From contig NZ_JADBGB010000001.1 in the NCBI RefSeq assembly GCF_015220045.1, forward strand, positions 744,001 through 808,000: a DNA stretch of 64,000 nt. The letters are read 5' to 3'. The first letter of the stretch is position 1; each line of letters starts with the position of its first letter. The notes beneath the pieces are model-generated. The model did not search any database, was not told the DNA's origin, and saw only the letters and a list, made by a program, of their open reading frames with translations. This stretch comes from Marivivens aquimaris. Its GTDB lineage: Bacteria; Pseudomonadota; Alphaproteobacteria; Rhodobacterales; Rhodobacteraceae. Shown here one piece after another: positions 1 through 64,000 of this stretch. Both the position numbers and the translations under genes were made by a program.

Positions 1-204
1 CGGGCGGAATGCCCATTGGGTGGCGATTGCGAGGAAGGCGTTCAGCGCGGGAAGATGGCATCCCCAAACCTCAAAGCTGTCCTCGGCAATCGGGGCGGAA
101 AGGGTGACGCCAAGCAGCGCAGCGTCAGCCTCGATCTCTTGCCATTCGGTCGGCGCATCTTCGAAGAGCTGCCCCGTGGCCCACGCCCGACCGATGGCTC
201 TTAG
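1..204 (-). CDS. Tail assembly chaperone frameshift extension, DUF1799-like (partial)
   Basis: This open frame overlaps the end of the tail chaperone gene and continues off the left edge. It has no ATG, GTG or TTG start between its upstream stop and the window edge, so it is not an independent gene. Entered by a -1 shift at the heptamer at 204-210, it reads on from the chaperone and contains a Trp-rich stretch with an AIATQW motif, as in the DUF1799 proteins found next to tail chaperones in Mu-like phages. In lambda the equivalent product is gpGT, made in a minor amount from gpG and needed to recruit tail tube subunits to the tape measure protein. The role is inferred by this parallel. Confidence 0.7.
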
Positions 205-521
205 TTTCCCGCTTTGGCCGAGATGATTTCCTTGGTGTATGCCTTAAAGAGGGCGTTCCGGATGTCGGGGCGGCGGATCATCGCGATGCACAAGTCGTCG
301 TCGCAGACCATCGGCTTGTCATTCTCGTCGACCAGCTCATGGAAGGTAACAACGCGGTCCTTCACATAATCGATCATCTGTGCGTCGTTCGTGAGCGTGG
401 TGTGAATGTCCGGCACGACTTGGAACGTCGTGCGGAGCATCTGTACTTCGACGCCAGTGTCGCCCGGTGTGACGATCTCGACATCGCGGGTGAAGGTCGG
501 GGTCTTATTCACTTTGAACAT
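201..521 (-). CDS. Phage tail assembly chaperone (gpG-like)
   Basis: A 106-residue protein directly downstream of the tail tube gene, the usual place of the tail assembly chaperone that binds the tape measure protein before tube polymerisation. It has no recognisable enzyme motif. The final sense codons, GGA AAC, sit inside a -1 slippery heptamer immediately before the TAA stop, which is the hallmark arrangement of G/GT-type chaperone genes. Its ATG at 521 lies 12 bases after the tail tube stop. Function is assigned from position, size and the frameshift signal, not from strong sequence identity. Confidence 0.75.
   Translation of the reverse strand: MFKVNKTPTFTRDVEIVTPGDTGVEVQMLRTTFQVVPDIHTTLTNDAQMIDYVKDRVVTFHELVDENDKPMVCDDDLCIAMIRRPDIRNALFKAYTKEIISAKAGN
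204..210 (-). other. Programmed -1 ribosomal frameshift heptamer G GGA AAC
   Basis: On the minus strand the bases read GGGAAAC in the phase G GGA AAC, followed at once by the TAA stop of the tail chaperone. This matches the X XXY YYZ rule: after slipping one base back, the P-site pairs with GGG and the A-site with AAA. The -1 frame then continues as CTA AGA into the DUF1799-like extension, which lacks its own start codon. Lambda uses the close relative GGGAAAG at the same place in gene G. Confidence 0.8.
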
Positions 522-532
522 GCGCGTGATCC

Positions 533-1465
533 TTAGGTCAGAACGAGGGTGAACTGGTCATTGCCGGTGCCCGGCAGCGGCACACCGCGCAGGGTCCAGC
601 TCACGATGCCTTCGTCGTCCTGCGGCGCGGCTGGACGCTGAAGCTGGAGCGAAGGGGTGTTGACGGTGATAATGTTCCCGGCGTCCGTTCCGTGCGTGAT
701 GACGAGCGGCGTGGTCGAGGCGTCGAGGGCGATTTGATAAGGGTTGAAGGTCGTCACCGGCAGCGCGTCGGTCTGCATTTCAACGACTTCGGCGCGGTCG
801 GTGATCCGGACCTCTTCGGTGCCCATGAGGAAGCGCGGCTTCACCTGTTGGCCCATATCGAGCGAAAAGCTCTTCATCGTGAACGCAACACCTCCGAGCG
901 TGTGGACGGGCGTGTTCGCATTGCTGGCAACAATCGGCGCGATCCACTTGGTATAGTCCGGGGAAGCGGGTGCATTCTCGGTCGGGACTTCGAAGAGGCC
1001 GGTGAAGGTCCATTCGATCATCGGAATGCCGCTGGACATGATCACGATCTTCGAAGAACCACGCGCGCCTTTCAGCACGTAGCGCGTCGATGCGATCGTG
1101 AAATGAAAGATCAGGCTCTCGTGCCCATCGGTGACCGGATTGTAGGTCACGGAGGTGTCGGCAACGATGGTCTCGGCAAGACCGGCAGCGCGGGCCAACA
1201 CGCCCCACGCAGGCGCGACACCGGCAGCGCCCGAGCCTGCGAATTCAGTCTTGAAGGTCAGCTTGGAATGCAGTCCGACAGGCAGGGTGGCCTGCGCGCC
1301 CATAAACGGGCGTTCGATGTTGCGGGCGACATCCGAGCCTTCCATCGGCGAGATCGACATGTCGATGCCCATGATTGCATTCGCACCGGCGGTCGGGTTG
1401 CCGCCTTGGCCGTAGGTGCCTTCGATGACGGCGAGCATCAGCTTCTTCTTCCACGACAGGGACAT
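533..1465 (-). CDS. Phage major tail tube protein
   Basis: A 310-residue protein between the tail terminator/small-protein genes and the tail chaperone. The beta-rich sequence without signal peptide or membrane segment, and the early motif TYGQGGNPTAGANA, are as in long siphovirus-type tail tube proteins of transposable phages related to B3 and RcapMu. It would form the inner tube through which DNA passes. No sheath gene sits between it and the connector genes, in contrast to myovirus Mu, where the sheath (gpL) precedes the tube (gpM). Its ATG at 1465 shares a base with the stop of the 46-residue gene upstream. Confidence 0.75.
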   Translation of the reverse strand: MSLSWKKKLMLAVIEGTYGQGGNPTAGANAIMGIDMSISPMEGSDVARNIERPFMGAQATLPVGLHSKLTFKTEFAGSGAAGVAPAWGVLARAAGLAETIVADTSVTYNPVTDGHESLIFHFTIASTRYVLKGARGSSKIVIMSSGIPMIEWTFTGLFEVPTENAPASPDYTKWIAPIVASNANTPVHTLGGVAFTMKSFSLDMGQQVKPRFLMGTEEVRITDRAEVVEMQTDALPVTTFNPYQIALDASTTPLVITHGTDAGNIITVNTPSLQLQRPAAPQDDEGIVSWTLRGVPLPGTGNDQFTLVLT

Positions 1466-1605
1466 CAGTCAGCTTCCTTCTTTGCAGTGGTTTTGGTGAG
1501 CGTGCCCTCGGCTTCGAGGACGTAGCTGCCGCCGGACTGGGGCAGCGGGTGGACCGACTGCGCGGTCGCGGGCGGGGCGGATTGCTTGGCGGAACGGCGG
1601 GTCAT
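1465..1605 (-). CDS. Small phage tail-region protein (DUF2635-like?)
   Basis: A 46-residue Ala/Thr/Lys-rich protein. The ATG at 1605 is chosen because it overlaps the stop of the upstream tail terminator gene by 4 bases (ATGA); a longer open frame upstream runs inside that gene and is a shadow. Its place after the gp37-like gene corresponds to the tiny gp38/DUF2635 protein of Mu-like phages, and the LPQSGGSYV segment is vaguely similar, but similarity this short proves nothing. Role unknown. Confidence 0.5.
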   Translation of the reverse strand: MTRRSAKQSAPPATAQSVHPLPQSGGSYVLEAEGTLTKTTAKKEAD

Positions 1606-2030
1606 GCGGGGGTGAACCTCAGCTGGTCTGTGATGACGAAGTCGATCTGGTAGACGAAGGCGCCGTCCTGCTGGGCTGCGAGGCGGGCGCGGGTGAATTC
1701 GAAGGTGCCGACGTTGTTGGCAGACCATCCGGCTACTGCTTCGATGATCTGGCGAATGGTGACGTCGGCGCGGTCAGCGGCATCGGCACCGGCGGGATCG
1801 ATGTCGCGAAACACGACGCAGACCGAGATGCCGTCCTTGACCGTTTGCTGGTAAAGATCGCCGATCGCGTTGGGGCGCGACGCGGTCAGGCCTTGGGTGA
1901 TCACGTAGGCAGCGGGTGTCTGCTGCGGCAGCTGGCCATCGCGCAGCAGCGCTGCAAAGGCTGCCATGCGCTCGACACTGCGCAGGTCAGGCACCAGATC
2001 GGCAACGCGGCTGGTTACGGCATCGATCAT
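1602..2030 (-). CDS. Phage tail terminator-like protein (gp37 position)
   Basis: A 142-residue protein directly after the gp36-like gene, where Mu-type and B3-type phages encode the gp37/tail terminator protein that caps the tail tube and joins it to the head. It has an N-terminal helical segment followed by alternating beta-type residues ending FVITDQLRF, as usual for this fold. The start ATG at 2030 shares one base with the upstream stop (TGATG). Annotation rests mainly on gene order and size. Confidence 0.6.
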   Translation of the reverse strand: MIDAVTSRVADLVPDLRSVERMAAFAALLRDGQLPQQTPAAYVITQGLTASRPNAIGDLYQQTVKDGISVCVVFRDIDPAGADAADRADVTIRQIIEAVAGWSANNVGTFEFTRARLAAQQDGAFVYQIDFVITDQLRFTPA

Positions 2031-2458
2031 CAGATGAAGCCTTTAAGATTGCTGCCGGTCATGGGGCGGTCGCGGTCAGTGGTGTAGACTTGGCTGGTGT
2101 GCGCGCTGGTCGGCTCCACGCCTTCGATGTCGAGGAGGATTTCGCGGCGGCCGATCTTTTCCAGATTGCGCAGCGCGTCGCGGTAGTCGTTCGTTGCTTT
2201 CTCGTCGGCCTGATAGATGTGCAGCTTGTAGAAGGTCAGCGCTCCGGCGATACCGACGAGCATCATCGGCACTGCAGAGACCGGCAGCTTGTAGACCTTT
2301 GCGATGTGGGCATCGATCAGCGCGTCTGCATCGGTGATCGCGCGGTTCAGAACGTCGTCGTCGATGACGCCGGTCTTCGGTGTGCCGCGATCCGTCAACT
2401 TGGTCAGGACGTTGGCGCTATAGCGATCGGTCAGCTGTGCGCGGGTGATGTAAGACAT
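2030..2458 (-). CDS. Mu gp36-like head-tail connector (DUF1320)
   Basis: The 142-residue product starts MSYITRAQLTDRY, matching the DUF1320 family (Mu gp36), whose members open with a short helix after Tyr-Ile/Val-Thr. A central segment with Asp/Ala-rich helices (DADALIDAHIAKVYKLPVSA) is also typical. The family is thought to act at the head-tail junction. Upstream lies a strong hairpin (2485-2508) that separates it from the gp35-like gene; downstream it is coupled to the tail terminator gene by a one-base overlap. Confidence 0.85.
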   Translation of the reverse strand: MSYITRAQLTDRYSANVLTKLTDRGTPKTGVIDDDVLNRAITDADALIDAHIAKVYKLPVSAVPMMLVGIAGALTFYKLHIYQADEKATNDYRDALRNLEKIGRREILLDIEGVEPTSAHTSQVYTTDRDRPMTGSNLKGFI

Positions 2459-2484
2459 CGTTAAACTCGGTTTTAAGGGGGTGT

Positions 2485-2508
2485 TTCCGGCCCGTTAAAG
2501 GGCCGGAA
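2485..2508. terminator. Perfect 9-bp hairpin between gp35-like and gp36-like genes
   Basis: TTCCGGCCC and GGGCCGGAA form perfect 9-base arms around the loop GTTAAA. On the minus strand the hairpin lies just after the gp35-like stop and about 27 bases before the gp36-like start. It is followed by A/C-rich rather than U-rich sequence, so it may be a weak terminator, an mRNA-processing site or a stability element. Confidence 0.5.
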
Positions 2509-2515
2509 TGTGGTG

Positions 2516-2920
2516 TTAGCTGGCAGGCGTGATGGACACGGTCAGGACGGGATCGTCCTGAAGTGCCTTCAGCTCGCCTTCCTTGAGATCGTCGAGGTCG
2601 ATGTCGGTGGTCTCGTGCGTAAACTTCTGACCGATGCGCCAGCGGCCTTTCTTCGGACCTTTGACGTGGACCGTGCCGCCGTACTTCGGCTCTGCTTTCG
2701 CAAGTTCTGCTGCCTTCGCATCGGCGTCGGCCTTTGCTTCGGCATCCGCCTCTGCCTTGGCTTTCGCTTCGGCCTCGGCTTGCTCTTTCGCCGCTGCCAC
2801 TGCCTCTGCTTGGGCCTTTGCGTCAGCTTCGGCGGCTTTGGTGTCGGCGTCGGTTGCCACTTCGGTCGCGGCCGTTTTATCGACCTCCGAAGCAGCGGTT
2901 TTCTTGGTGATGCGTGCCAT
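2516..2920 (-). CDS. Mu gp35 / FluMu HI1506-like protein with long Ala-Glu-Lys coiled coil
   Basis: A 134-residue protein in two parts. Residues 1 to about 75 are almost only Ala, Glu, Lys and Asp with a clear heptad-like rhythm, predicting a long charged helix. Residues about 80-134 carry the compact FluMu N-terminal-type domain with the motif DIDLDDLKEGELKALQDDP seen in HI1506 and Mu gp35 relatives. It lies between the major head protein and gp36, as in Mu. The gene ends close to the hairpin at 2485-2508. Confidence 0.75.
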   Translation of the reverse strand: MARITKKTAASEVDKTAATEVATDADTKAAEADAKAQAEAVAAAKEQAEAEAKAKAEADAEAKADADAKAAELAKAEPKYGGTVHVKGPKKGRWRIGQKFTHETTDIDLDDLKEGELKALQDDPVLTVSITPAS

Positions 2921-2932
2921 CAGATCAGCCCC

Positions 2933-3829
2933 TTATGCAGTCAGGTACGGGACGACGAGCAGCTCGGCGGTGCCCTGAAGGGTGTTGGTCGCACCTGCAG
3001 CATTGCGTTCTGCCAGCAGCAGCTCGCGTGCGGTGTCTTCCAGCTCGGGCGGGACGACGAGGGTGTCGCCGACCACGTTCAGGACGCGGCCTTGATCGCC
3101 CTTCATTTCGCGCAGCATCTTGCGGGCTGCTTTCAGAGAGGCCGCATCGAGCGCCGTCTTCGCGCCGATCGCCAGCTGCGGGTAGGTGTAGCCAGCAGCT
3201 TCGCGCGTATCGACGCCGTAGACGAATTCCTTGCGACTGAAGACCGGCTCGTCGGTGGGCTTATCCATCGATACGAATTCGGCTTTCTTGCGCTGCTGAT
3301 AGATCAGCGGCTTGATCTTGCCCTTGGCCTTCATGAAGAACCACGGCGTCGACGACCCGGTGAGGATGTTGGAATAGGTGGTTTCTTTGCCGTTCTTGTC
3401 GATCGTCGGGTGATCGGCGTCGAAGTAGGGCTGACCGTCAAAGCATTCGGCCTCAAAGCTTTTGCTCAGAGCATCGAAAACGAGCTGGTCGGGATGCTGT
3501 GCAGCCATTTCGCCCAGGTTGGCGAACAGCATATCGTACTGACCCAGTTCGTCGTCTTCGATATGATCGCGGTTCACGCCGACTGTGCTTTCGAACGGTT
3601 TGTTCTGCAGCGTATAGGCGTTTTCGCCGAGCGATTTGATCAGGCGCGCCCCAATCCATTCACGCATCCCCGGAAGGTCTTTCAGCCAACCGTAGACATT
3701 CGCGCTTGAAGTCGAGGTCACGGTTGTTGCGACGCGGGTATGATAGGTTTCGACCTGATCGAAGGCCTGTTGGAAGCTGGTTTTGAAACCCACGCGCAGG
3801 GCTTCGAGGTTCGGATTGTTGATAAGCAT
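2933..3829 (-). CDS. Major head protein, Mu gpT family
   Basis: A 298-residue protein that forms the icosahedral shell. It starts MLINNPNLEALRVGFKTSF, a strong match to the Mu-like major head subunit gpT family, and keeps the KDLPGMREWIGAR and DHPT segments typical of that fold. The ATG at 3829 is chosen because the family begins there and an AAGGACAC stretch lies just upstream; the longer open frame to 3991 runs into the decoration gene. Unlike HK97-type proteins it needs no N-terminal delta domain, because gpI supplies the scaffold. Confidence 0.93.
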   Translation of the reverse strand: MLINNPNLEALRVGFKTSFQQAFDQVETYHTRVATTVTSTSSANVYGWLKDLPGMREWIGARLIKSLGENAYTLQNKPFESTVGVNRDHIEDDELGQYDMLFANLGEMAAQHPDQLVFDALSKSFEAECFDGQPYFDADHPTIDKNGKETTYSNILTGSSTPWFFMKAKGKIKPLIYQQRKKAEFVSMDKPTDEPVFSRKEFVYGVDTREAAGYTYPQLAIGAKTALDAASLKAARKMLREMKGDQGRVLNVVGDTLVVPPELEDTARELLLAERNAAGATNTLQGTAELLVVPYLTA

Positions 3830-3840
3830 CGTTGTGTCCT

Positions 3841-4281
3841 TTAGGCGGCGGCCGGATCGGCAGCGCGGGTGAGGGCTTCGTTGAACTCGACAGCGACACC
3901 TTCGGCGAGGATGTCGGACACGATGCCTGCACGGCTGCGTGTCGAGGAGGCGGAGGTGCGGGCGACCGTGTGATCGTCGACGATCCAGCACGCCTTGCCG
4001 ATGTCGGCGGCGGTCAGCTCGTCAGCACCGGTCGAATTGTCGAGAATGGCGGTGTTGACGCGGTACTCGACCGACGCAGCACCTGCCGCGCCGTCCGAGT
4101 TATCGACGGTCTGGTAGGCAACGCCTGCACCGACGAGACCGGTTGCGGTCTGGCCTTTGGTGAGATGACCCGCAGCATTACGAGCAATCATCGCACCTGC
4201 GAAGATGGAGGCGGCGGCGGCGAGGAGGCCGACGCGGGTCGGGCCGATGGCTTCGGCAGTTTGGCGGGGAGCGGTAAGCAT
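3841..4281 (-). CDS. Putative capsid decoration/cement protein
   Basis: A 146-residue Ala/Gly/Thr-rich protein between the protease/scaffold gene and the major head gene. The pattern of an Ala-rich start, GLVGAGVAYQTVDN, a GAAGAASVEYRV segment and DIGKACWIVDDHTV resembles the small beta-barrel head fibre or cement proteins that many transposable phages encode in this slot. There are no membrane segments. The function is inferred from position and general sequence character. Confidence 0.6.
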   Translation of the reverse strand: MLTAPRQTAEAIGPTRVGLLAAAASIFAGAMIARNAAGHLTKGQTATGLVGAGVAYQTVDNSDGAAGAASVEYRVNTAILDNSTGADELTAADIGKACWIVDDHTVARTSASSTRSRAGIVSDILAEGVAVEFNEALTRAADPAAA

Positions 4282-4290
4282 GGCTGGTCC

Positions 4291-5310
4291 TTACTGTTCG
4301 GATTTGAGGGTTTCGGCGTAGGCGTCTTCGGAGATGCCGAGGAGCTTCGCGGCTTCGCGCTGCTCTGCGTTCAGCGCGACCTTGTCGTCGTCCTTGGCTT
4401 TCGACAGGTCGGCGATCGCGCCCGGCTCCAGAACCGGCATCGCGGCGATCAGCGCTTCGGTCCGCGAGGCGTCTTCGCTGTGCATCGCGATGTACGTGGC
4501 GCGCATAGGTTTCACACCGACGCGGCCCTTGGCGATCTCGCCGTCGACGAACGCTTCTGCGGCTGCCGTGCGGCGGGATGCGCGTTCGCTGTTGAGCTGC
4601 TTGGTGAGGTCCGAGCATTCGGCCTGCAGCGCAGTGATGTCCTGATCTTTGGTGGCCAGCTGCGACTGCAGAGCAGTGATGTTCTGATCCTTAGTCGCCA
4701 GCTGCGACTGCAGAGCGGTGTCTTCGACCGGGGCGGCGGTCTTGCCGATCGCTGCCAGAATTTCGTCTTCGGTCACGACTTCGGGGTCGAGGCCGAGGGC
4801 TTCGGCGAGTTTAGCCATGAAGGACATGTCGTTCATTTCCTGCTGATGAAGCGCAGTCAGACCGCGCAGGTTCGGGACATTGACGAGAGAGGCGCGAAGG
4901 ATCGCGCCGATCTTGTGCTTGGGGTCATGGGTGATGACGGGGCTGATGCCGCGATAGGCGTGCGTGGTGACAAGCTCGCGGCCGGTCGCGGTCCAATCGA
5001 CGCGGCCCCAGATGCCATCGTCGCGGGCTTCCATTTCCACAATCCAGCCACGGGCAGGCGCGGGGCCTCCTTTGGGTGCGGCAAGATCGGTGGCGTGGTT
5101 CTCGTCGATCGGCAGACGGTCGGTCCGCGCAAACGAAGCGGCGATGATCTCGGAAGCGGTTGCGACGTGGTAAGGGCCGCGCTGGTCATTGGTCTCCACG
5201 CGGCCGCCATCGGTGGCCGGAAGCAGGTGGACCCACTCGGGCGCACTGCCTTCGGTCACGTCGAGAGACGCATGAAGCGAGAGGGCGGTATGTGTGAAGG
5301 GTTTGTTCAT
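4291..5310 (-). CDS. Prohead protease/scaffold, Mu gpI family
   Basis: A 339-residue protein of the Mu-like prophage I family. The N-terminal part carries the serine protease region with LPIDENHATD and AYRGISPVITHDPK, the C-terminal half a coiled coil (with an exact 14-residue duplication) and scaffold-like charged sequence. In Mu the 3' part also directs the scaffold gpZ from an internal start; here MNDMSFMAKLAEALG, about residue 156, is a plausible internal start. I take the ATG at 5310 as start; no clear ribosome binding site precedes it, only a hairpin with GGCACG/CGTGCC arms ending at the ATG. It is the first gene after the terminator module at 5326-5370, the place of the Mu late promoter PI. 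Confidence 0.88.
   Translation of the reverse strand: MNKPFTHTALSLHASLDVTEGSAPEWVHLLPATDGGRVETNDQRGPYHVATASEIIAASFARTDRLPIDENHATDLAAPKGGPAPARGWIVEMEARDDGIWGRVDWTATGRELVTTHAYRGISPVITHDPKHKIGAILRASLVNVPNLRGLTALHQQEMNDMSFMAKLAEALGLDPEVVTEDEILAAIGKTAAPVEDTALQSQLATKDQNITALQSQLATKDQDITALQAECSDLTKQLNSERASRRTAAAEAFVDGEIAKGRVGVKPMRATYIAMHSEDASRTEALIAAMPVLEPGAIADLSKAKDDDKVALNAEQREAAKLLGISEDAYAETLKSEQ
4631..4714. repeat. Tandem 42-bp duplication in the protease/scaffold gene
   Basis: Two adjacent 42-base units (4631-4672 and 4673-4714) differ at four positions. They encode two copies of a 14-residue coiled-coil block beginning ALQSQLATKDQ, so the duplication lengthens the scaffold helix by exactly four turns without changing the frame. 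Confidence 0.9.
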
Positions 5311-5325
5311 GGCACGATCATCGCG

Positions 5326-5370
5326 TGCCCCCAAAAACGAAAACACCCGCAACGGATTGCGGGTATTTCA
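5326..5370 (-). terminator. Intrinsic terminator module, copy 1 (before protease gene; PI position)
   Basis: On the minus strand ACCCGCAA and TTGCGGGT form a hairpin with a 4-base loop (5345-5364) followed by GTTTTCGTTTTT, a good intrinsic terminator. It ends the operon whose last gene is gpG. The whole 45-base module, including flanking TGAAAT and GGGGGCA, is repeated at 13397-13440 with one indel and two changes. Confidence 0.85.
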
Positions 5371-5376
5371 TCTGGT

Positions 5377-5388
5377 CTGCCTAGGCAG
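5377..5388. promoter_or_regulatory. 12-bp perfect palindrome CTGCCTAGGCAG
   Basis: The palindrome lies between the gpG stop and the terminator module. It could be an activator site for the late promoter that should drive the protease/head operon, because Mor/C-type activators bind short dyads. No such palindrome lies beside the other copy of the module at 13.4 kb, so the assignment is weak. Confidence 0.3.
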
Positions 5389-5411
5389 CGTGACCGAAGT
5401 TTAAAGGTCCG

Positions 5412-5933
5412 TCAACGCCCCGTTAAACCGCCTGTCAAATACTCTTCAAAGGTGGCGATAATCGCCAGATTGTCGTCATCGGAGACGCCGATGAACGGGC
5501 GGGCTGGGATGTCGCCGAAGGGGAGAAGAACCGCAAAATCGTTGCCGTTCTTGTCGGTGCCTTCAGATAGGCCGAACGACCCGGCTTCGGCGCCATGCTG
5601 CATGACAGCCGAATAGATCAGGGATGAACCCCAGCTGACGCCTTGGCTGCTGACCTCGTAAGAGATTTCGGATGCGAGGCGTCCAGACGGGCCATGAAGC
5701 GGGGCGGTGTTGGCCCGACCTTCAGACTTGGCTTGACGTGCGATGGTGTGCGGCGACTTGGGTGCCCAAGCAACACCATCCGGCCCTTTGCCGTCTCGGA
5801 AACGCTGTTTGGTTCGTTCGGTCATCAGTTCGCCGATGTCAGAAAACACCGGCTGCATGTCGTCGAGCTTGGCCTCGACCCGCCCCAGTGCTTCACCGAA
5901 CTCGTCAGTGAACCGCAGCTCGATCGGTATCAT
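5412..5933 (-). CDS. Virion morphogenesis protein, Mu gpG family (phage_tail_S)
   Basis: A 173-residue member of the phage virion morphogenesis family (Mu gpG, P2 gpS type), needed for correct tail completion and joining. The motifs RFRDGKGPDGVAWAPKSP and SSLIYSAVMQHGAEAG and the terminal PARPFIGVSDDD are the three conserved blocks of the family. The start overlaps the gpF stop by 4 bases (ATGA). It is the last gene before the terminator module at 5326-5370, so it ends the operon that begins at the lysis genes. Confidence 0.9.
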   Translation of the reverse strand: MIPIELRFTDEFGEALGRVEAKLDDMQPVFSDIGELMTERTKQRFRDGKGPDGVAWAPKSPHTIARQAKSEGRANTAPLHGPSGRLASEISYEVSSQGVSWGSSLIYSAVMQHGAEAGSFGLSEGTDKNGNDFAVLLPFGDIPARPFIGVSDDDNLAIIATFEEYLTGGLTGR

Positions 5934-6775
5934 GCGATGTCCTCGTCATCGCCGCTGTCTTCTGCCTCGTCATCAGCATCGGTTTCGGCCTTGCGAGATC
6001 CGGCGAGGAAAATGGCCATCTCTTTGGCGAAGCTGTCGCGTATTGGGCCTTCAGGCATGACGCTGACCTTCGCCTGCACGATGGTGTTGATCTCATTCGT
6101 GACGCTGGCGCCGGGTGCGTAGTCCCACCCTTTATCAATGCCTTTGGGTGTGCCGGTCTTGGGATCGATCAGATTCCAATCCTCGGGCAAGGTCTTGCTC
6201 GGGTCACCGCCGAGGCGGCGCGCCATTTCCATCGAGCGGGCTCCAAGGACATAGCAGCTGCAGCCCCAGCCGTTGACAGGCATGTGCTTTTCCCAGAACG
6301 GGTGATCGGCAGGCAGAACCAAACCATCCCATGCAAGATGTTCCGGGCGAGGGTTCAGGCTGTCGCCGTGCCGATAGATGAGGAACGGATAACCTGCCGC
6401 CCGCAGCTGGGCGAGGCGACCGGCCGCGTAGCTGGTCTTCGCATTGGTGCGGTAAATCACACGGGTCCGCCATGCTTCGCCTGCTTTGGTGCCTTCACCC
6501 GTCCAGCCGTGCCACCCTCGATCCTCGACGATGTTGTAGAAGTCCTTGCGAAACGCTTCGAGGCTCTGTCCGTCGGCGATGCTGCGCGTGACGGCGCGGG
6601 CGAGATCGTCGAGGAGATCGGCTTTCATGGCTCCGGCAACAACGAAGGCGCGGTCGTGTTGCGCGCCTTTCAGGTCGTCCCAAGCTTTGGTCGGGATCAG
6701 GTTTGTGCGGCGCAGCTCGAACGCGGCGATCTGCTCGGCGAAAGGCTGTCTCAGGCTGGCGCTGATCTCAGGCAT
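5930..6775 (-). CDS. Head morphogenesis protein, Mu gpF / SPP1 gp7 family
   Basis: A 281-residue minor head protein. It has the typical ARTIYRTNAKTSYAAGR-like block (here RTRVIYRTNAKTSYAAGR), then HGDSLNPRPEHLAWDGLVL and the CSCYV motif after NGWGC, all hallmarks of the Mu gpF/gp7 family. The C-terminus is very acidic. The ATG at 6775 overlaps the portal stop by 8 bases; the open frame extends nine codons further but without better support. It sits between portal and gpG as in Mu. Confidence 0.92.
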   Translation of the reverse strand: MPEISASLRQPFAEQIAAFELRRTNLIPTKAWDDLKGAQHDRAFVVAGAMKADLLDDLARAVTRSIADGQSLEAFRKDFYNIVEDRGWHGWTGEGTKAGEAWRTRVIYRTNAKTSYAAGRLAQLRAAGYPFLIYRHGDSLNPRPEHLAWDGLVLPADHPFWEKHMPVNGWGCSCYVLGARSMEMARRLGGDPSKTLPEDWNLIDPKTGTPKGIDKGWDYAPGASVTNEINTIVQAKVSVMPEGPIRDSFAKEMAIFLAGSRKAETDADDEAEDSGDDEDIA

Positions 6776-8390
6776 CGGTCTCACCAGCAGCAGCTTCCAC
6801 ACCGCTCGCAGCGGCGACGGTCAAAGCCGATGTGATGGCTTCGGTCAGATCGCTCGTGTCGATCGACGGATAGGCCTCGCGGATCATCTCGCGTAGCTCA
6901 GGCAGATCAGACGCGCTTTCGGACATGGCAAAGATGCGGTCGATCATTGCCTGCACTACCGGTCCGACTTGGTCTTCCATCGGTGCAATGAAGGGCTTGC
7001 CGGAGGTCAATTCGCTCAGAGGGCCGTCAGAGGGCCGCTCTTGTGCTTGGGGCGCAACGATACCCGACAACTCGTCATAGCGTTTAAGCGGCGCGGAAAA
7101 ACGTTTAACGGGGTCATTCGGGGCCTCGGGTGGAGTTGCAGGCGCGATCTGCGCGCCCATCGGATGCAAAATGCGGTCTTTTGCGTCCGGATCAGCGAGG
7201 CCGAACTTGTCGCGAACCTCCGACTCCGACACGCGCATGCCGCGGTCGATCGCCTTGCCGACACCTTCCATCCAGAGTGAGAGGTCTTCCGCCTCGGGCC
7301 TGCCGATGATGACGCGCGGGCTTTTTGCATCGGGGCCATAGTTCAGGGTTGTCCAAGGGCGGATCAGCTGGGCATTGACGACAGCCTGCAGCGCCTTCGC
7401 GTCTGCACGCTCGATGTCCTCTTGGACCTGTCTATGCTCTTTGCCCGAGCCAAGACCGCCGGTGACCGCATCGGTTGTCGCGGTTTGACCGAGGACCAGT
7501 TTTGAAACCTGTCGATCGAACCAGTCGGCGCGCTTCTCATAGAGGTCGGAAGATGCGCCGACGTTTCCGGCCTCGACGAATTCGATCTGCATGCTCTGAG
7601 GAATGATCGCTGCGCAATCGCCCGCGATGTTCGCCACCGCCTGAAAGAGCTTCCGGCGGTCATCCTCTGAGGCCCCCGTGTCGTACCTGCCCACGCGGAT
7701 CGGCTGACCATAGGTCGCACTGAAAATGGCCCAGTCGCGCAGGGTGAAGGCTTTGAACAGATAGCTCCACATTGCGATCCGCGCGAGGCCGCTCCGAAGA
7801 GGCAGGCCGGACTTCGCCTTGAGGCGCGTGGTAATGAACTTGAAGCCCGGCAGTTCGCGAGTGCCGCCGTCGATACGGAGGAGCGGGCGGGCGAACGAGG
7901 TGCGGTCGAATTCGAAGAAGCGAGGGTCGCGGTATTCGAGGCGCGATGGCTGGAACTGTCCCATCGACATGTCCCAGATGATTTCAGTTATCGAATAGCC
8001 CTTGCCGATGGCGTCGAGCATGTCGAAGACTTCGTCGGCCAACTCGTCGCGGCGCAGCCACTGGCGCACTTCGTCGGCGCGGGCGACGTCGGCCGGATCC
8101 TCCGATGCGGCTTCGACAGTAAAGTCCAGCTGAGAAACAGAGCGGCGACGTGTGGACAGCACCCCGGTATAGTGCGGATCGCGCTCTTCGATTACCTCTG
8201 CAAGTTCGAGATAGCTGTTGGCATTGCCGCTCTCGGCTTCGCGCAGGATCGCGGCGAGCTTGTTCGGGTCAAGGCCGTCGCCCGGATGACCCGTCATCGG
8301 CGTGCGGACGCCGCCGTAGGTCGGGGCGGCGATTTCGGCGGTGAGGGTGGCGCGCTCGATCGGGCGGCCAAATGCGTCGAGTAGAGCCAT
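6768..8390 (-). CDS. Portal protein, Mu gp29 family (DUF935)
   Basis: A 540-residue portal protein of the DUF935/Mu gp29 type, forming the dodecameric vertex through which DNA enters the head. Typical blocks are the start ALLDAFGRPI, then EERDPHYTGVLSTRR (residues about 70-85), GKGYSITEIIWDM, and RDWAIFSATYGQPIRVGRYD. Its start ATG shares one base with the stop of the ASCH gene. Length is normal for the family (about 500-550). Confidence 0.95.
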   Translation of the reverse strand: MALLDAFGRPIERATLTAEIAAPTYGGVRTPMTGHPGDGLDPNKLAAILREAESGNANSYLELAEVIEERDPHYTGVLSTRRRSVSQLDFTVEAASEDPADVARADEVRQWLRRDELADEVFDMLDAIGKGYSITEIIWDMSMGQFQPSRLEYRDPRFFEFDRTSFARPLLRIDGGTRELPGFKFITTRLKAKSGLPLRSGLARIAMWSYLFKAFTLRDWAIFSATYGQPIRVGRYDTGASEDDRRKLFQAVANIAGDCAAIIPQSMQIEFVEAGNVGASSDLYEKRADWFDRQVSKLVLGQTATTDAVTGGLGSGKEHRQVQEDIERADAKALQAVVNAQLIRPWTTLNYGPDAKSPRVIIGRPEAEDLSLWMEGVGKAIDRGMRVSESEVRDKFGLADPDAKDRILHPMGAQIAPATPPEAPNDPVKRFSAPLKRYDELSGIVAPQAQERPSDGPLSELTSGKPFIAPMEDQVGPVVQAMIDRIFAMSESASDLPELREMIREAYPSIDTSDLTEAITSALTVAAASGVEAAAGETDA

Positions 8391-8788
8391 CAGATTGCTT
8401 CCTCTTGAAGTAGTGCTGCGGTGCCTTGGCCCCAGCAGATCAACTCACCCTCGAACGGCTGGTGAGAGTAGGGCAGGCCATAGAGCTTCGTGAACCATGC
8501 TTTCATCTGCTCGAAGTCGGTGAAGCCATCGGCCCTCGCCAGCTCTTCCGGATCGGGCATGACACGCCCGTCGACGATGATGCGCTTCTGCTCGATCACG
8601 ATGGACGCGGCAAAGATGCAGGTGACCCGCTTCAGCAGCTGGCAATTCTTCGTCCGCATACCGATGTAGAGTTGAAGCTCGTCACCAAAGACCGCGTGAC
8701 CGTTTTTCCGAGCCGTGCGAATGGTCATGGACTTGCGCCCGCTGCGGACCTCTTCGGCGAACTGGGCGGCGAAGTTATAGGCTACCAT
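8390..8788 (-). CDS. ASCH-domain-like phage protein
   Basis: A 132-residue protein between terminase and portal genes, not present in Mu. The start MVAYNFAAQFAEEVRSGRKS, followed by MTIRTARKN, GDELQLYIGMRT and a final PFEGELICWG, matches ASCH-type proteins encoded by many alphaproteobacterial phages. ASCH folds are related to PUA and are proposed to bind RNA or modified nucleotides. There is no evidence here for a structural role; it may be an accessory gene carried in the head operon. Confidence 0.75.
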   Translation of the reverse strand: MVAYNFAAQFAEEVRSGRKSMTIRTARKNGHAVFGDELQLYIGMRTKNCQLLKRVTCIFAASIVIEQKRIIVDGRVMPDPEELARADGFTDFEQMKAWFTKLYGLPYSHQPFEGELICWGQGTAALLQEEAI

Positions 8789-8803
8789 TGAACAAACCTT
8801 TCT

Positions 8804-9058
8804 TCACTTTCGTCCGCTTCCGCGATGTCGAGCGACCGGAATAACCCGTGGCCATCCTGCAGAGGCATCGCGATATCCTTGGTCAGGATCAGGTGAGACA
8901 CCTGAAACCCACTTGCCGGAGTAGCCACACTGGCAGGCAAGTCGTCCTTCAGTTTTAAAGAGGCCGAAACCGCGCGGGCGACGGCGCTCTAGATTGACCG
9001 AGCCTTTGGTGCCTCGGCAGCACGGGCAACACGTCACTGCAATTGGTCTGATCGACAT
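8804..9058 (-). CDS. Small zinc-ribbon-like phage protein
   Basis: An 84-residue protein with a CCPCC cluster near residue 10 and CQCGYSGKW near residue 42, the spacing of a treble-clef or zinc-ribbon knuckle. The ATG at 9058 is preferred over one three codons upstream because it shares a base with the terminase stop (TGATG). It lies between terminase and the ASCH gene. Function unknown; a nucleic-acid-binding accessory role in packaging is possible. Confidence 0.65.
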   Translation of the reverse strand: MSIRPIAVTCCPCCRGTKGSVNLERRRPRGFGLFKTEGRLACQCGYSGKWVSGVSPDPDQGYRDASAGWPRVIPVARHRGSGRK

Positions 9059-10728
9059 CAAATCCATCCTCCGAGTTTACCGATGATCGAGCCGAGTGTG
9101 CCGCGCGGTTCGTCAGCTTCCTCGACGGGCGTCTGGGTCATCCGCCCCTCAGGCGGCTTGTTCGTGACAGGCTGATAGTCGTACTCGGCCCACCGTTGGC
9201 GGCTGGCGTAGTCTGCCAGCACCAAAGCAATAGCGAAGTCGCCGTGACGCTTTTTGCCGCTGCCGCTGGCCTTTTCGGTTTCACGCACATCCGGCACGCG
9301 AGGGGTGCCGCGAATGACCTTCACTTTCCGCAGATCGGTCAGGTGGTCATCGTCCGCTACCAGCGCGATCATGTCGTCCTCGAACGCGGTCTTCAGCTTC
9401 GGCATGTGCGCGGCGTACCACTTTTCCGACAGCTTGACGGCTTCGACCAACCCGCTGCTGCCGTCGCCGTCTCGGGCACCGAACTCGCGCTGCATATCTT
9501 CGGCGACGGTCCAGCCCATGCCGACCGCGTCGAACCCGGCGCCGACCAAGCGGCTGCGCACATATTGCAAGACTGCGCGGGTGATTTCCTTCTGTTCGGC
9601 ACCCGGCACATTGCGCAGCTCGAAGCAGAGAGCCTCGCGGCGGCGAAGGTTCGCCTCGATCGCCAGCAGAGAACCGACCGTCAAGTCGGCGACGCGGGCG
9701 AAGTCGAAGCCGAACGCAAAGCGCAGGTCGAGATCAAGTGCGCTTAAAGCGGCCTTCAAACGGTCTAAAAACGGCTCCATCAACGAACGCTGTTCAACGT
9801 CCGAAAGGTGCAAATAGTTGGCCGGAAGTTCGAGACGGAGGATCTCGCCCGGAACGGTCATGCGGGCCTCGATCAGCGGAGCGGGTAGCCACGTTCCAGA
9901 GCCTTGGGTCGGGATACAGAAGAGTTCTTCGTCAGCGCCGTCGCCGTAAAAGTCGATGATGTCCTGACGCCACTTGGCTTCACCCTCGGGCGACCAGTCG
10001 ACGCCTGTGACGAGACAGATGCGCTCATAGAGGCCATCGCGCAGCGCGTCATCGATGTCGATCTTCAAATGGGCGTAAGGTCTGCGCCCACCAAGGATGT
10101 CTTGGATAACCTCGTTGAAGGTGTTGGTGGTGCCGTCATGGGTTGAGCAGACAACGACCTGACCGCCCCACATCAGGAACGCCAGCGCGGCCTTCAGCAG
10201 TTCGGGCAGGCTATCGACGAATGCGGCTTCGTCTATGATGACGCAGCCTTGCTTGCCGCGCAGCGAGCGAGGCGCGGATGACAGGGCGATGATTTCATAT
10301 CCGCTGGCGAACTGGATGCGGAACGCCTTGATCGACTTCTGCCCTTCTTCGTCGCTGTCGTCGAAGAGCGTCTCTTCCAGCTCATTGGCTGCGATGGCAA
10401 AGGCCCGTGCCCACATTGCGCAGGCGTCGATGAACTCGCGTGTCATCTCCTGCGAGTAGGAGATATACATGACATCCATACCCGCTGCCGACTTCGCGCG
10501 ACCGGCGCGCAGAGCGGCATAAGCGGCGAGGCCCCATGTCAGGCCGATCCGGCGGGACTTCTCGACGAACAGCACCTGCGTCGAGGTGCTGTCGAGGAGA
10601 CCAACGACTTTCTGTTGGTACGGCAGCAACGCCTTCGGAACACCAACTTCTTCGATGACATCGTCGATCGCATCTTTTGCGTCGCGGCGAAGTCGTTCCC
10701 ATTCGGCTTGTGAGATCGGCGCGGTCAT
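9058..10728 (-). CDS. Terminase large subunit, Mu gp28 family
   Basis: A 556-residue packaging ATPase/nuclease. The N-terminal ATPase shows VEKSRRIGLTWG (the Walker-A-like, arginine-containing version found in Mu gp28), a Walker B region GCVIIDEAAFVDSLPELL and the coupling motif VVVCSTHDGTTN. The C-terminal RNase-H-type nuclease begins with FAFGFDFARVADLTVG, whose Asp is a likely metal ligand. The ATG at 10728 overlaps the upstream stop by 4 bases; the longer frame to 10878 lies in that gene and is rejected. Confidence 0.95.
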   Translation of the reverse strand: MTAPISQAEWERLRRDAKDAIDDVIEEVGVPKALLPYQQKVVGLLDSTSTQVLFVEKSRRIGLTWGLAAYAALRAGRAKSAAGMDVMYISYSQEMTREFIDACAMWARAFAIAANELEETLFDDSDEEGQKSIKAFRIQFASGYEIIALSSAPRSLRGKQGCVIIDEAAFVDSLPELLKAALAFLMWGGQVVVCSTHDGTTNTFNEVIQDILGGRRPYAHLKIDIDDALRDGLYERICLVTGVDWSPEGEAKWRQDIIDFYGDGADEELFCIPTQGSGTWLPAPLIEARMTVPGEILRLELPANYLHLSDVEQRSLMEPFLDRLKAALSALDLDLRFAFGFDFARVADLTVGSLLAIEANLRRREALCFELRNVPGAEQKEITRAVLQYVRSRLVGAGFDAVGMGWTVAEDMQREFGARDGDGSSGLVEAVKLSEKWYAAHMPKLKTAFEDDMIALVADDDHLTDLRKVKVIRGTPRVPDVRETEKASGSGKKRHGDFAIALVLADYASRQRWAEYDYQPVTNKPPEGRMTQTPVEEADEPRGTLGSIIGKLGGWI

Positions 10729-11033
10729 GCGGCGAGTGCCTCCCATACGACGTTTGCGCGGGTCCATTGACCAGCAGTCAGCTGCCAAGTGCCGTGCGGG
10801 CCGAGGTCGATCAGCTCGTCGATCGACAGCTGGCCAAAGCCACCGCGCCAGCGATAGCCGGGCGCGATGCCATCCCAACGGCAGACCGGCAGGTCATGGC
10901 GGGTGCCGCAGCCGCAGGGGCAGATAACTTCCATCGTCCAAACGCGGTGAAGCCCGGCACGCGAGATGTGCCAGCTGCCTGCTTCGCGGCGCGCAAGTTG
11001 GGTGTCGAGGTCTAAGACGCGCAGCGCGTTCAT
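10725..11033 (-). CDS. Hypothetical phage protein with CPCGCG metal-binding motif
   Basis: A 102-residue protein between the small and large terminase genes. It contains CPCGCGTRHDLPVC around residues 38-51, a likely zinc site, and is otherwise rich in Trp and Gly. It is coupled by 4-base overlaps to both neighbours, so it is surely translated with the packaging genes. I do not recognise the family; a packaging or DNA-binding accessory role is only a guess. Confidence 0.65.
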   Translation of the reverse strand: MNALRVLDLDTQLARREAGSWHISRAGLHRVWTMEVICPCGCGTRHDLPVCRWDGIAPGYRWRGGFGQLSIDELIDLGPHGTWQLTAGQWTRANVVWEALAA

Positions 11034-11215
11034 GGGGCGACCTTTTCCATTTCGATCATGTAGGGGCGCCCGTTCAGCCAAGCGACGGTGCAGCGAAGGC
11101 CTTGGAACTGGAAGCACTGGCGTTCCCCGCGCAGGCGCGCCTTCAGGCGGGTCGGATACTTGGCCAGCAGCCAATTGCGGTTTGCCAGATGCACAGTCGC
11201 TTCGATCCCGATCAT
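11030..11215 (-). CDS. Hypothetical 61-residue phage protein
   Basis: A basic 61-residue protein joined by ATGA overlaps to the gp27 gene before it and the zinc-motif gene after it. It contains a short basic stretch (KYPTRLKARLRGERQ) and no known motif. The double overlap is the main sign that it is a real gene. Confidence 0.6.
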   Translation of the reverse strand: MIGIEATVHLANRNWLLAKYPTRLKARLRGERQCFQFQGLRCTVAWLNGRPYMIEMEKVAP

Positions 11216-11787
11216 TTCGGCACCTCGATCCCGAGGATGCGGGCCTTAATGGCGTCGGCGGCAGCAGGGGATAGACCTGCATCTTTCGCGGCCTTGGTCG
11301 CTTCGGCAGCGGCTTCCGCCTGAACCTCTTTGCGGATGCGGATGCGTTCGTCGGCCATCAGCTTTTCCCGCATTCCCGAGGAGGACATCACGTCCTTCAG
11401 CATCTTGCCGAGGAAGTGAAGCTCGCGCGGATCGATCTCATCAGCGTCACGCGACATCTGCGCTTGCATGACCTTGAATGCGAGTGTCGTGATCATCTGG
11501 AAGAGGACGTTGTGCCGCTTCGCTTCTTCGTCGAGACCTTGCTCTTTCATCCAGCCTTCGGCCCAAGCTGACGCCTGTTCCTGATACTTGATGAACTCCT
11601 GATATTCGGTGCCCCAAGCATGGACAGAGCTTTTGCCGACGCGCAGTTCGACACCGGCCTCTTCGAGCTTGAAGTTCAGCTCCTCGGTCACGGCAACATA
11701 GTCACCGAAGCCGCGGGCTTCGAGCGTCTCTTGAAGCCACTCGCGTAGCTCCGACGGGATGAGATCGATTTTGCGGGGCGGCGGCAT
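11212..11787 (-). CDS. Mu gp27-like protein (DUF3486), probable small terminase
   Basis: A 191-residue DUF3486 protein. It starts MPPPRKIDLIPSELREWLQE, the typical opening, followed by an HTH-like region containing the family VGKSSVHAWG motif around residue 48, and a helical C-terminal half. In Mu, gp27 sits before the large terminase gp28 and is thought to act as the DNA-recognising terminase subunit. The ATG at 11787 is set by the family start; the longer frame to 11877 overlaps the gp26 gene and is a shadow. Confidence 0.9.
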   Translation of the reverse strand: MPPPRKIDLIPSELREWLQETLEARGFGDYVAVTEELNFKLEEAGVELRVGKSSVHAWGTEYQEFIKYQEQASAWAEGWMKEQGLDEEAKRHNVLFQMITTLAFKVMQAQMSRDADEIDPRELHFLGKMLKDVMSSSGMREKLMADERIRIRKEVQAEAAAEATKAAKDAGLSPAAADAIKARILGIEVPK

Positions 11788-11788
11788 G

Positions 11789-12091
11789 TCAGAAGCCTGC
11801 ACTAGGGCGCTGGATGCCCGGATGTGTCGCGCGGTTCTTGGCGATCTCGATGCCACGGCCGGTAGCGACAACGACAAAGAAGCCCGCGCCGTGATCGGTC
11901 GCGGTGACGAAGCTGTTCTCGTTCAGCCACATCACGTCAGTGATGGTCTGATCGCGGGTCGAGGGAATGCCGAGAGAATAGAGCACATCCGTGAGGATCG
12001 AGATGTTGCAGGTGTACTCGGGGCAATTTTCGAGATGACGAAGGATCGCCAAACGACGGTGCTGCTGGAGCGCTTCAGCAAAGTTGCTCAT
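11789..12091 (-). CDS. Mu gp26-like winged-helix protein (VpaChn25_0724 family)
   Basis: A 100-residue protein with the family pattern HRRLAILRHLE, then LLxDVLYSLGIPSTRDQ-type sequence and a final HPGIQRPS. These small phage proteins resemble ArsR-type winged helices. It lies between gp25 and gp27, as in Mu. Overlap with the gp25 stop is 4 bases. It may help terminase or regulate late genes; the function is not established. Confidence 0.85.
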   Translation of the reverse strand: MSNFAEALQQHRRLAILRHLENCPEYTCNISILTDVLYSLGIPSTRDQTITDVMWLNENSFVTATDHGAGFFVVVATGRGIEIAKNRATHPGIQRPSAGF

Positions 12092-12429
12092 TTGGGACTC
12101 TCCATGAGGTACTGCGTCACTGTCCCAAGCCCTTTTTCCAATCGGGTCATGTTTTCTGACTGACTTCTGATCATGGTTTTGATTTCACGCACTGCGCCGC
12201 GTGTTTCGGTAATTGTGATCTGCATCTCGTGCATATCCTTCGCGGTGGGCAGCTGGGCCACGACTTCTTTGACTTGGGCGACTTCGGTCTGTGTGTCGCG
12301 CACGTCCTTTTCGACATCTTTCAGACGCTGGTCGTTGCGCTTGTTGCGTGCGGTCCAACCGGCAAATGCCATCGCGAAAATGGAAAACACGAGGCTCGCG
12401 ATCTTTGTGATAGGGTCGATCCACTCCAT
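12088..12429 (-). CDS. Mu gp25-like protein (DUF2730)
   Basis: A 113-residue protein with one N-terminal membrane segment (residues about 9-28) and a long coiled coil behind it, the DUF2730 layout. ATG at 12429 is used because the family starts with the short membrane anchor; the longer frame to 12585 overlaps the holin-like gene. Position between lysis genes and gp26 agrees with Mu. It could be a spanin-like or lysis-associated membrane protein, but this is unproven. Confidence 0.8.
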   Translation of the reverse strand: MEWIDPITKIASLVFSIFAMAFAGWTARNKRNDQRLKDVEKDVRDTQTEVAQVKEVVAQLPTAKDMHEMQITITETRGAVREIKTMIRSQSENMTRLEKGLGTVTQYLMESPK

Positions 12430-12433
12430 CACG

Positions 12434-12643
12434 TTAGCGTCCGATCGAATGGGTCGCCTTGATACGGCCGACGATGGACAGGACCGCGCCAAAGGTCGCG
12501 CCAGCGCCTGCGAATGCGGTTGCGAGCTGCTCTTGATCGCCTTCGGACACTGTATAGCCAAACGCGCCACCGGCGATTGATGCAACGGAGATGATGCCGC
12601 CCCAGACGGCTTTGCTTTCGTACCACTTCTTTTGGTTCAACAT
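12434..12643 (-). CDS. Holin-like small membrane protein
   Basis: A 69-residue protein with a short positively charged start, WYESKAVWGGIIS, then two hydrophobic stretches (about residues 12-29 and 40-58) and a basic tail. This is the layout of class II holins, and the gene lies 10 bases after the endolysin gene. The holin would permeabilise the inner membrane and release the endolysin. The assignment rests on topology and position. Confidence 0.65.
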   Translation of the reverse strand: MLNQKKWYESKAVWGGIISVASIAGGAFGYTVSEGDQEQLATAFAGAGATFGAVLSIVGRIKATHSIGR

Positions 12644-12653
12644 TGTACTCGTC

Positions 12654-13361
12654 CTAACTTTCGCGGGTGCTGAGTGGCTGACCGTCTGCGGTCAGATGGA
12701 TGATCTTGTTGGGTGCTGCGTACTGAGAGGGCCAGCGCGCACCGAGCAACCTTGCGCGGCTCATGCGTGTCACAGTGACCGCGTCGGATTGATTGCCGCC
12801 GAGGATGTGGAAGGCTTCTTCGTCTTCGCCCCAGTAGAAACCGACATGGCCCTGCCAGCCCGTGCGAGAGCCTCGCCAGAACACCACCACCGCGCCGAGC
12901 TGCGGCTTCACCGGCTTGCCGAAGGTGAGCCACTGGCGGGCACCGAGCGCGCCCTTGGGCGGCTCTTCGGTAGTAGTGGCTTTGAAGGCGGTTGCGACGA
13001 AGGCACCGCACCACGGGATTTCACGGGGGTCGATGTCGGCGATGCGGCCCGAGAACCACTTGCGAAGGCTGCTCAGATCACGGCCTTCGTGCAGGCCGCG
13101 CAAACGGGCTGCCTCTGCCATCCAAGGCATTCCGTCCTTCAGCTGAATGGTGCGGCCAAGCGGAGCGTCGAAGAGGGCCTGCAGTGTGAGAGGGCCAACG
13201 TAGGGACGTGCCCGGAAACCGATGGACTTCTTGAAGGCGACGATCGCCGCTTCGGTGCGCGGACCGATCACGCCATCGACGACGAGGGGACCGAAGCCTA
13301 ACTCGTTCAGCCTTTCTTGAAGTGCAATGGGGTCGAAGGTGGGATCGAGGGCGTTGGACAT
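12654..13361 (-). CDS. Endolysin: peptidoglycan-binding domain plus TIGR02594-type CHAP/NlpC domain
   Basis: A 235-residue lysis enzyme. Residues about 8-65 form a peptidoglycan-binding repeat (LQERLNELGFGPLVVDGVIG), and residues about 75-215 a TIGR02594-type cysteine peptidase with IPWCGAFV (catalytic Cys) and GHVGFYWG (catalytic His). It would cut peptide cross-links during lysis. No signal peptide is seen, in line with holin-dependent export. It is the first gene after the terminator module at 13397-13440, as expected for the Mu late promoter Plys. Confidence 0.9.
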   Translation of the reverse strand: MSNALDPTFDPIALQERLNELGFGPLVVDGVIGPRTEAAIVAFKKSIGFRARPYVGPLTLQALFDAPLGRTIQLKDGMPWMAEAARLRGLHEGRDLSSLRKWFSGRIADIDPREIPWCGAFVATAFKATTTEEPPKGALGARQWLTFGKPVKPQLGAVVVFWRGSRTGWQGHVGFYWGEDEEAFHILGGNQSDAVTVTRMSRARLLGARWPSQYAAPNKIIHLTADGQPLSTRES

Positions 13362-13396
13362 CTGGGCAGCTCCATGCTTGCCCCTGAAATTGCCCT

Positions 13397-13440
13397 TGCC
13401 CCTAAAACGAAAACACCCGCAACGAATTGCGGGTATTTCA
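13397..13440 (-). terminator. Intrinsic terminator module, copy 2 (after mor, before endolysin; Plys position)
   Basis: On the minus strand ACCCGCAA/TTGCGGGT hairpin (13415-13434) is followed by GTTTTCGTTTT. It begins at the mor stop codon and so ends the early/middle operon. It is nearly identical to the module at 5326-5370. Confidence 0.87.
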
Positions 13441-13815
13441 GAAGAGCGTGTCTTGTCGCGGATCGGGTGGTGGTCGAACCCGTGCGGTGTTCAAATACCC
13501 TCGGACGGTCACGTCAGTGACGTGCAGAGTGCGGGCAATTTCGGCAACGGGCAAGCCTTTTGTGTGAAGCACTCGCGCAAGCCAGTTTTTGGCCAGAGGT
13601 ACGCGCGGTGACAGGTGTCCGGTTTCTTGGCCCAAGCGCTTTGCAACTTCTTGGCCGAACTCTTTGACCAGTGCGCTGCGATACTTTGGGCTTTGCGGCC
13701 GATACAGTTCGCTGCCGCCAAACCGCAAGAGGAAGCGAACGGCCTCCTCTTCCCCCAGCACTTCGACGTACTTGGCGATGTGTGCCGGGGGCTTGGTGAA
13801 GGCGGGCTTGGTCAA
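13438..13815 (-). CDS. Mor/C-family middle or late transcription activator
   Basis: A 125-residue protein of the Mor transcription activator family. It has the conserved dimerisation part with LLRFGGSELYRP, where family members have FGG followed by two hydrophobic residues and Pro, and a C-terminal helix-turn-helix (GLPVAEIARTLHVTDVTVRGYLN). In Mu, Mor turns on the middle promoter, and C then activates the four late promoters. Only one such gene is seen here, just before the terminator and the endolysin operon, so it may activate late genes directly. Confidence 0.85.
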   Translation of the reverse strand: MTKPAFTKPPAHIAKYVEVLGEEEAVRFLLRFGGSELYRPQSPKYRSALVKEFGQEVAKRLGQETGHLSPRVPLAKNWLARVLHTKGLPVAEIARTLHVTDVTVRGYLNTARVRPPPDPRQDTLF

Positions 13816-14060
13816 GCGTCGATCTCGCGGCCGCTGCGGCGCGGGCGGCTTCGGGTCTTCAAGGTCACATATGTGCAGCGGTGATCTTCATCGAGATGAT
13901 AGCGGCGACCGTCTTTCAGAACGCCTGTGACACCGTCAAAACCTGCGGCCTTACTCACTATCGACGACACCTCGCGGCGGGCAGCTTCGATGTCGATGCC
14001 ATGCGTGTGAAAGAGATGTTGCAAAACAGCTGCATCGGTCACTTCGAAAGGGGACTTCAT
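13812..14060 (-). CDS. Hypothetical early phage protein
   Basis: An 82-residue protein upstream of and coupled by 4 bases to the mor gene. The C-terminus is very basic and the middle holds RRYHLDEDHRCTYV. No known family recognised. The tight coupling suggests it is produced together with the activator. Confidence 0.6.
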   Translation of the reverse strand: MKSPFEVTDAAVLQHLFHTHGIDIEAARREVSSIVSKAAGFDGVTGVLKDGRRYHLDEDHRCTYVTLKTRSRPRRSGREIDA

Positions 14061-14075
14061 AGGGTGATCTCCTCG

Positions 14076-14495
14076 TTAACGGTGAAACTCGATTTCTTCG
14101 CGATCGATCCAATCGCGCAGGGCCTTCAGGACTGTGTTGATCTGTTTGGTGTCGGTGAGCATGTCGACGTCGGCAGGCACCGCGCCCCATGCGTCGCCGA
14201 ACTTCGCGCGAATGAACTTGTTCAGACCGGCGCGGCCCGCAACGCGGGTTTTGCCGTGCTGCGACAGGGTCTTCCACATGACATGGATCAGGCGAATGTC
14301 GGCGCGATCGGCAGCTTTGAACGGCTTCTTGAAGGCACCTTTTTCGGTGAGGTGAGCGACGATGGTCTGTCGCTCCGCCTCGGTCATGTCGGTCAGGCTC
14401 TCTTTGCCGACCAGCTGCAGCTGCATTGCCTTGCGGGCGTCGTTATCGAGGCCAAGCGCACGGCAGCCGACGAAGATTTTGCTATGCTGGCTCAT
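14076..14495 (-). CDS. GemA / Mu gp16-like regulatory protein (DUF1018)
   Basis: A 139-residue protein of the gp16/DUF1018 family. It has IFVGCRALGLDNDARKAM near the start, the family block in which the protein recalls short phage regulators, and IRLIHVMWKTLSQHGK in the middle. In Mu, GemA alters host gene expression and supercoiling during development. The ATG at 14495 overlaps the preceding small membrane gene by 4 bases. Confidence 0.85.
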   Translation of the reverse strand: MSQHSKIFVGCRALGLDNDARKAMQLQLVGKESLTDMTEAERQTIVAHLTEKGAFKKPFKAADRADIRLIHVMWKTLSQHGKTRVAGRAGLNKFIRAKFGDAWGAVPADVDMLTDTKQINTVLKALRDWIDREEIEFHR

Positions 14496-14674
14496 GCTGC
14501 GATCCACCGCAGCAGCCACAAGCTCCCGACAAAAGCTATGGCAATTGAACCCGACATCTTGAAGAGCGTCTGACGAAACTCATTCTCGGGCGCTTCGCGT
14601 GCCAGCAGCATCGCCGATGCGATGATTGCGAAGACGCTGCCGACCAATGCGAGATTGATAAAGAGCACCAGCAT
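14492..14674 (-). CDS. Small two-helix membrane protein of the early region
   Basis: A 60-residue protein made of two hydrophobic segments (about residues 2-25 and 40-57) separated by a charged loop. It is coupled by an ATGA overlap to gemA. No known family; superinfection or membrane-related roles are possible but not supported by any motif. Confidence 0.55.
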   Translation of the reverse strand: MLVLFINLALVGSVFAIIASAMLLAREAPENEFRQTLFKMSGSIAIAFVGSLWLLRWIAA

Positions 14675-14677
14675 CTC

Positions 14678-15331
14678 TTACGCCTTTGCCAGATCAATGG
14701 TGATCGGCTCCCATGCGCCGTCGTTGGTGGCGCGGCGATAGCAGCGGACGTAGCTCTTCGAGCCGACGACACGCATGGCATCCCGGATGGCTGTCATAGC
14801 TTTCTGCCAGCGCGGATCAGTGATTTCGAGCCGCAAGAGCGTGTAGATTTCCGAGCGGTTGATCTGGCCCTCTTTATCGACGTTGAAGGCGCGAGTGATA
14901 ATTGCGCGGATTTCGGTCCGGCTATCAGCCGACCACTCGGTCAGGCATTCGTCGATGAGCGATTTGGCGACCTGCAGCTCGGGGCCGAACTCGACGCGAT
15001 CGGCGATCTGGACGGTGACCTTGAAGAGGCCATCGTATGAGGACAGCGTTTTGTTGCCCTTCCTGCCGCCGACCGTCGCGTCGTATTCGTCAGAGAGGAT
15101 GCCTTCGAATGCGCTGATATCGTCGAAGGTGTGTGCTTTGAAACGGGCAATCTGCTCGGAAAGCAACTGAGCGAAGTACGCGATCTGACGCACGGTTTGA
15201 TCTTCGAGAATGTACTGGCCTTTGATGTTTTCGACCGGGACAAGGGCGCCCTTGGCGTCGGTCATGTATTCGCGGTCACCGATGATCTTCTGGCCACCAT
15301 TCTTAAACTGTTCGAGGTCGATCTTGGTCAT
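14678..15331 (-). CDS. DUF3164 family phage protein
   Basis: A 217-residue protein of the DUF3164 family, a common early gene of Mu-like phages between the transposition genes and gemA. Typical are the KGALVPVENIKGQYILEDQ block near residue 30 and VGGRKGNKTLSSYDGLFKV around residue 85, followed by the C-terminal block ending in SYVRCYRR. Function is unknown. Confidence 0.88.
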   Translation of the reverse strand: MTKIDLEQFKNGGQKIIGDREYMTDAKGALVPVENIKGQYILEDQTVRQIAYFAQLLSEQIARFKAHTFDDISAFEGILSDEYDATVGGRKGNKTLSSYDGLFKVTVQIADRVEFGPELQVAKSLIDECLTEWSADSRTEIRAIITRAFNVDKEGQINRSEIYTLLRLEITDPRWQKAMTAIRDAMRVVGSKSYVRCYRRATNDGAWEPITIDLAKA

Positions 15332-15335
15332 TGTC

Positions 15336-15446
15336 TTATCCTTTGCGGTGTCCGATCAGGTGCGCGACCAGATCGGGTTTTTGGGAGAGAGAGACGAGGA
15401 GTGCGCGGGCGAGGGCTGGCGCTGTCATGTCCTGCCCGTCACACAT
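15336..15446 (-). CDS. Possible tiny phage protein
   Basis: A 36-codon frame fills the gap between the DUF5131 gene and DUF3164. It could start at 15446 or at 15428, where GCAGGA lies just upstream. The product ends QKPDLVAHLIGHRKG. No family is recognised; the only support is that it fits the compact operon. Confidence 0.35.
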   Translation of the reverse strand: MCDGQDMTAPALARALLVSLSQKPDLVAHLIGHRKG

Positions 15447-15462
15447 GCGATCGAAGCGGGGT

Positions 15463-16230
15463 TTACTGGACTGCCTCGAGCGGGGCCGGATAGCCGTCAT
15501 GCACAACTCCATCCAGCGCCCGGCCCTTGGCCTTGATTTCGGTTTGGGTGCGGCCTTCCCACTGCTTGAAGAGGAAAGCGACGCCCGCGCTCTCGCAGTC
15601 ATCTCGCAACCCGCGGAACCAGTCGGGATCTACGGGCCGGAATCCGTTTCCGCTTTCACCGCCCGCGATCACCCATTCCAGTTTTCGGGCATAACGCCGG
15701 ATGCACACCGGTCCTTGTAGGGGTTCGCAAGAGAGGAACCGGACCCGCGCAGGGCACTGTATCAGGTGCGGGATGCGCCGGTCGGCTTCCTCCTGGTTCT
15801 CGACGGTGGTGCCCAGCCAAACGTTGCGGGGAATTCCCCCTGTGAACCAGCGCTCAGGCGCAAACTTCACGATGTTCTGCGGCCGCTTGGTCAGCAGAAG
15901 CCAGTCGAGGTTTGGCGTCTGGTCGATCAGCGTCCAGAGGTCTCGGCGCCATGCCTCTTCGATGCTGCGGTGATTGTCGAAGACATCTGCCAAGCTGGCG
16001 CAGAAGATGCGCGGGCGCTCAGGTGCGCCTTCAGCCTGCCGGTTCCACTTGACCGGATTTCCCCATGTCTTCGTGCGTCGGCGCTTGCCGTGCGGCCCCC
16101 ATTGAACGTGCCCGCTACGCTTGGCCCATGCCTCGGCATAGCAGTTGTCGCAGGCCGCGCTGACGGCGGTGCATCCCGTCCAGGGGTTGAAGGTGTGGGT
16201 CGTCCACTCGATGCCGCTGTTCTCAGCCAT
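15463..16230 (-). CDS. DUF5131 (phage Gp37/Gp68 family) radical-SAM-like protein
   Basis: A 255-residue member of the Gp37/Gp68 family. The N-terminus has FNPWTGCTAVSAACDNCY, a C-x6-C-x2-C cluster that resembles a radical-SAM iron-sulfur site with altered spacing. Further family blocks are WLLLTKRPQNI, LGTTVENQEEADRRIP, LSCEPLQGPV and VIAGGESG. The family is found in phages and bacterial defence or modification neighbourhoods and is related to spore photoproduct lyase-like folds; its substrate is not known to me. It sits among early genes and overlaps the HTH gene by 8 bases. Confidence 0.85.
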   Translation of the reverse strand: MAENSGIEWTTHTFNPWTGCTAVSAACDNCYAEAWAKRSGHVQWGPHGKRRRTKTWGNPVKWNRQAEGAPERPRIFCASLADVFDNHRSIEEAWRRDLWTLIDQTPNLDWLLLTKRPQNIVKFAPERWFTGGIPRNVWLGTTVENQEEADRRIPHLIQCPARVRFLSCEPLQGPVCIRRYARKLEWVIAGGESGNGFRPVDPDWFRGLRDDCESAGVAFLFKQWEGRTQTEIKAKGRALDGVVHDGYPAPLEAVQ

Positions 16231-16462
16231 GACGGTGTCTCCGGGTCAGCAGCTCGGCAGGCACATCGACGAAGGCACGATTGTCCCTTTTCACGATGCG
16301 GCCTTCGCCGAGTTTGCGCTGCTGACGCGCATGGCTGCGGTAGCGGTAAACCGTTTGCTTGCTGCACCCCAGTTCTTGGGCCACGGCATCTGCACCGAGG
16401 CCTGCGTTTGAAAGGGCAATCACGGAGTTTAAAAGGGGGCTTTTAAGGTTTTTAAAGCTCAT
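16223..16462 (-). CDS. Small HTH DNA-binding protein
   Basis: A 79-residue basic protein with a clear helix-turn-helix (AVAQELGCSKQTVYRYRSHA, residues about 27-46) and an Arg-rich end. It is coupled to the next HTH gene by an ATGA overlap. It may be an early transcription regulator of the phage. Confidence 0.7.
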   Translation of the reverse strand: MSFKNLKSPLLNSVIALSNAGLGADAVAQELGCSKQTVYRYRSHARQQRKLGEGRIVKRDNRAFVDVPAELLTRRHRHG

Positions 16463-16836
16463 TCGTTTTCCTCCTGCGGTTTAAAGCGCGGGCACTTGCG
16501 GCAGGATCGAAACATCATCACCCGCAGCATGTTATTGCCCTTGATCGGTCCCTTGGCGCGGTCACGCCAATCGATGCACTTGCGCGTCGAGATTTCGCCA
16601 AGTGCGGGGCACTGCACGACATCGCGCATCAAGCTGCCACGCACCCGAGCTTCGACGTTCGCGACGATGCCCTTATAGTTGTTGCCGAGAATGCCGGTGA
16701 CGACAGCGGGGCTGACACCGATGGCGGCTGCGGCCTTGGACTGGCTGGTGCGCTCACTCTCGGCGACGAGCACTTCGATCCAGTCCGGCAGTGCCCCGCC
16801 ATATGCGGCGAGTGCTTTCTCACGGGGCTTGCTCAT
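16459..16836 (-). CDS. HTH protein with C-terminal cysteine cluster
   Basis: A 125-residue protein with an HTH-like block, TSQSKAAAAIGVSPAVVTGI (residues about 30-49), and a C-terminal half with four cysteines (C-P-A-L, K-C-I, SC-x2-C) that may bind zinc. Such proteins occur in the early operon of Rhodobacterales Mu-like phages and are thought to regulate transcription. ATGA overlaps link it to both neighbours. Confidence 0.65.
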   Translation of the reverse strand: MSKPREKALAAYGGALPDWIEVLVAESERTSQSKAAAAIGVSPAVVTGILGNNYKGIVANVEARVRGSLMRDVVQCPALGEISTRKCIDWRDRAKGPIKGNNMLRVMMFRSCRKCPRFKPQEENE

Positions 16837-17405
16837 TCGGCATCCTCGTTGATGTTGTTTGGAACATCGCTGATGCGTTCGCCGGTGTTGCCGTCGTAGC
16901 AGACAGGCAATTTCTTCATGACGGGTGGGATCGGGCCGGTGTCGCGGATGAGGCGATACTCGGCTTCGCGTTTGCCGGGGATACGGGTCTGGATGACTTT
17001 GAGGTAGCCAAGTTCAAGCAGCTTCCGGCAGTAGTCCCGAACCTGTCGGTCTTGCAAAGTGATGCCAGCAGCCGAAGCCTGCACCTTGATATCGATCGGG
17101 TTGAAGTTCTTTTTTACCCGCATCACCCGCCACATGTTTTCAGCGGCAGTTACTTTGTTACGGCGGGTACGGGTCGCAGTGCGCGCAGGGCCGACATATT
17201 CATATACCGAACCGTTGCGGTAATCCTGATCTTCGGGTTCGATCAGAAACCCTGCGCCTTTCAAGGTGAAGATTGCGCGGCGACAGGTGCTCACCTGTCG
17301 TCCGACGTGCTCGGCCATCTGAACAGCGGTAAAGCTCTTCAATTCGGCTGCAGCCGCAAGCACCTGATGCTCGGTCGTGTTGAAAGATGCGCTTTCAAAA
17401 GCCAT
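16833..17405 (-). CDS. Winged-helix phage protein downstream of MuB
   Basis: A 190-residue protein. The first 60 residues look like a winged helix (FTAVQMAEHVGRQVSTCRRAIFTLKGAGFL), and a second similar domain may lie around residues 85-150 (TLQDRQVRDYCRKLLELGYL). It follows the MuB gene by 3 bases, so it is part of the replication operon. No enzyme motif. Role in transposition control or transcription is likely but unspecified. Confidence 0.65.
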   Translation of the reverse strand: MAFESASFNTTEHQVLAAAAELKSFTAVQMAEHVGRQVSTCRRAIFTLKGAGFLIEPEDQDYRNGSVYEYVGPARTATRTRRNKVTAAENMWRVMRVKKNFNPIDIKVQASAAGITLQDRQVRDYCRKLLELGYLKVIQTRIPGKREAEYRLIRDTGPIPPVMKKLPVCYDGNTGERISDVPNNINEDAE

Positions 17406-17408
17406 TCT

Positions 17409-18200
17409 TTAAGCTCCCTTCTTCAGGCGAGTGAAGGAGCGTCCGACCGGAGCTGCGCCGGTAAACAGTTCTTTGTCGCCCCAAGTGGCCGCATCGATCT
17501 GCTGGAGAGCGTGGCGTCGGGCGTACCGGTTGATGTTGGCCAAGTTCGTGGCGACACGTCGCGCAGACCCGTTCGCAGCGTCCAAAACCTTGTTCAAAAG
17601 ATCATCTTGGACCGTGACATTCGGCGCATACATGCTGGCCAGATGCGTCGCGTCTGTGAAGTCAACAGGCAGCGCCTGCACCCAGCTGAGGATGCGGCCA
17701 TCCATGCGCTCGAACTGCTTGATTTTCTGCGGCAGCATCTCCTCACCGACCAGAATGACCGGCACGTGAGTGCTCTCGTAGATGTCGCGAACGGCTTCGA
17801 TGTTCCGCTTGTTGATCAGGTAGTCCGCTTCATCAATGATCACCGGGCGCTGATCAACGATTAGTCGGTCGATCACCTGATCTTGCAGAGCGGAGATCGT
17901 ACCCTTCGGGTTCTTGATCTCCAACTCTTCGAGCAGGTTCATCATGAACTCTTTGGTGGTCCACGTCGAACGCAGCTGCAGATAGACGGCATCATATTCC
18001 AGCATTGCAAAGGTCGCGGCAAAGCTCTTGCCGAAGCCACTGGGGCCGGAAAAGACGCCGATCCCCGGCAACCCGCTTTCACGGGTCGCCAGAAGATCAA
18101 TCTGGGTCGAAAGTGCCGCGACATTGCGCAGCGGGGCCACTCCGGTGGTGCTGGAAGCTACCCCTGCGTTATCCATAGTATTGACTTTCTGAGTAATCAT
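17409..18200 (-). CDS. MuB-like AAA+ ATPase, target-DNA activator
   Basis: A 263-residue AAA+ ATPase with Walker A GPSGFGKS at residues 52-59 and Walker B VIIDEAD at 120-126, followed by a sensor-like VPVILVGEE block. It is the MuB equivalent: it binds DNA as ATP-dependent filaments, stimulates MuA and directs insertion away from the phage's own DNA. The first ATG at 18200 is used because GGAGAA lies 7 bases upstream; a second ATG eight codons later is possible. It follows the transposase gene by 83 bases that contain an imperfect hairpin (GCCG..CGGC). Confidence 0.92.
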   Translation of the reverse strand: MITQKVNTMDNAGVASSTTGVAPLRNVAALSTQIDLLATRESGLPGIGVFSGPSGFGKSFAATFAMLEYDAVYLQLRSTWTTKEFMMNLLEELEIKNPKGTISALQDQVIDRLIVDQRPVIIDEADYLINKRNIEAVRDIYESTHVPVILVGEEMLPQKIKQFERMDGRILSWVQALPVDFTDATHLASMYAPNVTVQDDLLNKVLDAANGSARRVATNLANINRYARRHALQQIDAATWGDKELFTGAAPVGRSFTRLKKGA

Positions 18201-18283
18201 CTTACTTCTCCATCCAAGTCACCCGAAGAATTCCAATCACGGGCTTTGATTAGGCCGTCCTTGCTGCACACAAGGGCGGCTTT

Positions 18284-20437
18284 TCATTTGGCGAGGTAGG
18301 CCTCGCCAAAATTCTTCACCATCAGCTGCATCGACCTGTAATCGCTCGTGTCTTGGTACGAGTGCAGCCAGCGTTTCTGCTCACTGGTGATGTCGTCGCC
18401 AGCTTCCAGCTTGCGTTCGAGTTCGAGCGCGCGGCGGTAAAGCTCACGATTGTCGACTTCTTCGATCCGGCGCGATTTCGGCTTGGTCGCCCGGTGGCTG
18501 GCGAGATCGGCGACAATTTCATCGCGTTTCTTATCGATCTCGGGCGTCGATTGTTCGGCGGCGACGGTGCGAAACTTCTTGGCGGTGTTCGGCACCATCT
18601 TGACGACTTTGGCTTCAAGCTTCGCAGCCGGTTCAGGCGGCAGGCTAGTGGACAGCCCCTTCGCGAGTTCGGCGTTGGTCAGCGTCTTGTGCGCCTTCAA
18701 CGCGGCCTTCTCGGCGTTCAGCCAATCTTTGCGGGCGCGGGCATGAATGCGCGCCTCGTCTGCATCGAAGAACCCGACCTTCTCGCGGCACTCGGCATGT
18801 CCCAAGTATTCGCCGTTCAGGGCGTAAATGTGCAGCCCGTCGAAGAAGTCGTTGTAGTCGAAACGCGCAGCGATTTTCTTGCCGAGATGTTCGTGAAGGA
18901 AGGGTGCCCAGAAGGTATTGCCTTGGAACTTCACGGTGCCTGTCCGGCGATTGACGGTCAGGCCCTCGACACCCATCAGCCAGAGCCGCTCTTGCTCTTT
19001 GGTGGCTTTACGGATCGGGGCGGTCGCATAGCTTTCATCGAAGACGTCAGCGAATGATCTGCCCATCGCGACCTCGGAGCGACGGCCGGTGCGGGTGTTG
19101 TGCGCCTGAATTTCGTCAGCCAGTACGGCAAGGAACTCTTCAAGCGGCACGGCGCGGCTGCCGTAGTCCTCGGGCTTCGCGGTCGGGCTGTTGCCGGTAT
19201 ATGCGCCGTGGAACGCGGGATGCTTCGCAATGCGGCCGCACATATCGCGGAAAGCGCGTTCGATCGGCTTAGCCTGTCCGTGGTATGGTGTGGCCCAGTG
19301 CAGCACGACGTCGAGGGCGGTCAACAGACCGGGAATGTCGTCTTCCTTGACCTTGAAACGGAAACGGGTCGGAGCGCCGCCGGTCAGCGCTTTGTTGGCG
19401 AATTCGCGGCCGTTATCGAGCAGCACGTGATAGGGGATGCCATATTCGCGGAAGAGGTCACCGAAGGCCAATTGGACCGCATGACCGTTCGAGGTGGTGT
19501 CGATCCGCCAAGCGAGAACGCGGGCTGAATAGATGTCTTGGATCGCCACCATGTGCGGACGCTGGATGGTGTCAGGTTCGCCATTGGCGCCCGGAAAGCG
19601 GACGAAGACGTCAAATGTATGAAAGTCGGCGTTGACCGCTTCCAGAGCGTGCATCGCAGTCTTGTCACGTTCCTGCGGCGGGAACATCGCTTTCGCCGCA
19701 TCGACACCTTTACGGGCCAGAACTTGTGTGACCTTGCTGACGGTCCGGTCGAGCCAGCGACGGGTCGCCGACTTCGACGCGACGGGAATGCCGTTCGCTT
19801 CGCAATGGCGCACGATGCGGTCATAGCAGGCGGCGAAGTCCGGCTCCCCAAGGCGCAAGTAGTCGGCCTTGATCATCTCGCCGAATGTCGGATCGATCTC
19901 TGCAGCACGGCTCGGACGCTTTGCCAGCTTGTGGCGGTCTGCGAGGTAAGGAAGGCGATCTGACGGTGCGATGCCCGCAATCATGTCAAACCAGTTCCAA
20001 ATTGACCGTACACCACAGTGAAGCTGTTTCGAGGCATTCCGGACGGCTTGGTCTTTGGTTAGACCGCCGCGTTCGAGGGCTTCGACCAGTTGGATTGCCT
20101 TCAACCGCGAGGTAGCTTTCGCCTTCGCTTTATCGGCAAGCTTGTCGTAGTAGGTCCACGCTTCGGCAGCGCTCATTTGCTCTGCTTCGGCTTTTTCGGT
20201 TTGGTCCGAAGTCGCGACCAAAAGCAGGTGCTGCTGGGCGCGTTGCGGCAGGAGGGACCAGTGATACTCGAACCCACCACCGCGTCCCGACCGGCGACGC
20301 GCAAGGCCCGGCTGTGCCACCCAGTTCTGACGATCGATCATCTTAGTCAGACCGCGCTTGGTGGTCGGAATATCAGGGAGGCCCGAGGCAGCAAGGTCTG
20401 CAGCCGACCACCATTCTTTTTGTGGTGTGACTGACAT
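18284..20437 (-). CDS. MuA-type DDE transposase
   Basis: A 717-residue transposase. N-terminal Mu-type DNA-binding domain (WWSAADLAASGLPDIPTT, residues 9-26 and on) is followed by the helical end-binding region and the RNase H core. The catalytic triad is visible: Asp271 in VNADFHTF, Asp341 in LLDNGREFANK and Glu393 in KPIERAF, nearly the same positions as Mu Asp269, Asp336 and Glu392. The C-terminal Mu-transposase beta-barrel carries the RRTGTVKFQGN-type segment. The start ATG shares a base with the ParB-like gene's stop. It looks complete and active. Confidence 0.96.
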   Translation of the reverse strand: MSVTPQKEWWSAADLAASGLPDIPTTKRGLTKMIDRQNWVAQPGLARRRSGRGGGFEYHWSLLPQRAQQHLLLVATSDQTEKAEAEQMSAAEAWTYYDKLADKAKAKATSRLKAIQLVEALERGGLTKDQAVRNASKQLHCGVRSIWNWFDMIAGIAPSDRLPYLADRHKLAKRPSRAAEIDPTFGEMIKADYLRLGEPDFAACYDRIVRHCEANGIPVASKSATRRWLDRTVSKVTQVLARKGVDAAKAMFPPQERDKTAMHALEAVNADFHTFDVFVRFPGANGEPDTIQRPHMVAIQDIYSARVLAWRIDTTSNGHAVQLAFGDLFREYGIPYHVLLDNGREFANKALTGGAPTRFRFKVKEDDIPGLLTALDVVLHWATPYHGQAKPIERAFRDMCGRIAKHPAFHGAYTGNSPTAKPEDYGSRAVPLEEFLAVLADEIQAHNTRTGRRSEVAMGRSFADVFDESYATAPIRKATKEQERLWLMGVEGLTVNRRTGTVKFQGNTFWAPFLHEHLGKKIAARFDYNDFFDGLHIYALNGEYLGHAECREKVGFFDADEARIHARARKDWLNAEKAALKAHKTLTNAELAKGLSTSLPPEPAAKLEAKVVKMVPNTAKKFRTVAAEQSTPEIDKKRDEIVADLASHRATKPKSRRIEEVDNRELYRRALELERKLEAGDDITSEQKRWLHSYQDTSDYRSMQLMVKNFGEAYLAK

Positions 20438-21282
20438 CAGCTCGCGTCCTCGATGTCGGCGATCAGCGACTTCAAGACGTCCAGTTCGAGTTCAACAAAG
20501 CGACGGCGCGCAGCCTTGTTTGCGCGAACGAAGCTCTGCTGAAGAGCGAGTGCGCTTTGCTCGGTCGGATCGAGGGGAGCGACTTTCAAACCACCTGCCG
20601 ACACCTTGAACTCGGCGAGTGCGGCGCTGGCCTTCTTGGCTTGTCCTGCGCCCAGCTTGTTGACCACAAAAGAGCGAACCTTCTCGTCGCCGATGCCGAC
20701 GATAGTTTGAAGGTCTTTCAGTGTGACGGCTTGAGGTGCTTTGCGGAGTTCGGTGACGTGTTCGCTCGACAGAGCGGCCCCTGTCGCAACGATTTTGCGG
20801 ACTTGGCGCGGCGTTATCCGCAGCTTTTCTGCGACGGTGTCAGCAAAAGAACCGAGTTCCGTTGCGCGATGGTGACGCGCCAGGGCTCCTGCTACACCAC
20901 GCTTGGTTTCTGGGTGCAGGCGCTCATAAATTGTCTTTCTCTCGGCCAGAAAAACACAGGTATCAAGCGCAGACATCGAAGCTGAAGCGAGGTTGGTATC
21001 GATCTCCATCAAGCGCGCTTCGTCGTCAGAGCACTCGTAAACATCTGCTCGTAGTTGCGTCCAGCCGTCTTCAAGGGTCGCTGCCTCAATGCGGTGGCCG
21101 CCATCAATCAGGTAGAACTTGCCGCCCTTCTTGCGCAGCTGGATCGCTTGCAGCTGCTGGCCCGTTTCGCGGTACGACTCTCGGATCGCTTCGACACCGG
21201 CGGGCGAGGTCTGGCGCAGTCGGTCAGCAACGATGATCTGGTCGAGTGCGACGAGCTGTTGCCCGATAAACTTGATGGTCAT
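20437..21282 (-). CDS. ParB/Srx-like nuclease-fold protein in the transposition operon
   Basis: A 281-residue protein with an N-terminal ParB/sulfiredoxin-like domain: VADRLRQTSPAGVEAI, then LIDGGHRIEAATLEDGW, whose GxHR motif is the nucleotide-binding signature of ParB folds, followed by a KorB/HTH-like helical part (SFADTVAEKLRITPRQVRKIV). It lies directly upstream of MuA and is translationally coupled to it. Mu has no such gene, but other Rhodobacterales transposable phages do. It may bind sites on phage DNA to aid transposition or regulate early transcription. ATG at 21282 from family length; the longer frame is spurious. Confidence 0.85.
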   Translation of the reverse strand: MTIKFIGQQLVALDQIIVADRLRQTSPAGVEAIRESYRETGQQLQAIQLRKKGGKFYLIDGGHRIEAATLEDGWTQLRADVYECSDDEARLMEIDTNLASASMSALDTCVFLAERKTIYERLHPETKRGVAGALARHHRATELGSFADTVAEKLRITPRQVRKIVATGAALSSEHVTELRKAPQAVTLKDLQTIVGIGDEKVRSFVVNKLGAGQAKKASAALAEFKVSAGGLKVAPLDPTEQSALALQQSFVRANKAARRRFVELELDVLKSLIADIEDAS

Positions 21283-21506
21283 GACGATGGTCCCTTTGTC
21301 ATCTGGTATTGCCAAACGACTTGATTGAATTGGTGTTCGCGAGTGCAGTGGATGACTGCGCCATTCGCGCGGAGTTCGGAGACGATGGCGCTGACCGCCA
21401 TCACGTTGCATCTGCGGACAATCTCGCGGGTCGAGTGCCGCTTGCCGTCAGCGAGGAGTTTCAACACCCGCTGAAGTCGTGGAGATTTCAGCGAGGCGGC
21501 TTTCAT
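21279..21506 (-). CDS. Small winged-helix protein
   Basis: A 75-residue protein with SPRLQRVLKLLADGKRHSTR then REIVRRCNVMAVSAIVSELR, the pattern of a compact winged helix. It overlaps the ParB-like gene by 4 bases. Likely an early regulator; no named family. Confidence 0.65.
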   Translation of the reverse strand: MKAASLKSPRLQRVLKLLADGKRHSTREIVRRCNVMAVSAIVSELRANGAVIHCTREHQFNQVVWQYQMTKGPSS

Positions 21507-21508
21507 GA

Positions 21509-21772
21509 TCAGCGCCCGTATGCGTAGTCGGCCATTCCTGCCGATTTCACGCGGCACTTGTCGCACATGCGATTATGGCTGCCTTCAGACTGGAACCGCT
21601 CATTGCAGCAAAGGCAGGCACGCTCGGACGTCATCAGCACCGGTCGTTTGATGTCGATGCGGCGCTGCGCTTCATGAGCAGCCATCGCGGGCGAAACTTG
21701 TTCACCCTTCGAATTGAAGACAGCGGAAAGATTTGTGGAGACTTTGCGCACGAATAGGTCGGCAGAACTCAT
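21509..21772 (-). CDS. Small zinc-finger-like early protein
   Basis: An 87-residue protein with two CxxC knuckles, CLCC near residue 53 and CDKC near residue 70, likely one zinc site. The ATG at 21772 overlaps the preceding small gene by 4 bases. It belongs to the leftmost early operon between the early promoter and the transposase. Function unknown. Confidence 0.65.
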   Translation of the reverse strand: MSSADLFVRKVSTNLSAVFNSKGEQVSPAMAAHEAQRRIDIKRPVLMTSERACLCCNERFQSEGSHNRMCDKCRVKSAGMADYAYGR

Positions 21773-22014
21773 GACAGCACCAGAATAACGAAGAGGGTGA
21801 CGAAGATGCTGGCGCAAGCGGCAACATCGGAGAGCAAGCGGCGAATGCGGCCGCTGGAATAAGTCGCGCTCTGCAGCCACGAGGTTGGGAGGTCCTCGGG
21901 GGAGGAGGCCGCAGAGCGCGCTTTGGTCACGACACGAAGGGACAAACGTGTCGGACCAACACCGGTACGGTCACTCACCCGCCCGGATTGCTGAAAGGGG
22001 ACGAGATGCGCCAT
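21769..22014 (-). CDS. Small early protein with C-terminal membrane segment
   Basis: An 81-residue protein whose last 20 residues are strongly hydrophobic (ASIFVTLFVILVLS at the very end), giving a tail-anchor layout. The rest is basic and Ser/Arg-rich. Coupled by 4-base overlaps to both neighbours. Role unknown. Confidence 0.5.
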   Translation of the reverse strand: MAHLVPFQQSGRVSDRTGVGPTRLSLRVVTKARSAASSPEDLPTSWLQSATYSSGRIRRLLSDVAACASIFVTLFVILVLS

Positions 22015-22196
22015 CAAGCGGCACTCTCTCGGGCGATGTCGATCTCGCGAAGCACACATTCGGTGGCGCTGGCGATGCGACGAAGGATCAGTCCGCAATC
22101 GGGGGAGGCGGACTTCAGCACGATGCTCAAAGCAAGCTCTGCGCGCTGTTTTTCGGTGAGGCTTTCAACGGCCTTTTGAAGATCGGTTGAAGACAT
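22014..22196 (-). CDS. Small early helical protein
   Basis: A 60-residue protein starting MSSTDLQKAVESLTEKQRAE, predicted to be all helical, with a single pair of cysteines. Short overlaps tie it to the operon. No family recognised. Confidence 0.5.
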   Translation of the reverse strand: MSSTDLQKAVESLTEKQRAELALSIVLKSASPDCGLILRRIASATECVLREIDIARESAA

Positions 22197-22198
22197 CG

Positions 22199-22441
22199 TT
22201 AAGCCGCCTTCCGCGAGGTTTTCGGACGTTCGATCCCTTCGGGCCACGCCAGGTCTTCGGGCCAGATTTTGGAGAACCCAATTACCGCGCGATCGATGCT
22301 CCGCACGTTGCACCCCTTTCCGGAACGTAAGTTCGCCAGAAAACGAGTGTGACAGCCGAGGTTTGTAGACAGGCCCGAATCGGAAAACTTGGACCCCTCC
22401 TTCAAGGTGTCTGCCAAACGCAGGACAGTATCGATGTTCAT
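22199..22441 (-). CDS. First early gene: small Ner-position DNA-binding-like protein
   Basis: An 80-residue protein, the first gene behind the early promoter and divergent from the repressor, which is the place of ner in Mu. The pattern of an N-terminal helix pair, SGLSTNLGCHTRFLANLRSGKGC and the closing WPEDLAWPEGIERP recurs in small putative regulators of Rhodobacterales prophages. Ner-like proteins shut down early transcription and block repressor synthesis. The role is inferred from position. Confidence 0.65.
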   Translation of the reverse strand: MNIDTVLRLADTLKEGSKFSDSGLSTNLGCHTRFLANLRSGKGCNVRSIDRAVIGFSKIWPEDLAWPEGIERPKTSRKAA

Positions 22442-22467
22442 CGCTCCGCACCTAAACTTGTAAAAAT

Positions 22468-22522
22468 ACCAACTTCACATTTTGTATAATTCCAGAATTC
22501 CCGCTCTTCAAGTGAAAGTTGG
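22468..22522. promoter_or_regulatory. Operator half-sites flanking the early promoter
   Basis: ACCAACTTCAC (22468-22478) and GTGAAAGTTGG (22512-22522) form an inverted repeat with one extra base in the second arm. One half lies just downstream of the -10 box, the other just upstream of the -35 box, so a repressor bound to both would loop or cover the promoter. Likely target of the divergently encoded repressor. Confidence 0.55.
22483..22511 (-). promoter_or_regulatory. Early promoter (PE): TTGAAG - 17 bp - TATACA
   Basis: On the minus strand TTGAAG (22511-22506) and TATACA (22488-22483) are separated by 17 bases, close to the sigma-70 consensus. The expected start point lies about 35 bases before the ATG of the first early gene. 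Confidence 0.75.
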
Positions 22523-22592
22523 AAAAAATACAACAAGCAAAAATTGTGGAATGTCCCAGTGGGGTGACGCGGGTATTGCGGACTGCAACTCG

Positions 22593-22609
22593 TGTCAGAA
22601 AAAGTGACA
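22593..22609. promoter_or_regulatory. Inverted repeat TGTCA-N7-TGACA upstream of repressor gene
   Basis: A 5-base dyad with a 7-base A-rich spacer lies 44 bases before the repressor ATG, within the region that must hold the repressor promoter. It may be a second operator for autoregulation or a Ner-type site. Confidence 0.4.
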
Positions 22610-22652
22610 TAGTGAGCTAGCGCGCCCGCCTGTGTTGTGATGAAGGTTATCC

Positions 22653-23690
22653 ATGCCAGAAGTGACTTCGCTCGAACCCAAGGATCTATTTGCAGTTCTC
22701 GACGCTCGGCGTCGTGAACTCGGCCTGTCACAGGTTGAGCTTTGTACCCGGGCTTTCGGCGAGGGTGCAGCAACCGACACATGGCAAAACCTTCGGCGCG
22801 GCGCATCTATCAATCAAACGAGGTTGCTGGCGCTTTTGCACGCCCTCGGAATTCGTTTGAGTTTGGACCCGATCGAGGACTTTGATCCGGCCGAGCAAAA
22901 GTCGGACTTGCAAAGTCATCAACCTGACAGGCCCGATTTGGTCGTCACCGACAAGTACGGCAATCGCACAGAGTTTGATGTGAAAAATCATCAATTCCCA
23001 GAAGCCGAATTTCTGCAGGCGTTCGATAGATTTAGGAAAAGTAGATACACCCCAGTCAGCCTTGTGAGCTTAGACGGTTCGGACGACGCCACTGATGAGA
23101 CCGGGTCGGATCCAAATGCTGCCTACAATGCTTTGAAGCCGCGGAGCGAATTTGAGAGCCAACTGGTTAAAATCTCCGCCAATCACTGGCAGGTCAAAAC
23201 GACCCTGCGGAGAGCTCCGCAAAAGAGGGACCGCACGATCAAAGAGCAGTTGGCCGAGTTCGTTCCAGTTGCGTGGGTGGACAAGCAGCAGGATGCCGAG
23301 CCAATCCAGTTTCGGAGGTCTTGGTTCATGGAAGCGGGGATCGACCCCAAAAGCTGCCGCCTACTGGTAGCGCCCGACACCACTGTGATGATGCCGACGA
23401 TACCACCGAATTCCTTGGTCATGATCGACGTACAAGCTCCAGTCGAAGGGGCTCGGCTAGCGGCATTTGAGACCGGCATGCTTAACGTTGGACTACTGAG
23501 TGATCGCAGAAGAAATAAGGCAGCAACGACTCGCACGTCCAACGTTACTATCGCTCGAATGTTGCCGACAGATAATCATTGGATATTGAGCTACGATGCT
23601 GTCGGCAGGATTCCTGAGCTCTACGACCTTGAGGCAGCTAGAATGGCCTATCTCGGGCAGGTCATTTGGGTGGGGAGCCGTCTTTATTGA
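22653..23690 (+). CDS. Prophage repressor: HTH plus degenerate S24/LexA-like C-terminal domain
   Basis: A 345-residue protein divergent from the early operon. Residues about 10-68 form an HTH (LGLSQVELCTRAFGEGAATD). Residues about 235-330 recall the LexA/CI-type S24 fold: VMMPTIPPNSLVMIDVQ aligns with the SMEPTI block and TIARML with the VKRL block. In this alignment the catalytic Ser is Val and the catalytic Lys is Ala, so self-cleavage is unlikely. The middle, about 85-200, is charged and unassigned. AAGG lies 9 bases before the ATG. Coding sequence is less GC-rich than its neighbours. Confidence 0.8.
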   Translation: MPEVTSLEPKDLFAVLDARRRELGLSQVELCTRAFGEGAATDTWQNLRRGASINQTRLLALLHALGIRLSLDPIEDFDPAEQKSDLQSHQPDRPDLVVTDKYGNRTEFDVKNHQFPEAEFLQAFDRFRKSRYTPVSLVSLDGSDDATDETGSDPNAAYNALKPRSEFESQLVKISANHWQVKTTLRRAPQKRDRTIKEQLAEFVPVAWVDKQQDAEPIQFRRSWFMEAGIDPKSCRLLVAPDTTVMMPTIPPNSLVMIDVQAPVEGARLAAFETGMLNVGLLSDRRRNKAATTRTSNVTIARMLPTDNHWILSYDAVGRIPELYDLEAARMAYLGQVIWVGSRLY

Positions 23691-24013
23691 GAGCAGCGCT
23701 CCTTTTCGCATTTACAATTTCGTGCAACAGCTCGTTCGCCTCGGCTGACGACGTGGCGAAGACTTGCGAGGGCGTCGAGAGCGTCGTCTCGCTGGGCTAT
23801 GTGGAACTGGCCACGACCGGCAGCAAAGAAGCGTCCGTATACTGGCGCGGAGATGGCTGGATCGGTGATCTGATCCTGACCGCGATCGAGCGCATGACAG
23901 CCGACGACGACATGAGCGGTGCGGACGTTTTGAAGATCTTCAGCTCGGCATGCGTCGACGCCTCAGGCGACTACGCCGAGATGATGGCGCTGATAGAAGA
24001 GGGCATCGAGTAG
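23687..24013 (+). CDS. Small exported protein in the lysogeny module
   Basis: A 108-residue protein read from the TTG at 23687, which overlaps the repressor stop (TTGA) and has GGGGAG 12 bases upstream; a TTG seven codons earlier is the alternative. The start RAALLFAFTISC and the site SFASA-DD make a good signal peptide, so the mature product is a periplasmic protein of about 88 residues, acidic, helical and with two cysteines that may pair. It is transcribed with the repressor and so should be made in the lysogen. Family not recognised; superinfection immunity or host modification are possible roles. Confidence 0.65.
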   Translation: MRAALLFAFTISCNSSFASADDVAKTCEGVESVVSLGYVELATTGSKEASVYWRGDGWIGDLILTAIERMTADDDMSGADVLKIFSSACVDASGDYAEMMALIEEGIE

Positions 24014-24048
24014 ACCGTTCCCGGTACGCTGTGTTGAGTAGATGAGTT

Positions 24049-24387
24049 ATGAGAGTGACATTCTTCGCAGCTTTAACGGTGCGTCTCCCGCAAGTAGCGG
24101 GTGCGGCCGATCTGCCAGCAGTTTGTGGACCACTCTAAGAGATCGCTGAACAGACTTTCGAAGAGCTGATCCTTGATCCTGATCGGACCCACGGCAGCAC
24201 TTGGGAAGGCAACGACTCTGTTTTCGGCAGCTTGGTCGAACTGGTTGCGTTCGGTGCTGACCGAGACAACGCCGAGGCGGCGCAAGCTAGCGCGGCGCTC
24301 ATGTTCCTTTGCAGTGCAATTCGAACTAAAAACAGTTCCCAGTTCCAATCACCATATATCAACCCGAGCATTCGCCTAAGGGTTTGA
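24049..24387 (+). pseudogene. Broken gene for a second small exported protein (in-frame TAA at codon 30)
   Basis: From the ATG at 24049 one frame reads a signal-peptide-like start (MRVTFFAALT, then GAADLPAVC), meets TAA at 24136-24138 and then stays open to TGA at 24385. The part behind the stop looks coding: acidic helical sequence such as EIAEQTFEELILDPDRTHG. The layout resembles the preceding gene: signal peptide, AD before an early Cys, a W-x-G block in the middle and a SA/Cys block near the end. I read it as a related gene inactivated by a nonsense change; no start codon follows the stop early enough for a separate protein. Confidence 0.5.
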
Positions 24388-24468
24388 TGTAGTTGGGAAA
24401 TAGCTCTTTCTGGGAACTCGCTTCAGAAGTTGGCCCCAGAGTTCCCAGTTCGGAGGGACCGAACTGGG
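24335..24468. repeat. Cluster of CCCAGTTC/GTTCCCAG repeats near the phage c-end
   Basis: GTTCCCAGTTC occurs at 24335-24345 and 24441-24451. CTGGGAACT, its partial inverse, is at 24410-24418. CCCAGTTCGG and CCGAACTGGG (24444-24468) form perfect 10-base arms around AGGGA. Four copies within 134 bases near the expected phage end suggest protein-binding sites, most likely transposase end-binding sites (L-sites), although they do not match the Mu consensus. Confidence 0.6.
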
Positions 24469-24780
24469 TCCTGCAAGCTAGTTTATGATGCGTTCAGTCG
24501 TCGTTTAAGCCTTTTTTAAAAGGCTATAAGCGCCTGTCGTTTAATTCCTGCAGTCCGGCACTCGTGGCTTTGTATTTTCTCTGATCCGCGCGATTTCCGG
24601 CCGCACTGCAATTATTGGCGCAATGCAGGGGCCACATCGGACACGCCACGCATAGGCCTTATTTTTCAAGGCTCTGTCCGAGTTCTTCCGAGAACCTCCG
24701 GCCTCTTCCGACTACTGCAAGTATTACTGTCTCCGTACAAAGGCGGCTCTATTTGCCAGATTGACGTTGACGGAAAGCGG
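24469..24780. other. Junction and glnE upstream region without gene
   Basis: No convincing gene. It must contain the prophage-chromosome junction: candidate CA ends are at 24474-24475 and 24551-24552, each after TCCTG. Between them lies the hairpin AGCCTTTT-TT-AAAAGGCT (24508-24525) and two copies of GTCGTTTAA (24499-24507 and 24536-24544). To the right, CTGCAATTATTGGCGCAATGCAG (24605 on) is a loose palindrome that could be a regulator site of the glnE promoter. The 5-bp target duplication cannot be tested because the other end is outside. Confidence 0.5.
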
Positions 24781-27555
24781 GTGAAAAGTGATCTCATGAC
24801 ATTCGACTCCCGCATCACCCGACTACCCCGTGCCTACGAACCCGACCGCGCTGCCGATACGCTCGCGGTGCTTCCAGAGGTCACAGGCGTCATGCGCGAT
24901 CTTCTTTACGGCATCGCGGGGAGCAGCCCGTACCTCGCGGGTCTGATGCAAAAGGAAGCGGAGTGGTTCTTCGCCGCGCTGGATGACCCAGAAGCTTCCG
25001 TGGCGGAAATTCTCGAACTTGTGCGTACGCTTGAGGTCGATCAGCTGCAAAGCGGCCTGCGTCAAGCGAAACGGCGGATCGCGCTGATGAGTGGCGTGGC
25101 AGATGTCGGCGGGGTCTGGGGGCTGGAGGCTGTGACGGGCACGCTGTCCAATTTCGCCGATGTGGCGGTCGATACGGCGCTCAAACGGCTCGTCGGGGCA
25201 GAGATCGCACGCGGGAAGATCCCCGGCATGACCGACGAAGATGCGGCAACCGCTGGCGGGCTTTTCGCACTCGCGATGGGCAAGGGCGGGGCGGGGGAGT
25301 TGAACTATTCCTCCGACATCGACCTGATCGTGCTGTTCGACAACGACCGTCTGGACGAAGACAACTACGACGACGCCCGCGCGTCCTTCATCCGTGCGAC
25401 GCGCAAGTTGACCACTTTGATGTCCGAACAAACGGCCGAAGGTTACGTGTTCCGCACCGACCTGCGCCTGCGCCCAGATGCAAGCGTGACGCCGGTATGC
25501 CTGTCGATCGCGGCGGCGGAGCACTATTACGAGAGCGTTGGCCGGACGTGGGAGCGCGCCGCTTACATCAAAGCGCGATCTGCCGCCGGTGATGTGAAGG
25601 CCGGCGAGGCGTTTCTGGAAACGCTCCGCCCGTTCGTCTGGCGCAAGCACCTCGACTTTGCCGCCATTCAGGACGCACACGACATGCGTCTGCGCATCCG
25701 TGACCACAAAGGTCTGCACGGCGCACTGAACCTCGACGGGCACAATATCAAATTGGGGCGGGGCGGCATCCGCGAGATCGAATTCTTCACCCAGACCCGC
25801 CAGTTGATCGCTGGTGGCCGTGACCCCAGCCTGCGCGTGCGCGAAACCCGCCGCGGTCTGGATCGACTTGCCGCTGCGGGCTGGGTCGAGGCTGATGACG
25901 CGGTGAAACTATACGATCATTACAGCTTCCATCGCGAGGTCGAACACCGCCTCCAAATGATAAACGACCAGCAGACGCATACGCTCCCGAACTCGGTCGA
26001 GGGCTGGGAGCGTCTGGCGGCGTTCATGGGCCGCGACGTGCCTGAACTGCGGGCAGAGCTGGAGCAGCGCAGCCACGAGGTCCACGCGCTGACCGAAGGG
26101 TTCTTTGCCCCTGACGAACCCGCGCCCGCTGCCGACACCTTCGGCAAGGATATCGAGGCGGCGTGGCTGGGCTATCCCGCCTTCAGGTCCGAACGTGCGG
26201 TCGAGCTGTTCAAACGCGTGCGGCCAGAAATCTTCGAGCGCCTGAAACAGTCGGCCAAGCCCGAAGAGGCACTTCTGCAATTCGACGGCTTTCTCAAAGG
26301 CTTACCCGCTGGAGTTCAACTGTTTTCACTGTTCGAGGCGAACCCGCAGCTCACCCGTCTGATCGTCGATATCTGCGCCACGGCGCCCGCGCTCGCACAG
26401 TATCTGTCCCGCAACGCATCCGTTTTCGACATGGTGATCGGCGGCAGTTTCTTCGACCCGTGGCCGTCCGTGGATGACCTTCGTCAGTCGCTGGCCCGGT
26501 CTATGGCCGAGGCAGAGGACTACGAATCCAAGCTGAACATGGCCCGCCGCTGGATGAAGGAATGGCACTTCCGCGTCGGCGTTCACCACCTGCAGGGCCT
26601 CGTGTCCGCGCAGGAAAGTGGGGAGCAATATAGCGATCTAGCGGAGGCTGTGATTTCGGGCCTCTGGCCCATCGTCGTCGATGAATTCAGCAGCAAGCAC
26701 GGCACGCCGCCGGGACGCGGTGCGGTCGTGCTCGGCATGGGATCGCTCGGCGCGCGACGGCTCAATGCGGGCTCCGACCTCGATCTGATTATGATTTACG
26801 ACGCGGATGGAGTGGAAAATTCCGATGGGCGCAGGCCGCTGGGAACGCGCCCCTATTACGCCCGCCTGACCCAAGCGCTGCTGACCGCTGTCACTGCGCC
26901 GATGGGTGAGGGCAAGCTTTACGAAGTCGACATGCGCCTGCGCCCTTCGGGCCGTCAGGGGCCGGTGGCGACCTCGCTTAATTCATTCGACATGTACCAG
27001 CGCGACGAGGCGTGGACGTGGGAGCACCTTGCGCTCACCCGTGCGCGACCCATCGCAGGGGCGGAGGATCTGGCAGAGGAAGTCGAGGCGCTCCGCCAGC
27101 AAATCCTCGCAGAGAAATCCAATGGCGAAACCGTGCTGACCGACGTGGCCGACATGCGCCGCCGGATTGCCGAAGCAAAGTCGCCGCAAGGCGCGTGGGA
27201 CGCTAAAATCGGGGCAGGGCGCTTGCAGGATGTGGAGCTCTGCGCGCAGACCGCCGCGCTCCGTGCTGGGTCCGATGCCCGCAATGTGCCCGAGCAGATC
27301 GCTGCCGGTGTCGCCTCCGGATGGTTCAATGCCGCGGATGAAGCTGCCTTGTGCAACGCGGCCAATCTATTCTGGCAATTGCAGGCCGCCGCGCGGCTGC
27401 TCACTGGCGGCAAGCTGGAGCCCGATGAGTTGGGTGAGGGCGGACGTCGATTTATTTTGCGGGAGACCGGCTTTGCGGATACCGAGGCGCTACGCATCGC
27501 GATGGACGACACGGCAAATGCGGCCGACCAGGTTATCTCTCGCCTCTTGGAATAG
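24781..27555 (+). CDS. glnE: Bifunctional glutamine synthetase adenylyltransferase/deadenylylase
   Basis: A 924-residue GlnE that adds or removes AMP on glutamine synthetase in response to PII, tuning nitrogen assimilation. Both nucleotidyltransferase modules are visible: the N-terminal deadenylylase with YSSDIDLIVLFD (about residue 180) and the C-terminal adenylylase with NAGSDLDLIMIYD (about 665), each followed by its helical bundle. Length fits the family. The GTG at 24781 is preceded by GGAAAG; an ATG at 24796 is possible. The prophage ends about 230-300 bases upstream, so its native promoter may be altered or displaced. Confidence 0.97.
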   Translation: MKSDLMTFDSRITRLPRAYEPDRAADTLAVLPEVTGVMRDLLYGIAGSSPYLAGLMQKEAEWFFAALDDPEASVAEILELVRTLEVDQLQSGLRQAKRRIALMSGVADVGGVWGLEAVTGTLSNFADVAVDTALKRLVGAEIARGKIPGMTDEDAATAGGLFALAMGKGGAGELNYSSDIDLIVLFDNDRLDEDNYDDARASFIRATRKLTTLMSEQTAEGYVFRTDLRLRPDASVTPVCLSIAAAEHYYESVGRTWERAAYIKARSAAGDVKAGEAFLETLRPFVWRKHLDFAAIQDAHDMRLRIRDHKGLHGALNLDGHNIKLGRGGIREIEFFTQTRQLIAGGRDPSLRVRETRRGLDRLAAAGWVEADDAVKLYDHYSFHREVEHRLQMINDQQTHTLPNSVEGWERLAAFMGRDVPELRAELEQRSHEVHALTEGFFAPDEPAPAADTFGKDIEAAWLGYPAFRSERAVELFKRVRPEIFERLKQSAKPEEALLQFDGFLKGLPAGVQLFSLFEANPQLTRLIVDICATAPALAQYLSRNASVFDMVIGGSFFDPWPSVDDLRQSLARSMAEAEDYESKLNMARRWMKEWHFRVGVHHLQGLVSAQESGEQYSDLAEAVISGLWPIVVDEFSSKHGTPPGRGAVVLGMGSLGARRLNAGSDLDLIMIYDADGVENSDGRRPLGTRPYYARLTQALLTAVTAPMGEGKLYEVDMRLRPSGRQGPVATSLNSFDMYQRDEAWTWEHLALTRARPIAGAEDLAEEVEALRQQILAEKSNGETVLTDVADMRRRIAEAKSPQGAWDAKIGAGRLQDVELCAQTAALRAGSDARNVPEQIAAGVASGWFNAADEAALCNAANLFWQLQAAARLLTGGKLEPDELGEGGRRFILRETGFADTEALRIAMDDTANAADQVISRLLE

Positions 27556-27562
27556 GCGCCAC

Positions 27563-27838
27563 ATGGCTCAAGACGATATCGACCCGACGGGTCTGATCCG
27601 TGAATCCTACCGTATCGACGGGATCACTCTCGAAGAATGCCGCAGCATTTTTTTTGACTGGGCGCTGAAAACACCGCTCGGATCGGACACGAATGCCAAC
27701 GTGCGTGGCCTTCTGGCCCGCTACGAGGGCGGCAATCCGCATCACCCGATGACCGGCGTGCTGAAAGAAGCGCTGGACCAGCCGACCGCACCAAAGCGTC
27801 GCGGGGGTCGTTCGGCGCGCGTGACCGACCAGCAGTAA
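27563..27838 (+). CDS. Conserved small protein downstream of glnE
   Basis: A 91-residue acidic protein with a basic Arg-rich tail (KRRGGRSARV). It starts 8 bases after the glnE stop and is therefore part of its operon. Similar small proteins, with an IDGITLEECRSIFFDWAL-type block, follow glnE in other Rhodobacterales as far as I recall. Function unknown. Confidence 0.7.
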   Translation: MAQDDIDPTGLIRESYRIDGITLEECRSIFFDWALKTPLGSDTNANVRGLLARYEGGNPHHPMTGVLKEALDQPTAPKRRGGRSARVTDQQ

Positions 27839-27847
27839 ACCGGCAGG

Positions 27848-27868
27848 CGCAGCGGTTATTCCGCTGCG
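27848..27868. terminator. Bidirectional hairpin between convergent genes
   Basis: CGCAGCGG and CCGCTGCG form 8-base arms around TTATT, overlapping the stop codon of the VOC gene and lying 10 bases after the small glnE-operon gene. Without a clear U-tract it is a modest terminator candidate for both directions. Confidence 0.45.
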
Positions 27869-28305
27869 GCCTCCAATGCGGCGATGTCGAATTTTACCAT
27901 CTGCATCATCGCCGCCATCACCGCGTCCGCTTTGGGACCGGCGATCAGGTCGAAAAAGACCTTGGGCACGATTTGCCACGACACACCCCAACGGTCGGTG
28001 AGCCATCCGCATTGCATCTCTGTGCCGCCTTCGGAAAGGCCGGCCCAGACGCGGTCAATGTCGGCTTGGGTGTCGAGCTTCACTTCGATCGAGGCAGCGG
28101 GCGTCAGTTTGTAATACGGCCCGCCATTCAGCAGGCTGAACTTCTGTCCACCGATTTCGAGAGATACCACCAGCGCTTCGTCAGGATTGTCGAATTTCGG
28201 CTGGGTGTGCGTGACGCGCGCGTCGGGAAATAGGGTTTGGTAGAAAGCGGCAGCCTCAGCGGCGCCGCTTTCCAACCATAAGCACGTGCTGGTCGGAGTT
28301 GTCAT
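27856..28305 (-). CDS. VOC-family (PhnB-like) protein
   Basis: A 149-residue protein of the vicinal oxygen chelate superfamily, PhnB/YjdN subgroup. Typical blocks are TCLWLESGAAEAAAFYQTLF at the start, VSLEIGGQKFSLLNGGP in the middle and LTDRWGVSWQIVPK near residue 110. These proteins are often single-domain metal-site folds without proven activity. It is a single gene convergent with the glnE operon. No substrate can be named. Confidence 0.85.
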   Translation of the reverse strand: MTTPTSTCLWLESGAAEAAAFYQTLFPDARVTHTQPKFDNPDEALVVSLEIGGQKFSLLNGGPYYKLTPAASIEVKLDTQADIDRVWAGLSEGGTEMQCGWLTDRWGVSWQIVPKVFFDLIAGPKADAVMAAMMQMVKFDIAALEAAAE

Positions 28306-28362
28306 GATGAATGCCCCCTTTTGGCTGCTGTCACCCTGCGCCTCCGTTAGCGTTCTGGCAAG

Positions 28363-29004
28363 TCAGCGCTTGAGCGCTGCCGCTTCGCGGGCGAGGGCTT
28401 CGATGCCTGCCCAGTCGCCGTCCTTGACCATCTGGGCCGGAGCGACCCACGAGCCGCCGCAGCACAGCACGTTCGACAGCGACAGGTAGTCGTTCACGTT
28501 CTTCATCGAGATGCCGCCGGTCGGGCAGAACTTTGCCTGCGGGAGCGGAGCGCCGATTGCCTTCAGCGCCGGAGCGCCGCCGTTTGCTTCGGCAGGGAAG
28601 AACTTCATCGTGGTGTAGCCGCGGTCGAGCAGCTTCATCACGTCCGACGCGGTCGAGGTGCCAGGAAGGAGCGGCAGGTCATTGGCTTCGCACGCGTCGA
28701 GCAGACGGTCGGTCACGCCCGGCGATACGCCGAAGGTCGCGCCGGCTTTCTTGGCGGCTTCGACGTCCTGCGCGGTGAGCAGGGTGCCAGCGCCGACGAC
28801 GCCGCCTTCGACCTGAGCCATTTCGCGGATCGCGTCCAGCGCGGCAGCGGTGCGGAGGGTGACTTCGAGAGCCGGAAGGCCGCCAGCGACGAGCGCTTTG
28901 GCCAGATCGGCAGCGGAGCTTGCGTCGTCCACGACCAGAACCGGAACGACCGGCGCGAGTTCGCAGACTTTGCGGGATTCAATGGATGCAGCTTCGGGCG
29001 TCAT
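28363..29004 (-). CDS. eda: KDPG aldolase (Entner-Doudoroff)
   Basis: A 213-residue class I aldolase that splits 2-keto-3-deoxy-6-phosphogluconate into pyruvate and glyceraldehyde 3-phosphate. The Schiff-base lysine lies in TTMKFFPAE, and the conserved Glu in ALEVTLRT. GTSTASDVMK and CPTGGI complete the phosphate and substrate sites. It follows edd on the same strand after a 54-base gap that contains an intrinsic terminator, so it may be made at a different level from edd or have its own promoter. Confidence 0.96.
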   Translation of the reverse strand: MTPEAASIESRKVCELAPVVPVLVVDDASSAADLAKALVAGGLPALEVTLRTAAALDAIREMAQVEGGVVGAGTLLTAQDVEAAKKAGATFGVSPGVTDRLLDACEANDLPLLPGTSTASDVMKLLDRGYTTMKFFPAEANGGAPALKAIGAPLPQAKFCPTGGISMKNVNDYLSLSNVLCCGGSWVAPAQMVKDGDWAGIEALAREAAALKR

Positions 29005-29021
29005 ATTTTGTCCTATGCAGT

Positions 29022-29051
29022 AAAAAAGCCCGAGGCGGAGGAGCCTCGGGC
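29022..29051 (-). terminator. Intrinsic terminator between edd and eda
   Basis: On the minus strand GCCCGAGGC and GCCTCGGGC form perfect 9-base arms with a 6-base loop, followed by TTTTTT. It starts 8 bases after the edd stop and ends 18 bases before the eda start. Confidence 0.85.
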
Positions 29052-29058
29052 GCTAAGA

Positions 29059-30864
29059 TCAGACCACAACGGCAGCGCCGTGCGACGACAGGCCGACGTT
29101 CTTGCGGAACACGCCGAACAGCTCGCGGCCCACGCCGTTGCCGTTGCCCGACAGATCGGCGGTGACGGCGGTGCGGGTCGACAGATCGACGCCGAGCACT
29201 TCGAGCGTGCCCTTGGTCGCGTCAAGTCGGATCACGTCACCGTCCTGAAGCATCGCGAGCGGTCCGCCATCGGCAGCCTCGGGGCTGACGTGGATCGCAG
29301 CGGGAACCTTGCCCGATGCGCCCGACATACGGCCGTCCGTGACCAGCGCGACCTTGAGGCCGCGGTCCTGAAGAACCGCCAGCGTCGGCGTCAGCGAGTG
29401 AAGTTCCGGCATCCCGTTGGCCTGCGGGCCTTGGAAGCGGACGATCACCACGGTGTCCGACGTGAATTCGCCGTTCTGGAACGCCTTCTTCACGTCTGCC
29501 TGTTCCTGAAAGATACGGCAGGGCGCTTCGATGATGTGACGCTCGGGGGCGACAGCCGAGACCTTGATCACACCACGACCGAGGTTGCCTTCGAGCAGCG
29601 ACAGACCACCGGTCTGGCCGAACGGATCGGCAGCGGGGCGGAGGATTTTGTCGTTCAGCGTTTCCGCCGGACCGTCCTCGTAAGCAACGCGGCCTTCCTT
29701 GAGCTTGGGCTCTTGGGTGTAACGATCCAGACCCTTGCCGGCGACGGTAGTCACATCGTCATGAAGCAGACCTGCGTTCAGCAGTTCCGAGATCATGAAC
29801 TGGAGGCCGCCAGCGGCGTGGAAGTGGTTCACGTCGGCAAGGCCGTTGGGGTAAACCTTGGCCAGCAGCGGAACGATTTCCGACAGATCGTGGAAGTCCT
29901 GAAGGTCCAGCTCGATCCCCGCAGCACGCGCCATTGCGGGCAGGTGCAGCACGAGGTTGGTAGAGCCGCCCGTTGCCATCAGACCGACGAGACCGTTCAC
30001 AAACGCACGTTCGTCCAGAACATCGCAAACCGGCGTGTATTCGTTGCCGAGCGCGGTGATCTGTGCGGCACGTTCGGTGCCAGCGACCGTCAGCGCATCG
30101 CGCAGCGGAGTGTTCGGGTTGATGAACGACGCACCCGGCAGGTGCAGGCCCATGAACTCCATCAGCATCTGGTTGGTGTTCGCGGTGCCGTAGAAAGTGC
30201 AGGTACCCGGACCGTGGTAGGAGGCCATCTCGGCTTCCATCAGCTTGTCGCGGCCCACTTCGCCGGTAGCAAACTGCTGGCGAACCTTGGCCTTTTCGTC
30301 GTTCGGCAGACCCGAGACCATCGGACCGGCGGGCACGAACACAGCCGGAATATAGCCGAAGGTCGCCGCAGCCATCACCAGGCCGGGGACGATCTTGTCG
30401 CAGACGCCCAGATAGATCGACGAGTCGAACACGTTATGCGAAAGTCCGACGCCGGCGGCGAGGGCGATCACATCACGCGAAAACAGCGACAACTCCATGC
30501 CGGTCTGGCCTTGGGTCACGCCGTCACACATCGCCGGAACGCCGCCAGCGACCTGCGCGGTCGCACCGACAGCGCGGGCGGCCTCGCGGATGATCGCGGG
30601 GTAGGTTTCAAACGGCTGGTGAGCCGAAAGCATGTCGTTATAGGCAGTGATGATCCCGATATTCGGGGCCTTTTCGGCAACGAGCGCGTCTTTATCACCG
30701 CCCATTGCTGCGTAGGCGTGAGCCTGGTTTCCGCAGGTCAGATGTGCCCGCCTCGGACCTTCGGCGGCAGCGCGCCCCATCAGGTCAAGGTAGGCAGTCC
30801 GCCGCGTCTCACTCCGTGCGACAATCCTGTCGGTCACGGCCTTGAGCGTTGGATGCAAAGCCAT
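29059..30864 (-). CDS. edd: 6-phosphogluconate dehydratase (Entner-Doudoroff)
   Basis: A 601-residue IlvD/Edd-family dehydratase that converts 6-phosphogluconate to KDPG with an iron-sulfur cluster. Edd blocks are visible: [40 protein letters not shown] and [14 protein letters not shown], which hold cluster cysteines, and [15 protein letters not shown] near the end. Length is normal. With eda it gives the only glycolytic route typical of this group. An operator-like palindrome precedes it. Confidence 0.97.
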
Positions 30865-30908
30865 TCAAAGATTCTCCCTCTCTTCTCGCGGCCAGCCATA
30901 ACAGATTG

Positions 30909-30922
30909 TGTTACCGCTAACA
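30909..30922. promoter_or_regulatory. GntR/LacI-like operator upstream of edd
   Basis: TGTTACCGCTAACA has TGTTA/TAACA arms around a 4-base centre and resembles the E. coli gluconate repressor operator (TGTTACCGGTAACA). It lies 45 bases before the edd start, where it would cover the promoter. No regulator gene is present in this window. Confidence 0.6.
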
Positions 30923-31067
30923 ACACGGGCTAAATTTCGTCACATTTTCACGCGCAATTTTCCTTAAATTGTCGATCGTTTGACGCTTTCTCGCCCCTAT
31001 CCATCAGTAGAACCTCAATACTTCAAAAGAATAGAGCACAAAGTGCCAGTGAAATGGAGTTCGGAAC

Positions 31068-31658
31068 ATGAAGGTGTTACGTTATGCTATGTTAGCATGC
31101 GTCGGCGTGTCTGTAGCCGGCTGTATGCAGAGTGAACCTGCTTCGCGGAACATCACATTCGATGGTCCGCTTCTTACGGCTGAATCCGTAGAGATGAGGC
31201 CACAGTCTTATCGTCTGACCGACGTGCGTGTGAATGTACCTCAGAATCTAGTCGTGTCTGAGGCAAATTCAATCAAACCGCGCGCGGATATCGTCTGGCG
31301 CGGGGACATCGGTCTCGACCGTCACGCACAGATCAAGCAGTTGGTCGAAGAGGCAGCCGCACGAGGAGTAGAGACCTCGGAAGGCGAATTGCCTGTCATC
31401 GCCGAAATCGAACTGCAAAAGTTCCACGGTCTGACCCAATACACGCGTTATCGCTTCAACGGTGACTACGACATCCACTTTTCGCTGACGCTGCGCGACG
31501 CGCTGAGCGGCGAGGTGCTGGAAGGTCCGCGTCAAGTCGAATTCAGCATCGATAGCCCCGGTCCGCGGGCTGTGACCGCTGCCGAGGCGCGCGGCTACAC
31601 CGAACGCATGTTCGTGCTGGATAACCTCGGCCCGCTGATCGCTGCGGAACTCAACTAA
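31068..31658 (+). CDS. Lipoprotein, probable DUF6778 family
   Basis: A 196-residue protein with a lipoprotein signal peptide: MKVLRYAMLACVGVSVAGC, lipobox VAGC with Cys19. The rest is beta-rich and soluble, containing a duplicate-like FNGDYDIHFSLTLRDALSG block. Presumably anchored to the inner leaflet of the outer membrane facing the periplasm. Divergent from edd; 40 bases before the methyltransferase gene. Function unknown. Confidence 0.7.
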   Translation: MKVLRYAMLACVGVSVAGCMQSEPASRNITFDGPLLTAESVEMRPQSYRLTDVRVNVPQNLVVSEANSIKPRADIVWRGDIGLDRHAQIKQLVEEAAARGVETSEGELPVIAEIELQKFHGLTQYTRYRFNGDYDIHFSLTLRDALSGEVLEGPRQVEFSIDSPGPRAVTAAEARGYTERMFVLDNLGPLIAAELN

Positions 31659-31698
31659 CGCTCTTCCCGAGTGCTTTGAAAACGGGTAGGAGGGCGAT

Positions 31699-32895
31699 AT
31701 GAACGCGCCCTTACTCCCCGTTGTCCGCCTGATGCCCAAAGCCGATGCCCGTGCCATTCGTCACGGCTTTCCTTGGGTGTATTTAAACGATCTGGTTACC
31801 GACCGCCGCACTAAGGCGATCGAACCCGGAGCTGTTGCGATCCTTGAGGATGCCGAACGCACGCCGATGGCGCTCGTCGCGGTCAACCCTGACTCGCGCA
31901 TCATCGTGCGCGTGCTGGATCGCAATATCAACGCGGTCATCGACGAGGCGTGGTTTGCCGCCCGTCTGTCCAAGGCGCTGGCGCACCGTGAGCGTATCTT
32001 TGCGGAGCCGTTCTATCGTCTCATCCACGCGGAGGCCGACGGCCTACCGGGTGTTGTGATCGACCGTTTCGGCGATACCGCTGTCGTCCAGCCTAATGCG
32101 GCGTGGGCCGATGTGCGTATCGACATGCTGGTGGCCGCCTTGCAAAAGGTGACCGGCGTTTCGACGGTCATCATGAACGGCTCCGGCCGTGCGCGCGGGC
32201 TCGAAGGCCTGAGCGAAGAAATCAAAGTCGCGGCTGGCGAAGCGCCGACCGCGCCGATCCCCGTTCCGATGAATGGCGCGATCTACATGGCCGACGTCAT
32301 GGGCGGCCAGAAAACCGGTCTGTTCTACGACCAGCGCCCGAACCACGCGTTCGGTCAGATGCTGTCCAAAGATGCGACCGTCCTCGACGTCTTCAGCCAC
32401 GTTGGTGGCTTCTCGCTGGCCGCACTGGCTGGCGGCGCTGCGTCGGCGCTTGCCGTTGACGGCTCCGCGCCTGCACTGGCGCTTGCGACCAAGGGGGCCG
32501 AGGCCATGGGCGTGGCCGACCGTTTCGCGACCCGTCAGGGCGATGCGTTCGATACGCTGGCCAAACTGAACGAAGAGGGCGTGCAATTCGACGTCGTCGT
32601 CTGTGACCCGCCCGCGTTCGCGCCGTCCCGCAAGGTGCTCGAAACCGGTCTGCGTGCCTACGAGCGCGTGGCAAAGATGGCCGCTCCGCTGGTGAAAGAG
32701 GGCGGCTATCTGGTGCTGTGCTCGTGCTCGCACGCGGCCGAACTGTCCAAGTTCCGCAATGCATCGGCTCGCGGTATTGGCCGCGCTGGGCGTTCGGCGC
32801 AGATTATCCACACCGGATATGCTGGCCCCGATCACCCGCTCATGCCGCAACTGGCAGAAAGCGGTTACCTCAAGTCGGTCTTCTTCCGTCTGTGA
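31699..32895 (+). CDS. Class I SAM-dependent rRNA methyltransferase (RlmI/RlmK-like, PUA domain)
   Basis: A 398-residue protein with an N-terminal PUA-like domain (residues about 10-85, including RHGFPWVYLNDL) and a Rossmann methyltransferase domain from about residue 175. SAM-binding blocks are DVFSHVGGFSLAALAGGAA and VVCDPPAFAPSRK. The PUA plus methyltransferase layout matches RlmI, which makes m5C1962 in 23S rRNA of E. coli; the exact target here is not proven. The PIN gene downstream overlaps its stop. Confidence 0.9.
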   Translation: MNAPLLPVVRLMPKADARAIRHGFPWVYLNDLVTDRRTKAIEPGAVAILEDAERTPMALVAVNPDSRIIVRVLDRNINAVIDEAWFAARLSKALAHRERIFAEPFYRLIHAEADGLPGVVIDRFGDTAVVQPNAAWADVRIDMLVAALQKVTGVSTVIMNGSGRARGLEGLSEEIKVAAGEAPTAPIPVPMNGAIYMADVMGGQKTGLFYDQRPNHAFGQMLSKDATVLDVFSHVGGFSLAALAGGAASALAVDGSAPALALATKGAEAMGVADRFATRQGDAFDTLAKLNEEGVQFDVVVCDPPAFAPSRKVLETGLRAYERVAKMAAPLVKEGGYLVLCSCSHAAELSKFRNASARGIGRAGRSAQIIHTGYAGPDHPLMPQLAESGYLKSVFFRL

Positions 32896-33434
32896 GGCTG
32901 CTGCTCGACGCCTGCGTCCTGTTTCCGACGGTGATGCGCGAGGTGCTGCTCGCCACCGCAGAGCGCGGCCTGTTCGAGCCGCGCTGGTCCGCGCGTATCC
33001 TCGAAGAATGGGCGCGCGCGACGAATAAACTCGGACCTGGGGCGGAGACGATCGCGCGCGGCGAGATCGCGACGATGAAGGTCCGCTTTCCCCGCGCCGA
33101 GGTCGAAATCCCGCAAGGGTTGGAGGCTCGCCTGTGGCTGCCTGATCCCAACGACGTTCATGTGCTGGCAGCGGCCATCGGCGCCCACTGCGATACGATC
33201 ATCACGATCAACGCATCCGATTTTCCGAAGAACATCCTGGCGGAAGAGGGGCTGACCCGCCTCGATCCCGACCAGTTGCTGATCCAGCTTTACGCGGATC
33301 ATCCCGCCGCCGTCACCGATGCCGCCGAGGCCGTTCTCGCCGAAGCGCGCCGCCTGTCGGCGGAGCCGTGGGAAATGCGGTCGCTGCTGAAAAAGGCACG
33401 CCTGCCGCGTCTGGCAAAGGCGCTGACACGTTAA
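32892..33434 (+). CDS. PIN-domain protein, RSP_2648 family
   Basis: A 180-residue protein from the GTG at 32892, which overlaps the methyltransferase stop by 4 bases (GTGA). It has PIN acidic residues in LLLDACVLFPTVMRE, LEEWARA, and DPNDVHVLAAAIGA, giving the metal-binding set of a single-strand ribonuclease. There is no antitoxin gene beside it, so a toxin role is not supported; coupling to an rRNA methyltransferase suggests RNA processing. The family name is from Rhodobacterales annotation as I recall it. Confidence 0.85.
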   Translation: MRLLLDACVLFPTVMREVLLATAERGLFEPRWSARILEEWARATNKLGPGAETIARGEIATMKVRFPRAEVEIPQGLEARLWLPDPNDVHVLAAAIGAHCDTIITINASDFPKNILAEEGLTRLDPDQLLIQLYADHPAAVTDAAEAVLAEARRLSAEPWEMRSLLKKARLPRLAKALTR

Positions 33435-34108
33435 GCCCAGTTGCGGGCGTTTTTCTCGATCGCCGCGATGCGGTCGGGCGTTGCCGGATGGCTGAGAAGC
33501 CACGACGGTCCCGCGCCGCTCTTGCCTGACAGTTTGTCGAGTTTCTGGAACATGCTCAGCTGCGGCCCTGCGCCGATCCCCGATTTGATGAGCAGGGCAG
33601 TCGCGTAGGCGTCCGCTTCGTATTCGTCGGAGCGGGACAGTTTCGCCGAAAGCAGCGACATCAGGCCCGACACAAGGTAGCGCCCTATACCCGGCAGGAA
33701 CCGCCCGATGATGCCGGACAGCAACGAGGCCAGCAGGCTCTGCCCGCCGAAGTCCACCATCCGGCGGCGCGAATGACCCAGTGCAACGTGACCCAGTTCG
33801 TGCGCAATGACCGAGGTCAACTCGTCCGCCGTCACTACGCCGCTGCGCAGTTTCTCCAGAAATCCGCGCGTAATGAAGATCCGCCCGTCGGGCGCGGCAA
33901 GGCCGTTGATCGTCGGATCGTCCAGCATGAACACTTTCACGCGTTTCACATCCAGCGCCGACGCGAGCTTGCGCAACGCAGGCTCCAGTCGCGGCTCGAC
34001 CAACTCGACCGAGTTCGCGTCGAGGTGTTTCCGCGTCCGGATGGCAGAGAACTGCCACATGACGAGGGCGTAGATGATTGGCAGGATGAAAGGCAAAAAG
34101 CGCAGCAT
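33431..34108 (-). CDS. M48-family membrane metalloprotease
   Basis: A 225-residue zinc protease with an N-terminal membrane helix (residues about 2-20), the HELGH zinc motif (SVIAHELGHVALGHS, about residue 115) and a downstream EYEADAYA block giving the third ligand. It ends with an SHPATPDRIAAIE block typical of HtpX/YggG-like proteases. The ATG at 34108 fits the family; the longer frame runs into the DedA gene. It ends the minus-strand operon and overlaps the PIN stop by 4 bases in convergent orientation. Confidence 0.9.
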   Translation of the reverse strand: MLRFLPFILPIIYALVMWQFSAIRTRKHLDANSVELVEPRLEPALRKLASALDVKRVKVFMLDDPTINGLAAPDGRIFITRGFLEKLRSGVVTADELTSVIAHELGHVALGHSRRRMVDFGGQSLLASLLSGIIGRFLPGIGRYLVSGLMSLLSAKLSRSDEYEADAYATALLIKSGIGAGPQLSMFQKLDKLSGKSGAGPSWLLSHPATPDRIAAIEKNARNWA

Positions 34109-34143
34109 AGGTGTTATATTGGCAGCCTTGCCGCGCGATGCAA

Positions 34144-34740
34144 TCAGGTCTCGATGTCGCGGATCAGATGCAGGAGCAATCCACCCGCCAACAGCGCGAG
34201 CAAGCTTGCCGCAAGAAGGCCGCTGATGTTGCTCGCGACCTCGGCGATCGTAGTGATCTGGTCTCCGAACATGTAGCCGAGCGAGGTGTAGAGCGACACC
34301 CACACAACCTCGCCCATCGCGGACCAGATGGTGAAACGGCGGCGGTTCATGTCCATCGCGCCCGCGGCGAAGTTCGCATAGGGGCCGAGCGGGCTGAATA
34401 GCCAGCGCGTTAGGAAGATGCCGACAGCGCCGCGACGGGCCGTGAACTCGGCAGCGCGAGCGTAAAGCTTGCGGCGGTTTTCTTTCTTCGCGACGAAACG
34501 CTGAAGGTGCGTATCGCCGTGACGCCCGATCATGTACCCCGCTTGGTCGCCAAGGATTGCGCCGGTCAGGCACGCGGCAAAGGAGACCGAGAACTGGATA
34601 TCGCCTGATGCCGCGAAAGCTCCGCATGCCAGCATCAGAAGCGAGGCGGGGATGGGGAAGGCGATGCAGGAGAGAAAATTGGTGATGAAGAAAAGCGGAG
34701 TGCCCCAAGTGGCGATCTGCGTCAGAAGCCATTCAGTCAT
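34144..34740 (-). CDS. DedA-family membrane protein
   Basis: A 198-residue integral membrane protein of the DedA/SNARE-associated family, linked to membrane lipid flipping and proton-driven homeostasis. Family blocks are LGDQAGYMIGRHGD and FVAKKENRRK followed by the RWLFSPLGPYANFAAGAMDM region with the conserved Arg. Four or five hydrophobic segments. Coupled by an ATGA overlap to the upstream gene. Confidence 0.9.
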   Translation of the reverse strand: MTEWLLTQIATWGTPLFFITNFLSCIAFPIPASLLMLACGAFAASGDIQFSVSFAACLTGAILGDQAGYMIGRHGDTHLQRFVAKKENRRKLYARAAEFTARRGAVGIFLTRWLFSPLGPYANFAAGAMDMNRRRFTIWSAMGEVVWVSLYTSLGYMFGDQITTIAEVASNISGLLAASLLALLAGGLLLHLIRDIET

Positions 34741-35081
34741 CGATGACCCTCGCGCCTGACGAAGTCTTCGATGTTCTTGATGATGTCTTCGACAGGCACA
34801 CCGCGCTCTTGGGCGATTTCCTCGATGCTGGCGCGGTCGGGAATGGACAGGTCGCTGGCGCCCGCGATGAAAATGACATCGCCGCGGTCAAGGTGCCAGA
34901 CGTGGGCAATCATCCCCGGCGTCATCCAAGGCTCGATCCGGCCGCGTTTGCCGCGGTAGTCTTCCCAATGGCGCGTCTGGTCGAGGGTCCGCACGGCAAA
35001 CATCACAGAGAACGTCACAGCTGCCACGAACAGCAGACTGATCACCGGATGTCTCACGATCAGTTTCGGAATCCGCCTCAT
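34737..35081 (-). CDS. Hypothetical single-pass membrane protein
   Basis: A 114-residue protein with one N-terminal membrane helix (about residues 13-30) and a soluble part that ends with a short helix-turn-helix-like segment, RASIEEIAQERGVPVEDIIK. The soluble part probably lies in the periplasm, with two conserved-looking tryptophans (HWEDY, HVWHLD). Overlaps CoxE-like gene and DedA gene by 4 bases each. Similar small proteins follow VWA genes in relatives as I recall; function unknown. Confidence 0.7.
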   Translation of the reverse strand: MRRIPKLIVRHPVISLLFVAAVTFSVMFAVRTLDQTRHWEDYRGKRGRIEPWMTPGMIAHVWHLDRGDVIFIAGASDLSIPDRASIEEIAQERGVPVEDIIKNIEDFVRREGHR

Positions 35082-36265
35082 CGGCCGAGCACCTTCATTC
35101 CCCGTTCAAGTCCTTCGAGCGTCATCGGTACCATGCGGTCGGTGCCGAAGATCTGTTGGATCATGCCAATAGATTGGGTGTACTGCCAATAGTGTTCGGG
35201 CACCGGGTTGATCCAGAGCGTATTGGGCCATTGCTCTAGCGCACGTTCAAGCCAGACGTGACCGGCTTCCTCGTTCCAATGCTCGTTGGCGCCGCCACGC
35301 GCCGCGATCTCGTAGGGGGACATCGAGGCATCCCCGACGAAGATGCATTTGTAGTCCGGCCCGTAGGTGCGCAGCACCTCCCACGTCGGTGTCTGTGCAT
35401 TCCAGCGGCGTTTGTTGTCGCGCCACACACCTTCGTAGAGGCAGTTGTGGAAGTAGAAATGTTCGAGGTGCTTGAACTCCGCCCGCGCGGCGCTGAACAG
35501 TTCTTCGAGCACCTGAATGTGCGGGTCCATTGAGCCGCCGACGTCGAAGAACAGCAGCACCTTGACCGCATTCCTCCGCTCTGGACGGGTCTGCACGTCT
35601 AGGTACCCATGCTCTGCCGTCGAGCGGATCGTGCCGTCGAGGTCCAGTTCCTCGGTCGCGCCGTCACGCACCCATTTGCGGAGGCGCTTCAGAGCAACCT
35701 TGATGTTGCGGGTGCCAAGTTCGACGCTGTCATCGAGGTTCTTGAACTCACGCTTGTCCCAAACCTTTACCGCGCGCTGGTGGCGGGATTTGTCCTGACC
35801 GATCCGCACGCCTTCGGGATTGTAGCCGTAGGCACCAAAGGGCGAGGTGCCCGCCGTGCCGACCCATTTGTTGCCGCCCTGATGTCGACCCTTCTGTTCG
35901 GCCAGACGCTCGCGGAGCGTATCCATCAGCTTGTCGAAACCACCGAGCGCTTCGATCTCGCGCTTTTCTTCTTCGGTGAGGTACTTCTCGGCCATTTTGG
36001 CCAGCCAGTCGGCGGGCAGGTCGACGGCTTCCAGCACTTGTTCGGTGCTGATCTGTTCGATGCCAGAGAAAGCCGCCGAAAACGCACGATCGAAGCGGTC
36101 GAGGTGCCGTTCGTCTTTCACCATGGCGGTGCGGGCGAGGTAATAGAATTCCTCGGTGTCGTAGAGGGCCAGACCGGCCTTCAGCGCTTCGAGGAACGTC
36201 AGGTATTCGCGCAGCGTGACGGGAACGCCGCCCTTCCTCAACTCTTCGAAGAAGGGGAGGAACAT
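35078..36265 (-). CDS. CoxE-like VWA-domain protein
   Basis: A 395-residue protein. N-terminal helical part (FFEELRKGGVPVTLREYLTF) followed by a VWA domain with the MIDAS-like FFDVGGSMDPH around residue 235, where the usual second Ser of DxSxS is Gly. These proteins partner with MoxR ATPases in assembly or metal insertion into enzymes. The MoxR gene is 2 kb upstream on the same strand. Start at 36265 by family length. It is joined to the small membrane gene upstream by a 2-base gap. Confidence 0.9.
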   Translation of the reverse strand: MFLPFFEELRKGGVPVTLREYLTFLEALKAGLALYDTEEFYYLARTAMVKDERHLDRFDRAFSAAFSGIEQISTEQVLEAVDLPADWLAKMAEKYLTEEEKREIEALGGFDKLMDTLRERLAEQKGRHQGGNKWVGTAGTSPFGAYGYNPEGVRIGQDKSRHQRAVKVWDKREFKNLDDSVELGTRNIKVALKRLRKWVRDGATEELDLDGTIRSTAEHGYLDVQTRPERRNAVKVLLFFDVGGSMDPHIQVLEELFSAARAEFKHLEHFYFHNCLYEGVWRDNKRRWNAQTPTWEVLRTYGPDYKCIFVGDASMSPYEIAARGGANEHWNEEAGHVWLERALEQWPNTLWINPVPEHYWQYTQSIGMIQQIFGTDRMVPMTLEGLERGMKVLGR

Positions 36266-36267
36266 CG

Positions 36268-36441
36268 TCAGCCCTGATAGCTGCGGTCGATACCGATCAC
36301 GATGAACAGGCCGATGATGCCGAAGATCATGGCATAGACGGCGGCCCACTGGATCATGTCCAGAACTTTGCCGCCGCGCATTTTCGCACGAACTGCCCCT
36401 ACGATGATGCCAAGAACGATGCCGGCAAGGGGGTAGATCAT
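36268..36441 (-). CDS. Small two-helix membrane protein
   Basis: A 57-residue protein with hydrophobic segments at about residues 3-18 and 30-50 joined by KMRGGKVLDM. Placed between the DUF2927 lipoprotein gene and the CoxE-like gene with gaps of 13 and 2 bases, so it is in the operon. ATG at 36441 fits the first hydrophobic segment. No known function. Confidence 0.7.
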   Translation of the reverse strand: MIYPLAGIVLGIIVGAVRAKMRGGKVLDMIQWAAVYAMIFGIIGLFIVIGIDRSYQG

Positions 36442-36454
36442 GGTGAAGCTCCTG

Positions 36455-37816
36455 TTAGCTCGGGTCCAGTCGCTCCACTTCTTGCAGACGCGTCCGGATG
36501 TTCTGTTCCGAGCCAAAGCCGTACCGTGCCCAGCCCAGACTGTCCAGACGGACCTGCTGTGCCTCGTTCCGGTAGCCGAGGTTCTCCAGCGCCTCTGCCT
36601 TGAACATCATGAGCGTCGCGAGCAGGGACGCGTTTTCATAGGCGGTGGCGATGGGAATGGCTTCGTTGGCGATGGCAAGCGTCTCTTGATCGCGGCCATG
36701 GGACAGGGTGTAGGCGGCGAGTTGGACAGCAACGTGGGCACGCTGCACACGGGCACCCGGATCGGCGCGATATGCCTGATCTGCTGCCAAAAACGCTGCA
36801 TAGGCAGCCTGCGGATTGTTGGTCACGTTGAGGCGGCCATAGACGAAATTGGCAAAGCCTTCGCGGATATCGTTCCAGCCGAATGCGCGGGTCAGATTGA
36901 TCGCGCGCTCGGACACCTGCTGGCGCTGGGCGAGGCCGTTAGAAGACGACAGGGCGTACTCCATCAGGTCGATCCAGTCGCGCGAGGTGCTGCTGGTCCG
37001 CGACGCCGTGCCGCGCTCTCCGGCGGGGTTCAGACGGGCGAGCAGACCCGGTAGAACCTCGGCGACCTGCTGGCGGCTCATGCCGCTGCGCAGTTCGGGC
37101 GAATAGAAGGCGCGGAGGACCAGCATGTCGAACGAGGTCAGGACCGCGTGCATGTTGTCGTCGTTGAAGATCGAGTCTGACAGACGATAGAGGTCGTTGA
37201 GCGGCCCGATGGCCTGCGCGAGCTCTTCATGCAGGCAGTCGCGGGTTTCCTGCGGTGAGACATCGGATGGCACGAACACGGTCGCCTTTTCGCGGGTCGT
37301 CACGGTCGCCCAGTCGACGGCGGGCGTACGGCGCATAGCGAGGAATTCTTGCCAGCCGCTGACGCGCGGGACCACGAAGCAGGCGGCTCCCGGAACGACG
37401 CGGTTCAGTTCACTGCGCGGGACGGCCTCGACCGTGATGGCGGCATTGGGCGCATTGTTGACGAAAATATTCACGCCGGCTTCGGTCTGCATCCTGCGGG
37501 TCAGCTTCAGAAGGTCGGTGACAAGCTGGTCGTTGTACTGTCCGGCGACCCTGACCGTGATCGGGCCTTCGAAGCGGGTGAAGACGGGCAGGGAGCGTCC
37601 GCTTTCCATCTTGAACGCGAGGTCGAGGAAATCCTGCGCAATAGACATGTTGGAACGGGTGAGCGGCATCCTGACAGGCGCACCAAAGGTCCGCATCGCA
37701 GGAAGCGAGCTGTCCATGGGCGCGGCGCGCGTTGGCTGGGACACTGGCGGTGTGGGCGTACATGCGGCGAGAACGCCCATGCTAACGGCGATCAAGGGGG
37801 CGACGAAGCGGTTCAT
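36455..37816 (-). CDS. DUF2927-domain lipoprotein
   Basis: A 453-residue lipoprotein: signal peptide with lipobox LAAC (Cys19), then a DUF2927 domain (residues about 55-250, containing ESGRSLPVFTRFEGPITVRV) and a helical TPR-like C-terminal half. The domain resembles zinc-dependent peptidase-like folds, but no HExxH is seen. It is the first gene of the VWA/DedA/M48 operon. Role in envelope maintenance is inferred from company. Confidence 0.8.
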   Translation of the reverse strand: MNRFVAPLIAVSMGVLAACTPTPPVSQPTRAAPMDSSLPAMRTFGAPVRMPLTRSNMSIAQDFLDLAFKMESGRSLPVFTRFEGPITVRVAGQYNDQLVTDLLKLTRRMQTEAGVNIFVNNAPNAAITVEAVPRSELNRVVPGAACFVVPRVSGWQEFLAMRRTPAVDWATVTTREKATVFVPSDVSPQETRDCLHEELAQAIGPLNDLYRLSDSIFNDDNMHAVLTSFDMLVLRAFYSPELRSGMSRQQVAEVLPGLLARLNPAGERGTASRTSSTSRDWIDLMEYALSSSNGLAQRQQVSERAINLTRAFGWNDIREGFANFVYGRLNVTNNPQAAYAAFLAADQAYRADPGARVQRAHVAVQLAAYTLSHGRDQETLAIANEAIPIATAYENASLLATLMMFKAEALENLGYRNEAQQVRLDSLGWARYGFGSEQNIRTRLQEVERLDPS

Positions 37817-38191
37817 GCTGCCTCCCCGACGCTATTGAAGTGTGCGTGAGTGGCGGCGGAAATTGCCGTCGCGAAGGGCAGGCCTTCGAAGTCGCGGTTT
37901 TGAAAATCGGCGCTTTGATAAACAAAAAACTCGGTCATTGGTTTGCGCTCTCCAGAAGAAAAGTCATTCCACTTTTCTGGAGGGCGAACCTGACTGCCTT
38001 GGGATGCGAGAGGGGCAATCTGACGACCAAACGGGGCATTCCCGTGTCATCACAGACGTGAGAGCAGCTGGTATTTCTTATTTAACAGGGGAAATTTCGG
38101 CGGAAATGGGGCTTCTCCACCGGATTGACGTATTTTGTTTTCGGTATTCGTCGCGGATGAGGCGTCAATGGCGCCGCATCAAGGGAATCGT
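37817..38191. other. Intergenic region with long inverted repeat
   Basis: No gene seen; the open frame on the plus strand runs through the MoxR gene as a shadow. CTCCAGAAGAAAAGT and ACTTTTCTGGAG (37949-37982) form a long hairpin with a 3-base bulge. On either strand it could be a terminator or a dyad operator for the DUF2927 operon promoter. The surrounding sequence is richer in A/T than the genes. Confidence 0.5.
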
Positions 38192-39037
38192 TTACCCCTT
38201 GCGCCGCGCCATGAACGCGAGGCGTTCGAACAGGTGCACGTCCTGCTCGTTCTTCAGAAGCGCGCCATGCAGTTTCGGCAGCGCGTTCGACGCGTCTTTT
38301 TGCAGATCCTCGGGCGATAGGTCTTCAGCCAGCAGCAGGCGCAACCAGTCGAGCACTTCCGAGGTCGACGGCTTTTTCTTCAGTCCAGGCGTTTCGCGGA
38401 TTTCGAAAAAGCGGGTGAGGGCGACAGTCAGCAGCTCTTGCTTGAGGTCAGGATAGTGGACCTGAACGATCTGGCGCAGCGTGTCGGCGTCAGGGAAGCG
38501 GATGTAGTGAAAGAAGCAGCGGCGCAGGAACGCGTCGGGCAATTCCTTTTCATTGTTCGACGTGATGATGACGATCGGGCGGTTCACCGCGCTGATCGTC
38601 TCGCCGGTCTCATAGACGTGGAACTCCATCCGGTCGAGTTCCTGCAACAAGTCGTTCGGAAACTCGATGTCGGCTTTGTCGATCTCGTCGATCAGCAACA
38701 CGACCTTTTCGCCCGCCTCGAACGCCTGCCAGAGCTTGCCCTTGCGGATGTAGTTCTTCACGTCATTCACCCGCTCGTCGCCAAGCTGGCTGTCCCGCAG
38801 GCGGCTGACGGCGTCGTATTCATAAAGACCCTGCTGCGCTTTCGTCGTGGATTTGATGTTCCACTCGATCATCGGCAGCCCGAGCGAGGCCGCGACCTGA
38901 CGCGCCAGCTCCGTTTTGCCCGTGCCTGGCTCGCCTTTGACCAACAGCGGCCTTTCGAGCGTGATTGCGGCGTTCACCGCAACGCGCAGATCGTCAGAGG
39001 CCACATAGCTGTCGGTTCCTTGGAAACGGGCTTGCAC
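38192..39037 (-). CDS. MoxR-family AAA+ ATPase
   Basis: A 281-residue ATPase with Walker A GEPGTGKTE (about residue 38), Walker B VVLLIDEIDKAD, sensor 1 VIITSNNEKELPDAFLRR and a short C-terminal lid. MoxR proteins act as chaperones that activate enzymes together with VWA proteins; the CoxE-like gene at 35078-36265 is the probable partner. A 375-base gap separates it from the operon downstream. Confidence 0.93.
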   Translation of the reverse strand: MQARFQGTDSYVASDDLRVAVNAAITLERPLLVKGEPGTGKTELARQVAASLGLPMIEWNIKSTTKAQQGLYEYDAVSRLRDSQLGDERVNDVKNYIRKGKLWQAFEAGEKVVLLIDEIDKADIEFPNDLLQELDRMEFHVYETGETISAVNRPIVIITSNNEKELPDAFLRRCFFHYIRFPDADTLRQIVQVHYPDLKQELLTVALTRFFEIRETPGLKKKPSTSEVLDWLRLLLAEDLSPEDLQKDASNALPKLHGALLKNEQDVHLFERLAFMARRKG

Positions 39038-39322
39038 TACGGTATCCTTCCTACAGGGACTCGGGCAGGGGCAATGACGGCGAGTTTACCAGAACGTCAT
39101 GTCGGCGAAAGCGTTTCGGCCAGTGGCCGCAGCGAAAACTTCGCAATGTTTGCCCGCACTTAACGCAAGGTGAAGCAACATGCCACACTATACCGTTTCG
39201 TTAGGCAATGGTGCCAATTGTGACGTGACATTTGTGACCCCAAGGGTTAAGTCAGCGTCACATTTCAAGGCTATGACTGGAATAGTCAATTGAGCGGCCA
39301 AGGCCCAAACAAGGAAGATAAG

Positions 39323-39745
39323 ATGAAGGCGGAAACTTTCCTCCCCGACGACTATCGTCCGGCGGAAGACGAACCGTTTATGAACGATCGTCAGCTCGAA
39401 TACTTCCGTCGCAAACTCCTCGCATGGAAGGCTGATATCCTCGAAGAAAGTCGTGACACGATTGAGGGTATGAAGGAATCGACCCGCAATATCCCCGATA
39501 TTGCTGACCGCGCTTCCGAAGAAACCGACCGTGCGCTGGAATTGCGCACCCGTGACCGCGAGCGCAAGCTCGTCTCCAAGATCGACGCTGCCCTGCGCCG
39601 CATCGAAAACGGTGAATACGGTTATTGCGAAATGACTGGCGAACCGATCAGCCTGCGTCGCCTTGATGCACGTCCGATCGCGACCCTGACGCTCGAAGCG
39701 CAGGAACGCCACGAACGCCGCGAGCGGGTCCACCGCGACGACTGA
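39323..39745 (+). CDS. dksA: DksA-type RNA polymerase-binding regulator with degenerate zinc finger
   Basis: A 140-residue DksA. The coiled-coil tip DIADRASEETDRALEL keeps the Asp-x-x-Asp-Arg-Ala pattern needed for action on RNA polymerase with ppGpp. The zinc finger keeps only one cysteine: YGYCEMTGEPI, and the second CxxC is replaced by TLTLEA. Rhodobacter sphaeroides RSP2654 shows the same change and still acts like DksA. The ATG at 39323 follows GGAAGATA; an upstream GTG-type start at 39290 is less likely. Confidence 0.93.
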   Translation: MKAETFLPDDYRPAEDEPFMNDRQLEYFRRKLLAWKADILEESRDTIEGMKESTRNIPDIADRASEETDRALELRTRDRERKLVSKIDAALRRIENGEYGYCEMTGEPISLRRLDARPIATLTLEAQERHERRERVHRDD

Positions 39746-39756
39746 TCGGTAACATC

Positions 39757-40923
39757 ATGACGACAGGGGCTAACAAAGGCCGCTCTGTCGTGATCGTGGG
39801 GGGCGGTATTGCGGGACTCGCAGCCGCCCTTTGTTTTGCGCGGACAGGCGCAAAAGTTCGCGTTTACGAACAGGCGAAAGAACTCAAAGAGGTCGGTGCA
39901 GGGTTGCAGATCACGCCGAATGGCGCGGCTGTTCTCAAGGCGCTTGGCCTCTCGGAAATCGCCGACAAGCGCGCCATTCGCGGCGCTGCCGTCAGGCCGA
40001 TGGATGCGATCAGTGGCAAACAGGTCGCGTCATTCGATCTCACGCAGCTCGACGGTGAGCCCTACAGGTTTTTTCACCGCGCGGACCTCCTCGACATTCT
40101 GGCGACCGGCGCCATTCAGGCAGGGGTAGAGATCACCACCGATGCCCGCGCGGAAGAGCTTGGCCCTGACTATGTGCGCTTCTCGAATGACGAAACGGTC
40201 CAAGGCGACCTGATTATCGGCGCGGACGGCCTGCATTCCGTCGTTCGGCAGGACCTCAATGGCCGCGATACGCCGTTCTTTACGGGGCAGGTGGCTTGGC
40301 GATCGGTTGTGCAGGTTCGTGATGCAGAGCCCGTTGCCCGCATCTGGATGGGCCCGAAAAAACACGTCGTGACCTATCCGCTGATCGGCGGGCGCATGAA
40401 TATCGTGGCTGTGCAGGAGCGCGACGACTGGGTGGCCGAGGGCTGGCACTACTTCGACGAGCCGTCGCATGTTCGCGAAGCCTTTGCCGACTGCGCGCCC
40501 GAGTTGAAGAATATCCTCGACCAGATGCAGACGACACGCCTGTGGGGCCTGTTTCGCCATCCGGTCGCGAAGGTCTGGCATGACGATACCCGCGTGATCC
40601 TTGGTGATGCGGCCCATCCGACGCTGCCGTTCCTTGCGCAGGGCGCGAACCTCGCGCTGGAAGACGCCTATGTGCTGGCGGACGAGTGTGATCGCTGCGA
40701 GGACCAGAGTACCGCACTCGCACTCTATCAGTCCGCCCGCCGCGACCGCGTATCACGCGCCATCGAGGCTGCGAACGCCAACGCAGTGAACTACCATCTG
40801 CAAGGCATGAAACGCACCGCGGCCCATGCTGCGCTGGGTTTGCTCAGCGCCACCGCGCCGCAGTTATTCCTCAAGCGGATGGACTGGCTCTACGGTCACG
40901 ACGTGACTGCAGAAAAAAGTTGA
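39757..40923 (+). CDS. FAD-dependent aromatic monooxygenase (salicylate hydroxylase-like)
   Basis: A 388-residue flavoprotein with the N-terminal FAD motif VGGGIAGLAAALCFARTG, the DG motif (GADGLHSVVRQ) and the third FAD motif GDAAHPTLPFLAQGAN, as in group A hydroxylases that use NAD(P)H and O2. The closest character is salicylate or 3-hydroxybenzoate hydroxylase, yet the substrate cannot be told. It starts 11 bases after dksA, so both may be cotranscribed. Confidence 0.88.
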   Translation: MTTGANKGRSVVIVGGGIAGLAAALCFARTGAKVRVYEQAKELKEVGAGLQITPNGAAVLKALGLSEIADKRAIRGAAVRPMDAISGKQVASFDLTQLDGEPYRFFHRADLLDILATGAIQAGVEITTDARAEELGPDYVRFSNDETVQGDLIIGADGLHSVVRQDLNGRDTPFFTGQVAWRSVVQVRDAEPVARIWMGPKKHVVTYPLIGGRMNIVAVQERDDWVAEGWHYFDEPSHVREAFADCAPELKNILDQMQTTRLWGLFRHPVAKVWHDDTRVILGDAAHPTLPFLAQGANLALEDAYVLADECDRCEDQSTALALYQSARRDRVSRAIEAANANAVNYHLQGMKRTAAHAALGLLSATAPQLFLKRMDWLYGHDVTAEKS

Positions 40924-41053
40924 AAAACTTCGGAACCGGAAGCGGGTCGGTTGCATTTACTCTGTGAAGGCGGTCCCAAAACGCCTGATTTGAGTGATGT
41001 GCAGTCTGTTCCCCTGTACGAAAAGAGTTTGCAGTTCTTAGTTTTGTTCCCAG
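40924..41053. ncRNA. Possible small RNA or long 3' region before a strong terminator
   Basis: 130 bases without an ORF lie between the monooxygenase stop and the terminator at 41054. It holds a short hairpin (CTTC-GGAACC-GGAAG) and TTGCATTTACTCTG, which could be part of a promoter. A small RNA ending at the terminator is possible but nothing here proves it. Confidence 0.2.
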
Positions 41054-41092
41054 TACCCCCGAAGGCGTCCCTCCTTCGGGGGTAATTTTATT
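41054..41092 (+). terminator. Intrinsic terminator
   Basis: TACCCCCGAAGG and CCTTCGGGGGTA form perfect 12-base arms with a 7-base loop, followed by ATTTTATTT. It ends plus-strand transcription behind the monooxygenase and may also serve the convergent exonuclease gene. Confidence 0.9.
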
Positions 41093-41098
41093 TGGGCC

Positions 41099-41881
41099 TT
41101 AGGCGTCGAGTTCGACCCAGACCGGCACGTGGTCCGACGGCTTTTCCTTCGCCCGCTCGTCCTTTTCGATCCAGCAATCTTGCATCAGATCAGCGCATTG
41201 CGCCGACATCAGGAAGTGGTCGATGCGAATGCCGTCGTTCTTGTTCCAAGCGCCCGCCTGATAATCCCAGAACGAATAGTGGCCGCCGCCCCGCACTCGC
41301 GAGCGGAACGCTTCGGTAAAGCCGAGGTTCAGGATTTTGCGGAACGCGGCGCGGCTTTCGGGGCGGAACAGCGCATCTTCGCGCCACGCGTCGGGCCGTG
41401 CGGCGTCTTCGGCCTGCGGAATGATGTTGTAGTCGCCGGCCATCAGCATCGGCATTTCGTCCTGCAAAAGCTCCTGCGCACGTAGGCGCATCCGCTCCAT
41501 CCAAGCGAGTTTGTACTCGTACTTCGGACCGGGAACGGGGTTGCCATTGGGCAGGTAGAGGCCGCAGATCTTCACTGCTTCCTTGTCGCCGATCACCGTC
41601 GCCTCGATCCAGCGGGCCTGTTCATCCTCGTCATCGCCTGGCAGGCCGCGGGTGACGTCCTCAAGCGGCAGGCGGGACAGGATCGCAACCCCGTTAAAGC
41701 TCTTCTGACCGTGGGTTTCGACGCGGTAGCCCATGTCCTCGAAATGCTCGCGAGGGAAGTTCTCGTCGACCGATTTGATCTCTTGCAGGATGGCCACGTC
41801 GGGCTTGCTGTTCTCAAGCCAGTCCGTCAGGCGCTCGAAACGCGCTTTGATACCATTGATGTTGAAGGTTGCGATCTTCAT
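41099..41881 (-). CDS. xthA: Exodeoxyribonuclease III
   Basis: A 260-residue AP endonuclease/3'-exonuclease of base excision repair. Catalytic blocks: FNINGIKAR at the start (Asn), LQEIKSVDENFP (metal-binding Glu), GDYNIIPQ (Asp and Asn) and the terminal SDHVPVWVEL (Asp-His). Length matches E. coli XthA (268). Single gene, convergent with the dksA-monooxygenase unit. Confidence 0.95.
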   Translation of the reverse strand: MKIATFNINGIKARFERLTDWLENSKPDVAILQEIKSVDENFPREHFEDMGYRVETHGQKSFNGVAILSRLPLEDVTRGLPGDDEDEQARWIEATVIGDKEAVKICGLYLPNGNPVPGPKYEYKLAWMERMRLRAQELLQDEMPMLMAGDYNIIPQAEDAARPDAWREDALFRPESRAAFRKILNLGFTEAFRSRVRGGGHYSFWDYQAGAWNKNDGIRIDHFLMSAQCADLMQDCWIEKDERAKEKPSDHVPVWVELDA

Positions 41882-41941
41882 GCCCGTCTCCTGCTGCTTG
41901 GCCCTTTGTCCAGTGGTTGGCCGCAGGGTGCAAGGCAGAAT

Positions 41942-44065
41942 TCAGAGGTTCATCCGCTTGACCACCGCGCGGCGGATCGCTTCGAGCAGTCTTTCGCCAC
42001 CGTCGGGATGGCCGAGGTCTACGCAATCATTGGCCATATCCATCGCATCGCGGCGGGTGCTGAGGAAAATGATCGGCACTTTGGCCATCTTCGCCTTTCG
42101 GACAAGGCTGCTGACAGTGTCTTCGGCTTCGAAGTTGGGGTCGAGGATGACAAAGTCGATGTCGTTGCTATCGAGGACCTGCTCGGTCTCAATGGCGCTA
42201 CGGGTTTCAATCACATTCGCACCTGCGCGGCGCATACCATCGACAAGCACGTGATGGCGGATGCGGTTCGGATCGCAGATCACGATGGAACGCGTAACAA
42301 GCAGCGGGCCGAAGCCGCCGGTCATTTCCTGATCGTAGCGGCCGTCGCGCGTTGGAACCGTCAGGCTGACACGCAGGCCGCGTGTGCCGTTGCGGGCGAT
42401 CTGCATCTCGCCGCCCGACTGGGCTGCTACAGCGCGGAGGTTCAATAGGCCGAAGCCCATCGAGTCGGCTTTGTTGCCTGCATGGGGGCGGGGGGACAGC
42501 ACAGCGGCGATCTGTTTGTCTGTCATGCCCGGACCATCGTCCGCCACGATGAAGGTGACAGCGGGTGATCCCAAAAGTCCATGCGATTGTTCGACCGAAA
42601 CGGTGACGTTGCCGTCCAGTTTGCCTTCGTGCTCCATCGCTTCGAGCGCATTCATCACAAGGTTCACCAGCACGTCCAGCAGTTCGGATTGCGGCACGAG
42701 CGTCGTGCGGTCGAAATTCGGCTGGATGATTTGCAGCTTTGCGGCGGTGCCGATCATCGGAACCGTCAGAATGCGCAGGTCTTCGAGCACTTCTCCGACA
42801 TCCGCAGGGTCGTCTTCCAGCGTATCGCCGGCCGCCATTTTAACGAGGCGTTTCAGGATTTGCTCGCCGCCTACTAGCGATTTCGTCGCGCTTTGCAGCA
42901 ACGGATCGTCGGACTTAGACTTCACGCCGAACGTTTCCAAGGCCAGCAGCGAGGTAACCAGCATTTTGCGGAAGTCGTGCAGCAGGCCGCCGGTCATCCG
43001 ACCGAGAGTCTCAAAGCGGTGCGCGTTGCCGATACGCGTGCGGGCGATAACGGTCGAGGTTTCGTCCCGCAGGCTAATCATGTAGCCGCGTGCCTTGCCG
43101 TCTTCGCGAATGACCTGCGCTCCAATGATCACGTAGCGGATGGTGCCGTCGTCCGATTTGAAGCGCACGGTTTCCTGAGGGATCGAACGCATTTCGCGCA
43201 GGCGGTTGAGGACCTGAACGGAGCTTTCGTCAGCGGCGCGGTCAGCCAGATCTGCCAGCAGCGCATCGCCGGTGCGGGCAGGGGCGCTGATGAACGAGCG
43301 TGCCGTTCCGTTCGTGTGGAGGACGTTGCGATCCTTGTCCAGCACCACGATCCCCATGTCGGAAAGCTCGATCAGGCTCCGCAAATCGCCGTCGCGTTCC
43401 GCACTGGCCGCAAGTTCGAGGTTCAGGCGGAGGTGCGACCGCTCCGTCAGCGCGAGGGCTGCAAGAGCTGCGATCAGCAGAACGGTTTCGATGAAGAGGC
43501 GGGTCAGATAGGACTGAAAGTTGTCGAAAACCTGCTCTTCACGGTCCCGCAGACTGTAGACGGCCTGATCGGCAAAGACGCGGAGTGCGGCCACTGCTTC
43601 ATCGTCGCGGACGCGGATCAGATCGTCGAGTTCGTCGGGCGTCAGAGAGTCGCCATTCGCCACAATCGGCAGCTTGGCGAAGTATTGGTCAAACGTCCTG
43701 CGGACATCATTGAGCAAGGTCTGATCAACGCTCGAGATCTCGGCTAGCTTCGTCAGCGCGGCTTTGACGCTGACAGCGTTCGAGCGAGTTGCGGCGATAT
43801 ATTCTGTTCTACTTTCAGGACGTAAGGCGGCGTTCTTGAAGTTGTGGATAAAGCCGCCGTAGCCGATTTCCTGCTCCAGAATGAGCATGGTTTCTACAAG
43901 CGTCTGGTGCGCAGTCGCAATTTCGCGGGTTTCGCGCACACGTCCAGGAAGCTGGACAAAACCGTCGAGCAAAAGGACGAGCAGCAGTGTACCGGAAAGA
44001 CCAATCCAGACGCGACGCCAAGCGGTGTTCCTGATCCTGCGCGGGTCGGTCGCCAGTGCTGCCAT
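41942..44065 (-). CDS. Membrane histidine kinase with PAS and degenerate receiver
   Basis: A 707-residue sensor. Two membrane helices (about residues 18-36 and 190-208) frame a helical periplasmic part of about 150 residues. A PAS domain (LIELSDMGIVVLDKDRNVLH) precedes the kinase: H-box MTGGLLHDFRKM, N-box NLVMNALEAM, G-boxes DDGPGM and MGFGLLNLRAVA. The C-terminal 120 residues look like a receiver (FVILDPNFEAED), with the phosphoacceptor position doubtful. It starts 2 bases after the response regulator gene, so the two form one system. The signal is unknown. Confidence 0.85.
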   Translation of the reverse strand: MAALATDPRRIRNTAWRRVWIGLSGTLLLVLLLDGFVQLPGRVRETREIATAHQTLVETMLILEQEIGYGGFIHNFKNAALRPESRTEYIAATRSNAVSVKAALTKLAEISSVDQTLLNDVRRTFDQYFAKLPIVANGDSLTPDELDDLIRVRDDEAVAALRVFADQAVYSLRDREEQVFDNFQSYLTRLFIETVLLIAALAALALTERSHLRLNLELAASAERDGDLRSLIELSDMGIVVLDKDRNVLHTNGTARSFISAPARTGDALLADLADRAADESSVQVLNRLREMRSIPQETVRFKSDDGTIRYVIIGAQVIREDGKARGYMISLRDETSTVIARTRIGNAHRFETLGRMTGGLLHDFRKMLVTSLLALETFGVKSKSDDPLLQSATKSLVGGEQILKRLVKMAAGDTLEDDPADVGEVLEDLRILTVPMIGTAAKLQIIQPNFDRTTLVPQSELLDVLVNLVMNALEAMEHEGKLDGNVTVSVEQSHGLLGSPAVTFIVADDGPGMTDKQIAAVLSPRPHAGNKADSMGFGLLNLRAVAAQSGGEMQIARNGTRGLRVSLTVPTRDGRYDQEMTGGFGPLLVTRSIVICDPNRIRHHVLVDGMRRAGANVIETRSAIETEQVLDSNDIDFVILDPNFEAEDTVSSLVRKAKMAKVPIIFLSTRRDAMDMANDCVDLGHPDGGERLLEAIRRAVVKRMNL

Positions 44066-44067
44066 GT

Positions 44068-44463
44068 TTAGTTCGCTGAAATCGATGCCGCGGTTTCGGA
44101 CGAACTGGCGTATTTGGTAATCAACTCGTCTAGCTCAGCGAGCCGATACGTTTTCTCGATCTTGGCGGCGGCATTATGCAGGCCGACCTGCATGACCGGC
44201 GAACTGCGCACGGTCCACATACCGGTCATCGCGATGATCGGCAGATCCTGATCTTTTTCTTTTAGCAGATTGACGGCCGTGATCGCACCACCGCCCGGCA
44301 TGATGACATCCACAAAGGCGAGGTTGAAGACGCCGGGTTCCACCATCTCGACCGCGTCGAACTGGTTCGTAGCGCAAGACGTCGTATGGCCGAGCGCCTG
44401 AATGGCTTCGGAAGCGGTATCAAGAAATGTTTGATCGTCGTCGACTAAGAGGATATGTGCCAT
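44068..44463 (-). CDS. Single-domain response regulator
   Basis: A 131-residue receiver domain without output domain. It shows the acidic pair (LLVDDDQTF), the phosphoacceptor Asp in NLAFVDVIMPGGG, a Thr in IAMTGMW and a Lys in KIEKTY. The ATG at 44463 is the usual receiver start. Upstream of and adjacent to the kinase gene, so it is probably its partner, acting by protein-protein contact. Confidence 0.87.
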   Translation of the reverse strand: MAHILLVDDDQTFLDTASEAIQALGHTTSCATNQFDAVEMVEPGVFNLAFVDVIMPGGGAITAVNLLKEKDQDLPIIAMTGMWTVRSSPVMQVGLHNAAAKIEKTYRLAELDELITKYASSSETAASISAN

Positions 44464-44540
44464 AGTCGAACGGTACGTCAAAAAAATACCTTTGGCTAGC
44501 GCCACTAGGGTAAAATTTACACGTTAATTTTCTTCTAGGT

Positions 44541-44867
44541 TTAGATCGAGAATGAGGTGCCACAACCGCACGACGAAGAGGCGTTCGGGTTGTCGATCGC
44601 AAAGCGCGCGCCGATCAGTTCGTCGGTGAAATCGATGGTCGCTCCTGCGAGGAACGGCAGGGAGGTCGCGTCGACCACGACTTTCTCTCCGTCTTTTTCA
44701 AGGACGAGGTCATCGTCAACCGGCGCGTCGAGGGTGATCTCGTACTGGAAGCCGGAGCAGCCGCCGCCCGAGACGGCAACGCGCAATGCCTTGCCCTGAG
44801 AGGCGGCACCGATCTCTGCAAGCCTGTCGAAGGCGCGCGGCGTGACGGTCGGGGGAACATTCAGCAT
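44541..44867 (-). CDS. ErpA/IscA-type iron-sulfur insertion protein
   Basis: A 108-residue A-type carrier. The three conserved cysteines are visible: GGGCSGFQY and the terminal SSCGCG. Such proteins pass 2Fe-2S or 4Fe-4S clusters to apo-proteins. The start at 44867 fits the family (MLNVPPTVTPRAFDRL). It is divergent from the dGTPase gene with a 74-base gap. A second A-type protein is at 62641-63006. Confidence 0.92.
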   Translation of the reverse strand: MLNVPPTVTPRAFDRLAEIGAASQGKALRVAVSGGGCSGFQYEITLDAPVDDDLVLEKDGEKVVVDATSLPFLAGATIDFTDELIGARFAIDNPNASSSCGCGTSFSI

Positions 44868-44941
44868 TTTCAGGCCTATTAGTAGAGCTACATTGCCAAT
44901 ATAGAAACCAAAGGCAGACACAACAAGGCAGGGCAATTCAC

Positions 44942-46117
44942 ATGGTCGCGCCCTATGCAACCGATCCCACGAAAACGCGGGGACGTCTTTATCCCGAAGA
45001 AGAGAGCCATTTCCGCTCGCCATTCCAGCGTGACAGGGACCGCATCATTCATGCCAGCTCTTTCCGCAGGCTCAAGCACAAGACGCAAGTTTTCATCGAA
45101 CACGAGGGCGATTATTTCCGCACACGTCTCACACACTCGATCGAAGTTGGGCAGGTCGGGCGTACGATCGCGGGCACGCTCGGCCTTAATCAGGAACTGA
45201 CCGAAGCGGTCGCTCTTGCGCACGACCTTGGCCACCCGCCGTTCGGTCACACAGGTGAAGATGCGCTTCATGAATTAATGGCGCCCTATGGCGGCTTCGA
45301 TCACAACGCTCAGGCGATCCGGATCGTGACCAGCCTCGAACGGCACTATGCCGATTTCGACGGGCTCAACCTGACGTGGGAAACGCTCGAAGGCATCGCA
45401 AAGCACAACGGACCCGTCACGGGCGACATTCCGTGGGCGCTGGAAGCCTACAACAAAAAGCAGGATCTGGAGCTTCACACCCACGCCAGCGCCGAGGCGC
45501 AGGTCGCCGCGCTGTCCGATGACATCGCATACAATAACCACGATCTGCACGACGGTCTGCGGGCCGAGCTGTTCAGCACGGACGAGCTGGCGGATTTGCC
45601 GATCCTCCATGAATGCTGGGCGGAAGTGGATCGCAAGTACCCCGGTCTCAACTACTACCGCCGCCGCCACGAGGCGCTGCGCCGCTTCTTCGGCATCCTC
45701 GTCGAGGACGTGATTGCGGTCAGCTCGAAGAACCTCAAGGAGCTCGACGCAGCTTCGGTCGAGGAGGTCCGTCACGCGGGCCGGATGATGGTCCAGTTCA
45801 GCCCGGCACTGTGGGAAGACCTCAAAGTCATCCGCAAATTCCTGTTCCACCGCATGTATCGCCACCCCGCTGTGGTTGAAATGCGCAAGCACGTCACGGC
45901 GGCTGTCAAAGACCTGTTTCCGCTGTTCATGGCCGATCCGACGCATCTGCCAAAGCAGTGGCGCAAGGACGTGGCCGAAGTTCAGAGCGAAACGGAACTT
46001 GCCCGCATCGTCTGCGACTATATCTCCGGCATGACGGACCGCTTTGCGATCCAGGAACATGCGCGCCTTACGGGCTCGGATATTATCGAAAGGACTCGGG
46101 TCACGAATGTCGGTTGA
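44942..46117 (+). CDS. dgt: dGTPase-like HD phosphohydrolase
   Basis: A 391-residue member of the deoxyguanosinetriphosphate triphosphohydrolase family. HD motif residues are in TRLTHSIEVGQVGR and VALAHDLGHPPFGHTGE, with a third block LSDDIAYNNHDLHDGLRA. It removes triphosphate from dNTPs and may control nucleotide pools or resist phage DNA. Type 2 length, as in alphaproteobacteria. The antiporter gene overlaps its end by 11 bases. Confidence 0.93.
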   Translation: MVAPYATDPTKTRGRLYPEEESHFRSPFQRDRDRIIHASSFRRLKHKTQVFIEHEGDYFRTRLTHSIEVGQVGRTIAGTLGLNQELTEAVALAHDLGHPPFGHTGEDALHELMAPYGGFDHNAQAIRIVTSLERHYADFDGLNLTWETLEGIAKHNGPVTGDIPWALEAYNKKQDLELHTHASAEAQVAALSDDIAYNNHDLHDGLRAELFSTDELADLPILHECWAEVDRKYPGLNYYRRRHEALRRFFGILVEDVIAVSSKNLKELDAASVEEVRHAGRMMVQFSPALWEDLKVIRKFLFHRMYRHPAVVEMRKHVTAAVKDLFPLFMADPTHLPKQWRKDVAEVQSETELARIVCDYISGMTDRFAIQEHARLTGSDIIERTRVTNVG

Positions 46118-48035
46118 GAACGCTGCTGCGGAGGCGATGACGCCTATCATGGCCTTTGCACTGGTTGGTGCGCTTGGCGTCGGCTCGCAATGGCTGGCTT
46201 GGAGACTGAGGCTGCCCGCCATCGTACTGATGCTGGCCGCCGGTCTGATCGTCGGACCCGCCACGGGCATTTTCGACCCCTCAAGGGACATCGGGCCGCT
46301 CATGAGCCCGATGATCTCTGTCGCGGTGGCCATCATTCTGTTCGAAGGCGGGATGACCCTGAACAAGCGGTCGTTGTCGGATGCGGCGACGGGTGTAAGG
46401 CGGCTGGTGTTCATCGGCGCGCCGCTCGGCTGGCTGACGTCCGCTATCGCGCTGCACTACGCGGCAGGGCTTGATTGGGAAACGTCGGCGGTGTTCGGCG
46501 GCATCATGATCGTGACAGGGCCAACTGTTATCGCGCCTCTGCTGCGCACGGCTCGTCTGCAAAAACGCCCCGCGAACCTTCTGCAATGGGAAGCGATCCT
46601 GAACGATCCCATCGGCGCTTTGGCTGCCGTTCTCGCGTTTGAATTTGTCGTTGTCCGTCACTCCGCTGCCGAAGCGGACGGTGCGACGATGGGCTTCATC
46701 ATGGGCCTCGGCTTTGCGATCGTTTTCGGGCTCGCCTGCGGCTTTGGTATCGCACTGGCCTTCCGCCGCGCCTATGTGCCCGAATACATGAAGGTGCCGG
46801 TGCTGTTCACCGTGCTGCTGGGCTGCTTCGCTGTCTCCGAGACGCTGCTGCACGAAAGCGGTCTGCTCGCTGTGACCCTGATGGGTGTTGTCGTCGCCAA
46901 CGCCAAGCTGCAATCCTACGAAGAGCTGCGCCGCTTCAAGGAACACGCGACCATCCTCCTGGTCTCGGGCGTGTTTATCCTGCTGGCGGCAAACCTCGAC
47001 TTCGACACGCTCGCGCGTCTCGATTGGACGGCGCTGCTGTTCATTCTCTCGGTGATCCTGATAGCGCGTCCTCTGACGGTCATGACTTCGCTGGCGTTTT
47101 CGGGCGTGCCGATGAAAGAGCGTGTTCTCGTTGCCCTGACCGGTCCGCGCGGCGTTGTTCTTGTGGCTGTTGCCGGCCTCTTTGGCGAGCGCCTTCAGTC
47201 GATGGGCCTCGAAGACGGCGCGCTTGTCGGACCGCTGGCCTTTGCGCTGGTGGCCGCGACCGTTGTCCTCCACGGCTTCACGCTTGGCCCGCTTGCACGT
47301 GCGCTCGGTCTGTCGGGGTCGGGGGCTGCTGGCGTCATCGTCGTTGGCGGTTCGCGCTGGACGACCGCACTGGGCGAGGCCATCGACCGCGCTGGCGTTC
47401 CGGTGCTTGTTGCCGATCCGAACCACGTGAACCTGCGGCTCGCACGTACCGCGGGTCTGCCGACGTTCATGGGCGATATTCTGTCCGAAGCGGCGGAAGA
47501 CCGTCTTGAATGGGTGGGCTACCAGACTGTTGTCGCCGCAACTGACAACGATGCCTACAACACGCTGGTCGCCACTGACCTTGGCCCTGAATTTGGCCGC
47601 AACCAGACCTATCAAGTGCAGCGAGAAAAGAGCGAGATTGCAAACTACACGCTGCCGACCACGCTGGGCGGTATGCAGTTCGGTCCGGAGAAGACCCGCC
47701 GTGCGCTCGACGATATGATCGAAGAGGGCTGGACCTTCCGCGTGACCAAACTGAGCGAGGAGTTCACATTCGAAGACTGGCGCGGTCGCCGTCCCGATGC
47801 CCATGTGATCGGTTTTGTCCCTGCGGGAGAGGGGCCGATCTTTGTCCGCAAGGACGAACAGGTCAAAGCGTCGGCCGGTGTCCAGCTCATCTCCATGCTG
47901 CCGCCGGGGACGTTGGAAGGCGAGGCAAGCAAGAAGCGTCCTCACTTGCCTGAGGACCTACCTGACCGCGCGGGAGCCGGTGAACGGAATGGCAAGGCCC
48001 CAAAGGATCAGAACGATCATACCGCAAAGTCCTAA
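46107..48035 (+). CDS. CPA-type cation/proton antiporter with TrkA-N domain
   Basis: A 642-residue membrane protein: about 12-13 hydrophobic segments (residues 12-385, with MIVTGPTVIAPLLR and ILNDPIGALAAVLAF, the conserved Asp block of CPA1 exchangers), then a Rossmann TrkA-N domain starting GVIVVGGSRW about residue 408 and a charged tail. It would exchange Na+ or K+ for protons, gated by nucleotide binding. The ATG at 46107 overlaps the dGTPase end. Its last 78 bases overlap the convergent membrane gene. Confidence 0.9.
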   Translation: MSVENAAAEAMTPIMAFALVGALGVGSQWLAWRLRLPAIVLMLAAGLIVGPATGIFDPSRDIGPLMSPMISVAVAIILFEGGMTLNKRSLSDAATGVRRLVFIGAPLGWLTSAIALHYAAGLDWETSAVFGGIMIVTGPTVIAPLLRTARLQKRPANLLQWEAILNDPIGALAAVLAFEFVVVRHSAAEADGATMGFIMGLGFAIVFGLACGFGIALAFRRAYVPEYMKVPVLFTVLLGCFAVSETLLHESGLLAVTLMGVVVANAKLQSYEELRRFKEHATILLVSGVFILLAANLDFDTLARLDWTALLFILSVILIARPLTVMTSLAFSGVPMKERVLVALTGPRGVVLVAVAGLFGERLQSMGLEDGALVGPLAFALVAATVVLHGFTLGPLARALGLSGSGAAGVIVVGGSRWTTALGEAIDRAGVPVLVADPNHVNLRLARTAGLPTFMGDILSEAAEDRLEWVGYQTVVAATDNDAYNTLVATDLGPEFGRNQTYQVQREKSEIANYTLPTTLGGMQFGPEKTRRALDDMIEEGWTFRVTKLSEEFTFEDWRGRRPDAHVIGFVPAGEGPIFVRKDEQVKASAGVQLISMLPPGTLEGEASKKRPHLPEDLPDRAGAGERNGKAPKDQNDHTAKS

Positions 48036-49001
48036 GTTATAGTGAAGATTGCTCGGCGCGCTGAAATCAGGCGCGCCGTCCATCGCAACAATAGCCTCTG
48101 ACCCGCCGCCGAAAATCGGATAGGCCCAGAACATAATCACGATCGATAGCGCGATGGCGTGCAGCCAGAGCTTGCCATCGTGCTTGTAGTTCGTCGATTG
48201 CAGCGACCAGCCCGCAAAGAACGCAAGCAGCGCGAACGCCTGCTGGGCAAAGTGGTGCGTCACAACCGTATATCCGCTGGGCACCTGAGCCGAGCGCATT
48301 GCCGCCATCCCTACCGCATCTGCACCAAGCCCCGCCATAAGCATAAGCGCGACACCGATGATCAGGTGCGGCTCGTCACGGCGATGCGGATCGACGGTCA
48401 CGATGGCAAGAAGGGTGAGCAGGATGATCTCGGGCACCGCAAAGACGATCATCGCGAGGTCCAGTGGCGTGCGGAAGAAAAAGTAGGTGTAAAGTGCCAT
48501 CGCCCCGAAGATCGTCGCAACGAGGATGTTCGCCCCGATGCGGTAGGGCGGGGAGATGCAGATCATCGACGTGGAAGCCAAGAGCAGCAGCGCCAAACCG
48601 AGCGCGCGGCAGTATTCCTCGGCGCGGTCCATGACTTTGAGTAGGTGGTTCAGCCGCGGGCCGAAAGCATCGGGATTGAGCAGGGCGCTGGCTTGCCACG
48701 CGATGACGATCACGAAGATGACCGCAGCAATCCACGACCCGATCGCCCAATATCGCCCTGACGGCGAGCCGTTGTCGGCAGCGACGGATGCGACGAACGC
48801 CGCAACTGCCATGATCAGCAACGCGCCCGTTTCGCTCAGAAAGCCCGAAAGGATACCACGGAGGCCCGCTTGACCGGCGCTATGCGCGGAAATGGCCTGA
48901 AGGACGGGCTGTTGCCAATCCAAGTGGATTTGCAGGTAAAGTACCTGCATGACGGCGCAAAAGGCGCAGAGACCAACAAAAATCAACGATATACGACTCA
49001 T
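47958..49001 (-). CDS. Uncharacterised multi-pass membrane protein
   Basis: A 347-residue protein with about nine hydrophobic segments spread over the length and no soluble domain. Two His residues occur in TVVTHHFAQQ (about residue 245). I do not recognise the family. It is convergent with the antiporter and the stop regions overlap by 78 bases. Its promoter region is shared with argS upstream (divergent, 118 bases). Confidence 0.75.
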   Translation of the reverse strand: MSRISLIFVGLCAFCAVMQVLYLQIHLDWQQPVLQAISAHSAGQAGLRGILSGFLSETGALLIMAVAAFVASVAADNGSPSGRYWAIGSWIAAVIFVIVIAWQASALLNPDAFGPRLNHLLKVMDRAEEYCRALGLALLLLASTSMICISPPYRIGANILVATIFGAMALYTYFFFRTPLDLAMIVFAVPEIILLTLLAIVTVDPHRRDEPHLIIGVALMLMAGLGADAVGMAAMRSAQVPSGYTVVTHHFAQQAFALLAFFAGWSLQSTNYKHDGKLWLHAIALSIVIMFWAYPIFGGGSEAIVAMDGAPDFSAPSNLHYNLGLCGMIVLILWGLAIPFTGSRAVR

Positions 49002-49119
49002 TACTCTACTACCATCAGGCGAACCGGCGACCTAATACAAGGGGGGTAATCCGGTCCGTGACCGTTGACGTTATGGTTTGCCGTGTTAAACCCGCCGCGA
49101 ACTCCAGAGAGATAAAGAA

Positions 49120-50862
49120 ATGAACCTGTTTTCCGATATCCGTGCGCTCGTGGTGGATTGCCTCGATGCCTTGGTCGCCGAAGGTGCGCTTCCCGAAGGG
49201 CTGGACTTTCAGAACGTCGCAGTAGAGCCGCCCCGTGATCCGCTTCACGGTGACATGGCGACCAACGCCGCGATGGTTCTTGCCAAGCCTGCCAAGATGA
49301 ACCCGCGTCAGATCGCTGAAGCGCTTGCTGCCAAGCTGCTCGCTGATCCGCGTATCACCATCGCCGAAGTTGCCGGTCCTGGTTTCCTGAACATGCGCCT
49401 CGATGGCTCGGTGTGGCAGGGTGTCGTGAAAACCGCGCTCGCAGATAGTGGCTACGGCCAATCGGAACTTGGCAAGGGCAAGAAGGTCAACGTCGAATAC
49501 GTGTCGGCAAACCCGACCGGCCCGATGCACGTTGGCCATACCCGCGGCGCCGTTTTCGGTGACGCGCTGGCGTCGCTGCTGGCCTATGCAGGCTACGATG
49601 TGACCCGTGAATACTACATCAACGATGGCGGCGCGCAGGTCGACGTTCTGGCGCGTTCGGCGTTCGAGCGTTACCGCGAGGCAAACGGTCTGGAGCCGGA
49701 GATTGCCGAAGGTCTCTATCCGGGTGATTATCTCATTCCGGTCGGTGAGGCGGTGAAAGAGAAGTTCGGCGACAGCCTCCTCGATAAGCCCGAAGCCGAA
49801 TGGCTGCCGGAAATCCGCGAAATCGCGACTGAAGCGATGATGGACATGATCCGCGGCGACCTTGCGTCGCTGGGCGTGAAGATGGATGTCTTCTCGTCGG
49901 AGAAAGCACTCTACGGCACCGGCAAGATCGAAAGTGCCATCGAAAAGCTGCGCGGCGACGGCCTGATCTACGAAGGCGTTCTGGAGCCGCCGAAGGGCAA
50001 GGTGCCGGAAGACTGGGAACCGCGCGAGCAGACCCTCTTCAAGTCGTCGGAATTTGGCGATGACGTCGACCGTCCGGTAAAGAAGTCGGACGGCTCGTGG
50101 ACCTATTTCGCCCCCGACATCGCCTACCACTATGACAAGTGCGAACGCGGTTTCGATATGCTGATCGACATCTTCGGTGCCGACCACGGTGGCTACGTGA
50201 AGCGTATGAAGGCGGCCGTTTCGGCGCTGTCGAACAACCGCGTTCCGCTCGATATCAAGCTGATCCAGCTGGTGAAGCTGTTCAAGAACGGCGAGCCGTT
50301 CAAGATGTCGAAGCGTGCGGGCACCTTTGTTACCCTGCGCGACGTGGTCGAGCAGGCCGGTGCCGACGTGACCCGTTTCCACATGCTGACCCGCAAGAAC
50401 GACGCGCCGCTGGACTTCGACTTCGACAAGGTGCTCGAACAGTCGAAGGACAACCCCGTCTTCTACGTGCAGTACGCCAACGCCCGTATCAACTCGGTCG
50501 TGGGTAAGGCCAAGGACGCTGGCATCGACGTCTCGGACGCCGCGCTGCAAGCTGCCGACCTGAACCTAGCGTCGAGCGAAGCGGAAACCGCCGTTGCCAA
50601 AAAGCTGGCCGAATGGCCGCGTCTGGTGGAGATCGCAGCGAAGGGGCAGGAGCCTCACCGCATCGCGTTCTACCTTTATGAACTGGCGTCGGAATTCCAC
50701 GGTCTGTGGAACAAGGGGAACGACGATACCTCCCTGCGTTTCTTGCAGGATGACAACATTGCCGCATCGCAAGCGAAAATTGCGCTCATCCGTGCAGTAG
50801 AGGTTGTTATTGCATCGGGCTTGGGTATCTTGGGCGTCGTACCGGCGAAAGAGATGCGATAA
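49120..50862 (+). CDS. argS: Arginyl-tRNA synthetase
   Basis: A 580-residue class I synthetase charging tRNA-Arg. The HIGH-like motif is [15 protein letters not shown] (about residue 130), the KMSKS-like motif [10 protein letters not shown] (about 390), and a DALR anticodon domain follows. The N-terminal Add1 domain starts at residue 1. ATG at 49120 is preceded by AGAGAGATAAAG. Length is normal. Confidence 0.97.
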
Positions 50863-50932
50863 CGCACGCCGCCGGCCGAGCAGGCAACCCCGATGAAGCC
50901 CCGTCATTGCGCGTGGGCGCAATGAGGTAAAG

Positions 50933-51901
50933 ATGGCGACGTATTCCGACCTGAATGCGCCCCAAGGGCGGACTCCGAATGTAAGTCAAATTCTGAGTAA
51001 GGTCGGTGCCTTGTCCTCCGTGGCCCTTGTCGTCGTAATCGGCGTCTGGGGCTACCAGCTTGTCCAGAAAGATGCGCAGGGCGTTCCGGTGGTGCGAGCC
51101 ACCGAAGGCCCGATGCGCATCGCTCCCGCCGATCCCGAAGGCGATATCGCGCCGCACAAGGGCCTGTCGGTCAATGCGATCGCGGGCCTTGGCGGTGCCG
51201 TTGCGCCCGAAACCTCCTCGACCCTTTATCTGGCACCGCCGACTGTCGGCCTGACCATGGACGACCTGCGCGCCATGCCCACGGCAGAGCAGGGCGAAGT
51301 CCTCGCCGAAGGTGTCGATGCCAATTCGCCCGCTCCCGAAGTTCGCGAAATCGCGCTGCCGTCCGAGGAGGGCGAAGTGCCTGACGATGCGATTGCCGCG
51401 CTGGCCGATGCGCTGGCTGCCGGTATCTCTCCGCTCGTGAAGATCGAAACCGATACTCCGCCTGTGGCGACCGCAGTGAATGGCGTGTCGAGCGAGATTA
51501 TCGCCGACATCGTTCCCGCCTCTGTTCCTGGTGTGCGCGATGCACCGCGCCCGATCATGCGTCCGGGTACGCTGGCCGCTGCAGCGCGCCGCCCGATGCC
51601 TGCTGCTGATCTGCCCACTGACGCGAACGTCACCACGACCCCGATCCCCGTCGGCACGAACCTCGCGCAGCTTGGTGCTTTCGATGCGCCTGAAGTTGCG
51701 GCGCAAGAGTGGGTGACCTTCAACCAGCGGTATCCCGAATTGCTAGCCGGTAAGGAGCGCCTGATCCTTCAGGCCGAACGCGCGGGCAAGACGTTCTACC
51801 GTCTGCGCGCTGCGAACTTTACCGATCTATCCGATGCACGCCGTTTCTGTGCTGCCATTCAGGCGGAAGGCCCCGATTGCGTCCCTGTCGTCGTCCGCTA
51901 G
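50933..51901 (+). CDS. SPOR-domain cell-division-type protein
   Basis: A 322-residue protein with a short cytoplasmic start, one membrane helix (about residues 24-42), a long Pro/Ala-rich linker and a C-terminal SPOR domain (YRLRAANFTDLSDARRFC, about 295-312) that binds denuded peptidoglycan at the septum. It is 70 bases after argS, as in other Rhodobacterales. Role in division or envelope growth. Confidence 0.88.
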   Translation: MATYSDLNAPQGRTPNVSQILSKVGALSSVALVVVIGVWGYQLVQKDAQGVPVVRATEGPMRIAPADPEGDIAPHKGLSVNAIAGLGGAVAPETSSTLYLAPPTVGLTMDDLRAMPTAEQGEVLAEGVDANSPAPEVREIALPSEEGEVPDDAIAALADALAAGISPLVKIETDTPPVATAVNGVSSEIIADIVPASVPGVRDAPRPIMRPGTLAAAARRPMPAADLPTDANVTTTPIPVGTNLAQLGAFDAPEVAAQEWVTFNQRYPELLAGKERLILQAERAGKTFYRLRAANFTDLSDARRFCAAIQAEGPDCVPVVVR

Positions 51902-51978
51902 GGCCGCGCTGACCGCCTGACCGTTGACATCCGCGCGCGGGATGCGGAACCTGAGGCGTTGGCGGAACAAGGGTCGTT

Positions 51979-52770
51979 ATGTCCGATCTTTTCGAAGAAG
52001 ATAAAATGAGCGTCTCCGACCGCATCGCGGCGGAAGCGCTCATTGTGGACGTCGGATCGTTCGAAGGCCCGCTCGACCTTCTGCTGACGCTGGCACGCAC
52101 GCAAAAGGTCGACCTGCGGCAGATTTCGATGCTCGCGCTGGCCGAACAATACCTCGCTTTTGTCGAAAAAGCCCGCGAGTTGCGTCTGGAGCTTGCCGCC
52201 GATTACCTCGTGATGGCGTCATGGCTGGCGTTCCTGAAATCGCGCCTTCTACTTCCGCCCGATCCGACCGAGGATGGCCCGTCCGGTGAAGAACTTGCCG
52301 CGCACCTCGCGTTCCAGCTTGAAAGGCTGCAAGCCATGCGGGACTCTGCAGCGAAGCTGATGGCGCGGGACCAGAAGGGACGTGACTTCTTCGTGCGCGG
52401 CATTCCCGAGGATGTCGAACGCGTCCGCACCGTGCGCTATACCGCGACGCTGCTCGACCTCATGCAGGGCTACGCCCGCATCCGCACGCGCGACGATTTC
52501 CGCCCGTTCGTGTTTGATCGCGAACATGTCGACACGCTCGAACGTGCGCTGGAGCGGATGCGCCCGCTGATCGGCTATGCCCGCGAATGGACGCAGCTCG
52601 CGCAATACATGCCCGACGGTTGGGAGCAGGATAAAATGCGAACGCGTTCGTCCACCGCCGCGACCTTTGCAGCCGCGTTGGAGCTGGCCAAGGAAGGCCG
52701 CATCGACATCCGGCAGGGCGAGACGTTCGCGCCGATCCAGATCCGCAGAAAGAACAGGACCGATGACTGA
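51979..52770 (+). CDS. scpA: Segregation and condensation protein A
   Basis: A 263-residue kleisin of the SMC-ScpAB complex that compacts and separates chromosomes. The N-terminal SMC-binding part has VGSFEGPLDLLLTLARTQKV, the strongest ScpA signature. The C-terminal winged part lies after residue 200. It overlaps scpB by 8 bases. It follows the SPOR gene after 77 bases; the nagZ gene I remember between these in relatives is absent. Confidence 0.95.
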   Translation: MSDLFEEDKMSVSDRIAAEALIVDVGSFEGPLDLLLTLARTQKVDLRQISMLALAEQYLAFVEKARELRLELAADYLVMASWLAFLKSRLLLPPDPTEDGPSGEELAAHLAFQLERLQAMRDSAAKLMARDQKGRDFFVRGIPEDVERVRTVRYTATLLDLMQGYARIRTRDDFRPFVFDREHVDTLERALERMRPLIGYAREWTQLAQYMPDGWEQDKMRTRSSTAATFAAALELAKEGRIDIRQGETFAPIQIRRKNRTDD

Positions 52771-53416
52771 CACCACCGAAGACCCCAGCCTGTTCGAAGC
52801 GCCGACCGAGGGTGAGCAGGAGCGCATGGTTGAAGCCATCCTCTTTGCCAGTGCCGACCCGATCTCCCTGCGCGAACTCGCCGACCGGATGCCCCACGGC
52901 TGCGAGCCGGGGCGGGCTATTGATACGCTACAAAAGCGCTACGAAGGGCGCGGGTTCCGGCTGGTCAAGGTGGGCGAGGCTTGGGCCTTCCGAACCGCAC
53001 CGGATCTGGCCTATCTGATGCAGAAAGAGACGGTCGAGGTTCGTAAACTGAGCCGCGCTGCTATTGAGACGCTCGCTATCGTCGCCTACCATCAACCCGT
53101 CACCCGCGCCGAGATCGAAGAAATCCGCGGCGTCTCGGTGTCGCGCGGCACGCTCGACCAGTTGATCGAGATGGACTGGATCAAGCTCGGTCGACGTAAG
53201 ATGACACCTGGTCGCCCTGTGACGTTTCTCGTGACGCAAGAATTCCTCGACCACTTCGGGCTGGAAAGCGCGCGTGACCTGCCGGGGATCAAGGAACTGC
53301 GCGCTGCGGGCCTTCTCGATAATCGCCTCCCGCCGGGGCGTGAGGTTACGGGCAATCCGGACGACGACGAGGACGAGGATGACGACGATCAGGTCGAAAT
53401 GTTCGACGAGGATTGA
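52763..53416 (+). CDS. scpB: Segregation and condensation protein B
   Basis: A 217-residue partner of ScpA with two winged helices: MVEAILFASADPISLRELAD near the start and AIETLAIVAYHQPVTRAEIE, then RGVSVSRGTLDQLIEMDWI. The C-terminal tail is a run of Asp/Glu. The ATG at 52763 overlaps the scpA stop; the longer frame lies inside scpA. Confidence 0.95.
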   Translation: MTDTTEDPSLFEAPTEGEQERMVEAILFASADPISLRELADRMPHGCEPGRAIDTLQKRYEGRGFRLVKVGEAWAFRTAPDLAYLMQKETVEVRKLSRAAIETLAIVAYHQPVTRAEIEEIRGVSVSRGTLDQLIEMDWIKLGRRKMTPGRPVTFLVTQEFLDHFGLESARDLPGIKELRAAGLLDNRLPPGREVTGNPDDDEDEDDDDQVEMFDED

Positions 53417-53458
53417 TCGCCGCCCGCGCGATCTTACGTCATGGGGCAGGAGGCTCCG

Positions 53459-53653
53459 ATGGACCTAGCCAGACTGATTAATTTGCTCATCCGCACGCTG
53501 AACCGTCGCGGTGTGATCCGCGATATTCACAACAAAACGACGGGCAACAAGAACCGCACGCCCGCCGAACGCGCACGTTCGCAGCAGATCAACCAGACTA
53601 TGCGCAAAGGCATGCGGGCGATGCGCTTGCTCGCCCGCTTTGGCCGTTTCTAG
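53459..53653 (+). CDS. Hypothetical small basic protein
   Basis: A 64-residue very basic protein (start MDLARLINLLIRTLNRRG, end MRAMRLLARFGRF). A start six codons upstream (53441) is also open; the inner ATG has GGAGG 5 bases before it. Sits 42 bases behind scpB on the same strand and overlaps the P450 stop by 4 bases. Function unknown. Confidence 0.6.
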   Translation: MDLARLINLLIRTLNRRGVIRDIHNKTTGNKNRTPAERARSQQINQTMRKGMRAMRLLARFGRF

Positions 53654-54816
53654 CCCTTCGTCACCATTAGACTGTCCAGCCCGTGGAAGTGGAAGACGTT
53701 CGCGTATTGCGGCTCGCCTGCAAGCTTCAGCGCGGGCAGGCGGTCGAACAGCACACCCATCGCGACCTTGAGTTCCAGACGTGCCAGCGGCGCGCCGACG
53801 CAGAAATGGATGCCGCCGCCGAAGCTGGTGTTCGTGGGGCCTTTGCGCTCGGGATCGAAGGCGTTCGGGTCGGCATAGGCCGCCGGATCGCGGTTAGCCG
53901 CACCCAGTAGGCACCCGACCATCTGGCCGCGTTTCAGGTCGTGGCCAAAGACAGTGATGTCCTCGTAAACCCAGCGCGTGAACGTATGCAGCGGCGGGTC
54001 GAAGCGTATGATCTCTTCAACGCTTGCATCGCTGATCTCGGTCAGACCGCGCTCCAGCATGGTTTTGACGCCATTGCCCATCGTGTGAACGGTCGCCTCG
54101 TGACCGGCATTGAGCAGCAGGATGACTGTCGTGACCAGTTCGTCGGTGGAGAGCTTCTCGCCTTCCTCCTCTGCTGCGATCAGTTCGGACAGCAGGTCAT
54201 TCGCGGGGGCTTTGCGGCGGGCTTCGATATAGCCGACGATGAATTCGCGGAACTCGGTCGAGGCCTTCGCAGCAGCGTCTTCCACCTCGCGTGTACGGCG
54301 GGCCTGATACATCGCCACCATATCGTTCGACCAGCGCAGCAGATCCTCCGCGCGGTCCTCTGGCACGCCGAGCAGGCGGCAGATCACCACGACAGGGATC
54401 GGGCGGCAGAACGCATCGATCAGATCGAGCGGCCCTTCAGGGAAACGGTCGATCAGTTCGTTGGACAGTTCCTCGATATCACCTGCGAGCGACGCAATCC
54501 GGCGGGATGTGAACGCCCGCAGAACGAGGCTCCGCAAACGTTTGTGACGCGGTGCCTCCAGCTCCAGCATCGAATGCGCTTCGATATCATAGAATGGTTT
54601 GAGGTGCGGCGGGATCGGAGTTGCCTTCTCAGGCGGGATCTCACGTCCCAGACGGCGGTCTTTCAGAAGCGCGGAAACCGCTTCATGCGAGACAGCGCAA
54701 ACCATCTGGTAATCATCCCAGTAGAACAGGTCTCCGGCCGCGCGCACGGAGTCGTAAAACGGGTAGGGATTCTGGACAAAGGCGGGGTCGGTCGGGGACT
54801 GCTGGAAGTGCTTCAT
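53650..54816 (-). CDS. Cytochrome P450
   Basis: A 388-residue bacterial class I P450. The I-helix oxygen-activation motif is LLNAGHEATVH (about 235), the K-helix ExxR is VEEIIRFDPPLH, and the haem loop is FGGGIHFCVGAPLAR with the Cys ligand. No ferredoxin or reductase lies beside it, so electrons must come from elsewhere. ATG at 54816 is chosen from family length; the frame is open ten codons upstream. Divergent from dctB with a 59-base gap. Substrate unknown. Confidence 0.92.
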   Translation of the reverse strand: MKHFQQSPTDPAFVQNPYPFYDSVRAAGDLFYWDDYQMVCAVSHEAVSALLKDRRLGREIPPEKATPIPPHLKPFYDIEAHSMLELEAPRHKRLRSLVLRAFTSRRIASLAGDIEELSNELIDRFPEGPLDLIDAFCRPIPVVVICRLLGVPEDRAEDLLRWSNDMVAMYQARRTREVEDAAAKASTEFREFIVGYIEARRKAPANDLLSELIAAEEEGEKLSTDELVTTVILLLNAGHEATVHTMGNGVKTMLERGLTEISDASVEEIIRFDPPLHTFTRWVYEDITVFGHDLKRGQMVGCLLGAANRDPAAYADPNAFDPERKGPTNTSFGGGIHFCVGAPLARLELKVAMGVLFDRLPALKLAGEPQYANVFHFHGLDSLMVTKG

Positions 54817-54875
54817 GCGCGGAAGTTGCCCCTCCGCTCTGGTCAACGCAAGGGGACAGTCTGTATGTTCGCGAA

Positions 54876-56636
54876 ATGCGCTCCAATCTTTTCCAGAGGA
54901 TTATCGGTTTTGCGGCATTCGCTGTCTTCGTCGCCGTTCTGGCGAGCGGGGTTTACACGTTCGGCTTCCGCTCGGGCGTGGATCAATTGGCGCAGCGCGG
55001 GCGCTCCGATCTGGCGCTGGCGTCCGACCGTCTGACATCGGAATTACAAAGCTTTCGCGAACTGGCTTCGCTCATCGTCGACCACCCTGTGACCGAACGG
55101 GTCTTGGGTGGCGGCACAGCGGGGGAGGTGCTGTCCCGCATCGCTGACAAAACCGGCGCGCTGGAGATCGCGATCAGCCGCATTAACGGTCAGGAAATCG
55201 CAGTGGCGCGCGGCAACGCGGTGCGCGACGACAGCCGTCCCGGTTTCCAGCGGGCGATGGACGGCGCACTCGGGGTCGACCACCTCTATAGCGATCGCTT
55301 CGGGCGGCGGGTGTTCATATTTACCGCGCCAGTTTTCTCCCGCAGCGGGCCGGTGATCGGCGCGGTCGCCGTGACCGTCGACATCGAGATGATCGAGGCA
55401 TCGTGGCGCGGCGACAGACCGGCGGTGTTCTTTACCGACGATGAAAGCGTGGTCTTCGTCTCCAACCGGTCCGAGCTGGTGTTCCGGTCGCAGTCCGGTG
55501 ACATCCTCTCCGCCGTCAGCACCGACGACTACCGCGCGGGCGACATCGGGCCGTTCTTCAACTACGCCACCCGCCAGATCGCGGGGCACGAGGTCTGGGA
55601 CATTGACGGCGGGCGATATCTGCCAGCCGAGGCGCTGCACATCACCTTGCCGCTGCCGACTGTCGGCTTGGTCGGGGAGGCGCTGGTCGATATCTCGCCC
55701 GCCCGCCAGATCGCGGGCTTGCAAGCCGCCGCCGCAGCCGCGCTGGTGCTGGCGTTCGGCGCGATGCTCTACCTTGCCACCCTGCGCCGCCTGACGCTGG
55801 CCGAAGCGAACCGGAAACTCGAAGGCCGCGTGCTGGAGCGGACTGCCGAGCTTGAGGCCGTTGCGACCGACCTGCGTCATGAGGTCGAAGAACGTAAAGC
55901 CGCTGAGGCGAGGTTGAAGAAAGCGCAGGATGACCTTGTTCAGGCAGGGAAATTGTCCGCTTTGGGTCAGATGTCGGCGGGCATCAGTCACGAGTTGAAC
56001 CAGCCGCTGATGGCGATCCGGTCCTTTGCCGAAAACGCCGAAATGTTCCTTGAACGCGGCAAGCCCGAGAAGGCCGCGCAGAACCTCGACCGTATCTCCG
56101 AACTCGCCCGCCGCATGGGACGGATCATCAAGAACCTGCGCGCCTTCGCCCGTCAGGAGAACGAACCGCTGGCGGATGTGGACCTCGGATCGGCCATTGA
56201 GGCGACCTTGGAGATGGCCGCTGCGAAGGCGCATCACGAGCGGGCGCAGATCACTTGGAGAGGGCTCGATGCGCCGATCAAGGTGCGCGCTGGCGAGGTA
56301 AGGCTCCAACAGGTGCTGCTGAACCTCATCTCCAACGCCATCGACGCGCAGGAGGGGCAGGAGGCCAAGCAGGTCGAAATCCACGTCGTCCACGCCAGCC
56401 GCGTTGTGGTCAGCATCCGCGACCATGGACCGGGTATCGACGAGCCGGAGAAGATCTTCGATCCGTTCTATTCCACTAAAAAGGTCGGCGCCGCCGAAGG
56501 TATGGGCCTTGGCCTTTCGATTTCCTACGGTCTGGTGCAAAGCTTCGGGGGCGCGATCCGCGGGCGAAACCATCCCGACGGGGGCGCGGTATTTACTATC
56601 GAACTGGATGCTGCAAAGGAGCAGGGCGAGCCATGA
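54876..56636 (+). CDS. dctB: C4-dicarboxylate sensor histidine kinase, DctB type
   Basis: A 586-residue sensor. Two membrane helices (about residues 9-28 and 285-305) enclose a double-PDC/Cache-type periplasmic domain, as in DctB. A coiled coil leads to the kinase: H-box GQMSAGISHELNQPL, N-box LLNLISNAIDAQ, G-boxes DHGPGI and GMGLGLSIS. It overlaps the regulator gene by 4 bases, and the TRAP genes follow, so it should sense succinate, malate or fumarate. Confidence 0.9.
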   Translation: MRSNLFQRIIGFAAFAVFVAVLASGVYTFGFRSGVDQLAQRGRSDLALASDRLTSELQSFRELASLIVDHPVTERVLGGGTAGEVLSRIADKTGALEIAISRINGQEIAVARGNAVRDDSRPGFQRAMDGALGVDHLYSDRFGRRVFIFTAPVFSRSGPVIGAVAVTVDIEMIEASWRGDRPAVFFTDDESVVFVSNRSELVFRSQSGDILSAVSTDDYRAGDIGPFFNYATRQIAGHEVWDIDGGRYLPAEALHITLPLPTVGLVGEALVDISPARQIAGLQAAAAAALVLAFGAMLYLATLRRLTLAEANRKLEGRVLERTAELEAVATDLRHEVEERKAAEARLKKAQDDLVQAGKLSALGQMSAGISHELNQPLMAIRSFAENAEMFLERGKPEKAAQNLDRISELARRMGRIIKNLRAFARQENEPLADVDLGSAIEATLEMAAAKAHHERAQITWRGLDAPIKVRAGEVRLQQVLLNLISNAIDAQEGQEAKQVEIHVVHASRVVVSIRDHGPGIDEPEKIFDPFYSTKKVGAAEGMGLGLSISYGLVQSFGGAIRGRNHPDGGAVFTIELDAAKEQGEP

Positions 56637-57868
56637 TGACAAAGCGGGTTCTTCTGGTCGACGACGACCGCGAGGTGCGTGAGGCGCTGGGACAGACGCT
56701 GGAACTGGCGGACCTCGACCCGATCCTTGCAGGCTCGTTCGTGGAGGCGAAGGATCACATCGCCAAGGCTTTTGACGGCGTTGTCGTCAGCGATATCCGG
56801 ATGCCGGGGAAGGACGGTTTCCACCTGCTCGAATACGCGCAATTGCAGGACAAGGAACTGCCCGTCATCCTGCTGACCGGTGAGGGCGACATCCCGATGG
56901 CTGTGCGCGGGATTAGTGGCGGGGCGTTCAGTTTTCTGGAAAAACCCTGCGCCCCCAAGGACTTCCTGTCCACTGTTGAGAGAGCGCTGAAGACCCGCAA
57001 CCTCGTTCTGGAGAACCGCCGCCTCCGCCGCGAGGTGGAATCCGGTGACGCCGCCGCGCGGCTCTTGCGTGGTCAGTCCGAGCATTCGCGTAAGATGCGG
57101 GAGGCCGCACGTGCCGTTGCGCGCACCTCGGCGGATGTGCTCGTGACAGGCGAACCGGGCGTCGGGACCGCAAAGATGGCGGAGGTCGTGCATCTTCTGT
57201 CGGCGGGGTCGAACGCGCCGTTCCTGAAATACTCCGCCGCGTCGATGACAGGCGAGGCATTGGCGGTGGCGTTCCGTGACGGCTCTGACGGGTCGGTTTT
57301 CCTTGACGAAATTGCGCGTCTTTCGCCAGCTGCACAGTTCTCGCTGCTCGAATTGATGGAAGGTCACGACCGCCCTCGTGTGATTGCAGGCACCTACCTC
57401 GATCTGGAGAAGGAAGCGGGTGAGGGGCGGTTTTCGCCCGACCTCTACTATCGCCTGCAAGCCGCAACGATCCGCATCCCGCCGCTGCGTGAACGGCCCG
57501 AGGATATCCCCGTCCTCTTCCGCCACTACGTGAACATCGCTTGCGAACAGTCCGACCTTCCGGTGCCGCAAGTGACGCCGGAAGTTATCGCCAAGCTGAT
57601 GGCGCAAGAATGGCCGGGCAATGCGCGGTCGTTGATGAACGCCGCGATGCGGTTCGCGATGGGCCTGTCGGACGGCGAGGATGCGCGAGCCGAAGAGCTC
57701 GGCCTTAATGAACAGCTAGCGCAGGTCGAGCGCTCGCTTCTCTCGGCGGCGTTGATGCGTCATCATGGTAATGCAACCGAGGCGGCAAAGGGCCTGAAGC
57801 TGCCGCGCAAAACGTTCTACGACAAGCTGGTCAAACACGGGATTCGAGCGGAAGAGTACCGTCTGTGA
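56633..57868 (+). CDS. dctD: DctD-like response regulator with degenerate AAA+ domain
   Basis: A 411-residue NtrC-type regulator. The receiver is typical (LLVDDDREV, phosphoacceptor Asp in VVVSDIRMPGKDG). In the central AAA+ domain, Walker A reads GEPGVGTAK, so the Lys of GxxGxGK is Thr, and the GAFTGA loop that contacts sigma-54 is missing: only ASMTGEALAV stands where it should be. Walker B (GSVFLDEIARL) is kept. A Fis-type HTH ends the protein (NATEAAKGLKLPRKTFYDKL). It probably activates a sigma-70-type promoter for the downstream dctPQM. Confidence 0.88.
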   Translation: MMTKRVLLVDDDREVREALGQTLELADLDPILAGSFVEAKDHIAKAFDGVVVSDIRMPGKDGFHLLEYAQLQDKELPVILLTGEGDIPMAVRGISGGAFSFLEKPCAPKDFLSTVERALKTRNLVLENRRLRREVESGDAAARLLRGQSEHSRKMREAARAVARTSADVLVTGEPGVGTAKMAEVVHLLSAGSNAPFLKYSAASMTGEALAVAFRDGSDGSVFLDEIARLSPAAQFSLLELMEGHDRPRVIAGTYLDLEKEAGEGRFSPDLYYRLQAATIRIPPLRERPEDIPVLFRHYVNIACEQSDLPVPQVTPEVIAKLMAQEWPGNARSLMNAAMRFAMGLSDGEDARAEELGLNEQLAQVERSLLSAALMRHHGNATEAAKGLKLPRKTFYDKLVKHGIRAEEYRL

Positions 57869-57870
57869 AG

Positions 57871-57919
57871 GTGTGCGGATTTTCGCACAGTTGTCGCTAA
57901 CACCTGTGTGGATTTCCGC
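57871..57919. promoter_or_regulatory. Paired TGTGyGGATTTyCGC sites upstream of dctP
   Basis: TGTGCGGATTTTCGC (57872-57886, inside an imperfect palindrome closing with GCACA) and TGTGTGGATTTCCGC (57905-57919) lie 33 bases apart, about three helical turns, on the same face. They begin 3 bases behind dctD. They fit binding sites for the DctD-like regulator. A TATAAC box at 57964-57969 with poor -35 lies downstream, and no GG-N10-GC sigma-54 promoter is seen. Confidence 0.6.
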
Positions 57920-57990
57920 CATGCCGCACCTGCGAAGGTACTCTTTAAGCAGGCCAATCCCTGTATAACTACCCAAAAATAAACAGAAAA

Positions 57991-58021
57991 ACGGCTCTCT
58001 ATGCATTATTTGCATAGCCGT
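57991..58021. promoter_or_regulatory. Hairpin in dctP leader
   Basis: CTATGCA-TTATT-TGCATAG forms 7-base perfect arms (57999-58017), extended by ACGGCT/GCCGT with a bulge. It lies about 90 bases before dctP, downstream of the TATAAC box. It could be a leader hairpin that protects mRNA or a further operator; the lack of a U-tract argues against a terminator. Confidence 0.45.
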
Positions 58022-58110
58022 GTTGCGCTACCCGATCCCTTACCAGTTTAACAGATGCAGACGCTCCCAGAGGAAGGGAGCGCGGATCTACACTCTTGGG
58101 AGGGAAACCA

Positions 58111-59115
58111 ATGAAGTTTCTGAAGTTCGCAGTTTCCGCTGCTGCTCTGTCCGTTGCCGCAACCGGCGCTTACGCAGCATGTGATGATGGCGAGATCGTC
58201 GTTAAGTTCAGCCACGTCACCAACACCGACAAGCACCCGAAGGGTATCGCTGCCAACCTCCTGATGGAGCGCGTCAACGAAGAGATGGACGGCACCATGT
58301 GCATGGAAGTCTATCCGAACTCGACCCTCTACAATGATGACCAGGTTCTCGAAGCCATGCTTCAGGGCGACGTTCAACTCGCTGCTCCGTCGCTGTCGAA
58401 GTTCGAAACCTTCACCAAGCAATTCCGCATCTTCGACCTTCCGTTCATGTTCGTGAACATGGATGCCGTTGATGCATTCCAGTCGTCGGAAACCGGTCAG
58501 GCTATGATGGACTCGATGCAGCGCCGCGGCCTGCAGGGTCTGGGCTTCTGGCACAACGGTCTGAAGCAGTTCTCGGCCAACGTGCCGCTGATCGCTCCGG
58601 AAGACGCAGCAGGCCTGAAGTTCCGCGTACAGACCTCGGACGTTCTGGTTGCCCAGATGGAAGCTCTGAACGCTTCGCCGCAGCCGATGGCCTTCTCGGA
58701 AGTTTACGGCGCGCTGCAGACCGGCGTTGTTGACGGTCAGGAAAACACCTGGTCGAACATCTACGGCCAGAAGTTCTTCGAAGTTCAGGACGGCATCACC
58801 GAAACCAACCACGGTGTGCTCGACTACCTCGTTGTTGCGTCGACCGACTGGCTCGACAGCCTCGACGCCGATGTGCGTGACCAGTTCATGACCATTTTCC
58901 ACGAAGTCACCACCGAGCGTAACGCCGCCATCGGCGAAGTTGACGCGGAGAACCGTCAGGCTGTCCTCGACGCAGGCGCGACCATTCGCGAACTGTCGCC
59001 GGAGCAGCGTGAAGCTTGGGTTACGGCAATGAAGCCGGTCTGGGAGCAGTTCGAAGGTGACGTAGGCGCCGAGAACATCGCAGCCGCTCAGGAAATCAAC
59101 GCTTCGGTCCAGTAA
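58111..59115 (+). CDS. dctP: TRAP transporter solute-binding protein (C4-dicarboxylate type)
   Basis: A 334-residue periplasmic protein with a Sec signal peptide (MKFLKFAVSAAALSVAATG, cut after AYA). DctP signatures: VVKFSHVTNTDKHPKG near the mature start, LKFRVQTSDVLVAQMEAL with the substrate-binding Arg, and VDGQENTWSNIY. It hands C4-dicarboxylates to the DctQM permease. GGGAGG lies 10 bases before the ATG. The dctBD genes upstream support the substrate class. Confidence 0.95.
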   Translation: MKFLKFAVSAAALSVAATGAYAACDDGEIVVKFSHVTNTDKHPKGIAANLLMERVNEEMDGTMCMEVYPNSTLYNDDQVLEAMLQGDVQLAAPSLSKFETFTKQFRIFDLPFMFVNMDAVDAFQSSETGQAMMDSMQRRGLQGLGFWHNGLKQFSANVPLIAPEDAAGLKFRVQTSDVLVAQMEALNASPQPMAFSEVYGALQTGVVDGQENTWSNIYGQKFFEVQDGITETNHGVLDYLVVASTDWLDSLDADVRDQFMTIFHEVTTERNAAIGEVDAENRQAVLDAGATIRELSPEQREAWVTAMKPVWEQFEGDVGAENIAAAQEINASVQ

Positions 59116-59212
59116 GACCAACGCGGGGCCGGATCGGACCGGCCCACTGAAAACAGCGGCGGGCGCCAACAGTGCCCGCCGTTTTTACATCCGGGGATGT
59201 AGGGGACAAACC

Positions 59213-59896
59213 ATGGCGTACAAATACGAGCCGAAAGGGCCGGTTGCGCGTGTGATCCACGAATTCGAAGAGACGATGATCGCTCTTCTCATGGGCCTCA
59301 TGACACTGGTCACATTTATCAACGTTATCCTGCGTTACGCATTCAACTCCCAACTTATCTGGGGTCTGGAGCTGACGCTTATCCTGTTTGCATGGCTGGT
59401 TCTGTTCGGCATCAGCTACGGCTTCAAGACGACCGCGCACCTTGGTGTGGATGTCCTCATCAACGCCGTGCCGCGCAAGGCCCGTATCGCTATTGGGATC
59501 ACCGCCGGTCTGCTGTCGATCCTCTACGCGGTTCTGCTGCTCAAGGGCGCATGGGACTACTGGGCGCCGTTCGCAGGCTTTGATGCTACCACGGGCCGCT
59601 GGTTCCCGACCGGATTTGCCAACAGCCGCGATCAGGGCTGGTATGAAACCGAGCAGATTCCGATCCCGTTTGCCAAGGAATGGCTCGAAGCGAACTTCAA
59701 CATGGGCGAAGCCTACGAGAAGATGCCGCGCCTTGTTCCCTATTTCATCCTGCCGTTCGGCATGTTGCTGATGCTCGTCCGCCTCATTCAGGCCACCGCC
59801 CGCCTGTTCACGGGCGAAGCCGAAAGCATCATCGTTTCCCACGAAGCCGAGGACGCCGTCGAAGAAGCTGGCGCCGCGCTGAAGAAGGAAGTCTGA
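59213..59896 (+). CDS. dctQ: TRAP transporter small permease subunit
   Basis: A 227-residue DctQ with four hydrophobic segments. The family pattern ALLMGLMTLVTFINVILRY is seen at residues about 24-43 and LELTLILFAWLVLFG after it. The loop between segments 3 and 4 (about residues 115-165) is longer than in classical DctQ (about 170-190 residues in total). It pairs with DctM. Starts 97 bases behind dctP. Confidence 0.92.
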   Translation: MAYKYEPKGPVARVIHEFEETMIALLMGLMTLVTFINVILRYAFNSQLIWGLELTLILFAWLVLFGISYGFKTTAHLGVDVLINAVPRKARIAIGITAGLLSILYAVLLLKGAWDYWAPFAGFDATTGRWFPTGFANSRDQGWYETEQIPIPFAKEWLEANFNMGEAYEKMPRLVPYFILPFGMLLMLVRLIQATARLFTGEAESIIVSHEAEDAVEEAGAALKKEV

Positions 59897-59900
59897 GACA

Positions 59901-61715
59901 ATGGAAGTCGTCATTCTCTTTGCGGTCGTTATCGGCCTGCTGATGCTCGGCGTGCCGATCGCGATCTCGCTCGGCCTCGCGTCGACCCTGTTCCTTCTGG
60001 TGCTGTCGGATAGCTCGCTCGCGTCCATCGCGCAGTCGCTCTATCAGGCGATGGCGGGCCACTACACGCTGCTCGCGATCCCGTTCTTCATTCTGGCCTC
60101 GTCGTTCATGTCGACGGGCGGCGTGGCGAAGCGGATCATCAATTTCGCGATTGCCACCGTTGGCCATATGCGCGGCGGTCTGGCGATTGCGGGCGTTCTG
60201 GCCTGTATGCTCTTCGCTGCGCTGTCAGGTTCGTCCCCTGCGACCGTTGTCGCTGTGGGTTCGATCGTGATCGCAGGTATGCAGCGCGTGGGCTATTCCA
60301 AGGAATTCGCGGCAGGCGTCATTTGTAACGCAGGTACGCTCGGCATCCTGATCCCGCCGTCGATCGTGATGGTGGTCTACGCCTCTGCCACGGACGTCTC
60401 GGTCGGCCGTATGTTCCTCGCCGGCGTCATTCCGGGCCTTCTGGCCGGTATCATGTTGATGGCCGCGATCTACGTTATCGCTCGCGTCAAGAACCTGCCC
60501 AAGGGCGAATGGCTCGGCTGGACCGAGGTCTTCGGCTCCATGCTGGACGCGTCTTGGGGTCTTTTCCTGATGGTGGTCATCCTTGGCGGTATCTACGGCG
60601 GTGTCTTCACCCCGACCGAAGCCGCTGCACTTGCGTCGGTCTACGCGTTCCTCGTTGCGGTCTTCATCTATCGCGACATGGGCCCGCTCAAAGGCACCGC
60701 TTGGGTGCCAGAAGGTGATCGCGGCGAAGCACTCCTCGGCTTCCGCGTCTGGGGCTTTGCCGTCGTCACCACGCTGATCTACGTCACCGCCGCCTTCATG
60801 ATCGGTGCTCCGATCTCCAGCGGTCTGATGGCAGGCGCCGTGTTCTTCATCATCGCCACGGTCCTTGGCGGCATGATGCACCGCGCCGTTGCCGAAGGCT
60901 GGGCGATGTCTCTCGCAATTGGTGCGATTGTCCTCGCTGGCGTGCTGCCGCTTGTGTTCACCCTGATCTCAATCTGGGGCAACGCGGACCTCAACACTAC
61001 GATGCAGGTGATCCAGACTATCCTCGCAGTGATCGTCATGCTGCTGCCCGCGTCGGTCTTCATCTTCGCGCTGATGCGCGCTGCCGAGGGCCTCGTGCAG
61101 TCGGGCGGCACCTACGAGAACTCCCTGCGCAAGGGTGTGGGCTACGTGGTAAAGGCGAACCTCGACAACCTCGCGATGTTCCTGCCTGCGCTGGTCCACA
61201 AGGACACCAAGCACACGCTGCTCGAAGCAGGTAAGCTGACCGTCACCCTGATGTTCATTATCGCCAACGCGCTGATCCTCAAACACGTCCTCACCGACGA
61301 GCAGATCCCCCAGCGCATCACCGAAAGCCTGTTGGCTGCCGGACTTGGCCCGATCACCTTCCTGATCGTGGTGAATGTGATCCTGCTCATCGGGGGTCAG
61401 TTCATGGAGCCCTCGGGCCTCATCGTGATCGTTGCGCCGCTGGTATTCCCGATCGCGATGGAGCTGGGTATCGACCCGATCCACCTCGGCATCATCATGG
61501 TCGTGAACATGGAAATCGGCATGATCACCCCGCCGGTCGGCCTCAACCTCTTCGTCACCTCGGGCGTTGCAGGGATGCCGATGATGCGCGTGGTCAAAGC
61601 GGCCCTGCCGTTCCTCGCCGTGCTTTTCGTCTTCCTGATCCTGATCACATACGTGCCATGGATTTCGACGGCACTGCCCATCAGCGTGATGGGACCGGAG
61701 ATCATCACCAACTAA
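59901..61715 (+). CDS. dctM: TRAP transporter large permease subunit (enlarged)
   Basis: A 604-residue Na+-coupled permease. N-terminal DctM core (VIGLLMLGVPIAISLGLAS) with ALSGSSPATVVAVGS and ILIPPSIVMVVYA, then GGIYGGVFTPTEAAA. An insertion of about 150 residues with extra hydrophobic segments (about 255-410) precedes the C-terminal core block NMEIGMITPPVGLNLFV. Classical DctM has about 430 residues; this long form is common in marine Rhodobacterales as I recall. It follows dctQ by 4 bases. Confidence 0.94.
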   Translation: MEVVILFAVVIGLLMLGVPIAISLGLASTLFLLVLSDSSLASIAQSLYQAMAGHYTLLAIPFFILASSFMSTGGVAKRIINFAIATVGHMRGGLAIAGVLACMLFAALSGSSPATVVAVGSIVIAGMQRVGYSKEFAAGVICNAGTLGILIPPSIVMVVYASATDVSVGRMFLAGVIPGLLAGIMLMAAIYVIARVKNLPKGEWLGWTEVFGSMLDASWGLFLMVVILGGIYGGVFTPTEAAALASVYAFLVAVFIYRDMGPLKGTAWVPEGDRGEALLGFRVWGFAVVTTLIYVTAAFMIGAPISSGLMAGAVFFIIATVLGGMMHRAVAEGWAMSLAIGAIVLAGVLPLVFTLISIWGNADLNTTMQVIQTILAVIVMLLPASVFIFALMRAAEGLVQSGGTYENSLRKGVGYVVKANLDNLAMFLPALVHKDTKHTLLEAGKLTVTLMFIIANALILKHVLTDEQIPQRITESLLAAGLGPITFLIVVNVILLIGGQFMEPSGLIVIVAPLVFPIAMELGIDPIHLGIIMVVNMEIGMITPPVGLNLFVTSGVAGMPMMRVVKAALPFLAVLFVFLILITYVPWISTALPISVMGPEIITN

Positions 61716-61721
61716 AAACGA

Positions 61722-61748
61722 AAGCGGCGCCTCAATCGGGCGCCGCTT
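61722..61748 (+). terminator. Terminator behind dctM
   Basis: AAGCGGCGCC and GGCGCCGCTT form 10-base arms with a 7-base loop, followed by CTTCATTCT. It ends the dctPQM operon 6 bases behind the stop. Confidence 0.8.
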
Positions 61749-61759
61749 CTTCATTCTGA

Positions 61760-61810
61760 CCCCAAATACCTCGGGGGTAGGCCGTCAGGCCGTAGGGGGC
61801 AGAGCCCCCT
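61760..61810. repeat. Rhodobacteraceae-type GC-rich palindromic intergenic repeat
   Basis: CCCCAAATACCTCGGGGGT, a GGCC-rich centre and AGGGGGC-AGA-GCCCCCT make a compact element between two converging operons. The same style of repeat (CCCC-AAATACC-TCGGGGG with a GGGGGC-TCT-GCCCCC hairpin) is frequent between genes in this family as I recall. Its hairpin lies right behind the tpiA stop and can serve as terminator. Confidence 0.65.
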
Positions 61811-62557
61811 TTACGCGTTTTCCAGCGCAGTGATGATCGGACCGAAATCCGCAGCCTTGAGGCTTGCGCCGCCGACCAGCGCGCCATCGACGTCCGCCAC
61901 AGCGAAAATCTCGTCCGCGTTCGAGGCTTTGACCGAACCGCCGTACAGAATGCGAAACGCGTTGCCTTCGTTGCCGAAGCGCTCGGTCAGGCGCGAGCGG
62001 ACGAAAGCGTGGACTTCCGCGATCTGCTCGGTGGTTGGAACCTTGCCCGTGCCGATAGCCCAGACGGGTTCATAGGCGATCACAGAGTTTGCTCCTGTCG
62101 CGTTATCCGGCACCGAACCATCAAGCTGACCGCCGATGACGTCCAGAGTGCTACCGCTTTCGCGTTCGTCCAGCGTCTCGCCGATGCAAATGACGGCCAC
62201 CGCGCCGGCCCCAATCGCCGCCTCGGATTTGGCACGTACATCCGCGTCGCTCTCGCCGTGGTCGGCGCGGCGCTCGGAGTGTCCGGTGATGATATAGCTT
62301 GCGCCGGCGTCCACCAGCATCGGTGCGCCCAGATCGCCCGTGTGAGCGCCTTTTTCATTGACGTGGCAATCTTGTGCGCCCACGGCAAGCGCGTGGCCCT
62401 CGGCCTTGTCCGCCAGAGCGGAGACCAGCGTCGCGGGCGGGCAGATCAAAACATCTACCGACGGAGAGGCGTGCTCGGCCATCAGCGTTTCGATCTCGCC
62501 GAGGGACGCTTTGGTCCCGTTCATTTTCCAATTACCGGCAGCAAGTTTGCGGCGCAT
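61811..62557 (-). CDS. tpiA: Triosephosphate isomerase
   Basis: A 248-residue TIM barrel that interconverts glyceraldehyde 3-phosphate and dihydroxyacetone phosphate. All active-site blocks are present: AAGNWKMNG (Lys), [10 protein letters not shown] (His), [14 protein letters not shown] (Glu and loop 6) and [15 protein letters not shown] at 62557 fits the family; the longer frame adds 13 residues not found in TIM. Single gene, ending in the GC-rich repeat. Confidence 0.97.
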
Positions 62558-62640
62558 GTGTGATTTCTCCTCCAAATTTCGGAGAAGTACTAACAAGCGC
62601 CGCTTGATACGAAAAGATCAGTAGTGAGACGAAAAACGTT

Positions 62641-63006
62641 TTATTGTTTCGCGCTTAGGTTCTCATCGAACTTGATAGATTCGCCGCATCCGCAGGCGTC
62701 AACAACGTTCGGATTGCGGAACTTGAAGCCGGACTCGAGCAGCGAGGTCTCGTAATCGACTTCGGTCCCGAACAGGAACATCTGCGCCATCGGCGCGATG
62801 ATGATCCGCGCACCGTTCTGTTCGACGACCTCGTCATGGGTGTCGAATTCGTCCACGTAGTCCATGGTGTATTCCATGCCTGCGCAGCCGCCTTTTTTCA
62901 CGCCGATGCGCAGACCTTTGTGGTCACCCTTTTCCATGAGGCGGGCGATTTGCGCAGCGGCGCGGTCTGTCATGGTCACGGCTTGCTTGCCGGGAATGCC
63001 GAACAT
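62641..63006 (-). CDS. A-type iron-sulfur carrier (SufA/HesB-like)
   Basis: A 121-residue A-type carrier with conserved cysteines in KKGGCAGMEY and DACGCGESI. It lies behind the SufT-like gene (29 bases), a pair that usually forms the end of the suf operon, here without the core suf genes in view. It would deliver Fe-S clusters to target enzymes. The domain sits at normal spacing; the last 10 residues are an added tail. Confidence 0.93.
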   Translation of the reverse strand: MFGIPGKQAVTMTDRAAAQIARLMEKGDHKGLRIGVKKGGCAGMEYTMDYVDEFDTHDEVVEQNGARIIIAPMAQMFLFGTEVDYETSLLESGFKFRNPNVVDACGCGESIKFDENLSAKQ

Positions 63007-63035
63007 CGGTTGTCTCCTTCGCAGCGGATGGCTGC

Positions 63036-63398
63036 TTACATAAAGCCCAGTTCAAGGCGGGCTTCGTCGCTCATCATGTCCATGCCCCACTGGGGCTCCC
63101 ATGTCAGTTCGACGTCGATCGAGCGGACGCCCTGAACCATGCTGATCGCATCGTGCACCCAGCCCGGCATTTCGCCAGCGACAGGGCAACCCGGAGCGGT
63201 CAGGGTCATGATGACTTTGACATCGCCATCGTCATTGATCTGGATGGTATAGACGAGACCGAGATCGTAAATGTTCACCGGAATTTCGGGGTCGAAAACG
63301 GTGCGGCAGGCTTCGACGACAGCATCATAGAGCGCGTGGTCCGTGCTGGACGGCGCGATGAGTGGAGTGCCTTCGAGGTTCGCTTGCGTTTCAGTCAT
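63036..63398 (-). CDS. sufT: SufT/MIP18-type (DUF59) Fe-S assembly protein
   Basis: A 120-residue DUF59 protein with DPEIPVNIYDLGLVY (the conserved Asp-Pro-Glu block), MTLTAPGCPVAGEMPGW (the conserved Cys) and VELTWEPQWGMDMMS. It takes part in Fe-S cluster maturation of selected proteins. It is transcribed ahead of the SufA-like gene; the rest of the suf cluster is outside or elsewhere. Confidence 0.93.
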   Translation of the reverse strand: MTETQANLEGTPLIAPSSTDHALYDAVVEACRTVFDPEIPVNIYDLGLVYTIQINDDGDVKVIMTLTAPGCPVAGEMPGWVHDAISMVQGVRSIDVELTWEPQWGMDMMSDEARLELGFM

Positions 63399-63465
63399 TG
63401 GTCCGCCTATCTATTCCTGACTGAACATATAGGAAAACTGCTGGGCAGCGTAAAGGGGAGGCGGC

Positions 63466-63555
63466 ATGGCTTCGTCGTGCGGTTTTGTGCCCCCAAGGAT
63501 GCGCTTTTCAACACGGCCCGTTCGTCATATGAGCAGATTTCCAGCAGGAGATTGA
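63466..63555 (+). CDS. Possible 29-codon leader ORF before tgt
   Basis: ATG at 63466 follows a very good ribosome binding site (GGGGAGG) and opens a 29-codon frame that ends 3 bases before the tgt ATG; the tgt ribosome binding site (CAGGAG) lies inside it. Translation of the leader could couple to tgt. It may also be chance. Confidence 0.25.
   Translation: MASSCGFVPPRMRFSTRPVRHMSRFPAGD

Positions 63556-64000
<445 letters not shown>

Follow-up and report, generated by a model that had tools for sequence, protein, structure and literature searches.

Genes at the left end of the window

The window, that is, the whole stretch of 64,000 nucleotides analyzed, opens within the tail genes of a prophage lying on the minus strand (Table 1). 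The gene order is tail tube, chaperone, extension and tape measure, which places the chaperone gene between those for the tail tube and the tape measure. The product of the tail tube gene matches Phage_tube_2 [5.3e-6; 26.7 bits, slightly below the cut-off of 27] and phrog_290 [9e-24], the latter labelled minor tail protein. The short chaperone is barely recognised by PF08748 [Phage_TAC_4; 21.2 bits against a cut-off of 21.1, residues 2–28] and matches phrog_569 with an E value of 0.0021. The prophage also specifies a Mu-type transposase [PF02914, 2.6e-49, plus Mu DNA-binding domains], a Mu-type portal protein, an F-like protein, Gp27 and Gp36, in agreement with an earlier reading made from the sequence only, which had taken it for a transposable phage.

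Table 1. Features of the tail chaperone locus and the marker gene of the prophage (window coordinates)
Feature	Position	Strand	Basis
Extension in the −1 frame (DUF1799, gpT-like), part inside the window	1..204	−	PF08809, phrog_680
TAA, zero-frame stop, intercodon position directly 3' of the heptamer	201..203	−	sequence
Short tail assembly chaperone (gpG-like), zero frame	201..521	−	ORF; 106 aa
Slippery heptamer GGGAAAC, phase G GGA AAC	204..210	−	sequence
Predicted bulged stem-loop, possible stimulator, 16-bp stem, 5 nt past the heptamer	141..198	−	MFE −29.4 kcal/mol
Gene for the tail tube / major tail protein, immediately upstream of the chaperone gene	533..1465	−	profile matches
Mu-type transposase, marker of a transposable prophage	18284..20437	−	PF02914

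On the minus strand the chaperone gene ends in GCG GGA AAC TAA. The phase of GGGAAAC suits a tandem slip into the −1 frame, and TAA abuts the heptamer; the −1 slip signal before the chaperone stop is thus confirmed as it was first observed.

The −1 frame is open from window position 243, which follows directly on a TAA at 246..244 and lies 33 nt 5' of the heptamer. The extension was followed for 135 bases beyond the window edge in a longer piece of the contig (L003, contig positions 732001–746000, in which base 12001 is window base 1 and the TAA just mentioned lies at 12246..12244). The whole extension comprises 112 codons (L003 12204..11866, including TGA). Ahead of the slip site its frame contains no ATG, GTG or TTG, and past it the sole start-type codon is a GTG at L003 11904, which is codon 101 of 112. 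The TGA (L003 11868..11866) overlaps the ATG of a tape-measure-like gene of 938 aa with a match to phrog_19487, and so the tape measure gene that the sequence-only reading had proposed to look for downstream is indeed there. That reading had also described an open, start-less, DUF1799-like frame running from upstream of the slip site to the window edge, and it was right in each respect: the extension matches PF08809 [DUF1799; 1.2e-10, 41.8 bits against a cut-off of 26] and phrog_680 [1.1e-20].

Among phage records the extension is closest to those of RC1, RS1, ThpS-P1 and RcapMu. This match and the transposase point to an RcapMu-like transposable siphophage, from which the tail type itself is presumed.

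Probable translational frameshifting

Based upon these features, a −1 programmed ribosomal frameshift very probably yields two tail chaperones from one start. That the shift occurs, how frequently, and what role it has in assembly we infer from the sequence and from phage lambda. Most ribosomes would decode GGA AAC and terminate at TAA, and their product would be the short form of 106 aa; a minority would re-pair from GGA AAC to GGG AAA and continue in the −1 frame, and the shifted product would be a fusion of about 218 aa with the DUF1799 domain at its end. If the two products act as G and GT do in lambda, the tape-measure protein would be coated by numerous short forms, and the few fusions would bring in tail-tube subunits; in lambda the ratio is 30:1, gpG sitting on the tape measure and T being the part that recruits tube subunits (PMC5009743, which like the other papers given by PMC number is cited in excerpt). 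The annotation of the locus is mended accordingly: a single gene probably specifies both chaperones, and the start-less frame with DUF1799 is real.

The 46 tRNA matches of the host include one tRNA-Gly with anticodon UCC, three with GCC and none with CCC; the same tRNA would therefore meet GGG after the slip. A lysine tRNA with anticodon CUU in the host might have accounted for the use of AAC, but this idea was rejected, since both tRNA-Lys found are UUU (all 46 matches read). According to the excerpt of PMC5009743, slippage in Escherichia coli is far weaker on A_AAA_AAC than on A_AAA_AAG, and therefore the rate of shifting may be low. For two chaperone genes of HK97-like phages, shifting of 6% and 7% is given in an excerpt of PMC3711429.

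Conservation in related phages and prophages

Related loci were sought with the extension protein (3 of 61 genomes with a match), with the PF08809 profile (matches in 26 of 394, 18 of 385 and 30 of 398 genomes, in overlapping sets) and with an alignment of the extension against viral contigs (80 of 85 kept). Excluded were nine matches of one PF08809 search (the one with 30 of 398) and the remaining 5 of the 85 viral contigs; L004, L013, L017 and L034 were removed as duplicates ahead of counting. RS1 and RC1 are identical in sequence and both are counted. Fourteen named phages were sampled from 1104 phage records, besides 9 of the 13 from the first search with the extension, and SH6 was used in place of T1. 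At each locus we scored the in-phase XXXYYYZ closest to the zero-frame stop within 40 codons, a procedure biased toward adjacency. One of the two patterns used on the viral contigs covers extension residues 1–9 and so favours L-R/I, but not specific codons.

Conservation of the heptamer in relatives had been named beforehand as a check, and it was found: 172 of the 177 DUF1799-type loci examined have GGGAAAC or AAAAAAC, and in 154 of the 177 either heptamer is directly followed by a zero-frame stop, although the loci are mutually related and are therefore not independent trials. The first 163 loci scored contributed 160 (GGGAAAC in 112, AAAAAAC in 48), and the 14 further named phages 12. Clustering at 50% identity of the 175 loci for which a site was scored gave 82 clusters, 72 of them with an adjacent stop. 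As a control for chance we took 2674 other ORF ends (ORFs of at least 60 codons on both strands of 141 representative loci); GGGAAAC or AAAAAAC abutted the stop in none of them, and any XXXYYYZ in eight. Phase, gene order and this conservation agree with the lambda G/GT kind of −1 signal that the sequence-only reading had claimed.

Phages with G GGA AAC and an adjacent stop include RS1, RC1, Thiobacimonas phage vB_ThpS-P1, RcapMu, RcWaterboi and Pseudomonas phage Medea1, and the chaperone gene of Synechococcus phage S-CBS1 ends in A AAA AAC TGA. One genome of the same family, G150, has four DUF1799 matches (contigs C14, C32, C33 and C57, that is, L042, L025, L044 and L043), all with GGGAAAC and an adjacent TGA. 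Eight loci (L014, L020, L023, L104, L105, L115, L119 and L123) have no adjacent stop, the zero-frame stop lying 12 codons past GGGAAAC; in the same eight the second residue of the extension is arginine coded by CGN. Three phages with a DUF1799-type extension depart from the pattern: no XXXYYYZ occurs at the chaperone end in KLPN1 (L174) and Valrath (L180), and Klebsiella phage K70PH128C1 (L011) has no clear heptamer at that point. Other depositors have annotated a frameshift in RcapMu, KLPN1, Smarc2 and OzMSK, in KLPN1 as a joined CDS despite the missing heptamer.

Alternative readings

Of the alternatives to a −1 shift, the one that survives best, very unlikely though we consider it, is that the DUF1799 frame is translated alone, with ribosomes re-initiating past TAA or using an internal or non-standard start, the heptamer being incidental. 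The annotation of RcapMu and of others makes the domain a gene of its own with an internal start, and the OzMSK record states that the shifted product "also has independent RBS." Moreover, between the opening of the extension frame and extension residue 50 an ATG, GTG or TTG is found in 116 of 138 representatives (none in 22), and these start codons weigh partly against a pure frameshift reading. Against this, 65 of the 138 have no ATG in the extension frame, a start of any kind lies within 60 nt of the slip site in only 37 of the 138, and the window copy has none before codon 101. A separate start would also leave unexplained the same in-phase heptamer in 172 of 177 loci. The earlier expectation that gene callers would miss the extension holds for the window copy but not for RcapMu, where the domain is called from an internal GTG.

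Less likely still is that the joined product arises by transcriptional slippage or in the other frame (+1/−2). The relatives with AAAAAAC do present a run of six A, and Mu is reported, in the sources excerpted below, to use a −2 shift. However, the extension sits in the −1 frame, the +1/−2 frame closes after 27 codons, and GGGAAAC offers runs of three only, in a tandem phase that suits ribosomal slippage.

That a sequencing error or the decay of a prophage gene split one frame in two is hardly credible: a one-base error would likewise produce a −1 break, but the identical break, heptamer included, is shared by 172 of 177 loci, drawn from phages, viral contigs and genomes, the adjoining tail genes are open, and no uninterrupted single frame was seen in near relatives among the loci examined.

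Sequences flanking the heptamer

In the family a hairpin downstream of the heptamer is well supported by predicted folding energies. The 60 nt starting 3 nt past the heptamer have a mean z of −1.39 against dinucleotide shuffles (n=138), compared with −0.34 to +0.02 for five other 60-nt segments, and a mean z of −1.24 against synonymous resamples weighted by codon usage, compared with −0.19 for a segment further on. The first helix has at least 8 bp in 112 of the 138 representatives; the spacers are scattered, the commonest being 6 nt (24 representatives), with 0 nt in 17. For the window copy the predicted fold is suggestive. Its z against synonymous resamples is −3.0; against dinucleotide shuffles it is not significant, 22 of 200 being as stable (z −1.38, or −1.61 for the 60-nt segment).

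Pairing with the anti-Shine-Dalgarno sequence is stronger immediately upstream of the heptamer (about −3.3 vs −1.3 kcal/mol, n=138), and a Shine-Dalgarno-like tetramer occurs at −16 to −4 in 74 of 138 representatives (control shifts: 6, 9, 13, 40). A Shine-Dalgarno-like stimulator was nevertheless rejected: against synonymous resampling the mean z is −0.14, and amino-acid content largely explains the pairing. No such element was found upstream of the heptamer in the window copy.

The adjacent stop codon

In eight genes of the prophage GGA makes up 10% of the glycine codons, CTA 3.8% of those for leucine and AGA 1.7% of those for arginine; all three nonetheless occur at the site, where one frame is GGA AAC and the other CTA AGA. 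Over the chaperones and extensions of the loci with GGGAAAC, 6.9% of glycine codons are GGA. Where the second extension residue is arginine (42 representatives) it is coded by AGA or AGG in 34, whereas the long plus-strand ORFs at these loci predict 5.7 (P 2.8e-24, relatedness ignored); after clustering at 50% the figure is 18 of 22. An adjacent TGA or TAA requires AGA or AGG there. Given the excess of rare codons at the site, the adjacent stop looks to be selected across most of the DUF1799-type family. It is not essential, as one clade without the stop shows.

One might have expected the stop to be a weak one. The adjacent stop is TGA in 105 of 127 cases; in the rest of the long plus-strand ORFs TGA ends 457 of 596, and the nucleotide following the adjacent TGA is spread over G (32), T (29), C (22) and A (22). 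Since there is no sign of a weak context, and the share of TGA is not clearly above that of other genes, the idea was dropped.

Tentatively, we suggest that the stop behind GGGAAAC or AAAAAAC could be a selected part of the signal, at which slippage, aided by the hairpin, would compete with the release factor; the ratio of the two chaperones would then follow the termination capacity of the host. Termination may in this manner serve the DUF1799-type chaperones as a brake or sensor, the stop being kept behind AAC heptamers at the cost of rare codons. An excerpt of PMC4373837 reports that −1 shifting at the HIV slip site went down in a bacterial system when the next codon was a stop, that an increase in RF2 abolished it, and that stops at slip sites are natural in Rous sarcoma and barley yellow dwarf viruses. 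Against gating by termination stand the lack of enriched weak stop contexts, the lack of a clear enrichment of TGA, and the clade without the stop. Simple economy, the short form being ended at once, would explain the adjacency equally well.

Comparison across the family turns a scattered remark of annotators, that the heptamer abuts the stop, into a testable claim: in a signal common to many tailed phages and prophages, both the stop codon and the hairpin look selected.

Protein structure

AlphaFold models of the two parts from a relative are confident, with a mean pLDDT of 90 (90.2 for the extension model, mf57afce52689, from relative L091). The extension model is similar to models from other phages that are labelled "tape measure chaperone," the best E value being 1.7e-4. 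No PDB match at an E value of 0.001 or better was obtained for it, and judging from this model the DUF1799 extension may have a fold without a solved representative. The model of the relative's short chaperone likewise gave no PDB match at 0.001 or better and no solved chaperone. Neither part has a convincing relative among solved structures in the searches made. A profile of the extension (alignment A4, positions 65–119) shows a weak likeness to solved structures of ribosomal protein L20, in the C-terminal part of that protein [best E 0.0034]; this likeness was set aside, as L20 was absent from the best 50 of 139 matches in a fold search.

Comparison with known systems

The signal is of a well-known kind, the lambda G/GT-like −1 frameshift signal, and its exact layout is already in print for Burkholderia phage KL1 and Acinetobacter phage Loki, which we take not to be transposable phages. 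In KL1 gp18/gp19 it is GGGAAAC (PMC3483164, in excerpt), and in Loki gp12/gp13 AAAAAAC (PMC5313236, in excerpt), that directly precedes the chaperone stop; in both accounts, unlike here, an extra gene lies between the chaperones and the tape measure. Slip sites AAAAAAC and GGGAAAC are also named for phages phiCbK and Colossus in an excerpt of PMC3556154.

Lambda itself shifts by −1 at low level toward the end of its chaperone gene, which likewise precedes the tape measure (PMC5009743, in excerpt). Its heptamer, GGGAAAG, is in the same phase as GGGAAAC here, but AAG occupies the A site and the stop is five codons further on; lambda G also belongs to other families (phrog_42 and others) than the short chaperone of this prophage.

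The chaperone genes of Mu, D3112 and B3 lie in the same position before the tape measure but are of different families. Mu gp41 belongs to phrog_508, and the statement of the sequence-only reading that Mu is unusual at this point is borne out, its tail chaperone shift being −2 according to excerpts of PMC2628397 and PMC5009743. A Mu-type −2 shift does not fit here, as the extension lies in the −1 frame. D3112 orf42 and B3 ORF44 belong to phrog_1442. For the D3112 group T TTT TTC is predicted 43 codons before the stop in an excerpt of PMC4378225; in D3112 we find TTTTTTC 42 codons before the stop, and in B3 ORF44 no in-phase XXXYYYZ occurs but CCCTTTC, which lies 41 codons ahead of the stop. 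The tail had been called B3/RcapMu-like, of which the B3 half therefore falls.

The heptamer had further been taken to mark that tail type. It is no mark of transposable tails, since it also occurs in Tunavirus SH6, Rtp, HK639 and others with a DUF1799-type extension, which presumably are not transposable phages. In the T1-like or related phages SH6, Rtp, OzMSK, HK639 and EP23 the chaperone gene precedes the tape measure and ends in A AAA AAC with an adjacent stop; they differ from the present locus in having AAA for GGG and, in several, start codons in the extension frame.

The RcapMu half of the assignment stands. RcapMu genes 49/50 [NC_016165] and RcWaterboi genes 47/48 belong, as here, to transposable siphophages with the same gene order, their chaperone genes end in CGG GGA AAC TGA, and the DUF1799 extension follows in the −1 frame; in the RcapMu record gene 49 bears a misc_feature that reads "potential −1 frameshift." They differ in the stop, which is TGA rather than TAA, in the sequence of the extension (about 34% identity), and in that the extension is annotated from an internal GTG.
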